Shown here piece after piece: positions 1 to 40,106 of a DNA stretch of 40,106 nucleotides (within the stretch, counting starts at the first letter, position 1; each line of letters begins with the position of its first letter). The notes under the pieces were generated by a model. The model was not told where the DNA came from and did not search any database. It saw nothing but the letters and a program-made list of their open reading frames with translations. The position numbers and the translations under genes were made by a program. Source of the DNA: Bacteroidetes bacterium 24-39-8 (lineage in GTDB: Bacteria; Bacteroidota; Bacteroidia; Chitinophagales; Chitinophagaceae); the NCBI GenBank assembly GCA_002256765.1, contig NCHJ01000019.1, positions 1 through 40,106 on the forward strand, given 5' to 3'.

Positions 1-129
1 GACCGCTCCAACAGTTTTAAACCTGTATGGTAAAAGAAAGCTTTTTTGCATTTTTTTCTTAAAATTAAGAAAGAATAAAATGTAAAGCTAACTTTACATT
101 GTTAAAATTTACTCTACCCGTCTTTAGTA
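1..129. other. Left-edge noncoding segment, possibly with the tail of a truncated gene
   Basis: No complete gene is visible. Reading from base 1, the plus strand is open for ten codons and stops with TAA at 31-33; a second frame stays open to 85. Either could be the 3' end of a gene lying outside the window, but the fragment is too short to identify. The rest is AT-rich and holds two perfect inverted repeats: an 8+2+8 one at 55-72 and a stronger one at 79-100. Confidence 0.3.
79..100 (-). terminator. Hairpin downstream of the GNAT gene, probable terminator
   Basis: The arms 79-87 and 92-100 form a perfect 9-bp stem with a 4-nt loop. Read on the minus strand, the hairpin lies 30 nt past the acetyltransferase stop codon and is followed by a T-rich stretch, as expected of an intrinsic terminator. 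It could also serve a plus-strand gene ending at the window edge. Confidence 0.5.
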
Positions 130-684
130 TTATTTCCTCCAATCCCAGAGGACTATATCCCAAGCTATACCACCATAACTAAGGGTATCAATGACTTGAA
201 AGCCGGTATTTTTGTGCGCTTTTAAGGAACGGGCATTGGCTTGTGCAACATCCGTTATACAAAATTCATATTCGGTTTCTAAGCACTCCCTAAAATGACC
301 ATAAAGTTGTTGCACCAATCCTTGACCGCGATAATCTTTTGAAACACAGAGTTGGCCAACTACAACATAGGAAGTATTGGCAAGTGTTTTTCCTTCAAAA
401 TCGGTTTGGTCAATGGTATTGAATAAGTCTGCTAGCAAATCGTGTTTATCTCTAACTGCCTTAGTTGCTACCAAAGCATAGCCTACTACTTTGTTGTCAT
501 CTTTGGCAATGATGCTAGGAGCAGCTTGGTGCATGGATTGCAGAAATTCCAAACTATACTCTGCCATTAGAAAACCCTGACTGGCTGCTTCATTTGCATC
601 AACATTCTTACGGAGATTCTCCGTTTGTAATGCTTGAATACCTCTTAGTTCTTGGATATCTGTAACCCTTGTAATTTGGACCAT
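130..684 (-). CDS. GNAT-family N-acetyltransferase
   Basis: A 184-residue protein with the GNAT acetyl-CoA-binding signature: a hydrophobic strand followed by RGQGL at residues 119-123, the R/Q-x-x-G-x-G/A pyrophosphate loop. After it come the usual helix and a C-terminal part resembling the 'N-x-x-A...N-T-G-F' motif (NARSLKAHKNTGF). Members transfer an acetyl group from acetyl-CoA to an amine; the acceptor here cannot be told. The frame extends 21 codons further upstream, but I place the start at the internal ATG (682-684) because that extension looks unrelated to the fold. Transcribed divergently from the histidine kinase at 838. Confidence 0.75.
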   Translation of the reverse strand: MVQITRVTDIQELRGIQALQTENLRKNVDANEAASQGFLMAEYSLEFLQSMHQAAPSIIAKDDNKVVGYALVATKAVRDKHDLLADLFNTIDQTDFEGKTLANTSYVVVGQLCVSKDYRGQGLVQQLYGHFRECLETEYEFCITDVAQANARSLKAHKNTGFQVIDTLSYGGIAWDIVLWDWRK

Positions 685-772
685 TTGATTTTTTTTGCCA
701 GAAATGCAATTGACTGGATCTTTTGAGAATGGATTAAAAATACGCAAAGCGGCTCTAAAAAAGCTTATTCCG

Positions 773-806
773 CTTCAAAATCAATCAGATAGACAAAATT
801 TTGAAG
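773..806. promoter_or_regulatory. Inverted repeat between divergent genes
   Basis: Perfect 9-bp arms (CTTCAAAAT at 773-781 and its complement at 798-806) are separated by 16 nt in the gap between the GNAT and histidine kinase genes. The right arm overlaps the candidate -33 element of the kinase promoter. It may be an operator for a dimeric regulator; the function is inferred from position only. Confidence 0.3.
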
Positions 807-834
807 GAATTTAATGGGCTAAGAATTACATTTG
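800..834 (+). promoter_or_regulatory. Candidate promoter of the TPR histidine kinase
   Basis: TTTG (800-803) and TACATTTG (827-834) match both halves of the Bacteroidota promoter consensus (TTTG / TAnnTTTG) with a 23-nt spacer, at the long end of the accepted range. The -7 box ends only 3 nt before the ATG at 838, so transcription would begin at or next to the start codon. Confidence 0.4.
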
Positions 835-837
835 GTT

Positions 838-3108
838 ATGCTGCAACGGTTTATCCCTAAAACACTGTTTTTGCTGCTTTTTACTTTGCCCTTTGTTGCT
901 CAGGCACAATTGAACAAAGAAATTGACAGTTTAAAAAATCTACTTAAAAATAGTAGACTAGATACTATTCAAGTAAATATCTTAAACAAGATAGCTTATA
1001 GGTATTCAACAACGGATTCAGTAAACACTTTTTCATATGCCAATCAGGCTACTGAAAAAGCCAAACTACTAAAATTCAAACCAGGTATTGCTGGCTCTTT
1101 AGATGTTAAGGGTAATTTCTTTTTGTACAAAACCAACCCTTTAAAAGCTTTACCCTTTTTTCAAGAGTCAATAGTAATCTGGACAGAACTCAAAGATGAA
1201 AACCAGCAAGGGCTAACTTATAGAAATATTGGGCAGGCCTATTTGCTTATGCAACAATACAGCAATGCCATTGCAGCTTTGGAAAAAGCAGAAAAGATAT
1301 TCCTGAAAACCAAAAATCAAAAAGGGCTATCTGCTACTTATCATGCTTTGGGATTAATGTATAATGAAAAAGGCGAAAAAGATATTGCCATTGATTATAT
1401 GGTCAAGTCTTTGAAAATTCAAGATGCAACTAAGGATAAAGACATTGCAGGCACCCTGAATAATTTGGGTAAACTTCATATGGATATCAAGAATTTTCCA
1501 GAAGCTATCAAGTACTATAACCTATGTATTGATAATGCCAGTAAAAACAATGACTATAGAAATATTGGGATTTCTCAAATTAACCTCACCAATGTTTATG
1601 TAAACCTTTTAGACTATCCAAAAGCTTTGGAATATTTAGAAAAAGCCAAAGCCAATTTTGAAAAATCAAATTTTAAAAGAGGGGTAGTTGTCTGCTATAA
1701 TAATCTGGGAGCCATTAATATTCGCTTGGAGCGATATGAAGATGCCATTCCCCATTTAAAAAAAGCGCTAGAAATTAGTCAGGAAAATCAATCCAAACAA
1801 GGTGTTGCATTGGTACAACAAAATATTGGCCACGCTTATACGCTATTAAAAAATTATCCAGACGCTTTAAACTGGATGGTGGACGCAGAAAAAACTGCTA
1901 TTCAATATGGGGCAGATCAATACACATTTGGCGAGATCTATAACCATAGAGCCATGCTAGATTCTGCCATGGGTAATTATCAAGGAGCTTTTAATTATAG
2001 GAGCAAGTACGTGGCTATTAATGATAAGTCCCTGAATGAACGTGTGACCCGCCAGGTAGCAGAAACACAAACCAAGTACGAGGTAGAGAAAAAAGAACTA
2101 CGCATCAGCTTATTAAACAAAACCGATAGTATTAAAAGTTTGCAAATTAGCAATCAGCAATTAGCCTTGTTAGATGCTGATTTACAAATTACGCAGGATA
2201 GTTTAGAGCTCAGAACAAAAAATGAAATCATTCTTCAAAATAGGTTAGACAGTACCCAAAAAGAAGAAAAAATCAGAACCCTTGATAACGAAAAACGTAT
2301 TCAATTATTAGTACTGAAAAATCAGGATCTAGCACTAACAAGACGAAACCAAACCATCATTGGTATTTCCATTCTAGCGGCCTTGCTATTGTTGAGTGGT
2401 TATTTATATTATAAACAAAGGGTAGCCAGACAGGAACAGCAATCACAGAAGGCATTAGCAGAACAACAAGAAAGGGCCACTGTTGCTATTATTGAAGCAG
2501 AAGAAAAAGAACGAAAAAGAATTGCCAGTGATTTACACGATGGTGTTGGACAATTAATGACTGCTGCCTGGATGAATTTGCAAGCCCTGGATGAAGAAAT
2601 GAAAGATATTCAATCACCCACTTATCCCATGTTTAACAAGACATTGGAATTGGTGAAAGAGAGCTGTAATGAAGTACGTCAAGTAAGTCATAATATGATG
2701 CCCAATGCCCTTTTAAGAAAAGGATTGGTGAATGCAGTTAGAGAATTCATCTCTCAACTTAATACTGGAAAATTGAGTATTCATTTGGCAACAGAAGAAT
2801 TGAAAAATCCATTGCCTTCTCACGTTGAAACCATTTTGTACCGAGTTATCCAAGAAAGTGTCAATAATGTGGTCAAACACGCACAAGCTAGTGTATTAGA
2901 CATTTCTATTAATCAGGATGGTGCTGGTATAGACGTAATGATTGAAGACAATGGAAAGGGATTTGACACAACTATTACAAGACCAACAGACGGCATTGGT
3001 TTGCAAAATATTAGTTCCAGAATCCAATACCTAAAAGGTACCGTAGAATGGGATTCTGCTCCTGGCAGGGGCACATTAGTAGCCATTCATATTCCATTTA
3101 ACGCCTAA
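838..3108 (+). CDS. TPR-containing sensor histidine kinase, NarL/DegS type (HisKA_3)
   Basis: A 756-residue kinase. An N-terminal signal peptide ends near the Gln-Ala-Gln at residues 22-24. Tetratricopeptide repeats (about residues 70-390) follow, then a coiled coil (about 400-500) and one membrane helix (about 506-526). The cytoplasmic part has a HisKA_3 dimerisation domain with the phospho-acceptor in DLHDGVGQ (His567) and a HATPase_c domain with N-box Asn676, DNGKGFD and GIGLQN motifs. The layout implies a periplasmic TPR sensor that signals by phosphorylating a LuxR/NarL-type regulator. No such regulator lies in this window. The frame opens at a TTG two codons earlier; the ATG at 838 is preferred because it begins a normal signal peptide. 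Confidence 0.9.
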   Translation: MLQRFIPKTLFLLLFTLPFVAQAQLNKEIDSLKNLLKNSRLDTIQVNILNKIAYRYSTTDSVNTFSYANQATEKAKLLKFKPGIAGSLDVKGNFFLYKTNPLKALPFFQESIVIWTELKDENQQGLTYRNIGQAYLLMQQYSNAIAALEKAEKIFLKTKNQKGLSATYHALGLMYNEKGEKDIAIDYMVKSLKIQDATKDKDIAGTLNNLGKLHMDIKNFPEAIKYYNLCIDNASKNNDYRNIGISQINLTNVYVNLLDYPKALEYLEKAKANFEKSNFKRGVVVCYNNLGAINIRLERYEDAIPHLKKALEISQENQSKQGVALVQQNIGHAYTLLKNYPDALNWMVDAEKTAIQYGADQYTFGEIYNHRAMLDSAMGNYQGAFNYRSKYVAINDKSLNERVTRQVAETQTKYEVEKKELRISLLNKTDSIKSLQISNQQLALLDADLQITQDSLELRTKNEIILQNRLDSTQKEEKIRTLDNEKRIQLLVLKNQDLALTRRNQTIIGISILAALLLLSGYLYYKQRVARQEQQSQKALAEQQERATVAIIEAEEKERKRIASDLHDGVGQLMTAAWMNLQALDEEMKDIQSPTYPMFNKTLELVKESCNEVRQVSHNMMPNALLRKGLVNAVREFISQLNTGKLSIHLATEELKNPLPSHVETILYRVIQESVNNVVKHAQASVLDISINQDGAGIDVMIEDNGKGFDTTITRPTDGIGLQNISSRIQYLKGTVEWDSAPGRGTLVAIHIPFNA

Positions 3109-3148
3109 GTTTTTATCAAATCATGAGATTTTAAAACTGACTTAAAGC

Positions 3149-3179
3149 TTTGGTTGTAGTTTTGAATTCCTAATCTTTG
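3149..3179 (+). promoter_or_regulatory. Candidate promoter of the ene-reductase gene
   Basis: TTTG (3149-3152), a 19-nt spacer, then AATCTTTG (3172-3179), one mismatch from TAnnTTTG. It lies 37 nt before the TTG start at 3217, which gives a leader of about 30 nt. Confidence 0.4.
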
Positions 3180-3216
3180 TGAACAGGAAATTCTCTAACC
3201 AATCAATTAAGGCAAA

Positions 3217-4284
3217 TTGACTTCAATACTATTTCAACCCCTAGCATTAAAATCTATCCAATTAAAAAATAGGATAGTGGTTTCTCCCATGTGTCAGTAT
3301 TCTGCTATTGAAGGTGTGGCCAATGATTGGCATTTGGTGCACTTAGGTAGCCGCGCTGTTGGTGGCGCTGGTTTAATTATTGCCGAAGCCTGCGCTGTTA
3401 CAGCAGAAGGCAGGATCACACCCAATGACCTTGGACTTTGGAATGATGAACAAATTCCTGCACTAAAAAGGATTACTGATTTTATTAAGGAACAAGGAAG
3501 TGTTGCTGGGATACAATTGGCACATGCTGGAAGAAAAGCCAGTTTTCCCCAGCCTTGGAGGGGCACGGCATTATTAACAAAAGACCAAGGCGGTTGGGAG
3601 CCAGTGGCACCAACAGCAATTGCCTTTAATGATAAATATGCGCAACCGCATGAATTAAGTACAGCTGAAATAGGCCTATTAATCCATCAATTTGCAGAGG
3701 CCGCATCTAGAGCCCATCAAGCTGGGTTTCAATTGATAGAACTACACGCTGCGCATGGATATTTGATCAACGAATTCCTATCGCCCTTAAGCAATCATAG
3801 AAAGGATGATTATGGCGGTTCCTTTGAAAACCGATGCAGGTTCCTGCTAGAGATTGTAAAAGCAGTAAAAGAAAAATGGCCAAGTAATCTGCCCTTATTT
3901 GTTCGCATTTCTGCTACCGAATGGGTAGAAGGAGGATGGACCATCAATGATAGTATTGCTTTAAGTAAGGAATTAAAAAATCTTGGTATTGACTTAATAG
4001 ATTGTTCTTCTGGGGGCAATGCCGCTAATGCAAAAATTGCTTTAACACCAGGCTACCAAGTGCCCTTGGCAAAAGCAGTTCGTGACGGAGCAGCTATCTT
4101 AACTGGTGCAGTTGGTTTAATTACCAATGCCAAACAAGCTCAAACTATTTTGGAGCAAGGTGAAGCGGATCTAATTTTCTTAGGAAGAGAATTGCTGCGC
4201 GATCCTTACTTTCCATTACACGCGGCCAAAGAATTGGGTGTAGAAATAGTATGGCCTGAGCAATACCAGCGCGCCAAAAAATAA
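3217..4284 (+). CDS. NADH:flavin oxidoreductase, Old Yellow Enzyme family (YqjM class)
   Basis: A 355-residue single-domain flavoprotein. It carries the hallmarks of the YqjM subclass of ene-reductases: Cys26 and Tyr28 in PMCQYSA near the flavin, HAGRKAS at 103-109, and the substrate-binding His pair in ELHAAHGY (His177, His180). Further matches are SPLSNHRKDDYGGSFENR and the C-terminal FLGRELLRDP. These FMN enzymes use NAD(P)H to reduce activated C=C bonds of enals, enones and electrophilic xenobiotics. The start must be TTG: an in-frame TAA at 3208-3210 precedes it, and the first downstream ATG (residue 25) would remove the first barrel strand. The gene appears monocistronic. Confidence 0.92.
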   Translation: MTSILFQPLALKSIQLKNRIVVSPMCQYSAIEGVANDWHLVHLGSRAVGGAGLIIAEACAVTAEGRITPNDLGLWNDEQIPALKRITDFIKEQGSVAGIQLAHAGRKASFPQPWRGTALLTKDQGGWEPVAPTAIAFNDKYAQPHELSTAEIGLLIHQFAEAASRAHQAGFQLIELHAAHGYLINEFLSPLSNHRKDDYGGSFENRCRFLLEIVKAVKEKWPSNLPLFVRISATEWVEGGWTINDSIALSKELKNLGIDLIDCSSGGNAANAKIALTPGYQVPLAKAVRDGAAILTGAVGLITNAKQAQTILEQGEADLIFLGRELLRDPYFPLHAAKELGVEIVWPEQYQRAKK

Positions 4285-4299
4285 CTACTGTAGAAATTA

Positions 4300-4920
4300 T
4301 TAGAGGTCTTTCACCCAAATCCTTACTTCTTGGGGGGATTTTTCTGTGCCTCCAAAATAAGGGAAAAGCTTATACCCTTCAATGGTTGGTAATGGACAGG
4401 TACGAGGGACCGTATCTTTTTTTTCTCCTACTGTAAATTCATATCCACCTTGTAAGATTTTAATACTGGCGGTATAGGTTTTACCAATAGTTACAGGTTG
4501 TAATTCCTTGAATAGTTGTGCTGAATCGTTATAATAATAAGCATAGATTCTCAAAGCCTTGTTTACATAAGCCCAGCCAATCCTAGCAGAATTAATATGG
4601 TGCGGTGGAATGGTATACTGGGTGGTAAAAGAAACCCCATCGGCAAAGCCATAGAGTTTGTTTACGTCTCCTTGGTTCATTGGGTCTCTAGTGGTATAAA
4701 TAGCAGAACTATCAAACTTGAATTTGAATTTCATTTCCGTAATGCCATTGAGCATGACAAATTTTAAAGAATCTACGGAATAGTCTCCTCCACTTGGAAT
4801 GGTATATTGTGTAAAACCAAACTCGGGTTTTTCATTGACTTCGCTGCTGCCTTCCTTAGTACAGGCATAAAAGCTAAGCGCTAACAATAAGGTTAATATG
4901 GTCCTTTTAGGATAAGTCAT
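4300..4920 (-). CDS. Hypothetical lipoprotein
   Basis: A 206-residue protein with a lipoprotein signal: basic start, Leu-rich core, then SFYAC with Cys20 as the probable lipidated residue. The mature part is acidic then beta-rich, with no motif I recognise. Lysine and aspartate soon after the Cys would suit an exported Bacteroidota lipoprotein. The frame extends three codons to a TTG, but ATG at 4918-4920 is the better start. It lies convergent to the ene-reductase with 15 bp between stops, and is transcribed away from the DUF6150 genes. Confidence 0.65.
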   Translation of the reverse strand: MTYPKRTILTLLLALSFYACTKEGSSEVNEKPEFGFTQYTIPSGGDYSVDSLKFVMLNGITEMKFKFKFDSSAIYTTRDPMNQGDVNKLYGFADGVSFTTQYTIPPHHINSARIGWAYVNKALRIYAYYYNDSAQLFKELQPVTIGKTYTASIKILQGGYEFTVGEKKDTVPRTCPLPTIEGYKLFPYFGGTEKSPQEVRIWVKDL

Positions 4921-5000
4921 GGGGTTCAAGATAAAGCTACAATGTTTTGTGTTATTTACGAAGTTTCAAGCTTTTTAGTTGCTCAATAACAATAATGATT

Positions 5001-5032
5001 TTTGGGTAATAAAATAAACCTTCCTACATTTG
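5001..5032 (+). promoter_or_regulatory. Promoter candidate upstream of the first DUF6150 gene
   Basis: TTTG (5001-5004), a 20-nt spacer and TACATTTG (5025-5032) match the Bacteroidota promoter consensus exactly. It is 228 nt from the next start codon (5260). A similar but degenerate block occurs at about 5696-5735, upstream of the paralogue. Confidence 0.55.
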
Positions 5033-5090
5033 AATCATCAAATAATTACTGATACAAAAGCATACTTCCCCTAGAAGTCTTTACCGCAAA

Positions 5091-5107
5091 ATGAATGTAA
5101 CATTCAT
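5091..5107. promoter_or_regulatory. 17-bp perfect palindrome in the DUF6150 leader
   Basis: ATGAATGT-A-ACATTCAT, arms 5091-5098 and 5100-5107. It sits about 60 nt downstream of the promoter match, so it could be an operator for a dimeric regulator or an RNA hairpin. The single-base centre is tight for an RNA loop, which slightly favours protein binding. Confidence 0.35.
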
Positions 5108-5259
5108 ACTTGCGCTTTCAAAGCATACTCCATCCTTCTTTTAAATGGATGGTTGGTTTTAACCCCTGAATTATCACAAATGCTGTAACTATTGCACAAG
5201 CACGGTTATGTCATGATGTACGCATGTTTTGAATGAATTATGAAAAGGGAAATTGATCT

Positions 5260-5646
5260 ATGAAAAATTGTAAGCATTTGACTGCCAATGTTTTTGAAAA
5301 ATTTTTGGTTAGTTTATTAGTTGTTTTATTCTTCAACCTGTATGGCAGTTCTCTATTAGCACAAATGGTTCATCCCATTGCTACTGGTGAACAAGCCAAG
5401 TTTACGGTGGCCATTGTGCCACATGAATCTTATGCAGATTTAAAAGTGTATAGAGCAGATTCTACAGATGAGCATCTGAAGAAAAACATAGGTTATTGGT
5501 TTATCACGGCTTCAAAAGACCCAAAAGCCATACCCATCAATTGGATTTCTGACCCCATTACCGCTGATTTAAAAATTGTGTTGGTCTCTTATCCAGAAAG
5601 GGCGGGCTGGATTAATAAATCCAAAAAATCATTGTTGAAACAATAA
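5260..5646 (+). CDS. DUF6150-like secreted small protein, copy 1
   Basis: A 128-residue protein with an N-terminal export signal ending near LLAQ (about residue 35) and a mature domain of about 93 residues. The mature part contains two related segments, ESYADLKVYRAD and DPITADLKIVLVSYPERAGW, the ADLKV...AGW pattern of the DUF6150 family as I recall it; no biochemical function is known to me. It is about 70% identical by eye to the next gene, so the pair arose by duplication. The ATG at 5260 gives a clean signal peptide. The gene is likely exported to the periplasm or cell surface. Confidence 0.7.
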   Translation: MKNCKHLTANVFEKFLVSLLVVLFFNLYGSSLLAQMVHPIATGEQAKFTVAIVPHESYADLKVYRADSTDEHLKKNIGYWFITASKDPKAIPINWISDPITADLKIVLVSYPERAGWINKSKKSLLKQ

Positions 5647-5975
5647 TCCCGGCCTGTTGTATTTGTGTATAGTTACCTGAAAGTTTAGGCATAAAATTTT
5701 TTTAATCCAGAAACTTCCCTACTTTTAAGTATCGATTACCGGTTTGTAATCTGTCTGTGTCTTTGCTAGATGCAATCATCCCCTTCAAGATATTTCTGTA
5801 ACACCCAATGACCCATGGTCAAATGTTTTGCATTTGATTGGCAGTACCAACTGTAGTTTTCTTTTTGTCAACCTATGGACAACCCCCGTTGAAATTTGTT
5901 GCTTAACCTTTTGGGTTAGCCCTGCTGTTTGTTGAATAAAGATTCATTTATGTCTTTAAATCAAAAAACAAACAG
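5647..5975. other. 329-bp intergenic region between the DUF6150 paralogues
   Basis: Length and layout mirror the region before copy 1. A T-run followed by TACTTTTA (5720-5727) resembles the copy-1 promoter block, including the similar flanks AAAC-TTCC-TAC and A-TATC. About 80 nt downstream are nested inverted repeats at 5805-5841. A 14-codon ORF (5770-5811) is present but unsupported. No other gene is seen. Confidence 0.45.
5805..5841. promoter_or_regulatory. Nested inverted repeats in the second DUF6150 leader
   Basis: Two overlapping dyads, TGACC-CAT-GGTCA (5809-5821) and CAAATG-N5-CATTTG (5820-5836), are enclosed by CCAAT (5805-5809) and ATTGG (5837-5841). The arrangement could fold as an RNA junction in the leader or bind a protein. 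Neither the fold nor a ligand is established. Confidence 0.3.
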
Positions 5976-6350
5976 ATGAAAAACCATTACTCCAAATTGC
6001 GCACAGTACTAAGTTTATTGGTCATTCTTATGACATTTCTTACTGCTCATCTTCAGGCCCAAGTAGTGCATCCGGTTGCTAGCAGAAATGAAGCTAAATT
6101 TACCGTAGCCATAGTTCCGCATGAATCTTATGCAGATTTGAAAGTATATAGAACAGATAGTCTCAATAGTAATGTGCTTAAAAATACGGGATATTGGATT
6201 ATTTCTGAATCGATGGATAAACAAACCGTTCCCATTTTCTGGTTATCAGATCCTATTACGGCAGACTTGAAAATAGTCTTAGTGAATTACCCAGAAAGGG
6301 CTGGTTGGATTAATAAGTCAAAGAGGTCTCTTTTAAAACCGCAAGGATAA
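5976..6350 (+). CDS. DUF6150-like secreted small protein, copy 2
   Basis: A 124-residue paralogue of the preceding gene. It has an export signal (cleavage likely after HLQA, about residue 28) and the same two ADLK-containing segments; the C-terminal YPERAGWINKSK stretch is unchanged. Differences concentrate in the middle (about residues 58-75). Only 28 bp separate it from the T9SS cargo gene, so it probably shares a transcript with the cargo and the PorP/SprF protein and may take part in the same surface system. That role is inferred from position. Confidence 0.7.
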   Translation: MKNHYSKLRTVLSLLVILMTFLTAHLQAQVVHPVASRNEAKFTVAIVPHESYADLKVYRTDSLNSNVLKNTGYWIISESMDKQTVPIFWLSDPITADLKIVLVNYPERAGWINKSKRSLLKPQG

Positions 6351-6378
6351 AGTTTCACTCAAGTATCCATTTTGGCTT

Positions 6379-9300
6379 ATGAAAAAAATCCTTAGCATAT
6401 TAGCGCTCTTATCAGTTTGTATGTTGGAACTGCAGGCACAGTGTCCACCCAACCTGGATTTTGAGTTTGGCAATTTCAACAATTGGGTGGCCAAGACGGG
6501 CAAATACACTGGAGGAAATATTACCAATTTGGTTACAGGTGTGTCTGCAGGAAGGCATACTATTATTAATGCCAGTTCCAAAGAACCATTGAATCCCACT
6601 AGTGACAAGGATTTTTTTGGAGACTTCCCCTTACTATGCCCCAATGGTAGTAAACAATCTGTGAAACTAGGTTCTGTTGAAATTAACTATATAGCAAGAA
6701 CACTTTCCTATACCATTAAAATACCAGCTAATGCCAATAATTATAGCATTACATATTGGTACGCAGTGGTATTTCAAGACCCTGGTCATCCGGTACAGGA
6801 TCAACCAAAATTCACCGCTAAACTATTAGACAAAAACAATATTGCTTTAAACTGTGCTAGTTATACATATGTGGCCACTTCAAATCTTCCGGGCTTTCAA
6901 CTTTCTCCCAAAAAATACAAGGGGGTATCAGTTTATTACAAGGGTTGGACTCCTGTAACTTTTGACTTATCAGGACGTGGTGGCCAAACTGTTACCCTAG
7001 AATTTACGGCAGAAGACTGTGGACAAGGCGGGCATTTTGGTTATGCTTATATTGATGTAAACAGCAGTTGTGGCAGTGCTGTATCAGGAACTTACTGTGC
7101 AGGCGCCAAAGACCTTCAATTAAATGGACCCTCCGGTTTTCAACAATATACTTGGACGGATTTAAAAACCAATCAAGTTGTGGGTAGTAGTCAAAATTTG
7201 ATTTTGTCTCCTGTGCCACCTATTGGTACAACCATGAAATTAGACCTAGTTCCTTATCCAGGATTTGGTTGTCCATATAGTTTACTCACGCCCATTGTTC
7301 CTACTAGTCTTCCAACTGTAACCGCTAATGGAGATAAGCTCATTTGTTTGGGAGGATCCGCAGACATCAGTTTCAATTTTACCGGCTCTCCTCCATGGAA
7401 TATGCAGTACACAGATGGAACTGTCACACAGCAAATTACCATCAACAGTAGTCCCTTTGTTTTAAATGTACAACCCGGCACCAGCACCAAATACACGGTA
7501 CTATCTGTCTCAGATGCCAGCTGTACCAATAGTAACCCAAATGCAGTTGCTAATATAACCGTTGTAAATAATGCTGCCTTATTTCAAGTAAGTGGTGGTG
7601 GCAATGATTGTATGAATGGAATTGGTAAACCCATTAACTTATCAGGATCTCAAATAGGTTTTAGTTACCAATTATTCCTTGACGGTATTCCAACAGGTAA
7701 CCCTTTGTTAGGAACAGGGACTAGCTTAAGTTTTGGGAACCAAAAAAAAGCGGGTATCTATAGTGTACAAGCTAGTATCAGTAGCAATGGTAGTTGTAAT
7801 ACTGCCATGACAGGATCAGCCATCATTAGCATTAATCCTATACCGTCTCCATTTACCATTACTGGTGGTGGTAGATTTTGTATGGGTGATGTTGGTCTAG
7901 AGATTGGCACCAATGGTTCTAACTTGAATACCAATTATATCTTATATAGAGACAATCAACCCATTTCTGATTCATTACCTGGCACGGGCACTGCAATCAG
8001 TTTTGGAAAACAATTGATAGAGGGTAGTTACCGAATAATTTCATTTGATAATAATGGATGCCAATTAATTGTACAAGACAGTGTAAACATTGTAGTAGAT
8101 AGTCTTCCAAAAGCATTTGAGGTAGTTGGTGGAGGTGGATTTTGTAGTGGCGGTGCAGGACTACCTATTACATTATCCGGATCAGTTACAGGATATCAAT
8201 ATCAATTATTCTTAGACGGCAAACCGCTTGATAATCCTTATCAAGGAAATGGAGACAGTATTCATTTTGGGAATAGAAATATTGCTGGAAACTATACTGT
8301 AATTGGAGCTAATAATAGCAATACAGGATGCAAACTAAATATGTTACAAACTGCTATTGTATCTATTTTCCAAAATCCCAATTTGCAAATTCAAAGTAAT
8401 GCCGGCACTTGTCAGGGCAATCAATTGGAATTACAAGGAACAGGCGCCTCTATTTACCAATGGGCTAATGCCGATAGTTTGTCAAAGATTGTAATTAGAC
8501 CAACCAAGGATACCGTTCTGCAGTTAAAAGGAATTGACGCAAATGGTTGTGTTGCAACTACCAGCAAAGCCATACAAGTATATGCCACCCCCACTGTGGC
8601 TATTTTTCCCAGAAAAGATGCAAGAATTTGCCAAGGCGATAGTCTTTCTTTTTCTTCATTAGCAAATGCTGGAAGCGGTAGTATTCAACAATATCAATGG
8701 TATCATAATGGCAATAAATTAGGAACTGATAGTGCAATAGTTACTAAATTATCTGGGGCATATTCATTGGAGATCATCAATAGTTTTGGATGTGTTAATA
8801 GGTCTCCAGAATCAAACGTAAGTCTGATTCCACAACCCACTGGGATTATTGAAACACCAACACTATCTACTATTTGTGAAAACGGATACAATACCATTGC
8901 AGCAACAACAGGATTAACTGGATACCAATGGTTGCTCAATGGTAAAGCTATTCCGGGGGCCAACAGTTATTTATTAAGAGCCACCCAAGAAGGCAAATAC
9001 ACCGTACTATTAAAAAATGAAATCTGCGTACAGCCGGCATCCAATACTATTGATCTAACCTTATTGAAAAGACCCCTAGTAAAATTTGCTGCAGCAGGTT
9101 TCTGTATTGACCAAGTAGCTTCCTTTACCAATCAAACTGATACTAGTAAAACAGGTCCTATTCAATGGCAGTGGCAGTTTGGAGATGGAACAACGGCCAA
9201 TAGTTATCAGGCTAATAATATCTATAGAAAACCTGGTAAATACAATGCCATACTTACAGCTATTCCAAGCGCATGCATTGACTTGACCAGTAGTAGTTCT

Positions 9301-9831
9301 GCTTTTGTACAAATTGATGCTCCAGTAAAAGCCACTAGATATGCTAGTATGAATGCAGTTACCAATACAGCTATTCCACTAACGGCTAGGTCTTTTGGAA
9401 AAACTTATGCTTGGTCACCAAGTACTGGAATTAGCAATAGCAACAATAGAACGGTGTACTATAATGGTAATAAGGAAACGGATTATCTAGTAAAGATTAC
9501 TACTGCTTCTGGCTGTGTAACCATTGATAGTATTTTGGTCAGGGTATTTAAAACCGGAGACATTTTTGTAGCAAAAGCATTTACCCCAAATGCTGATGGT
9601 GTCAATGAAAAAATCTACCCCTTAACTGTTGGTATTAAACAGTTTCTATATCTACGCATATACAATAGATGGGGGCAGCTGATGTTTGAAACCACCAGCA
9701 TCAGTAATGGATGGGATGGAACCAGCAATGGAAAAAAACAACCCATGGATACTTATACTTGGATAGTACAAGGAATTACGGAAGACGATAGGGTTATTCA
9801 GAAAACGGGCAACACGTTATTAATTAGATAA
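6379..9831 (+). CDS. Large T9SS-exported surface protein with gliding-motility-type C-terminal domain
   Basis: A 1150-residue protein with a signal peptide (cleavage near residue 21). The N-terminal domain begins NLDFEFGNFNNW, typical of Bacteroidota adhesin-like surface proteins. Three tandem repeats of 88-90 residues start at 402, 492 and 580, each opening F-x-(V/I)-x-GGG and carrying a Cys shortly after. Ig-like segments follow, then a PKD domain around 920-970 (WQFGDGT). The C-terminus (about 1060-1150: AFTPNADGVNE, YNRWGQLMFE, WDGTSNGK, DTYTW) matches the gliding-motility-associated CHU_C / type B sorting domain recognised by T9SS. The gene is followed 9 bp later by a PorP/SprF protein, the usual partner of type B cargo. 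A role in adhesion or motility is plausible but not shown. Confidence 0.9.
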   Translation: MKKILSILALLSVCMLELQAQCPPNLDFEFGNFNNWVAKTGKYTGGNITNLVTGVSAGRHTIINASSKEPLNPTSDKDFFGDFPLLCPNGSKQSVKLGSVEINYIARTLSYTIKIPANANNYSITYWYAVVFQDPGHPVQDQPKFTAKLLDKNNIALNCASYTYVATSNLPGFQLSPKKYKGVSVYYKGWTPVTFDLSGRGGQTVTLEFTAEDCGQGGHFGYAYIDVNSSCGSAVSGTYCAGAKDLQLNGPSGFQQYTWTDLKTNQVVGSSQNLILSPVPPIGTTMKLDLVPYPGFGCPYSLLTPIVPTSLPTVTANGDKLICLGGSADISFNFTGSPPWNMQYTDGTVTQQITINSSPFVLNVQPGTSTKYTVLSVSDASCTNSNPNAVANITVVNNAALFQVSGGGNDCMNGIGKPINLSGSQIGFSYQLFLDGIPTGNPLLGTGTSLSFGNQKKAGIYSVQASISSNGSCNTAMTGSAIISINPIPSPFTITGGGRFCMGDVGLEIGTNGSNLNTNYILYRDNQPISDSLPGTGTAISFGKQLIEGSYRIISFDNNGCQLIVQDSVNIVVDSLPKAFEVVGGGGFCSGGAGLPITLSGSVTGYQYQLFLDGKPLDNPYQGNGDSIHFGNRNIAGNYTVIGANNSNTGCKLNMLQTAIVSIFQNPNLQIQSNAGTCQGNQLELQGTGASIYQWANADSLSKIVIRPTKDTVLQLKGIDANGCVATTSKAIQVYATPTVAIFPRKDARICQGDSLSFSSLANAGSGSIQQYQWYHNGNKLGTDSAIVTKLSGAYSLEIINSFGCVNRSPESNVSLIPQPTGIIETPTLSTICENGYNTIAATTGLTGYQWLLNGKAIPGANSYLLRATQEGKYTVLLKNEICVQPASNTIDLTLLKRPLVKFAAAGFCIDQVASFTNQTDTSKTGPIQWQWQFGDGTTANSYQANNIYRKPGKYNAILTAIPSACIDLTSSSSAFVQIDAPVKATRYASMNAVTNTAIPLTARSFGKTYAWSPSTGISNSNNRTVYYNGNKETDYLVKITTASGCVTIDSILVRVFKTGDIFVAKAFTPNADGVNEKIYPLTVGIKQFLYLRIYNRWGQLMFETTSISNGWDGTSNGKKQPMDTYTWIVQGITEDDRVIQKTGNTLLIR

Positions 9832-9840
9832 AATAACAAC

Positions 9841-10872
9841 ATGCAAGCAATCAAAAAAATCTGGCTCTTGGGTATTCTGCTTGTTTGTGGCTGCCTGCAA
9901 TTTGCAAAAGCACAGGACCCCAATTTTTCTCAGTTTTATGCGGCGCCCTTTAGCATTAATCCCGCACTCACCGGAAATTTTTATGGGAGCATGAATGCCA
10001 TTTTTAATTTTAGGAATCAGTGGTCCGGTCCCATTGATCCCTATCGCGCCATGGGCGCATCTATTCAATACAAACTATTAGAGAAAAAGCTGCCTCAGAA
10101 AAATGTATTGGCTACCAGTGCCATGGTATTAAGAGACCAGACCATGGGTGGTGCATTCAATAGCACTTATGCTTCTTTTAATATGGCCTATCATATTGGA
10201 CTAGACGCATCAGGATTACAAAAAATTGGATTTGGACTTGGGGGTATTTATGCGCACCGAAGAATAGATTATAACCTGCTCAATTTTCCGCAACAATTTT
10301 CCAGTGGTGGTTTTGATACCAACCTTCCAACTGGTGAAACTGGCTTTGCCAATATCAAACCATTTTTATCCATGTCTGCTGGACTGGTTTATAGTTTTAC
10401 AAGTGAAGACAATGGAACCAATTTTGATATTGGAGTAGCAGCTTTTCATTTGAATAAACCACAGCAAACTGCTTTTGAAGACCCTAACCAATATATTCAA
10501 CCGCGCTACACAGTGTATGGCACTTATTCCAGTTTTTTATCAGACAGGGCCAGCATGAGTTTGAACGGCATCTATCAAAACCAAGAAGCTACCGAGTTCT
10601 GGCAGTTTGGCGGTGTTTTGGGAATGCTTTTAGACAATAGCAATGAACCACCGGTTTTTAATTTGGGTGTTTGGTACAGGAATCAAGACGCAGTAATTCC
10701 CTATATAGGTTTTAGTACCAAATTATTTGAATCCGTAGCGCAAGTGGGAATTAGTTATGACGTAACTGTTTCACAATTCAAGAACGCCAGAATTAGGCCA
10801 CAGACACTTGAACTGTCACTGATACTTAGATCTTCTAGGCCGGACGGATCTGTGCCTTGTCCTTGGAAATAG
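9841..10872 (+). CDS. PorP/SprF family type IX secretion outer-membrane protein
   Basis: A 343-residue protein with a signal peptide ending at AKAQ (about residue 25). The N-terminal motif DPNFSQFYAAPFSINPALTG is characteristic of the PorP/SprF family, and the rest alternates as expected for an outer-membrane beta-barrel. Family members bind or stabilise T9SS substrates with type B C-terminal domains; the upstream 1150-residue cargo is the obvious partner, only 9 bp away. The stop codon directly abuts the stop of the convergent lipoprotein gene. Confidence 0.92.
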   Translation: MQAIKKIWLLGILLVCGCLQFAKAQDPNFSQFYAAPFSINPALTGNFYGSMNAIFNFRNQWSGPIDPYRAMGASIQYKLLEKKLPQKNVLATSAMVLRDQTMGGAFNSTYASFNMAYHIGLDASGLQKIGFGLGGIYAHRRIDYNLLNFPQQFSSGGFDTNLPTGETGFANIKPFLSMSAGLVYSFTSEDNGTNFDIGVAAFHLNKPQQTAFEDPNQYIQPRYTVYGTYSSFLSDRASMSLNGIYQNQEATEFWQFGGVLGMLLDNSNEPPVFNLGVWYRNQDAVIPYIGFSTKLFESVAQVGISYDVTVSQFKNARIRPQTLELSLILRSSRPDGSVPCPWK

Positions 10873-11382
10873 TTATTCTTTGTTAGCCGTAAAGTCTACT
10901 TTCTCTACATAAATAGTGCTGGTACTTTCAGCCCTTGTAGAAGTATTTAGAATGGTAGCATAAGATGCAATGCCCGTACTTGGATAATAGATGCGCACTT
11001 TGAGGCTGTAGTCAAACTTGTATAGAAAATACCCTGGAAAAGTTTCTTGCAAACCAAATGTATAGGTAACAGATGTTTTGTCTTCTGCCCTAGAAATTAA
11101 GGGGAGCTTATACCTTCTTGCTGCAATTTCTGTTTTGGTATCAATATTCACAAACACAGAATCATTGAGGTAATTGTAAATGACAAAATTGGAAGAATCA
11201 TTCACACCCTTAAAATAAGAAGTATCTAAAAGGCTTTTCTCCCATTTCATTTTGCCCGGTTTATAAGTGCCGGCAATATCATAAATAGTAATGGCCGCGT
11301 CACTAGGTGGCACATAGGCTTTCATGCAAGCTGCCAAAAACAGACTTGAGATCATGACTAAACCAATTTGCCTTTTATTCAT
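10873..11382 (-). CDS. Hypothetical lipoprotein
   Basis: A 169-residue protein with a clear lipoprotein signal: MNKRQ start, hydrophobic core, lipobox LAAC with Cys19. The mature part is mostly beta-strand in character. The segment DIAGTYKPGKMKW and the strand-rich end suggest a small lipocalin-like or DUF-type barrel, but I cannot assign a family. Its stop abuts the porP/sprF stop with no intervening base, so any terminator must lie inside the opposing gene. Confidence 0.65.
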   Translation of the reverse strand: MNKRQIGLVMISSLFLAACMKAYVPPSDAAITIYDIAGTYKPGKMKWEKSLLDTSYFKGVNDSSNFVIYNYLNDSVFVNIDTKTEIAARRYKLPLISRAEDKTSVTYTFGLQETFPGYFLYKFDYSLKVRIYYPSTGIASYATILNTSTRAESTSTIYVEKVDFTANKE

Positions 11383-11484
11383 GTACTAGATTTGCGAGGG
11401 TCCTATTTATGGATACAGAACGTAAAACTGTTGATTTTATTGGACTAGACCAAGTGTTTCTTGTTAAAATAGGCTTTAACTACT

Positions 11485-11492
11485 TAGTTTTA
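11485..11492 (+). promoter_or_regulatory. Weak -7 box upstream of the AlkB-like gene
   Basis: TAGTTTTA, one mismatch from TAnnTTTG, preceded after a 21-nt gap by TTG (11461-11463). It would give a leader of about 30 nt before the ATG at 11526. It is possibly also the promoter for the permease cluster, since no better match was seen in the 56-bp gap before 12179. Confidence 0.25.
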
Positions 11493-11525
11493 TGAACCCT
11501 TTTAACCAAGGATTGTTCCATCAGC

Positions 11526-12122
11526 ATGCAAAATAGCCTCTTTCCCAGACCAGCTAATTTATTGCCCTTTCAGGGCGATCTGCTTTATGAGGCGGCTTTT
11601 CTTACTAGGGGAGATGCAGACAATTCCTTGCAACAGCTTCAATCAGAAATCCCTTGGAAGCAGGAACCCATTATTCTATTTGGCAAAAAAATCATGCAGC
11701 CCAGACTAACTGCCTGGTTGGGAGATAAGCCCTATACCTATTCCGGTATTACCATGCAACCCCATGCATTTGGCCCAATAATGATGGCTATTAAAAACAA
11801 AGTAGAAGCATTTACCCAGTCTAAGTTTAATACGGCTTTGCTCAATCTATATAGAAATGGAACAGATAGTATGGGATGGCATAGAGACAATGAAAAAGAA
11901 TTGGGACCCGCCCCCATCATTGCTTCCATTAGTTTAGGGGCAGTACGAGAATTCCAATTAAGGCATTATCAAACAAAAGAGCATCTACAAAAAATTCCTT
12001 TACAACACGGTAGTTTACTTATCATGCGTGGGCAAACCAATACTTATTGGGAGCACCGCATTCCCAAGACAAGCAGACCATTATCGCCTAGAATCAATAT
12101 TACCTTTAGACAGATCCAATAA
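11526..12122 (+). CDS. alkB: AlkB-like 2-oxoglutarate/Fe(II) dioxygenase
   Basis: A 198-residue member of the AlkB superfamily, closest in layout to the ALKBH2/3-like group. The iron ligands are His119 and Asp121 (GWHRDNE) and His177 (YWEHRIP). The RINITFR motif supplies Arg189 for 2-oxoglutarate and Arg195, positioned as in the classical R-x5-R signature. These enzymes oxidatively remove alkyl groups (for example 1-methyladenine, 3-methylcytosine) from DNA or RNA. The gene lies 56 bp ahead of the ethanolamine-type cluster on the same strand and could be co-transcribed, although a functional connection is not evident. Confidence 0.9.
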   Translation: MQNSLFPRPANLLPFQGDLLYEAAFLTRGDADNSLQQLQSEIPWKQEPIILFGKKIMQPRLTAWLGDKPYTYSGITMQPHAFGPIMMAIKNKVEAFTQSKFNTALLNLYRNGTDSMGWHRDNEKELGPAPIIASISLGAVREFQLRHYQTKEHLQKIPLQHGSLLIMRGQTNTYWEHRIPKTSRPLSPRINITFRQIQ

Positions 12123-12178
12123 TAATTTCTTAACCTAATCAAGGTTGAAAATGAGCCGAATAGCCTAAATTACCGTTT

Positions 12179-13495
12179 ATGGCAAACGACCATCTTTCCA
12201 AAAAATTGACACCAACTTTATTATGGGGTTTGGGGGTAGGCTATGTCATTTCTGGAATGTATTTTGGCTGGAATCTGGGCTTAGAAAAAGGAGGCAGTTG
12301 GGGTATGGCGGCAGCCACTTTTTTGGTAATTATCCTTTATAGCTGTTTTAGCTTTTCATATGCAGAACTAGCTTGTGCTATACCAAAAGCGGGGGGCGCT
12401 TATGACTATGCCGAGAAAGCTTTTCACAAAGACATTGGGTTTATTACTGGGCTAGCGCAGATGATTGAATTTGTATTTGCACCACCAGCCATTGCTATTG
12501 CTATTGGCGCTTACTTGCATTTGGCATTTCCACAAGTTCCTGTGTTAGGAGCAGCTATTGCAGTGTATTTAATTTTTACCGCGCTCAATATCTATGGCGT
12601 TAAGGCAGCAGCCAATGTAGAATTGGTGGTGACCATTTTAGCGGTTGGAGAACTATTGTTGTTTTCAAGCTTAACCCTACCACATTTTTCAGTAGCTAAG
12701 TTTTCAGAAAATCCTTTTCCCAATGGATGGTCCGGTGTCTTTGCAGCACTACCCTTTGCTATCTGGTTCTTTTTAGGCATTGAAGGATTGGCCAATGTTG
12801 CGGAAGAAACCCTACACCCACAAAAAGATATACTCCGCGGTTTTGGATGGGCCTTATTAACCTTGGTGATTCTTTGTGTTTTGGTATTTTTTGGAAGTAT
12901 TGGCGTAGGCGGATGGAAGGCCATTGTATACGCCGCTGATGGCAGTAGTTCTGATTCTCCTCTGCCATTGGCACTAGGTCAATTATTTGAGACCAATCAC
13001 CTATTCTATCAACTATTAGTGGGCATTGGATTATTTGGACTGATTGCTTCTTTTCATGGTTTGTTATTGGCCAGTGGAAGAGCCAGTTTTGAATTTGGTA
13101 AGATTGGGAACGCTCCCAAATTCTTAGGAAGGGTGCATCCCAAATTTCATACGCCAGCCAACGCACTACTTGTCAATGCCTTCTTAGGTGTATTGATTTT
13201 ATGTACAGGAAAAACGGCTGAAATCATTATCCTATCTGTATTTGGAGCATTGACATTGTATATCTTTTCCATGTTATCCCTGATCAAACTCAGACAAACA
13301 GCTCCCCAATTAAAGCGCCCATTTAAAGTGCCTTTTTATCCTGCTACACCCATGATTGCCCTTCTACTTTCTGTAATTTGTTTTATAGCACTATGCTATT
13401 ATAATCTGACATTGTGCTTAACTTATTTGGGAATTATAGGGTTCTTTTTTCTTGTTTTTAAATTGTTGAAATATGAGCAACCAAGCAGTATTTGA
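12179..13495 (+). CDS. eat: Ethanolamine permease (APC superfamily)
   Basis: A 438-residue integral membrane protein with about twelve hydrophobic segments. Its N-terminal half has the features of ethanolamine permeases of the APC superfamily: GYVISGMYFGWNLGLEKGG, FSYAELACAIPKAGGAYDYAEKA, and the stretch EFVFAPPAIAIAIGAY. It imports ethanolamine or a related amino alcohol across the inner membrane. The family is normally linked to eutBC; here it heads a gamma-glutamylation gene set instead. Its last 23 bp overlap the next gene's start, which implies translational coupling with the ligase. A different amine substrate cannot be excluded. Confidence 0.85.
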   Translation: MANDHLSKKLTPTLLWGLGVGYVISGMYFGWNLGLEKGGSWGMAAATFLVIILYSCFSFSYAELACAIPKAGGAYDYAEKAFHKDIGFITGLAQMIEFVFAPPAIAIAIGAYLHLAFPQVPVLGAAIAVYLIFTALNIYGVKAAANVELVVTILAVGELLLFSSLTLPHFSVAKFSENPFPNGWSGVFAALPFAIWFFLGIEGLANVAEETLHPQKDILRGFGWALLTLVILCVLVFFGSIGVGGWKAIVYAADGSSSDSPLPLALGQLFETNHLFYQLLVGIGLFGLIASFHGLLLASGRASFEFGKIGNAPKFLGRVHPKFHTPANALLVNAFLGVLILCTGKTAEIIILSVFGALTLYIFSMLSLIKLRQTAPQLKRPFKVPFYPATPMIALLLSVICFIALCYYNLTLCLTYLGIIGFFFLVFKLLKYEQPSSI

Positions 13496-14822
13496 TTATG
13501 TACAAAACCATCCATCTGGAAGGGTTAAAATAGCGGTGGCCGATGTTGACGGTGTATTACGCGGCAAATATATTTCTAGTGAAAAATTCTTGTCTGTAGC
13601 CAAATCTCACTTGGGATTTTGCGATGTGATTTTTGGATGGGATATGGCCGATGTGGCTTATGACAATGGAACTTATACGGGCTGGCATAGCGGCTACCCC
13701 GATGCCAAAGTGCAAATAGACCTAAATAGTTTTAGAAAAATACCATGGGAAAATGGAACCCCTTTTTTCTTGGGCGAATTTATTGATGCAGATGGCAAAC
13801 CATTATCCATTTGTCCCAGACAGTTGTTGCGAAAACTGATTGCGCGCGCAGCCAACATGGGATATACCGCTCAGTTTTCGCAAGAATTTGAATGGTTTAA
13901 TTTTCAAGAAACACCAGCAAGTTTTGCGGCCAAAGAAGGAAGAAACCTAACTCCCTTAACACCAGGCATGTTTGGTTATTCCATTTTAAGAAGCAGTGAA
14001 AGAAATGATTTTTTCTCAGCACTTTTTGACCAACTCAAGGCATTTGATATTCCTTTAGAAGGATTGCATACTGAAACTGGTCCCGGGGTTTATGAAGCAG
14101 CCATAACTTATGGAGAAGTATTGGGCGCCGCAGACAGGGCCATTTTGTTTAAAACAGCGGTTAAAGAAATTGGCTACCAACACAGCATCTTACCTACGTT
14201 TATGGCCAAGCCAAATGAAAACCTACCAGGCTGTAGTGGGCATGTACACCAATCACTTTGGAAAGATGGCGTAAATATATTTCATAGTAATGGGGCCGCA
14301 GACCAAATGAGCGAGACCATGCAATATTATCTAGCTGGACAATTGCATTGCTTACCAGAGATTCTTCCACTAGTAGCTCCAACTATCAATTCTTATAAGC
14401 GATTGGTAGAAGGAGCATGGGCACCCACCACTTTAACCTGGGGATTAGACAATAGAACCGTTGCCCTTAGAGCTTTAACAGGTGGTGCAAAATCTTGCCG
14501 CTTAGAAACAAGGGTAGTTGGCAGTGACACCAATCCTTACTTGGCCATGGCAGCTTGTTTGGCTGCGGGATTATATGGCATAGAAAATAAATTACCATTA
14601 CAAGCAGCAACCAAGGGTAATGGCTACCGCGATGAAAGCCACGGTAGACTTCCTAAGAATTTGGATCAAGCCAACCAAGCTATGAAATCATCCAGCGTTG
14701 CCAAATCATTATTTGGAGAGACATTTGTGCAACATTTTACGGAGACACGTGACTGGGAATTACGCCAGTTTGCCAAAGTAGTCACCGACTGGGAAACCAA
14801 ACGCTATTTTGAAATCATTTAA
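13473..14822 (+). CDS. Glutamine-synthetase-like gamma-glutamyl-amine ligase
   Basis: A 449-residue type I glutamine synthetase fold with all catalytic signatures: Glu138/Glu140 (QEFEWF), Glu201 and Glu208 (TETGPGVYE), His257/His259 (GCSGHVHQ), Arg310, the DNRTVALR segment and the R-x-E-x-R motif at 343-347. The Tyr adenylylation loop of GlnA is absent; the region instead reads GNGYRD...RLPKNLDQA, as in PuuA/GlnT-type ligases. It should use ATP to join the gamma-carboxyl of glutamate to an amine. The permease upstream and alcohol dehydrogenase downstream point to ethanolamine or another amino alcohol, analogous to Streptomyces GlnA4. True glutamine synthetase activity is a less likely alternative. 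Confidence 0.85.
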   Translation: MSNQAVFDYVQNHPSGRVKIAVADVDGVLRGKYISSEKFLSVAKSHLGFCDVIFGWDMADVAYDNGTYTGWHSGYPDAKVQIDLNSFRKIPWENGTPFFLGEFIDADGKPLSICPRQLLRKLIARAANMGYTAQFSQEFEWFNFQETPASFAAKEGRNLTPLTPGMFGYSILRSSERNDFFSALFDQLKAFDIPLEGLHTETGPGVYEAAITYGEVLGAADRAILFKTAVKEIGYQHSILPTFMAKPNENLPGCSGHVHQSLWKDGVNIFHSNGAADQMSETMQYYLAGQLHCLPEILPLVAPTINSYKRLVEGAWAPTTLTWGLDNRTVALRALTGGAKSCRLETRVVGSDTNPYLAMAACLAAGLYGIENKLPLQAATKGNGYRDESHGRLPKNLDQANQAMKSSSVAKSLFGETFVQHFTETRDWELRQFAKVVTDWETKRYFEII

Positions 14823-14839
14823 TTAGAAACATAACTTTG
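14808..14839 (+). promoter_or_regulatory. Internal promoter match before the iron alcohol dehydrogenase
   Basis: TTTG (14808-14811), exactly 20 nt, then TAACTTTG (14832-14839): a perfect fit to the Bacteroidota consensus. It begins inside the last codons of the ligase gene and ends 3 nt before the ATG at 14843. It could drive the last three genes of the cluster separately. Confidence 0.5.
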
Positions 14840-14842
14840 ATC

Positions 14843-15982
14843 ATGTCTATTTCTCAATTTAATTTTCCCACCACCATCCGTTTTGGAGCAGGTGTGGTGG
14901 CAGAGCTTCCCGCTTATTTGCAAAAACAAGGATTAAGCAAACCACTGATTGCTACAGACCCCACCATTGCTACACTAGGGTTTTTTAAAGAATTGGTAGC
15001 TGGCTTAGAACATGCGGGTTTTGCGCCAACCGTATTTCACAATATTCATAAGAACCCAGTAAAGTCTGATGTTTACAAAGGAACAGATGCTTATGATGCC
15101 GCGGGTTGCGATTGCATTATTGGTATTGGAGGCGGTGCCGCCATTGATGTTGCACGTGCCATTCTCTTACGCATTAATCACAGAGAAGACCTGTTTAAAT
15201 ATGATGACCTCATTGGTGGTGACGTTTATGTAACCAATGAAGTACCGCATTTTATTACAATTCCTACTACTGCTGGAACAGGAAGTGAAGTAGGTAGGTC
15301 GGCCATTATTGCTGACGATGAAACACATCAGAAGAAAATCCTTTTCTCTCCTAAGTTATTGGCAAAAATTGTATTTGCTGATCCAATGCTCACCATGGAA
15401 TTGCCCGCATTTATTACAGCAGCAACCGGAATGGATGCACTTACTCATAATATGGAAGCTTTCTTAGCAAAAAATTATCATCCGCTCTGCGATGGCATTG
15501 CATTAGAAGGTATTCGTTTAATAGCTGGTTCTATTGAGAAAGCAGTAAAAGCTCCTGACCTAGCATCTCGTTCTAATATGTTATTGGCTTCTATGATGGG
15601 TGCCATTGCATTTCAAAAAGGATTGGGTGTGGTGCATTCTTTGGCCCATCCATTGTCTAGTTTATTAGATACCCACCATGGACTTGCCAACGCGGTGAAT
15701 CTTCCTTATGGAATGGCCTTTAATATAGCAGGTTTTGAAGACCGTTTTGTGCGCATGGCCCAAGCCATTGGTTTGGAAACTCAAACAGGAGATGCTGTAG
15801 TAGCTTGGCTAAAAGATTTGAATCAGAAATTAGGCATCCCAGAAAATTTGAGTGCCATTGGCGTAAAAGAGGAGCATTTAGATACGCTTGCCCAATTGGC
15901 ATTGGAAGATTTTGCGCATCCCAATAATCCTAAGCCAGTAAGTCTGGCAGATTTTAAAACACTTTATCAAACTGCCCTTTAA
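14843..15982 (+). CDS. Iron-containing alcohol dehydrogenase
   Basis: A 379-residue group III alcohol dehydrogenase. The N-terminal NAD(P)-binding half has GIGGGAAIDVAR (usually GGGS) and TTAGTGSEVG. The metal ligands match FucO-type enzymes: Asp198 and His202 (GMDALTHNMEAF), His265 (GVVHSLAHPL) and His279 (THHGLANAV). In this context it would oxidise the hydroxyl of a gamma-glutamyl amino alcohol to the aldehyde, with the aldehyde dehydrogenase at 16742 completing the oxidation. The frame opens two codons earlier at a TTG, but ATG at 14843 is favoured. It is 20 bp after the ligase gene and has its own promoter match. Confidence 0.9.
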   Translation: MSISQFNFPTTIRFGAGVVAELPAYLQKQGLSKPLIATDPTIATLGFFKELVAGLEHAGFAPTVFHNIHKNPVKSDVYKGTDAYDAAGCDCIIGIGGGAAIDVARAILLRINHREDLFKYDDLIGGDVYVTNEVPHFITIPTTAGTGSEVGRSAIIADDETHQKKILFSPKLLAKIVFADPMLTMELPAFITAATGMDALTHNMEAFLAKNYHPLCDGIALEGIRLIAGSIEKAVKAPDLASRSNMLLASMMGAIAFQKGLGVVHSLAHPLSSLLDTHHGLANAVNLPYGMAFNIAGFEDRFVRMAQAIGLETQTGDAVVAWLKDLNQKLGIPENLSAIGVKEEHLDTLAQLALEDFAHPNNPKPVSLADFKTLYQTAL

Positions 15983-16041
15983 AAGTGCAGCATTAATTAT
16001 GCAATTGTTCCAAGTTGATTCAATTTCAAGTATTCAATTAG

Positions 16042-16755
16042 ATGATTAAAATAGGCATTACACATACAGAAGCCAAGTATCCCAATTATCCAGCATGGAT
16101 TGAGTCTGCAGGTGCGGCTTATGAAATTGTAGTATTAGATTGGGAGAAAAACAATGCATCAGACCTCTTGCAATGTGATGGACTGTTACTCAGTGGTGGC
16201 GTAGATATTGACACGCAGTTTCATGAGCCAGCAACAAAAGAATATCCTTTACAACCTGCCGCTTTTAAAACCCAAAGAGATGTATTTGAAATGGGTTTAT
16301 TAACTACTGCCCTAAAGGCCAAGATGCCAGTTTTAGGAATTTGTAGGGGCTTACAACTCATCAATATTAGTCTTGGAGGAAAATTGATTTTAGATATTCA
16401 AAGCAATGGACAACCCAATCACCGGGCCATGGATGGGGTAGATCATGTACACCAAGTAAACTTAGACCCCCAATCACAATTAGCAACCATTACTGGAACA
16501 AAACAAGGAACTATCAATAGCGCGCACCACCAAGCCGTATTAGAGCCGGCCCCTTCTTTAAAAGCCGTTGCATTTTCTAGTGAAGATGGCATTATTGAAT
16601 CTTTAGAATGGAAAGATCCAACTGAACACGGACCCATGGTTTGCGTGCAATGGCATCCAGAAAGAATGCAGAACAAAGAAAACGAACCGCTCTCTCAAAA
16701 TATCCTTGATTGGTTTTTAGGAGCAGCAAAAAAATACCAGCATGAACATCATTAA
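16042..16755 (+). CDS. Gamma-glutamyl hydrolase, peptidase C26 (PuuD-like)
   Basis: A 237-residue class I amidotransferase-fold hydrolase. The nucleophile Cys101 lies in LGICRGLQ, and His205/Glu207 in VQWHPE complete the triad; LLLSGGVDI forms the oxyanion region. PuuD-type members cleave gamma-glutamyl bonds, for example gamma-glutamyl-GABA to glutamate and GABA. In this cluster it should release glutamate and an amino acid (glycine if ethanolamine is the substrate). A 59-bp gap precedes it; its 3' end overlaps the aldehyde dehydrogenase gene by 14 bp, so the two are translationally coupled. Confidence 0.88.
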   Translation: MIKIGITHTEAKYPNYPAWIESAGAAYEIVVLDWEKNNASDLLQCDGLLLSGGVDIDTQFHEPATKEYPLQPAAFKTQRDVFEMGLLTTALKAKMPVLGICRGLQLINISLGGKLILDIQSNGQPNHRAMDGVDHVHQVNLDPQSQLATITGTKQGTINSAHHQAVLEPAPSLKAVAFSSEDGIIESLEWKDPTEHGPMVCVQWHPERMQNKENEPLSQNILDWFLGAAKKYQHEHH

Positions 16756-18106
16756 TCCAGCAACAGGAGACATTATTACCACTATTAGTGCTGACACCGA
16801 ATCAAGTATCAATGAGAAATTGATTCAATTAAAAAAAGGTCAGAAAGCCTGGGCGCAAGTGCCACTGTCCGATAGGATTGCAGCCCTAGAAAGTTTTGCA
16901 GCTTTTCTGCAACAACATATAGAAGCCTGTGCAGAAATTTTGAGTATGGAAGTGGGTAAACCATTACAACAAGCACGTAATGAAGTTAATGGTGCATGCG
17001 CTAGAATTGCTTGGCTAACGGCCAATGCCAGTAAATATTTATCAGAAGAATGGATGGTCACCGAAGGGGCTACCAAAGAAAAAATTGTATACGAACCACT
17101 TGGTGTGGTTTGTAATATTTCTGCCTGGAACTATCCTTATTTGGTGGGAACCAATGTGTTTGTATCCGCTTTATTGGCAGGTAACGCAGTGTTGTATAAA
17201 CCCTCAGAGTTGGCTACCTTATCTGGTATGCAAATTCAGAAATACTTATACGAAGCTGGTGTTCCTGAAGATGCTTTTCAAATTGCCGTTGGCGATAAGC
17301 ATGTGGGAGAACTCTTATTAGACGCTGACCTAGATGGTTATTTTTTTACTGGATCTTATAAAACGGGAAAATACATTTATGAGCGCGTAGCTACTAAAAT
17401 GAAACCTTGTGGTTTAGAATTGGGTGGTAAAGACCCACTGTATGTAAGTGATGATATTACAGATATTAAAGCTGTTGCAGCGGGTACCGCTGACGGTGCA
17501 TTTTACAACAATGGTCAAAGCTGTTGCTCAGTAGAAAGAATCTATGTGCATGAAGCGGTTTATGATGCTTACGTTGCAGCATTTGTAAAAGAAGTACAAT
17601 CTTATAAAATTGGAGACCCTGAAGCAGCAGACACTTATATTGGTGCATTAACCAGAAAAGATCAACCGGCATTTTTAGCAGCACAGGTAGCTGATGCAAT
17701 TGCAAAAGGTGCTACTGTTTTATGTGGTGGTAAACCAATTGAAAGAAAGGGATATTATTTTGAACCCACCGTCATCACTAATGTGACCCATGGTATGGAT
17801 CTGATGCGGGAAGAATCTTTTGGGCCCATTATTGGCATTATGAAAGTAGGTTCAGATGAAGAAGCTATTCGTCTAATGAACGATACCCAATATGGTTTAA
17901 CTGCTGCAGTGTATTGCAATGATGAAGAAAGGGCTTTACATATTCAAGCAGCATTAAACGCAGGAACCGTTTATTGGAATTGCTGTGATAGGGTAAGCGC
18001 ATCCCTACCTTGGAGTGGCAGAAAAAACAGTGGCTTTGGCAGCACATTGTCCCATGCTGGTTTGCGCGTATTTACCCAACCCAAGTCTTATCATTTGCGT
18101 GGTTAA
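16742..18106 (+). CDS. NAD(P)-dependent aldehyde dehydrogenase
   Basis: A 454-residue ALDH superfamily protein with the catalytic set in place: Asn130 (SAWNYP), Glu226 (LELGGKDP) and nucleophile Cys261 (NNGQSCC). EESFGPI and the C-terminal SGRKNSGFG segment are also typical. It would oxidise the gamma-glutamyl-amino aldehyde made by the iron alcohol dehydrogenase to the acid, giving gamma-glutamylglycine in the ethanolamine case. PuuC performs the matching step in putrescine breakdown. The length is slightly short compared with PuuC-type enzymes (about 495), closer to succinate-semialdehyde-type ALDHs. It is the last gene of the cluster. Confidence 0.9.
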   Translation: MNIINPATGDIITTISADTESSINEKLIQLKKGQKAWAQVPLSDRIAALESFAAFLQQHIEACAEILSMEVGKPLQQARNEVNGACARIAWLTANASKYLSEEWMVTEGATKEKIVYEPLGVVCNISAWNYPYLVGTNVFVSALLAGNAVLYKPSELATLSGMQIQKYLYEAGVPEDAFQIAVGDKHVGELLLDADLDGYFFTGSYKTGKYIYERVATKMKPCGLELGGKDPLYVSDDITDIKAVAAGTADGAFYNNGQSCCSVERIYVHEAVYDAYVAAFVKEVQSYKIGDPEAADTYIGALTRKDQPAFLAAQVADAIAKGATVLCGGKPIERKGYYFEPTVITNVTHGMDLMREESFGPIIGIMKVGSDEEAIRLMNDTQYGLTAAVYCNDEERALHIQAALNAGTVYWNCCDRVSASLPWSGRKNSGFGSTLSHAGLRVFTQPKSYHLRG

Positions 18107-18170
18107 TAAAAATTCAAATAGTTGAAGTAATTTAATTGAGTAGCAATATTTAGGTTGATTTAAGGATGCC

Positions 18171-19559
18171 TTACCAAACAAAACTGGCTGCAGCGCCTGC
18201 AGGTAAATTTGCAGTCAAGGTTTTTCCTTTGGCCTTGATTTGAACATCTTGTTTTGTAGCAGCTTCATTGAATACCAACAAGACTGTTTTTCCATCGGGT
18301 CTTTTAAAAGCCACATTGGGAAGATTGGCTGGCAAACTGCTTGCAATTCTTACAGAACCTGCAGGCACAAATTTGGAAGCTTGGCCAATAATATAATAAG
18401 CTACATTTCTAGAAACCTTGTTTTTCTCAATGGTCAGTGCGCCCAAACAATTGGTGCAGCCCCCAGGTGTATGGGGTTGGTACAGTGCATCAGCGGCCAA
18501 GTTCCATTCTAGTGCGTTCTTACTCCAATTGCGCATAGAACCAATGACTACGTTTTTAATATGCCATCCAAAATCGCCCGCAAAATTGCTGGGACCACCC
18601 ACCCATTGTTCGGTAAAATACAAATCCTTATCTGGGTGTGCGTCATGAACAGTAGATAGCGCTTTTATATCACCCCCGTATAAATGAAAAGCCGATCCAT
18701 TGATAAAGGATTTTGCTTTTGCATTGTTTAAAATACTGATGGGATAATCTGGTCTATCACAATTGTGGTCATAGAGCACAATCTTAGTTTTGATACTGGC
18801 TTTCTGAAATGCAGGACCCAAATGATCAGCAATAAAGTTGGCTTGTTCCTCTGCCTGCATATCCAAACTGGGATTATTCTTAGGATTTAGTGGTTCATTT
18901 TGGGGAGTAATTGCATCAATGCGAATGCCTAGCCCCTTCATGGTTTGAAGATACTTGACCAAGTATTGCGCATAGACTTCATAACAGTCGGGTTTTAGTT
19001 TTCCTCCAATAGAAGACTGATTTGTTTTCATCCAAACAGGCGCCGTCCATGGGGTTGCCAAAATTTTGATATTAGGTTGAATGGTAATAATTTCTTTTAA
19101 AACAGGAATTAGGTCTTCTAGGTTTTGCCCCAATCCAAAATGCTTGAGTGTAAAATCAGTTTCTCCTTTTGGTGGATCATCATAGGTAAACACATTGGCG
19201 TCAAGGTCTGAAGCACCCACACTAATTCTTAAGTAGCTAATGCCAATTCCATTACCCTTGCTGCTGAACAATTCTGTTAAAAGTTCTTTTCGTTGCTGTG
19301 CTGGTAATTGAAAAATCAACTTGGCAGAACCACCTGTTAGGGTATAGCCAAACCCATCAATGCTTTGATAGCGCTGTTGTTCATCAATGACAATGGTTGG
19401 TTGATGATTGGTAGTTGCACTGGATTGCCAACTTGTTTTATGTGCTTGCAATAAGGCAGTTTGATCTGCCGTAGTTAACCAATAATCAACTGATTGTCCT
19501 TGTTGCGCTATTACACCAACAGAAAGGGACAAACAAAATACTAGGGTTTTAATCTGCAT
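18171..19559 (-). CDS. Glycoside hydrolase family 30 (glucosylceramidase-like)
   Basis: A 462-residue secreted enzyme with a signal peptide (cleavage near IAQ, residue 19). The GH30 barrel begins at about residue 55; YQSIDGFGYTLT is the family's opening signature. The acid/base is Glu222 (TPQNEP) and the nucleophile Glu317 (YFTEQW). The C-terminal part (about 395-462) forms the beta-sandwich found in GH30. Members retain configuration on beta-glucosides, beta-1,6-glucans or related glycans; the exact substrate is unclear. It is convergent with the aldehyde dehydrogenase (64 bp between stops). No SusC/SusD pair lies near it. Confidence 0.88.
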   Translation of the reverse strand: MQIKTLVFCLSLSVGVIAQQGQSVDYWLTTADQTALLQAHKTSWQSSATTNHQPTIVIDEQQRYQSIDGFGYTLTGGSAKLIFQLPAQQRKELLTELFSSKGNGIGISYLRISVGASDLDANVFTYDDPPKGETDFTLKHFGLGQNLEDLIPVLKEIITIQPNIKILATPWTAPVWMKTNQSSIGGKLKPDCYEVYAQYLVKYLQTMKGLGIRIDAITPQNEPLNPKNNPSLDMQAEEQANFIADHLGPAFQKASIKTKIVLYDHNCDRPDYPISILNNAKAKSFINGSAFHLYGGDIKALSTVHDAHPDKDLYFTEQWVGGPSNFAGDFGWHIKNVVIGSMRNWSKNALEWNLAADALYQPHTPGGCTNCLGALTIEKNKVSRNVAYYIIGQASKFVPAGSVRIASSLPANLPNVAFKRPDGKTVLLVFNEAATKQDVQIKAKGKTLTANLPAGAAASFVW

Positions 19560-19592
19560 CTTATTTTTTGAATTGAACTATATAAGAAGAAT

Positions 19593-19607
19593 ATTATTCG
19601 CTGGAAT
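19593..19607. promoter_or_regulatory. 15-bp palindrome upstream of the GH30 gene
   Basis: GGAATC-CTA-GATTCC, perfect 6-bp arms, 34-48 bp before the GH30 start codon in the 239-bp divergent gap (19560-19798). The location suits an operator. The rest of the gap is AT-rich; a weak TATACTTG (19772-19779) precedes the FIST gene but lacks a -33 element. Confidence 0.3.
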
Positions 19608-19798
19608 CCTAGATTCCTGATAATTAGACTCTGTTTCAAGGACAAGCATTAACTGTTTTGAAATTAATGAATGCATTTGGAATAAAATTGGAAAACATTC
19701 AACAAGATTTTGTGTAATAGAAAACAGATCAAAAAAAAATTAGCGGTTCAACAAATTCCTTTTTATATTTATATACTTGACTAATTTAAGCCTCAAAT

Positions 19799-20935
19799 AT
19801 GCAAACACAACAGCTGCATTTCCTGCACAATGAATGGAAAACCAAACATTCCAGTACTGGATTTTCTGCCAATGAGGCCCAACTAGTGACCCTTTTTGGT
19901 TCTAGAGAAATGGTTGGTCAACCTCAGATCTATGCACATGTGGCGGCTCAATATCCTAATGCACAAATAGTTTCTAGTTCTACTGCCGGAGAAATTATTG
20001 ATGAAGAAGTCTTTGACGATTCAGTTATTGTTACGGCCATGCAATTTGAGAAAACCAGAGTCAAGGCCATTAAAACCTCTTTTAACGAGCAAACCAATAG
20101 TTTTGAAACGGGTAAATATCTATACAAAAGTCTTAATGAACCAGATTTAGCTGGTTTGTTTATCCTCTCAGATGGCACACAAATCAATGGTAGTGAACTA
20201 GTTAGTGGATTAAACCAGGATAATGAAAAAAAGATTCCCATTACTGGCGGATTGGCGGGAGATGCTGCAAGGTTTTCCCAAACCTTGGTGGGATTAAATG
20301 AGCCAGCTACAGAAGGAATTATTGTAGCCGTTGGTTTTTTTGGGAATGCTGTGAAAATTGGTCATAGCTCCCTAGGGGGATGGGATGAATTTGGTAAAGA
20401 ACGTGTGATTACCAAGTCTGATAAGAACGTTTTGTATGAAATTGATGGCGCTTCTGCTCTTGACTTATATAAGGAATACTTAGGCACTTATGCCGATGAG
20501 TTACCAGGTTCTGCCCTTTTATTCCCTCTTTCTTTGAGATTGAAGGGTTCAGACCAAACCTTGGTAAGAACCATCTTGAATGTAGACAATGCCAATAAGA
20601 CCATGACTTTTGCCGGCAATCTACCGGAAGGGTCAAAAGTTAGATTTATGAAGGCCAATTTTGAAAAGCTGATCAAAGCCTCTTCTTCTGCGGCAGAAAA
20701 ATCATTTCAAACCAATAAATCACCTGACCTAGCCATTTTAATTAGTTGTGTGGGTAGAAAGCTGATTTTACAGGAACGTACTGAAGACGAAGTAGTTGCG
20801 GCCAAACAGATTTTTGGAGAAGATACCTGTATCACTGGTTTTTATTCTTATGGAGAGATTTCTCCATTTAATACCAGTTTTAAATGTGAACTGCATAATC
20901 AGACCATGACCATCACTACCTTTTCTGAGCAATAA
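19799..20935 (+). CDS. FIST-domain sensory protein
   Basis: A 378-residue soluble protein covering the FIST_N domain (about 25-220) and FIST_C domain (about 225-365). Recognisable parts include VSSSTAGEI near residue 60, ITGGLAGDAARF and the C-terminal CVGRKLIL...GFYSYGEISP. FIST domains are predicted ligand-binding sensor modules that occur fused to or beside signalling proteins. Here it stands alone, 33 bp ahead of a soluble hybrid histidine kinase, suggesting that it senses the ligand and controls that kinase. The ligand is unknown. No signal peptide or membrane helix is seen, so it acts in the cytoplasm. Confidence 0.88.
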   Translation: MQTQQLHFLHNEWKTKHSSTGFSANEAQLVTLFGSREMVGQPQIYAHVAAQYPNAQIVSSSTAGEIIDEEVFDDSVIVTAMQFEKTRVKAIKTSFNEQTNSFETGKYLYKSLNEPDLAGLFILSDGTQINGSELVSGLNQDNEKKIPITGGLAGDAARFSQTLVGLNEPATEGIIVAVGFFGNAVKIGHSSLGGWDEFGKERVITKSDKNVLYEIDGASALDLYKEYLGTYADELPGSALLFPLSLRLKGSDQTLVRTILNVDNANKTMTFAGNLPEGSKVRFMKANFEKLIKASSSAAEKSFQTNKSPDLAILISCVGRKLILQERTEDEVVAAKQIFGEDTCITGFYSYGEISPFNTSFKCELHNQTMTITTFSEQ

Positions 20936-20968
20936 GAAATAATACTATCTTCGAAGCATCATCCAACT

Positions 20969-22480
20969 ATGGGATACCACAGCATTTTAGAAAAACAAAT
21001 TCGTAAACTTCTTCCTGAAAACTATCCGGTAGATGCTGTAATGCAAGTATTACTAAACACTATCAGTAGCAGTTATCAAGCTTTTGATAGAGACAAGCGA
21101 TTGGCGGACCATGCTTTTGAGATTAGTGAAAGAGAATACCAAAAAGTAAACGCAGACCTTCAAGCTCAGAACGATATTAGAAAAGCTTCTATTCTCAAAC
21201 TAAAAGAAGCCATTAAATCATTAGACCCAACTAGGTCTATTAGTTTTGATGACAAGGATGAAGATTTGATTAGCATCATCTCTTTCTTAGAAGAACAGAT
21301 TGCTAGGTCCAAACAAATGGAAGCAGACCTAATTTTGGCAAAGGAAACAGCTGAAAAAGCCTCTTTAGCCAAGAGTGAATTCCTCTCAATCATGAGTCAT
21401 GAGATTAGGACCCCGCTTAATGCCATTATTGGAACCAATAACTTACTCCATTACCAAGATCCGCTTCCATCTCAGAAAGAATTACTGAATGTGATGAAGA
21501 TTTCTTCTGAAAACCTGCTTAGTTTAATCAATGACGTTTTGGATTATGGCAAGTTGGAAGAAGGTAAAATTATCTTGGCTGAAAGAGATATTAACCTCAA
21601 ACAATTTGTCAAAAATCTTAGGGCAGCGCACCGTTTGCGCGCTGAAGAGCGTGGTAATAACCTGCGTTTGATGTTTGATGAAGATATTCCGGATTTTATT
21701 ATTGGAGACGATATTCGCTTGGGTCAGGTACTTAATAACCTCATCTCAAATGCCATTAAGTTTACCAAGAAAGGAACTATTACAATAGAAGTATTGTTGA
21801 ATAGAATTGCTGAAGAATGCGTGTATGTAGACTTTGCCATTATTGATACTGGTATTGGGATACCTCCTGAAAAACAAGAATTGATTTTTGATAGGTTTAC
21901 ACAAGCTAATAATAATATCACTAGAGAATATGGTGGATCCGGATTGGGTTTAACCATTATCAAACTCTTGTTGAAACTACAGAATAGCGATATTCACTTA
22001 GAAAGTGAAGCCAACAAGGGTTCCAAATTCTATTTCACGCTCTGCTTTAAGAAAAGCGATGCCGTTGCTCAGGAAGAAAGCAAGACCATGCACGCCGATG
22101 CCCCAGATTTGAAGGGTTTAAATATTCTATTGGTAGAAGACGTGGAATTCAACATTATGGTGGCAGAGAAAATGTTGCAAAACTGGAATGCCAAAGTAGA
22201 AATTGCAGGCAATGGACAAATTGCTGTAGAAAAAGCCAAAGCTACTAAATTTGATATTATCCTCATGGACTTACAAATGCCCGTGATGGATGGCTATACT
22301 GCTACAAAAGCCATACGCGAATTTGATAATGAAACTCCAGTCATTGCTTTAACAGCATCCATTACCATTGATATTCAGGGAAGGGCTACAGAGTTTGGTA
22401 TGAATGATTGCATTACCAAGCCATTCAACCCCAAAGACTTATTTAGCATCATTGCTAAATACACTGCCAAGGATAAATAA
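20969..22480 (+). CDS. Soluble hybrid histidine kinase with receiver domain
   Basis: A 503-residue cytoplasmic kinase. Residues 1-130 are helical and end in a coiled coil, with no membrane segment or known sensor domain. HisKA has the phospho-acceptor His144 (FLSIMSHEIRTPL), HATPase_c has NNLISNAIKFT, DTGIGIP and GGSGLGLTI, and a C-terminal receiver (about 384-503) has phospho-acceptor Asp434 (ILMDLQMPVMDG) and the Lys of ITKPF. The absence of an input domain fits partnership with the FIST protein 33 bp upstream. A phosphotransfer partner or output regulator is not in the window. The stop lies 2 bp from the convergent corA stop. Confidence 0.92.
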   Translation: MGYHSILEKQIRKLLPENYPVDAVMQVLLNTISSSYQAFDRDKRLADHAFEISEREYQKVNADLQAQNDIRKASILKLKEAIKSLDPTRSISFDDKDEDLISIISFLEEQIARSKQMEADLILAKETAEKASLAKSEFLSIMSHEIRTPLNAIIGTNNLLHYQDPLPSQKELLNVMKISSENLLSLINDVLDYGKLEEGKIILAERDINLKQFVKNLRAAHRLRAEERGNNLRLMFDEDIPDFIIGDDIRLGQVLNNLISNAIKFTKKGTITIEVLLNRIAEECVYVDFAIIDTGIGIPPEKQELIFDRFTQANNNITREYGGSGLGLTIIKLLLKLQNSDIHLESEANKGSKFYFTLCFKKSDAVAQEESKTMHADAPDLKGLNILLVEDVEFNIMVAEKMLQNWNAKVEIAGNGQIAVEKAKATKFDIILMDLQMPVMDGYTATKAIREFDNETPVIALTASITIDIQGRATEFGMNDCITKPFNPKDLFSIIAKYTAKDK

Positions 22481-22482
22481 GC

Positions 22483-23580
22483 TTAGAACCAACCACGCTT
22501 CTTAAAAGTAAATAGCATTAAACCAGGAACCAAGATCATTAAAGTTACGGCTAGAAAAAATCCGTACTGATTGTGCAAAGTGGGTATGCGGTCAAAATTC
22601 ATTCCAAAAATTCCGCCAATCACAGTTGCTGGAGCCATTAAACAGGTTACTATGGCCATTACTTTCATTACTTCATTCATCTTCAGGTTCACATTGCTTA
22701 AGTAAAGATCTTGTAAGTTGATCATCATGTCTCGGTAGTTCTCAGAAAGATCTGAAGCCTGAATAATATGATCGTGTACATCCTTGAAATACTTAGTGGT
22801 ACGCTCTTCTAGCAAATCACTATCGCTTCTAATAAAACCATTGATCAAATCTCTAACAGGTACCACGTTTCTCTTTAGTACAATCATTTCTTTACGCAGG
22901 TTATTAATATCTGGCAAGGAGCCTGTATTGGAAAACCGAATAATTTCTTCTTCCAAATTTTCAATGCGTTCACCTAGTTGTTCCATTACTACATAGTACT
23001 GATCTACAATGGTGTCAAGTAAGGAATAGCAGAGATAATCAGGTTTAGATTGACGCAGTTTACTATTTGGCATGCGCAGCTTCTCTCTCAAATTATCAAA
23101 GAGGTCTCTTTCTGCATCATCCTGAAAAGAGATCACATAATCTTTTCCCAATAAAATACTAATCTGTTCGGTTTCTACCGTACCTGACTCTTGGTTAAAA
23201 TAGAGCATGTTTAACAAACAGAATAAAACATTATCCATCTCATCCATCTTGGGGCGTTGATCCACACTCAAAATGTCTTCAACAATCAGGTAATGAATAT
23301 TAAAATGGGCACAGATTTGCTCTACTTCTTCCTTTCTAATACCACCCACATTGATCCAAGTAAAATGACCATTGTCCTTATAAGAAAAACATGCATCAAT
23401 GGATGGGTGTTCTAATTCTGTGAAATGATCAGCTGCATAGTCAAAGACATGAATATGAGGAGCCGAAACCGAGTCTCGCTGAAATGGAACTACTGGGTTT
23501 ACATGAAATAACTCCCTTGTTCTAGTTAGGTTATGACCTTCCTTGGTTTGTGCAATCTTTCTTTGTCTTTTGCTTGCCAT
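22483..23580 (-). CDS. corA: CorA-family magnesium/cobalt transporter
   Basis: A 365-residue protein with the CorA layout: a large cytoplasmic alpha/beta domain, a long helix (about 195-310), and two C-terminal membrane helices. The signature GMN occurs at residues 326-328, at the end of the first membrane helix. The C-terminus carries basic residues (FKKRGWF). It is a pentameric channel for divalent cations, mainly Mg2+. It follows recQ by 14 bp on the same strand and probably shares its transcript. Confidence 0.93.
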   Translation of the reverse strand: MASKRQRKIAQTKEGHNLTRTRELFHVNPVVPFQRDSVSAPHIHVFDYAADHFTELEHPSIDACFSYKDNGHFTWINVGGIRKEEVEQICAHFNIHYLIVEDILSVDQRPKMDEMDNVLFCLLNMLYFNQESGTVETEQISILLGKDYVISFQDDAERDLFDNLREKLRMPNSKLRQSKPDYLCYSLLDTIVDQYYVVMEQLGERIENLEEEIIRFSNTGSLPDINNLRKEMIVLKRNVVPVRDLINGFIRSDSDLLEERTTKYFKDVHDHIIQASDLSENYRDMMINLQDLYLSNVNLKMNEVMKVMAIVTCLMAPATVIGGIFGMNFDRIPTLHNQYGFFLAVTLMILVPGLMLFTFKKRGWF

Positions 23581-23594
23581 TACCTAAAGTTAAA

Positions 23595-25757
23595 TTAAAG
23601 GGGCAATGTTGCCAAGACCATTCTAATGCTGGCATAACTAATTCTATCAGGCAGGTTGTCTTTTAATTGCTTCAAACTATTGCGCCCATAAGTATCAATA
23701 GCCGCCTTGATCAGTGCCTGGTGTTGACCAGTTACAAATGCGTCTATTTTTAAAGAACCCCGATTAATATAAAAAGATAAATGGTCTGCAATAGTATTAG
23801 TAGATAGGTTTCTGGCTTCTGCAATTTCTTCCATAGATAAGCCTTTTTGATAATACTCATAACTCAGTTTTTTGGTGTCCGTTTCCTTTTCCTTAACTGG
23901 TTTTATTTTCTTCTCTTTCAATGGACCTTTCAAATGCATGCGTGTAGGCATCTGCGCCGCAATACAATAATCTTGCACCGTTTCTAAAAAAGCATTTCCA
24001 TATTTCTCAATTTTGAATGCACCCAATCCAGAAATATGTTGCAAGTCACTGTGTTTGAGTGGTAGATATGTGGATAGTTCCATGAGCGTACTATCACTCA
24101 GAATAATATAGGGGGGAACATTTTCCTCTTGCGCAAAACGGGTCCTGAGTTTTTTAAGGTCTTCAAACAATGATTTCTCATGACTGGCTTTTTCATAAAC
24201 TTTTGCAGGCTCTTTAACTTGTACGGGTTGATTTGGTGCAGGAAGCATGACCTGTTCACCATTGTATAATACTGCCCTACTTTTATGGGTGAGTTGCAAA
24301 ATGGGGTATTCCCCACTGCTTTGTTGTAGGTATCCATCTTGCACCAATTCACGCAAATAGTGTTGCCAAATTTCTTTACTCAAATCCTTACCCTTTCCAA
24401 AAACGCTTAGCCCCTTGTGTTCGGGTCTAATTTTTTCTGCCATACTACCCCGCAACACATCAATTACATAATTGCCACCAAATCGCTCATTCAATCTTGC
24501 TACTGCGCTGAGCAGTTTTTGTGCAACCACGGTAGCGTCAACAAGTTCTGCCTTGTTCAAACAAGTATCACAGTTGTTACAGTGTTCCACCGTTTTTTCT
24601 CCAAAATAATTGAGTAGGTATTTTCTGCGGCAGCGTCTAGTTTCACAGAACTGAACCATTAAAGCTAGTTTCTGCATGAGTATGGCCGTCTGCTCTTCAT
24701 TACCCTCTACTTGGGCAAAACTGCGCAGCTTCATTACATCGCCCTGGCCATAAAACAAAATGGCTTCAGAGTCTAGTCCATCTCTACCAGCCCTACCTGT
24801 TTCTTGATAATAGCCTTCCAGATTTTTGGGAAGGTCTGCATGCACCACAAAACGCACATTACTTTTATTGATCCCCATACCAAAAGCAATGGTGGCAACA
24901 ATAATGCGAACCTCATCTCTAAGAAACTGTTCCTGTCTGGTTTCTCTGGTTTGTCTATCCAAACCTGCGTGATAAGCAACTGCTTGAAAGCCATCATCTG
25001 TTAAGTCTTCTGCTAATTTTTCGGTTGCTGCACGGCTTAAACAATAGATAATTCCTGCATCATCTTGGTGTTCTTGCAAATAGTTAACCAATTCTCCATA
25101 ATAACCCTGCTTGGGTTTAACAGTATAGCGAATATTGGGTCTATTAAAACTATTTTCAAAAACAGGGCAATCCTCTAAGTGTAATTGCGCAATAATATCA
25201 TCACGGGTTAAGGCATCTGCTGTAGCAGTAAGTGCAATTAAGGGGGTCTCTGGAAAATACTTTTTTAAATCACTCAAGATCCTATACTCTGGCCTAAAAT
25301 CATGCCCCCATTGACTAATGCAATGGGCTTCATCTATGGCAAATAATGAGACTTCAACCCCTTGTAAAAACTTGAGAAATTGTTTATCGGCACCTACTAA
25401 ACGTTCTGGTGCCACATAGAGTAGTTTGAGTTCATTGTTCCAAACCTGTTGACTAATGGCCGCTTGTTCCACAGCAGAAAGGGTGCTATTTAAAAAAGCT
25501 GCTCTTACCCCACTCACTACTAGGGCATCCACCTGATCTTTCATTAAAGCAATCAATGGACTCACTACCACCGTGAGTCCAGGCAAACAAAGTGCCGGTA
25601 CTTGGTAGCATAGACTTTTACCTCCACCTGTTGGCATGAGCACCATGGCGTCACCACCTTCCAATACTTGATTGATGATGGCTTCCTGGTTGTTCCTGAA
25701 ACTATTGTATCCAAAAACGTTTGCGAGTACCTGTTCAGGTGAAGCTATTAATTGCAT
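23595..25757 (-). CDS. recQ: ATP-dependent DNA helicase RecQ
   Basis: A 720-residue 3'-5' helicase in canonical order: Walker A MPTGGGKS (residues 41-48), DEAHCISQWGHDFRPEY from 142, helicase C with QETGRAGRDG (318-327), RQC zinc cysteines 371, 376, 393, 396 and 399, winged helix (about 405-500), HRDC (about 527-600) and a C-terminal helix-turn-helix-like module (about 630-690; SMEEIAEARNLSTNTIADHL). It is longer than E. coli RecQ (about 610) because of that last module, which occurs in many Bacteroidota and Firmicutes RecQ proteins. It unwinds branched DNA in recombination and fork repair. Flanks are 3 bp from the upstream DUF1080 stop and 14 bp to corA. Confidence 0.96.
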   Translation of the reverse strand: MQLIASPEQVLANVFGYNSFRNNQEAIINQVLEGGDAMVLMPTGGGKSLCYQVPALCLPGLTVVVSPLIALMKDQVDALVVSGVRAAFLNSTLSAVEQAAISQQVWNNELKLLYVAPERLVGADKQFLKFLQGVEVSLFAIDEAHCISQWGHDFRPEYRILSDLKKYFPETPLIALTATADALTRDDIIAQLHLEDCPVFENSFNRPNIRYTVKPKQGYYGELVNYLQEHQDDAGIIYCLSRAATEKLAEDLTDDGFQAVAYHAGLDRQTRETRQEQFLRDEVRIIVATIAFGMGINKSNVRFVVHADLPKNLEGYYQETGRAGRDGLDSEAILFYGQGDVMKLRSFAQVEGNEEQTAILMQKLALMVQFCETRRCRRKYLLNYFGEKTVEHCNNCDTCLNKAELVDATVVAQKLLSAVARLNERFGGNYVIDVLRGSMAEKIRPEHKGLSVFGKGKDLSKEIWQHYLRELVQDGYLQQSSGEYPILQLTHKSRAVLYNGEQVMLPAPNQPVQVKEPAKVYEKASHEKSLFEDLKKLRTRFAQEENVPPYIILSDSTLMELSTYLPLKHSDLQHISGLGAFKIEKYGNAFLETVQDYCIAAQMPTRMHLKGPLKEKKIKPVKEKETDTKKLSYEYYQKGLSMEEIAEARNLSTNTIADHLSFYINRGSLKIDAFVTGQHQALIKAAIDTYGRNSLKQLKDNLPDRISYASIRMVLATLPL

Positions 25758-25760
25758 GTT

Positions 25761-26564
25761 TTATTGTAATTCCCTGATCCAGATATTGCGGTAGCTCATG
25801 GGATTGCCACCATCTTTTCCATGATCTTGTAAGATCAGGGTTTCTTTTTCTTTGTGAGCCGTGTATTTGGGTTGTCCTATCCACTCGGTACCACCTTTGA
25901 TAGCAACATGATTTTGAACCAAGACACCATTGTGCAAGACAGTGATATAAGCCGGTGTTTGCAAATTACCATCGGCATAAAATTGTGGCGCGGTGAATAC
26001 CACGTCATATACCTGCCATTCACCTGGTTTGCGGCTAGCGTTTACCAAGGGAATATGTTGTTTGTACATGCTACCTGCTTGTCCATTTACATAAGTAGGG
26101 TTATCATAAGAATCTAGCACCTGAAGTTCATATCGACCCATAAAAAAGATACCACTATTTCCCCTGCTCTGACTTGACCCCGCAATAGCTGTGGGTTCTC
26201 TCCATTCAACATGTAATTGAATAGAACCAAATGCTTGTTTGGTTTCTAGATTCCCTGTTCCTTTTACAACGGTGGTTGCTCCGTCTTTGTCCATCTTCCA
26301 AGTAGGCGCACCCCCATTTTCCTTTTGCCAAGCATTTAAGTCTTTCCCATTCATGAGCACAATGGCATCTGAAGGAGCTTCTCCAGCAAGTTTACCGGGA
26401 GTCACTTTGGCGGGTACGGGTTCCCAGATCTCAGTTTTAGCCGCTTCTTTTTCCCTAGCAGACTGAATAGCTTTTTTCTCAGCATCAGTTTTGGGTTGGG
26501 CCAATGACATGGTTGCAAAAGCCGTAAAGGCTGTAATGGTCAGGATGATTTTCTTATCTAGCAT
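25761..26564 (-). CDS. DUF1080 (3-keto-disaccharide hydrolase domain) secreted protein
   Basis: A 267-residue protein with a signal peptide (cleavage near MSLAQ, about residue 21). The mature part is a DUF1080/PF06439 concanavalin-like beta-sandwich: LMNGKDLNAWQ, FGSIQLHVEWR, RGNSGIFFMGRYELQVLDSY and the final NPMSYRNIWIREL. Some members hydrolyse 3-keto-glycosides; activity of this one is unknown. The open frame runs 17 codons further, but ATG at 26562-26564 begins a normal signal peptide. It is followed by recQ with only 3 bp between. Confidence 0.85.
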   Translation of the reverse strand: MLDKKIILTITAFTAFATMSLAQPKTDAEKKAIQSAREKEAAKTEIWEPVPAKVTPGKLAGEAPSDAIVLMNGKDLNAWQKENGGAPTWKMDKDGATTVVKGTGNLETKQAFGSIQLHVEWREPTAIAGSSQSRGNSGIFFMGRYELQVLDSYDNPTYVNGQAGSMYKQHIPLVNASRKPGEWQVYDVVFTAPQFYADGNLQTPAYITVLHNGVLVQNHVAIKGGTEWIGQPKYTAHKEKETLILQDHGKDGGNPMSYRNIWIRELQ

Positions 26565-26616
26565 ATCTTGAATTGTGCCAAAAATTAAGAAGATTTTCCC
26601 ATATGGGGCCATCAAA

Positions 26617-27516
26617 CTATTTGAGTAATTCTGGATGGAATTTCTTTTCCCCTATTTTAAGTGCAATGGGTAAGATATTTTGCTTGGGTGGTAAAGGACA
26701 AGTTGCATGCACCGTAAAAGCACAGGGTGGATTAAAGGCCTTATTAAAATCTATAACGGTATGACCTGTTGCATCTGGTTTTGGTACATACATAAAACGC
26801 CCTGTAGGATAAGTTTCTTTTTCATTAGTGGCGTCTCCAAAAATTACAAATAGTTCATCACCACCTTCATCCAATGCATCTAATTTGTAAGTAATGCCAT
26901 TGATTTGAAAGACCAATCTGCCCGGTGTTTCTTGTGCCGTTGTTTGACCCAGTACATTGGTAATCATTAATTGATTAGAAACCGGTTTCTCTAAAACCGC
27001 ATCTACACGGTATTTCATATCAATGGGATAATAGGGAACAGCCTTGAATTTTTTCAAAGCTGGTGCATTTAAATCGCGCAAGCGAATACCTATTTTTGAT
27101 TCCCTTTTAATCAGGTTCCAACGCAGTGATCCCAACGCAATTTGCGGAGCTTCTTTGGAATTCTCGGAAAACAAAATAGCTTCCTGCATTAAACTGTCTT
27201 TGATTTTAGTTGCAACGCCTTTTTGAGAAACCCAATTGACTGTTCCGTTCTCCCAATTAAAAGAACCTGCTTGAGCGGGCATGTCTTTGTGCTGATACAT
27301 TAATTGGTTGCTCTTTGCGGAACCAAATGTATTCTTGCCTGGATTTAACCAAAGCAAACCCACCAAGTTTACCCAACCATCGGGTGCTTTTAAATCTTGG
27401 ATTCTTTTTTGGTGCCAAGCTACAATACTGTCTTGATAAGCAGTTGTTTTTTGCGCAGATAGCAACACTGGAATCATTAAAATAATCGCGAGGCAATATG
27501 TATAAATGCGTTTCAT
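26617..27516 (-). CDS. DUF1684 domain protein, secreted
   Basis: A 299-residue protein with a signal peptide (cleavage near LLSAQ, residue 22). Typical DUF1684 stretches are present: WHQKRIQDLKAPDGWVNLVG near the N-terminus, GRFMYVP and the C-terminal IDFNKAFNPPCAFTVHATCPLPP. The family is conserved but has no established function. It is first of the minus-strand run DUF1684, DUF1080, recQ, corA, with 52 bp to the next start, and has its own promoter match at 27534-27565. Confidence 0.8.
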   Translation of the reverse strand: MKRIYTYCLAIILMIPVLLSAQKTTAYQDSIVAWHQKRIQDLKAPDGWVNLVGLLWLNPGKNTFGSAKSNQLMYQHKDMPAQAGSFNWENGTVNWVSQKGVATKIKDSLMQEAILFSENSKEAPQIALGSLRWNLIKRESKIGIRLRDLNAPALKKFKAVPYYPIDMKYRVDAVLEKPVSNQLMITNVLGQTTAQETPGRLVFQINGITYKLDALDEGGDELFVIFGDATNEKETYPTGRFMYVPKPDATGHTVIDFNKAFNPPCAFTVHATCPLPPKQNILPIALKIGEKKFHPELLK

Positions 27517-27533
27517 AAAATTGCGTTAAGCGG

Positions 27534-27565
27534 CAAAATAAGGGAAAAATAATTAGTACACCAAT
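27534..27565 (-). promoter_or_regulatory. Candidate promoter of the DUF1684-DUF1080-recQ-corA run
   Basis: On the minus strand: ATTG (complement of 27562-27565), a 20-nt spacer, then TTATTTTG (complement of 27534-27541), one mismatch from each consensus element. The -7 box is 17 nt from the DUF1684 ATG. Confidence 0.4.
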
Positions 27566-27590
27566 TCAATAGGATAAACATTAAACTAGA

Positions 27591-29027
27591 TTACATGTGG
27601 GGGACCAAGGCTTTTGACAATTGCTCAAAACCAAGAAAAGCATTTTTGTATTCATAGGCAACCGAAGCATTGGGCTGCAAGACCTGATTGGTTTGAGCAG
27701 GGAATTGGATATGTGGAAAAGCTGCTTCCATTCCCAACAATATAGCACCCCTTGCCGATGCGTCAGCGTCAGCATTTAATTCCACTGGTAATTGAAACAG
27801 GTCTGCTAGCATTTGCAACCAAACTTGGTTCTGGATAAATCCACCACTGGCCATGATTTTTTTGGGTTGATGCTTCAAGGGTAATGATTGGGCAATGGCA
27901 TAGAGATTGAAGACAACCGCTTCCATGGCTGCACGCACCAAATGAGCCTGACCATGTTGTGAACCCATACCAAAAAAAACCGCTTTTGCGTCTTCCTTCC
28001 AAATGGGGGCACGCTCACCAGAGAGATAAGGCAAGATGGTTAACCCATCTGACCCAATAGTTATTGTGTCTGCTTGTTCAAAAAACGTCTTGGTTGGACC
28101 TTGGTTTTTAAACAGTTTTGTTTGCATCCATTCCAATAATTGAGCACCATTATTGGAAGCCCCGCCAATTAAGTATTGACCTGTAGAAATAGGATAAGAA
28201 AAACTGCGCATCTGCTCATCCAAATGCATTTGATCTTGGATAATTCTAACCGCTGCACTAGTACCAATAGTAATAGCAAGGGTATTGGCGTCTAATGCCC
28301 CAGAACCTAGATTGGCCATGGCACCATCACTAGAACCAACCGCAATAAAAGTTTCCTGATTCAATGAAAATGGATTTCCAGCAATTGGTTTGAGTAAATA
28401 ATTTGCCGCTTGAATCTCAGGTAATTGCTGGCGCGATATTCCCGCCATATTCAAAGAAGCATCCTTCCAATCAAGTGTATGAATATCCAACAATCCTGTT
28501 GCAGCAGCAACTGCAGGATCCACTACCCATGCACCTGTTAGATGGAATAAAACATATTCTTTAATGCCTATAAACTTGGCTGCGGATTCAAAAACTTGTT
28601 TTTGCTGTTCTCTGAACCATTTGATTTTGCAAAGTGGGAGCATGGCGTGCATAGGAACTCCCGACTCTTTGTACCATTGAATCAGCTTGGGGTCTTTTCT
28701 ATATTGCGCGGCAATTTGTGCTGCTCTATTATCTGACCAGATAATAGAATTGGTCAAGGGCTTACCCAGTTGATTGACCAATATTAAACTATGCATGGCG
28801 GCACTAAAGCTAATCAAGGCTGGTTTTGCTTTTACCGTTTGTTCTAGCTCTTTAAGACAGTGAATAACTGCTAATAAAATGGTATGAGGGTCTTGTTCTG
28901 AAAAATCGGGCTGAACATGCATAGTAGGGTAGCCCAATTGGGCTTTGGCCAAAACTTTACCTAGACTATCATAAGCTATTGCCTTGGTAGAACCTGTGCC
29001 AATATCTATTCCTACAAAATATTGCAT
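27591..29027 (-). CDS. gntK: FGGY-family carbohydrate kinase, probable gluconokinase
   Basis: A 478-residue kinase with the FGGY fold: phosphate-1 motif GIDIGTGSTKAIAYD at the N-terminus, catalytic Asp in GSSDGAMAN, adenosine region GGASNNGAQLL, and MASGGFIQNQVWLQML near the C-terminus. The segment SGVPMHAMLPLCKIKW is like that of bacterial FGGY gluconokinases rather than xylulokinases. It is placed 7 bp after a 6-phosphogluconate dehydrogenase gene, which completes a two-step route gluconate to 6-phosphogluconate to ribulose-5-phosphate. No gluconate permease is in the window. Xylulose remains an alternative substrate. Confidence 0.82.
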   Translation of the reverse strand: MQYFVGIDIGTGSTKAIAYDSLGKVLAKAQLGYPTMHVQPDFSEQDPHTILLAVIHCLKELEQTVKAKPALISFSAAMHSLILVNQLGKPLTNSIIWSDNRAAQIAAQYRKDPKLIQWYKESGVPMHAMLPLCKIKWFREQQKQVFESAAKFIGIKEYVLFHLTGAWVVDPAVAAATGLLDIHTLDWKDASLNMAGISRQQLPEIQAANYLLKPIAGNPFSLNQETFIAVGSSDGAMANLGSGALDANTLAITIGTSAAVRIIQDQMHLDEQMRSFSYPISTGQYLIGGASNNGAQLLEWMQTKLFKNQGPTKTFFEQADTITIGSDGLTILPYLSGERAPIWKEDAKAVFFGMGSQHGQAHLVRAAMEAVVFNLYAIAQSLPLKHQPKKIMASGGFIQNQVWLQMLADLFQLPVELNADADASARGAILLGMEAAFPHIQFPAQTNQVLQPNASVAYEYKNAFLGFEQLSKALVPHM

Positions 29028-29034
29028 GGCAGAA

Positions 29035-29937
29035 TTAGTCGTTTGCTTTTACCACTGCGTGACCACCAAATTCATTTCTGAGTGCGGCTACAACCTTACC
29101 AGAAAAAGTATTTTCCATTTGAGACCTATAACGCATCATCAAGGAAAGCGCAATAACTGGTGTGGGTACACCAAGGTCAAGTGCCGTATCCAGGGTCCAT
29201 TTACCTTCTCCAGAACTATGCATCACACCTTTAATAGCATCCAGACCTGGGTCTTTTTTAAAGGCATTTTCAGTGAGCTCCATTAACCAACCCCTGATCA
29301 CTGAACCATTGTTGAATAAATGCGATAATGCGGCAAAATCATATTCGTAATTAGAACGCTGTAATACTTCAAAACCTTCTGCTATGGATTGCATCATCCC
29401 GTATTCAATACCGTTATGAATCATTTTGGCAAAATGTCCGCTACCTGAGGGGCCTGTATACAAAGAGCCTCCCTCAACAGAAATGCCGTCTAGTAAGGGT
29501 TTTACCACTTGATAGGCTGCTGGGTCTCCCCCAATCATGGTACATGCTCCTTGCAAAGCACCGCTGGTACCGCCACTGGTGCCACAGTCTAAATAATCAA
29601 TCCCTATTTGTGATAGGGCCTCCTGCCTACGAATACTGTCTTTATAAAAGGAATTGCCACCATCAATCAAGATGGCCCCTTTTTGCAAGTGGGGGTTTAG
29701 GCTTTCCAAGACCTGGTCTACTATGGGACCAGCAGGTACCATGAGCCAAATAATTTGTTTTCCGGAAAAGCCCTTACACAATGCTTCTAAGTTGGCGGCC
29801 GGAATCATTCCAGCGTCTCCTGCTTTTTTAACAGCATTGCTGTCTTGGTCAAAAGCAATGACTTCATAACCTTTTGACAATAGGTTTAACCCAAGGTTGA
29901 ACCCCATTTTTCCCAATCCTATAACGGCTATTTGCAT
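29035..29937 (-). CDS. gnd: Short-form 6-phosphogluconate dehydrogenase, decarboxylating
   Basis: A 300-residue protein with Rossmann motif GLGKMG (8-13), the DGGNSFYKDS segment, CGTSGGTSGA for substrate phosphate contacts, and the catalytic Lys in FAKMIHNGIEYGMMQ. The length matches the short NAD-preferring GndA/YqeC type rather than the long NADP enzyme (about 470). It converts 6-phosphogluconate to ribulose-5-phosphate and CO2. It lies upstream of and co-directional with the gluconokinase. Cofactor preference is inferred from the subfamily. Confidence 0.9.
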   Translation of the reverse strand: MQIAVIGLGKMGFNLGLNLLSKGYEVIAFDQDSNAVKKAGDAGMIPAANLEALCKGFSGKQIIWLMVPAGPIVDQVLESLNPHLQKGAILIDGGNSFYKDSIRRQEALSQIGIDYLDCGTSGGTSGALQGACTMIGGDPAAYQVVKPLLDGISVEGGSLYTGPSGSGHFAKMIHNGIEYGMMQSIAEGFEVLQRSNYEYDFAALSHLFNNGSVIRGWLMELTENAFKKDPGLDAIKGVMHSSGEGKWTLDTALDLGVPTPVIALSLMMRYRSQMENTFSGKVVAALRNEFGGHAVVKAND

Positions 29938-30044
29938 TTGTAGTGGTTGAATTTGAACAAAGACAATTGAAACTTAAAACTAATAAAAATAAAGGGCATT
30001 CCTTTTGGAGGGTTCAGTGTCAGATGTTTTAATTTTATTGCATC

Positions 30045-30515
30045 ATGAAAGCGGCCAGTATACAGGAGATTAAAGCAGAATTACAGGCAACCAATCTAGT
30101 CAAACTCAGAGAACTCTGTTTGCAATTGGCCAAGTTTAAAAAAGAGAACAAGGAATTGCTCACGTATTTGTTGTTTGAATCTCATGATCAAGAAAGCTAT
30201 ATAGCAGAAGTGAAGGAAGAAATTAACGAAGGGTTTTTAGAATTACCCAAGGCCAATATTTACCTAACCAAGAAAAGCTTACGCAAGATTTTACGCATTG
30301 CCGGAAAGCATATCAAGTATATGGCCAGCAAACAGGGCGAGGCCCAAGTACTCCTGCATTTCTGCCAAAAAATGAAAGCTTCTGGCATTGCTTATCACAA
30401 GTATCCGGTGCTCAATAACCTTTACCTAATGCAGTTAAAAAAAGTAAACAAAGCCATTGATGGCATGCATGAAGATGAGCAGTACGATTATGTGAAAGAA
30501 ATGGCGGCGCTTTAA
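30045..30515 (+). CDS. Conserved-looking hypothetical protein
   Basis: A 156-residue, Lys- and Glu-rich, mostly helical soluble protein. No signal peptide, membrane helix or catalytic motif is visible. The ATG at 30045 is preceded by a TAATTTTA box (30030-30037) with TTTG at 30004-30007, which would place transcription start at the ATG. Divergent from the 6-phosphogluconate dehydrogenase gene and convergent with the nucleoid-associated protein gene (22 bp between stops). I do not recognise the family. Confidence 0.65.
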   Translation: MKAASIQEIKAELQATNLVKLRELCLQLAKFKKENKELLTYLLFESHDQESYIAEVKEEINEGFLELPKANIYLTKKSLRKILRIAGKHIKYMASKQGEAQVLLHFCQKMKASGIAYHKYPVLNNLYLMQLKKVNKAIDGMHEDEQYDYVKEMAAL

Positions 30516-30537
30516 TCAAAGACCATCGCGCCAGCTG

Positions 30538-31584
30538 TTAAGACTCTTCGTCAAAATAAAGTTTGTAAAAATGCTTGCCGCTAAACTCGTCAAAACCCTT
30601 TTCTATCAAGTCTTTGCGGCCGTGGATATAGACATGAAAGTTCTTGTCAAGTTTTAAAATACTCTTGAACACGCGTTCCTGTTTTTTCACGGCTTTTAAG
30701 TGAATATCAAACTCGTCATCAATATTTACCTGACGCGCTATTTCATAGGTCTGCTTATACTGGGTAAAAGTTTCAATCATTTCTGGATGGTGCAACACCT
30801 CTTCTGCAAACTCCTCCATTTTAAATGACTCTTTGTTTTTAAAATAGTCCATGCTCCTATTGAGTAAGTCTATCTGGTCTGATTTGTTTACTTCAAATTT
30901 TTCCTGGAGCTCATTGCTGATAAAGAGTTTACACATACCCATGGCGGCATCGGTATGATAATAACTATTGGCACTAGGGGCTACTTGCAAAAAGTCTTTG
31001 ATCCAATACTGGGCGTCTTGTTGTTTGTTGGTATTGTCTACCACACAAACCACATATCCCTCAGACTGGTTTTTTCTAAAAATCAAACAACCCTTGTCTA
31101 GTTTATTAATATTCACCCCGTCTTCCGCAATCACTTCCCAACTCTGCCCATGGGGAAAGACTTTTAAAAAGGTTTCCTTGGTTTCACTCTTGAAAATGCC
31201 AATGGCGTCTACATATTCAGTTCCAAAAGGAACATTGCTAAAATGGGCCAAATACATTTCTCCTTCCTTCACTTTGCTATGGGTGCTCTTACTATAAAGA
31301 AACTGCGCCAAGAGGGCGGATTGCTTGGAAAATAGTTTGGAATCTTCAAAAAGGCTTGTCACATATTGGTAGACCTCATTTAGATCCAAAGAGCTAATAT
31401 GGGTAAAATGGTACTGTTCCTGCTCATTAAATGCTCCCAAAAAGTACTTGGTGAGCAAACCCTGTACTATGGAATCATTGAGGGTCAAGGGGTTGGCAGA
31501 AAGGCCCAAAGCCTCACCCCTGCTTGGATTTCCCACTTTGTGAACTATTACTTGATTCAATTGAACGCTGTCTATTCCTGTCAT
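30538..31584 (-). CDS. 37-kDa nucleoid-associated protein (NdpA/YejK-like)
   Basis: A 348-residue protein matching the nucleoid-associated protein family (PF04245): the N-terminal INxxVIHKVGN pattern appears as LNQVIVHKVGNPSRGE, with the central KVFPHGQSWEVIAEDGVNINKLDKGCLIF region and the C-terminal basic part also present. Members bind DNA non-specifically; the cellular role is not well defined. The frame opens 14 codons earlier; ATG at 31582-31584 is preferred because the extension reads like upstream sequence and lacks family similarity. Divergent from the Cys-tailed protein at 31707. Confidence 0.85.
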   Translation of the reverse strand: MTGIDSVQLNQVIVHKVGNPSRGEALGLSANPLTLNDSIVQGLLTKYFLGAFNEQEQYHFTHISSLDLNEVYQYVTSLFEDSKLFSKQSALLAQFLYSKSTHSKVKEGEMYLAHFSNVPFGTEYVDAIGIFKSETKETFLKVFPHGQSWEVIAEDGVNINKLDKGCLIFRKNQSEGYVVCVVDNTNKQQDAQYWIKDFLQVAPSANSYYHTDAAMGMCKLFISNELQEKFEVNKSDQIDLLNRSMDYFKNKESFKMEEFAEEVLHHPEMIETFTQYKQTYEIARQVNIDDEFDIHLKAVKKQERVFKSILKLDKNFHVYIHGRKDLIEKGFDEFSGKHFYKLYFDEES

Positions 31585-31706
31585 GATGCAGCGAAGATAT
31601 TTAAAGGAAATTCGTTTTTCGGCCATAAATAGCGCACCTTTGCAATATTATTTACTGGCCCACCCAAATTGGGACTGCATTTTATCTACAAAACCATTAT
31701 TCGATT

Positions 31707-32402
31707 ATGTACACCCAGATTTGGAGCAAATACCTGCCGATTATCAAAATTTTGTTGAAGCGTTCTGCTAGTGGTAACCAAACCTTAGACCTGAACCGTA
31801 TTGATTTTGAACGTGCCGGTAGCGGACGTAAAGCAGGTTATAAGTTTCTAATTGAACTAAACAGTGGAAGAACCGTAAATGTATTGAGCGGGATTCCTCT
31901 AGCCAAAGACTTGGCCGATGTATTACTAGCTGATGCCGGTATCCGTGAAATCCTAAACAAGGGTAACTATGATGAATGTGACTCCTGCGGATCATGTTCA
32001 AGTTGCACCAAAAGAAGATTAATCTTTAGATATAATTATACAAAAAGTCCCGATTCAATGAATCGGGACTTTTTATTTATAGAAGAATATTCCATCTTAC
32101 ATGCTCCTCATTTTCCTCTCTACACTCTTCACTCTTATCTCTTATCTCTTCACTTCTTCTTCCTCCTCTCTTCACTCTTCACTCTTATCTCTTCACTTTC
32201 TTCCTCTCTTCACTCTTCACTCTTATCTCTTCACTTTCTTCCTCCTCTCTTCACTCTTATCTCTTCACTTCTTCTTCCCCCTCTCTTCACTTTCTTCCTC
32301 CTCTCTTCACTCTTCACTCTTCACTCTTATCTCTTCACTTACAAAGTAGCTAGATCAATCACAAACCTATATTTCACATCGCTTTTGATGACGCGCTCAT
32401 AG
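31707..32402 (+). CDS. Small Cys-tailed hypothetical protein with run-on C-terminus
   Basis: The open frame encodes 231 residues, but only about the first 105 look like a protein: a basic helical start (MYTQIWSKYLPIIKILLKR), a central RAGSGRKAGYKFLIELNSGR region and a Cys-rich end, CDSCGSCSSC. After that the frame passes straight through a strong terminator (32042-32074), then a pyrimidine-rich repeat, and ends antisense to the zinc alcohol dehydrogenase. Both other frames stop just after the Cys motif (TAA 32020-32022, TAG 32027-32029). A one-base change in the AAAA run at 32010-32013 would therefore restore a normal end. The Cys cluster could bind metal. Family not recognised. Confidence 0.55.
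   Translation: MYTQIWSKYLPIIKILLKRSASGNQTLDLNRIDFERAGSGRKAGYKFLIELNSGRTVNVLSGIPLAKDLADVLLADAGIREILNKGNYDECDSCGSCSSCTKRRLIFRYNYTKSPDSMNRDFLFIEEYSILHAPHFPLYTLHSYLLSLHFFFLLSSLFTLISSLSSSLHSSLLSLHFLPPLFTLISSLLLPPLFTFFLLSSLFTLHSYLFTYKVARSITNLYFTSLLMTRS
32042..32074 (+). terminator. Strong intrinsic terminator
   Basis: Perfect 15-bp stem (32042-32056 with 32060-32074) around a 3-nt loop, with a GC-rich core flanked by an A-run on the left and a T-run on the right, so it can work in both directions. It lies just past the Cys-rich motif of the 31707 gene, within its open frame. Confidence 0.8.
32103..32340. repeat. Pyrimidine-rich imperfect tandem repeat
   Basis: About 240 bp in which the plus strand is almost entirely C and T. 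TCTTCACT occurs 15 times, and CACTCTTATCTCTT marks the start of five larger units of about 36-45 bp that also contain TTCTTCCTC spacers. It begins about 30 bp after the terminator and runs into the stop codon of the zinc alcohol dehydrogenase gene (32339). Because the tract lacks stop codons, it creates spurious ORFs. Its polypurine/polypyrimidine bias could allow triplex DNA. There are no unique spacers, so it is not a CRISPR array. Confidence 0.9.
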
Positions 32403-33388
32403 GCTGCATTAATGTCTTTCATATCTACCATTTCAATATCAGATACAATATTGTGCTCGGCGCAGTAGTCTAGCATTTCTTGGGTTTCTTTAATGCCCCC
32501 AATCATGGAACCAATAATGCCGCGGCGTTTGCCTACTAATTGAAAAGCTGATACTTTACTATCCTCAGGAGGTAGCCCTACTACCAACATTTTACCATTG
32601 ACGCCTAACAGGTTTAAATACATATTCACGTCATGGGGTGCTGCAACAGTATTGAGGATAAAGTCAAAACTATTAGCGGCTTTGGCCATGGCTTCTTTGT
32701 CAGTAGACAATAAGAAATGGGTAGCGCCTAAGGCTTTTGCATCGGCCTCTTTGGATGGGCTGGTGCTGATCATGGTTACTTCCGCACCAAAACTGGCGGC
32801 AAATTTTACGCCCATATGACCCAGACCGCCTAAACCCAAAACGGCTACTTTATGACCCTTGCCCACGCCTGCATAACGCAGAGGTGACCAAGTGGTAATA
32901 CCTGCGCAAAGCAAGGGTGCTACTGCGGCCAATTGTTCTGCTTTAAAATTACCTACGTGCAAGGTATAGTGCTGGTCAACCACAATCTTATTGGAATACC
33001 CTCCATAAGTGGGGGTTTTTCCATCGCGCTCATAGCCATTATAGGTTCCAGTCATGCCTTCATCGCAGTATTGCTCTAAGTCATCTTTGCAACAAGAACA
33101 TTTTCTGCAAGAATCTACAAAAACACCCACCCCAGCAAGGTCTCCCACTTTAAATTTGGTAACACTTGCTCCTACTTGAGATACCCTACCCACAATTTCG
33201 TGACCTGGTACAATAGGATAAATAGATGGGCCCCATTCGCTACGAGCCATATGAATGTCTGAGTGACAAACGCCACAGTACATAATATCTACTAAAACGT
33301 CATTATCGCCCACGGCCCTTCTGCTAATGTCTAAAGGAGCAAGAGGGGAGGCTTTGTCTAAAGCTGCGTAAGATTTTACTGCTATCAT
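32339..33388 (-). CDS. Zinc-dependent alcohol/aldehyde dehydrogenase (YahK/CAD-like)
   Basis: A 349-residue medium-chain dehydrogenase. Catalytic zinc ligands are Cys41 (CGVCHSD), His63-Glu64 (PGHEIVG) and Cys161; structural zinc ligands are Cys94, 97, 100 and 108. The cofactor loop is GLGGLGHMG. The family (cinnamyl-alcohol dehydrogenase type, YahK) reduces aldehydes with NADPH, with broad specificity. The stop codon is embedded in the end of a pyrimidine-rich repeat. It is divergent from the 33438 gene with only 49 bp between. Not evidently linked to the ethanolamine-type cluster. Confidence 0.93.
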   Translation of the reverse strand: MIAVKSYAALDKASPLAPLDISRRAVGDNDVLVDIMYCGVCHSDIHMARSEWGPSIYPIVPGHEIVGRVSQVGASVTKFKVGDLAGVGVFVDSCRKCSCCKDDLEQYCDEGMTGTYNGYERDGKTPTYGGYSNKIVVDQHYTLHVGNFKAEQLAAVAPLLCAGITTWSPLRYAGVGKGHKVAVLGLGGLGHMGVKFAASFGAEVTMISTSPSKEADAKALGATHFLLSTDKEAMAKAANSFDFILNTVAAPHDVNMYLNLLGVNGKMLVVGLPPEDSKVSAFQLVGKRRGIIGSMIGGIKETQEMLDYCAEHNIVSDIEMVDMKDINAAYERVIKSDVKYRFVIDLATL

Positions 33389-33437
33389 ATTGTTATTTTG
33401 AGTTTTAAAATTAGAAAAACTACGATAACTTTAGCAA

Positions 33438-34049
33438 ATGCGTCAAAAACAAAAAAAGAAAACCAATTGGTATCCCCTGATTACCGTTATCCTTGCCATC
33501 AGCTTTGGAATTGGCTTTTATGTTAAGACCACTTATTTCACAGCTAAGGAAGTGATTGTTGAGCTAGATGATGTGAAAAAAACCACTATTAGCACTTCAT
33601 CAAATATAGAATTGGCAAAAGACGCAAGTAGCACAGAAAAAAATCTGAACTATAGAAAAAACTGGAAGGACTTTATCTATATACCACCTTTACATAAAGA
33701 CGTGGAGTTTACTATTACAGAAGATGGAAGTGTGATTAATTTGAATATTCCTATTGTCAATAAAACTGAGTATCCCATTGAATCCTTGACCATTAAAGTG
33801 TTTTATATTAATCCTAGTAATAGGAACACGGTAGATTCTAAGGAATTTGAGATCAAGAATGTTCAACCCAATAATCGCATTAGCTTTAAGGGACCAGAAA
33901 GTAATAGCAAGGGTGTAACCGTGATTTGTGATATTATTAAAGCAAGGTCTAATAATTTCAATTTTTGCTTTGATCAAGATTTGATGAAGGATTCGCAAGT
34001 GAAGGGTGGTTTCAGTGGAGACCCCAATGACCCATGGCATTGTAAATGA
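33438..34049 (+). CDS. Single-span membrane protein of unknown function
   Basis: A 203-residue protein with a very basic start (MRQKQKKK), one membrane helix (about residues 13-30) and a beta-rich extracytoplasmic domain. A central region (about 90-155) reads like a FxxL/transthyretin-type sandwich (PIVNKTEYPIESLTIKVFYI). Two Cys near the C-terminus may pair. No family was recognised. A TAACTTTA box (33426-33433) precedes the ATG. It lies 28 bp ahead of the rhamnosidase pair and may share their transcript. Confidence 0.6.
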   Translation: MRQKQKKKTNWYPLITVILAISFGIGFYVKTTYFTAKEVIVELDDVKKTTISTSSNIELAKDASSTEKNLNYRKNWKDFIYIPPLHKDVEFTITEDGSVINLNIPIVNKTEYPIESLTIKVFYINPSNRNTVDSKEFEIKNVQPNNRISFKGPESNSKGVTVICDIIKARSNNFNFCFDQDLMKDSQVKGGFSGDPNDPWHCK

Positions 34050-34077
34050 TTGCTTTAAAATAAACCACCCTGCCAAC

Positions 34078-36801
34078 ATGAGAAAGTTCTCTTTGCTTTT
34101 GGCTGCTCTGCAGCTAAGCTTGCTTTGCGTTCAAGCCCAAGTTCAAACTGGTTCCCTATTAACAGAAAACAAGCCCAATCCCATTGGCTTGGGTACTACT
34201 GCGCCAAGGTTTAGTTGGAAAATGATTTCTGACAAACGCGGAACTGTTCAAACTGCTTATGAGATTAAACTCAGTGCAGACAAGGATAAAAGTTCCAATT
34301 GGAATACAGGAAAAGTGAATTCCAATCAAACAGTGCAAGTTGTTTATTCTGGGCCAGCGCTTAAAAGTAATACCCGTTATAGCTGGCAGGTGCGCAGTTG
34401 GGATCAAACAGGAACGCCATCGGCTTGGAGTAATCCTGCTAGTTTTCAAACAGGGTTATTAGCTATTTCTGATTGGACAGCTCAGTGGATCAAAGCAGGA
34501 TTTCAGGAAGATTCTATACAAAGACCCAGTCAATTATTTAGAACAGCTTTCAATTTAAAAAAAGCCGTACAATCGGCCACAGCCTATATTACCGTACATG
34601 GTATGTATGAAGCAAGTATTAATGGCCAGCGCATGGGCGATGCTTATTTAACACCAGGCTGGACATCTTACAATAAAAGATTGCAGTACCAAGCATATGA
34701 TGTAACCAGTTTGTTGGCCAAGGGCGATAATGCCATTGGCGTAACCATTGGCAATGGATGGTTCCGTGGCAATCTAGCTTGGAGTAATCATTTTAATATC
34801 TATGGCAAAGAATTGGCCTTGCTCATGCAAGTCAATATTGTCTATGCCGATGGTAGTAAAGAAATCTTTGGTACCAATCCTAATTGGAAATCTAATACAG
34901 GAGCTATTCAATACGCTGAGATCTACCATGGTGAAACCTACGATGCTAGAAAGGAACCCATGGGTTGGACCAAGGCTGCTTATTCAGACAAGGATTGGAA
35001 GGGTGTAAGGCTAGCCAATATTCCTTTTAAAGAAATTATTGCTACTGAAAATGAACCCGTGAAAAAACAAGAGACTTTCTCTGCTTTGAAAATTTTTACA
35101 ACACCCAAGGGTGAACAGGTAGTTGATTTTGGGCAGAACCTAGTGGGATGGGTGGTAATTAAAGCTCGCGGAAAAGCAGGTGATCAAATCACCGTATCAC
35201 ACGCAGAAGTACTGGACAAATACGGCAATTTTTACACAGAGAATTTGCGTGCAGCCAAGTGTCAGAACAATTATATTTTAAAAGGGTCAGGAGAAGAAGT
35301 TTTTGAACCGCATTTTACTTGGCAGGGTTTTAGGTATGCTAAAATAGAAGGTTATCCAGGCAAATTAACTGCGGCAGATATTAGTGCAGTGGCTTTGTAT
35401 TCAGATATACCACTCACCGGAAATTTTGAATCTTCTCATGCTTTGATCAACCAATTACAACACAATATACAGTGGGGTCAGAACGGAAACTTTTTAGACG
35501 TGCCAACGGATTGCCCACAACGTGATGAGCGTCTGGGTTGGACAGGTGATGCGCAAGCCTTTTCCAGAACAGCATCATTTAATAGAAACGTGAATAGCTT
35601 TTTTGCCAAATGGTTAAAAGACGTAGCTGCTGATCAATTACCCAATGGTAGCGTGCCTTTTGTCATACCCAATGTATTGGGTGCCAGTTCTGCAGGCGCT
35701 ACTGGCTGGGCCGATGTGGCCACCATTATTCCATGGGATATGTACCTGGCATACGGAGATAAGCGCATTTTAGAAGACCAATATCCCAGCATGAAAGCTT
35801 GGTTGGGTTATATGCAAAAAGAAAGCAAGAATAATTTGTGGAACACGGGCTTTCATTTTGGAGACTGGTTATTCTATAGACCCTTTGATGACAATGATGG
35901 ACGCTCAGCCGTAACCGATAAATATTTGATTGCCCAGTGTTTTTATGCGCATACTACCCAACTGCTAATCAATACGGCAAAAGTATTGGGCAAGACAGAA
36001 GACTTAGCCGCTTACGAGAAACTCTTGGCAGATGTAAAAGCTGCATTTTTAAGAGAATACGTAACACCCAATGGCCGATTGGTTTCTTCAACTCAAACTG
36101 CTTATGTATTGGCTTTGAATTTTGATATGTTACCAGAAAACCTGCGCACACAAGCAGCCAACAAATTGGTAGAGAATATAAAAAGTTATGGCAATCATTT
36201 AACTACTGGATTTTTAGGAACGCCTTATCTATGTGAAGTGCTAACTCGCTTTGGTCATACAGCAACGGCTTATCAATTGTTATTACAAGAATCATATCCC
36301 TCATGGTTATACCCTGTGAAAATGGGCGCAACTACTATTTGGGAAAGATGGAATGGAATTAGAACCGATAGCAGTTTTGAACCAGCATCTATGAATAGTT
36401 TTAATCACTATGCTTATGGTGCTATTGGAGACTGGATGTATAGATCAGTTGTAGGTTTGGATACTTATGAAGATGGAGTTGGTTATCAACATAGTAAGAT
36501 TCAACCACATTTGGGCAAGGGTCTTACGCATGCATCGGCCAGTTTAGAAACCTATTATGGCAAACTGTCTTCTGGTTGGAAAATCAATAATGGAATAATT
36601 GAATGGAATGCTACCATTCCAAGTAATACTAGAACAACAGTGATTTTGCCAGCCGCCACTTTGGATGATATTAAAGAAAATGGTGCGTCATTAGATGCAA
36701 GCTATAAAGCTGTAAAAAATACAGATGGTACTGTTAGTTTAGAATTGGGTTCTGGTATCTATCAATTTCAAATCAAGCAAGCCGCTAAAACTTCCAAATA
36801 A
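34078..36801 (+). CDS. Alpha-L-rhamnosidase, GH78
   Basis: A 907-residue secreted enzyme with signal peptide ending at VQAQ (about 22). The order is an Ig-like N-terminal domain (about 30-130), the Bac_rhamnosid N-terminal sandwich, the beta-sandwich with GQNLVGWV, the six-hairpin catalytic domain and a C-terminal sandwich. The general acid is Glu484 in DCPQRDERLGWTGD and the base Glu756 in TIWERWNG. It removes terminal alpha-L-rhamnose from glycosides or pectin/glycan side chains. The frame extends 24 codons into the previous gene, but ATG at 34078 begins a clean signal peptide. The stop codon overlaps the next start (TAATG). Confidence 0.95.
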   Translation: MRKFSLLLAALQLSLLCVQAQVQTGSLLTENKPNPIGLGTTAPRFSWKMISDKRGTVQTAYEIKLSADKDKSSNWNTGKVNSNQTVQVVYSGPALKSNTRYSWQVRSWDQTGTPSAWSNPASFQTGLLAISDWTAQWIKAGFQEDSIQRPSQLFRTAFNLKKAVQSATAYITVHGMYEASINGQRMGDAYLTPGWTSYNKRLQYQAYDVTSLLAKGDNAIGVTIGNGWFRGNLAWSNHFNIYGKELALLMQVNIVYADGSKEIFGTNPNWKSNTGAIQYAEIYHGETYDARKEPMGWTKAAYSDKDWKGVRLANIPFKEIIATENEPVKKQETFSALKIFTTPKGEQVVDFGQNLVGWVVIKARGKAGDQITVSHAEVLDKYGNFYTENLRAAKCQNNYILKGSGEEVFEPHFTWQGFRYAKIEGYPGKLTAADISAVALYSDIPLTGNFESSHALINQLQHNIQWGQNGNFLDVPTDCPQRDERLGWTGDAQAFSRTASFNRNVNSFFAKWLKDVAADQLPNGSVPFVIPNVLGASSAGATGWADVATIIPWDMYLAYGDKRILEDQYPSMKAWLGYMQKESKNNLWNTGFHFGDWLFYRPFDDNDGRSAVTDKYLIAQCFYAHTTQLLINTAKVLGKTEDLAAYEKLLADVKAAFLREYVTPNGRLVSSTQTAYVLALNFDMLPENLRTQAANKLVENIKSYGNHLTTGFLGTPYLCEVLTRFGHTATAYQLLLQESYPSWLYPVKMGATTIWERWNGIRTDSSFEPASMNSFNHYAYGAIGDWMYRSVVGLDTYEDGVGYQHSKIQPHLGKGLTHASASLETYYGKLSSGWKINNGIIEWNATIPSNTRTTVILPAATLDDIKENGASLDASYKAVKNTDGTVSLELGSGIYQFQIKQAAKTSK

Positions 36802-39179
36802 TGCAAAAGAAATACTGGACAAAACCTTTTGCAGCCATGCTGCTATTTTGCTGCGCGATGCCTTTTGTAAGCAAGGCCCAAGAACTAGATTTAGAACACA
36901 AACAGTGGCCAGCCAATTGGATTGGTTTACCAGGTGCCGCAGATGGGTATGGGGTTTATCTATTTAGAAAAGAATTTATTCTCCAAGATCCAGTAAAGAA
37001 ATTCATGGTACATGTTACAGGAGACAATAGATACAAACTCTATGTGAATGGGCAGCTTGTTTCTCTTGGACCAGCGCGTAGCGATATCCAACACTGGAAT
37101 TATGCTACACTTGATCTGGCCCCTTATTTGAAAAAAGGTAAAAATTTGATTGCTGCCAAAGTTTGGAACGAGGGTGCTTATACCCCAGAAGCCCAGATTA
37201 GTTATCGCACTGGATTTTTATTGCAGGGACAGGGAGCAGAAGCATCTTTGATCAATACCAATAATAGTTGGTGGTGTAGACAAGACAGTTCTTATAGTCC
37301 TATTCCCGTTAAAATTCGCGCTTATTATGTAGCTGGACCAGGTGAATTGATTGATTTTAGTAAGCAAGTAAAGGGTTGGGAAAACAGTTTATTTGATAGC
37401 ACACAGTGGAAACATGCTGTGAAAATTGGGAATGCTATTCCAAAAAATATTTACAAATTAGATATGCCGGTTGGTTGGGCACTTACCCCTAGCACCCTTC
37501 CTGAAATGGCATATACAGCCCAACGTTTTACAGCAGTTCGCAAAGATGGTGGCTTGAAATTGGCAGCTAATTTTCCGGCCAATAAATCAACCATTATCAT
37601 TCCAGCTAATAGCACTATCAGTATTTTATTGGACCAAGGATTTTTAACCAATGCCTATCCTGTCTTAGAATTTGCCAAAGGAAAATCCGCTTCCATTAAA
37701 TTGGATTATGCAGAAGCTTTGTTTACCCAATTCCCGCAAAAGGGTAATAGAAATGAGGTTGATGGAAAAAATTTTATTGGCAGAGAAGACCGATTAATTT
37801 CTGATGGTACAGAAGCACAGGTATTTAGTTCTTTACAATTCAGAACTTTTAGATATGTACAACTCACTATCAGCACCAAAGATTCTCCTTTAGAAATCAA
37901 GGATATCTATAGTTATTTTACGGGTTATCCTTTTGAACGCAAAACAGAATTTGCATCAAACAATCCGCTATTTGATCAGATCTTAGATATTGGTTGGCGC
38001 ACGGCCAGACTCTGCGCTTGGGAAACTTATATGGATTGTCCCTATTATGAGCAGTTACAATATATTGGAGATGCACGCATTCAGGCCATGATCACTTTGT
38101 ACAATACTGGTGATGATAGACTGGTGCGCAATGCACTTTCACAGATGGATAATTCTAGAATCTCAGAAGGGCTCACGTATAGTAGGCATCCATCACATAC
38201 GCCACAATTGATACCTACTTTCTCGCTCTGGTATATTGCCATGCTCAGGGACTATTGGATCTATGGAAAGGATGAAAAGTTTGTACAAGAAAAACTAGTT
38301 GGAACAAGGGGCATTCTGGAATATTATAGTAAGTACCAACAAGCTGACAAACGCTTAAAAGAATTGCCATATTGGAATTTTACAGACTGGTGTACCACCA
38401 AGGGATGGGATGGTGGAAGAGCCCCTATTGGTCAAGACGGTTCTTCTTCAGTAGTAGACTTTTTATTCCTCTATACATTGCAACAGGCCGCTTCTATGGA
38501 ACAGGCTATTGGTATGCCTGCATATGCAACCAAATACCAAGAAGCCATCAAGGATTTACAAGCTTCCATCTGGAAAAAATATTGGAACCCAACCAAACAA
38601 TTATTTGCAGATAGGGCAGAACAGGATCTCTACTCTCAACACGCCAACACTTTGGCCATTCTTACTGGAACGGTAAAAGGTGCTCAAGCAAAACAATTGG
38701 GAGAAAAATTAATGCAGGATCAAAGCTTAACGGAAGCCACTATCTTTTTTAAATACTATGTCTACCAAGCTTTGGTAGTTGCTGGCTATGGCAATGGATA
38801 TCTAGACTGGTTGGGCATCTGGAAAGAAAATATACAACAGGGCTTGACTACCTGGGCAGAGATCTCTGATATTAACAATGCCCGTTCTGATTGTCACGCA
38901 TGGGGATCTAGTCCCAATATTGAATTCTTTAGAACCGTACTTGGCATTGATAGTGATGCACCCGGTTTTAAAAAGATAAAAATTATTCCGCATTTGGGTA
39001 AAGAAACCAAAATCAGTGGAAGTATGCCACATCCATCAGGAACTGTTAGCGCCAGCTACCAATTACAAAATGGCAAATGGGAAATAGCTATTGAATTACC
39101 TACTAATACTAGTGGTTACCTTCTATGGAATGAGAAACGGATTCCATTGGTGTCTGGTAAAAATAAATTCCTTTTATAA
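36801..39179 (+). CDS. GH78-related alpha-L-rhamnosidase, divergent second copy
   Basis: A 792-residue secreted protein; signal peptide ends at SKAQ (about residue 26). It has a sugar-binding-type sandwich at the N-terminus and a six-hairpin GH78 catalytic domain. The acid motif is altered to DCPYYEQLQYIGDAR (Glu417) instead of DCPQRDERLGWTGD; the candidate base is Glu687 in TTWAEISD. This variant motif marks a separate subgroup of GH78-like proteins, so specificity may differ from the first copy. The TAATG overlap (1 base) means it is translationally coupled to the upstream rhamnosidase. A terminator follows 24 bp later. Confidence 0.88.
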   Translation: MQKKYWTKPFAAMLLFCCAMPFVSKAQELDLEHKQWPANWIGLPGAADGYGVYLFRKEFILQDPVKKFMVHVTGDNRYKLYVNGQLVSLGPARSDIQHWNYATLDLAPYLKKGKNLIAAKVWNEGAYTPEAQISYRTGFLLQGQGAEASLINTNNSWWCRQDSSYSPIPVKIRAYYVAGPGELIDFSKQVKGWENSLFDSTQWKHAVKIGNAIPKNIYKLDMPVGWALTPSTLPEMAYTAQRFTAVRKDGGLKLAANFPANKSTIIIPANSTISILLDQGFLTNAYPVLEFAKGKSASIKLDYAEALFTQFPQKGNRNEVDGKNFIGREDRLISDGTEAQVFSSLQFRTFRYVQLTISTKDSPLEIKDIYSYFTGYPFERKTEFASNNPLFDQILDIGWRTARLCAWETYMDCPYYEQLQYIGDARIQAMITLYNTGDDRLVRNALSQMDNSRISEGLTYSRHPSHTPQLIPTFSLWYIAMLRDYWIYGKDEKFVQEKLVGTRGILEYYSKYQQADKRLKELPYWNFTDWCTTKGWDGGRAPIGQDGSSSVVDFLFLYTLQQAASMEQAIGMPAYATKYQEAIKDLQASIWKKYWNPTKQLFADRAEQDLYSQHANTLAILTGTVKGAQAKQLGEKLMQDQSLTEATIFFKYYVYQALVVAGYGNGYLDWLGIWKENIQQGLTTWAEISDINNARSDCHAWGSSPNIEFFRTVLGIDSDAPGFKKIKIIPHLGKETKISGSMPHPSGTVSASYQLQNGKWEIAIELPTNTSGYLLWNEKRIPLVSGKNKFLL

Positions 39180-39202
39180 GCTTGAATTCAATACCTAATT
39201 GT

Positions 39203-39235
39203 AATAAAAATGCTACAAGAAGTAGCATTTTTATT
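39203..39235 (+). terminator. Intrinsic terminator after the rhamnosidase pair
   Basis: Perfect 14-bp stem (39203-39216 with 39222-39235) with a 5-nt loop, ATGCTAC core and T-run on the 3' side. It is 24 bp past the GH78-related stop and isolates the downstream thioredoxin cluster. Confidence 0.8.
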
Positions 39236-39245
39236 TTCTAGCCAA

Positions 39246-39263
39246 AGGTGACCAATGTCACCT
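39246..39263. promoter_or_regulatory. 18-bp palindrome upstream of the thioredoxin cluster
   Basis: AGGTGAC-CAAT-GTCACCT, perfect 7-bp arms. It lies between the upstream terminator and the thioredoxin gene, 80 nt before its ATG, and adjoins a weak -7 box TAGTTTTA (39284-39291). It fits an operator for a dimeric repressor such as an ArsR-type regulator; no such gene is in the window. Confidence 0.4.
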
Positions 39264-39343
39264 AAAAGAATGCTTATTAATGGTAGTTTTACTTAGAAAT
39301 CTTATTGAGAACTTGTTTTAAAAGTGTAAGAAAAGAATACTGT

Positions 39344-39583
39344 ATGAAATTAGATATTAAAGTGCTTGGACCGGGATGTGTAAAATGTACAACCACTTAT
39401 CAAAACGTGATTACTGCTTTAGCTGAAACAGGTATTGAAGCAACACTTACTAAAATTGAAGATTTAGAAGAAATGATGCAATACAATGTTCTTACAACAC
39501 CAGTCTTAATGATTAATGGGGTTGCAAAAATCAAGGGCAGAATTGCTGATGTAAAAGAAATTAAAGAACTCATCTCAAAATAA
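39344..39583 (+). CDS. Small thioredoxin-family (redox-active disulfide) protein
   Basis: A 79-residue protein with the CxxC motif at Cys12-Cys15 (GPGCVKC) and cis-Pro53 (TTPVLMING). Size and motif match the 'thioredoxin-like redox-active disulfide protein 2' (MTH895/TM0996) group. These small proteins often accompany YraQ/ArsP-like permeases and rhodaneses. The frame extends 13 codons further to a TTG, but the ATG at 39344 gives the family length. It is followed 6 bp later by the rhodanese gene. Confidence 0.9.
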   Translation: MKLDIKVLGPGCVKCTTTYQNVITALAETGIEATLTKIEDLEEMMQYNVLTTPVLMINGVAKIKGRIADVKEIKELISK

Positions 39584-39589
39584 ACAGTC

Positions 39590-39979
39590 ATGGAATTGAA
39601 GCAGTCAAATATGGTAGAAATTTGTCCAACCACTACAAGGGTATGGATTAAAAGAGGCGCTATTTTGGTAGATGTTAGAGAAAAATCTGAAGTGGCTGAA
39701 TTAGCATTTGATGTACCCAACTTAATTCAGATTCCTCTTACTGAATTGGAAGACCGATATCTTGAATTACCATTAGATCAAGAAATGGTGATTGCTTGCA
39801 GGGCAGGTGGGAAGAGTTTACTGGCAACAAGCTTTCTCATCAATCATGGTTATGACCCAACAAAAGTGGTCAATATGAAACACGGAATGGTTAGATGGGC
39901 ACAAAAGGGCTTCCCTACAATCGGAGATACTACAAATGTTTTATTAAATTCTGTTGCAACAAGTTGTTGCCATGTTTAA
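39590..39979 (+). CDS. Rhodanese-like sulfurtransferase
   Basis: A 129-residue single rhodanese domain: LVDVREKSE at residues 26-34, active-site Cys70 in the loop CRAGGKS, and GMVRWAQKGFP near the end. An unusual C-terminal tail ends SCCHV, an extra pair of cysteines outside the fold. Such enzymes carry persulfide sulfur. The gene lies between the thioredoxin and a permease start, with a 9-bp overlap into the latter, so all three are probably one operon for handling thiols or a metalloid. Confidence 0.88.
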   Translation: MELKQSNMVEICPTTTRVWIKRGAILVDVREKSEVAELAFDVPNLIQIPLTELEDRYLELPLDQEMVIACRAGGKSLLATSFLINHGYDPTKVVNMKHGMVRWAQKGFPTIGDTTNVLLNSVATSCCHV

Positions 39980-40106
39980 TTGGCTTCAATACTTTTCAGA
40001 CTGGTTGGTATATTCTATTTTGAATATTTCAGCAACTACTCATTTGGGGCAGGCTTTAAATTTCTTTGTCTTTGATACTTTAAAAATATTTATCCTACTC
40101 TTTCTT
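39971..40106 (+). CDS. YraQ/ArsP-like permease, 5' end only
   Basis: The ATG at 39971 overlaps the rhodanese stop by 9 bp and opens a frame that runs off the window (45 codons). The visible part starts MFNWLQYFSDW and continues with a hydrophobic segment ending DTLKIFILLFL, as expected of the first part of PF03773 permeases. Those with this neighbourhood (thioredoxin, rhodanese) include organo-arsenic exporters (ArsP). Too short for certain assignment. Confidence 0.6.

Follow-up and report, generated by a model that had tools for sequence, protein, structure and literature searches.

A conserved five-gene cassette of Bacteroidota that probably degrades ethanolamine by way of gamma-glutamylation

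Five co-directional open reading frames of Bacteroidetes bacterium 24-39-8 (contig NCHJ01000019.1, positions 12179-18106 of the 40,106-nucleotide window analysed here, all on the + strand) probably form a catabolic operon for ethanolamine, which would be turned into glycine via its attachment to glutamate. Each catalytic step, the order of the reactions and the substrate are inferred. A permease would import ethanolamine, a head group of membrane lipids, and a glutamine synthetase (GS)-like ligase would use ATP to join it to the gamma-carboxyl group of glutamate, giving gamma-glutamylethanolamide. The hydroxyl group of this compound would be converted to an aldehyde by an iron-type alcohol dehydrogenase (Fe-ADH) and the aldehyde to gamma-glutamylglycine by an aldehyde dehydrogenase (ALDH), and a C26 hydrolase would then release glycine and regenerate glutamate. 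Masking of the amine would avoid a free aminoaldehyde, and the route would need neither a cobalamin enzyme nor a microcompartment.

The first gene (12179..13495, +) encodes an APC-family ethanolamine-type permease that scores 414 bits with the ethanolamine permease model TIGR00908, i.e. above the curated cut-off of 381.75. It overlaps by 23 bp with the gene of the ligase (13473..14822, +; PF00120, Gln-synt_C), a proposed gamma-glutamylethanolamide synthetase. After a gap of 14 bp follows the Fe-ADH gene (14837..15982, +; PF00465 and PF25137), proposed to encode the gamma-glutamylethanolamide dehydrogenase. The gene of the proposed gamma-glutamylglycine hydrolase, which has a class I amidotransferase fold (16042..16755, +; PF07722, Peptidase_C26), begins after another 59 bp and overlaps by 14 bp with that of the proposed gamma-glutamyl aminoaldehyde dehydrogenase (16742..18106, +; PF00171, Aldedh). 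These coordinates confirm the five co-directional genes and both overlaps given in a preliminary description of this DNA, whose family calls are upheld by the TIGR00908, Gln-synt_C, Fe-ADH, Peptidase_C26 and Aldedh matches. Promoter- and terminator-like matches were no commoner than in shuffled sequence.

The Fe-ADH reading frame opens with TTG (MIMSISQF...); since the homologue at locus L065 begins with MSILQYNF, translation more likely starts at the in-frame ATG at 14843. Its metal ligands D200, H204, H267 and H281 (numbered from the TTG) are kept in 22 out of 22 aligned rows; the Fe-ADH tree, in which long branches are joined, served for identity and ligands only. In the C26 hydrolase the nucleophile motif GICRGLQ lies at residue 99, and a QWHPE motif is present at residue 203. 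A first nucleophile pattern matched 50 of 66 domains and a looser one matched 14 of the other 16, the unmatched domains being those of L072 and L187 (both on 283,268-base contigs). The ALDH has GQSC at residue 258 and ELGG at residue 226; across the loci GQxC was found in 66 of 66 and ELGG in 64 of 66 sequences.

The five-gene arrangement is more than a chance neighbourhood: at 54 of the 92 surveyed loci, some of which end at contig ends, the five genes are all present and unfused, with order and strand unchanged. A lack of conservation among relatives had been named in the preliminary description as a ground for giving up its reading, and this count speaks to the contrary. Among these 54 loci the permease/ligase overlap is present in 41 and the C26/ALDH overlap in 28. 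The next commonest neighbour family occurs at 10 of 87 loci and no family outside the cassette recurs at more (ORFs below 80 aa were omitted from the clustering except those that matched a query); both surveys include the duplicates L012 and L014, which share their contigs with L071 and L077. In five genomes (L045, L052, L079, L080 and G109/L185) C26 and ALDH are fused. Where the ligase lies apart, 14 of 15 genomes encode the Fe-ADH elsewhere, and 9 of these 14 have a C26 within the same fetched stretch. Against the ethanolamine operon stands the fact that no C26 was seen beside the cassette in L060, L065 and L085. We note that the best 80 of 572 relatives were retained in the genome scan, which biases its counts towards close relatives; this bias is smaller in a sample of 296 Bacteroidota genomes. 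No recurrent regulator was seen beside the cassette, the top family being the histidine-kinase ATPase domain with 5 of the 58 adjacent co-directional genes that were scanned for families (out of 75 listed).

Judged from the alignment, the telling change in the ligase is the replacement of Glu327 by Trp, rather than anything in the adenylylation loop. Glu327 is catalytic in the ammonia-using glutamine synthetase and it corresponds to Trp in 83 of 83 family rows (Trp316 in 24-39-8); the metal, ATP, glutamate and other listed catalytic residues are retained. The 83 rows include 24-39-8 and exclude L017, the duplicates L012 and L014, and ligase sequences of up to 400 aa. The preliminary description had spoken of a ligase without the adenylylation Tyr loop. 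The loop around the Tyr does differ, but a Tyr is aligned with E. coli Tyr397 in every one of the rows, for which reason this argument was dropped. The predicted structure has the GS fold (model pLDDT 88). The fold and the conserved metal, ATP and glutamate residues would also suit an ordinary ammonia-assimilating glutamine synthetase with incidental neighbours, but this is extremely improbable given the invariant Trp, the other Gln-synt_C gene of the 24-39-8 genome (within a 727-aa frame), and the conserved linkage and overlaps of the genes.

A Puu-like polyamine pathway, in which putrescine or another diamine would be glutamylated, is very improbable. The E. coli Puu pathway has the logic of ligase, ALDH and C26 hydrolase in common with the cassette, the last two steps resembling PuuC and PuuD, and the best full-length gamma-glutamylamide model for the ligase is gamma-glutamylputrescine synthetase (201 of 650 bits, far below the cut-off). 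On the other hand, the ligase is just 29% identical to PuuA, and where Puu employs the oxidase PuuB the cassette has an alcohol dehydrogenase, which would have no role on a diamine. The PuuB gene, like any amine oxidase, is absent from the five genes, and no amine oxidase recurs among the neighbours at more than 10 of the 87 loci.

The nearest named ligase by identity (40%) is IpuC of the Ipu pathway (ipuC, Paenarthrobacter aurescens TC1 plasmids), the annotated substrate of which is isopropylamine. Csal_0679 (5dm3) is 35% identical and non-orthologous, forming with the ligase of Ruegeria conchae (L104) a separate clade with a support of 100/100 in the ligase tree. That the ligase is closer to IpuC than to Csal_0679, and that IpuC also has Trp at the Glu327 site, counts against ethanolamine. 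The same chemistry might instead serve another primary amino alcohol, e.g. alaninol, 3-aminopropanol or 4-aminobutanol, which would yield alanine, beta-alanine or GABA; we regard this as unlikely. Apart from the identities it is favoured by the closest NCBIfam model to the Fe-ADH, 4-hydroxybutyrate dehydrogenase (349 of 500 bits, below the cut-off), and by the TC1 ipuC neighbourhood, which also has an alcohol dehydrogenase-type short-chain dehydrogenase (SDR), a C26-type amidotransferase and an ALDH. However, the 4-hydroxybutyrate match is unspecific, since the cluster Fe-ADHs of Ruegeria and Legionella lytica score alike (358 and 352 bits, respectively). Moreover, a cytochrome P450 accompanied by ferredoxin genes, and the SDR, are found in the TC1 neighbourhood but not in the cassette. 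A P450, the hydroxyl-making monooxygenase of Ipu, was found neither among the five genes nor among the scanned genes next to them in the window. In the 58 adjacent genes of the surveyed loci, which gave 68 Pfam families, no P450 family ranked among the 25 commonest. The permease family, the permease census and the phospholipase C neighbours described below point to ethanolamine.

On the strength of the permease model, the census and the adjacent phospholipase C genes, ethanolamine appears to be the likeliest substrate. Eight proteins of the 24-39-8 genome match TIGR00908 and only the cassette permease is above the cut-off; four eutB-linked Bacteroidota permeases and the L017 permease also exceed it, and PuuP and the TC1 permease near ipuC matched no model at 1e-40. 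The eutB-adjacent permeases of the four Bacteroidota are 42-45% identical to the cassette permease. They score 462-514 bits, and the margin of 32 bits by which the cassette permease passes the cut-off counts against ethanolamine. In the 296 Bacteroidota genomes, 12 of the 13 permeases of the census adjoin the cassette (6), eutB (4) or a GS-SDR-ALDH-amidotransferase set (2), the remaining one (G265) being unlinked, which also speaks against this substrate; the census may miss permeases because in many genomes five candidates only were scored. A phospholipase C above the TIGR03396 cut-off adjoins the cassette in L033, L041 and L086. Two points weaken this: the link concerns 3 of 51 genomes and was spotted post hoc, and the 24-39-8 genome has no phospholipase C gene.

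EutB (PF06751) was matched neither in the 24-39-8 genome (G000, 86% complete) nor in the other five cassette genomes of the 296-genome sample, so the statement of the preliminary description that the pathway occurs without eutBC holds for EutB. Its pathway logic and its choice of ethanolamine as the likely substrate are backed by the conservation, the C26-ALDH fusions, the permease census, the phospholipase C neighbours and the active-site residues of the ligase.

The novelty was overstated by the hint that just the ligase step is known, because the same full route has been published for Phaeobacter and attributed also to C. salexigens (Chromohalobacter) and A. tumefaciens (Agrobacterium) (PMC10132767), and has been proposed for Streptomyces with the GlnA4 cluster SCO1610-1615 (PMC6529630). 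The Phaeobacter-type route consists of ETAGA, GETADH, GAADDH, GGAH and the TRAP transporter EtoVWX (PMC10132767), and the same four reactions are proposed for the Bacteroidota cassette. The Ruegeria conchae cluster L104, taken as a proxy for the Phaeobacter type, likewise has a ligase, an ALDH and an iron-type alcohol dehydrogenase (36% identical to the cassette Fe-ADH), but its hydrolase is annotated as N-formylglutamate amidohydrolase, an annotation with no supporting NCBIfam match, whereas that of the cassette is a C26 protein. In addition, the cassette permease belongs to the APC family (TIGR00908) and not to the TRAP transporters. The Streptomyces GlnA4 cluster shares with the cassette a GS-like ligase, an ALDH and a glutamine amidotransferase, and some species also have a putative ethanolamine permease, but an SDR takes the place of the iron-type enzyme in the alcohol step (PMC6529630). 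A Streptomyces-like set is also present in Bacteroidota (L159, L160). EutBC utilisation probably concerns the same substrate; the cassette is without ammonia-lyase genes.

What is new is a ligase outside the Chromohalobacter clade, the C26 hydrolase, the APC permease and the wide spread in Bacteroidota. We are slightly inclined to the view that Bacteroidota built ethanolamine glutamylation from non-orthologous parts (a ligase not of the Csal_0679 clade, a C26 hydrolase that is sometimes fused to the ALDH, and an APC permease) so as to use phosphatidylethanolamine head groups, and that related permeases serve three interchangeable modules, i.e. the cassette, the Streptomyces-like SDR cassette and eutBC. 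Predictions of ethanolamine use usually start from eutBC. As the cassette is about as frequent as EutB in the 296-genome sample (6 and 8 genomes, respectively), surveys based on eutBC would miss many likely users. With the cassette, membrane lipid would be converted to glycine without cobalamin. The permease census renders the substrate claim directly testable.

The Bacteroidota survey suggested in the preliminary description did find the cassette without EutB, but most carriers of the ligase in the sample have it in a different operon. The ligase co-occurs with EutB in 4 of the 8 EutB genomes. This was rejected as a clue to the substrate and is uninformative on the cassette, because all four ligases (L166, L174, L178 and L179) sit in a kinase-HAD operon, the kinase-like protein of which had neither a Pfam match nor a PDB sequence match. 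It is a warning for surveys that the ligase by itself does not mark the cassette, since 28 of the 34 carrier genomes in the sample hold it in another operon.

The five co-directional genes of the window, as well as their junction overlaps of 23 and 14 bp, were confirmed on the plus strand: a permease (12179-13495), a glutamine synthetase (GS)-like ligase (13473-14822), an iron alcohol dehydrogenase (Fe-ADH, 14837-15982), a C26-family protein (16042-16755) and an aldehyde dehydrogenase (ALDH, 16742-18106). The permease is above the cut-off of the ethanolamine permease model TIGR00908, and the others match Gln-synt_C, Fe-ADH, Peptidase_C26 and Aldedh, respectively. The Fe-ADH frame opens with TTG; comparison with the related locus L065 favours an ATG at 14843 as the start. 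We consider that this well-conserved set is very probably a functional ethanolamine glutamylation cassette. We infer its substrate and catalytic steps: ethanolamine would be converted via gamma-glutamylethanolamide, the aldehyde and gamma-glutamylglycine to glycine and glutamate. The window's genome (3.4 Mb, 86% complete) has one other Gln-synt_C match, within a 727-aa frame, and eight TIGR00908 matches, one of which passes the cut-off.

The preliminary description had proposed a survey of related genomes for the five-gene set. Ligase relatives were taken from one scan of named genomes (best 80 of 572); most of these carry Bacteroidota titles (Chitinophaga, Pedobacter, Emticicia, Parapedobacter, Aquirufa, Flavihumibacter, MAGs) and a few others, e.g. 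Verrucomicrobiales and Beijerinckiaceae. When neighbour proteins were clustered for these 80 and 7 further loci, the ligase was found in 87 (including L017, which carries a different ligase), Fe-ADH in 70, the permease in 69 and a joint ALDH/C26 cluster in 66, and the next commonest cluster in 10 of the 87. After five census loci were added, the set was found as five separate genes in unchanged order and strand in 54 of 92 loci (best 80 of 572 relatives plus 12). Among these 54, permease and ligase overlap in 41, C26 and ALDH in 28. A single fused gene encodes C26 and ALDH in L045, L052, L079, L080 and the census genome G109 (L185), and no C26 gene was seen beside the cassette in L060, L065 and L085. 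In 15 genomes the ligase lacks an adjacent Fe-ADH; 14 of them encode one elsewhere (64-79% identity; two contig-end pieces in G066), and the ligase of the remaining one, L095, is a member of another operon. In 9 of these 14 the stretch retrieved around the distant Fe-ADH also contains a C26 gene; none was found there in 5. The ligase is distributed patchily in the window's genus: 3 of the 37 genomes G000-G036 have it, the window's own being one of them; additionally, G225 has a complete cassette with a 93% identical ligase.

As to the substrate, the permease exceeds the cut-off of the ethanolamine permease model TIGR00908 by 32 bits, and the four eutB-linked Bacteroidota permeases do so by a wider margin (EutC was confirmed beside eutB at one, L125). 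Neither PuuP of the E. coli putrescine pathway nor the permease near ipuC of Paenarthrobacter aurescens TC1 matched any NCBIfam model at 1e-40. Permeases matching the window's at 1e-75 or better were found in 13 of 296 Bacteroidota genomes: 6 within the cassette (the window's own genome G000 as well as G225, G109, G166, G201 and G237), 4 adjoining eutB (G174, G289, G324, G328), 2 alongside genes for a GS-like ligase, an SDR-size protein, an ALDH and a class I amidotransferase (G233, where Pfam was used to check the SDR, and G139), and 1 linked to none of these (G265). EutB is present in 8 of the 296 genomes and was found in none of the six with the cassette; for EutB, then, the preliminary description's expectation of the gene set without eutBC holds in this sample.

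The ligase passed none of the NCBIfam equivalog models, scoring 225 bits for type I glutamate-ammonia ligase (cut-off 429) and 201 bits for gamma-glutamylputrescine synthetase (cut-off 650). Conserved throughout the family alignment (83 rows, among them the window's) are E129, E131, E212, E220, H269, H271, R321, R339, E357 and R359 (E. coli GlnA numbering); the Asp50 and Ser53 columns were left out, as they align poorly in the stretch of lowest model certainty. Glu327 of glutamine synthetase serves ammonia deprotonation. This position holds Trp in all 83 rows and in the TC1 ligase IpuC; 5dm3 has Phe there and PuuA has Tyr. Structures matching the predicted model (pLDDT 88, pTM 0.92) were glutamine synthetases; one of them, 5dm3, bears the title Csal_0679 of C. 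salexigens. A branch with support 99/96 separates the family rows from the rest of the tree, and a proteobacterial set is their sister (100/99); IpuC and PuuA are united with the window side by a weak branch (91/69). Another supported set contains 5dm3 and the Ruegeria ligase; therefore the cassette ligase is not an orthologue of the C. salexigens one, while the two may share a reaction.

All 34 ligase neighbourhoods of the 296-genome sample (1e-140 or better; the window and 33 others) were compared: 6 are cassettes and 28 a different operon, consisting of the ligase, a 347-aa protein and a HAD hydrolase (L164:6673-9943 and 27 other genomes). This ligase is the sister of the window's (52-62% identical). 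The 347-aa protein gave no Pfam or PDB sequence match; its motifs VDWNIGNF and RWDYDWF may be those of an APH/choline-kinase-like fold, and the operon is perhaps another gamma-glutamylation route. In one comparison the second context was seen at 23 loci and no locus had both; on the tree 2 changes suffice for each context, compared with roughly 20 and 18 when shuffled.

Related gene sets were also found. Streptomyces-like sets in Bacteroidota (L159:2973-8491, L160:3300-8901, L017:1338-7979) combine a different GS-like ligase (~36% identical), an SDR, an ALDH and a permease of the same clade (~60%); L159 and L160 also have a class I amidotransferase, which was not found in the L017 set. Emticicia has a GntP-family permease after the ligase in place of the cassette (L024:9362-10696, Pfam-checked; L046:9395-10726), and Fe-ADH is elsewhere in the genome. 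The cassette's four enzyme types also occur side by side, in a different order, on a plasmid of Legionella lytica: ligase (~46% identical), ALDH, Fe-ADH (42%) and class I amidotransferase (L103:7953-12600).

In L033, L041 and L086 the cassette has as its neighbour a phospholipase C gene that scores above the cut-off of TIGR03396. There are 47 such genes in 33 of the 51 genomes examined and none in the window's own; about 0.02 adjacent pairs are expected by chance, assuming 4500 genes per genome and with the family picked after looking. This neighbour points to ethanolamine as the substrate, because the quaternary nitrogen of choline cannot be glutamylated. In L052 a gene ending 248 bp before the ligase (2125-5358) encodes a 1077-aa protein that has a Phosphoesterase domain and matches GDPD weakly, below the cut-off; this, too, hints at a link to phospholipid head groups. 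In three Pedobacter genomes FecR-, SusC- and SusD-like genes directly precede the permease (L031:282-6645, L048:281-6627, L049:203-6626; 42-61 bp from the SusD-like gene), suggesting that a larger substrate is taken up across the outer membrane.

The pathway type is already known; the cassette's version of it is new. The preliminary description rightly regarded the ligase step as known from Streptomyces, where GlnA4 is shown and the remaining steps are proposed (PMC6529630). Its suggestion that no more than this step was known is not supported, since PMC10132767 describes the full route in Phaeobacter, with its proteins raised on phosphatidylethanolamine, and states that the genes have close relatives demonstrated in C. 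salexigens and A. tumefaciens (Vetting 2015). Both routes are treated in a review (PMC9397018). Judged from the listings of targeted and general searches, no Bacteroidota account of such a cassette was recognised in the open-licence literature.

Downstream of the cassette, a protein encoded on the opposite strand (18171-19559) scores 403 bits against an endo-1,6-beta-glucanase model whose cut-off is 700. Beyond it, 19799-22480 encodes a FIST-domain protein, which matches NosP weakly, and then a hybrid histidine kinase; the two are possibly a nitric-oxide sensing pair.
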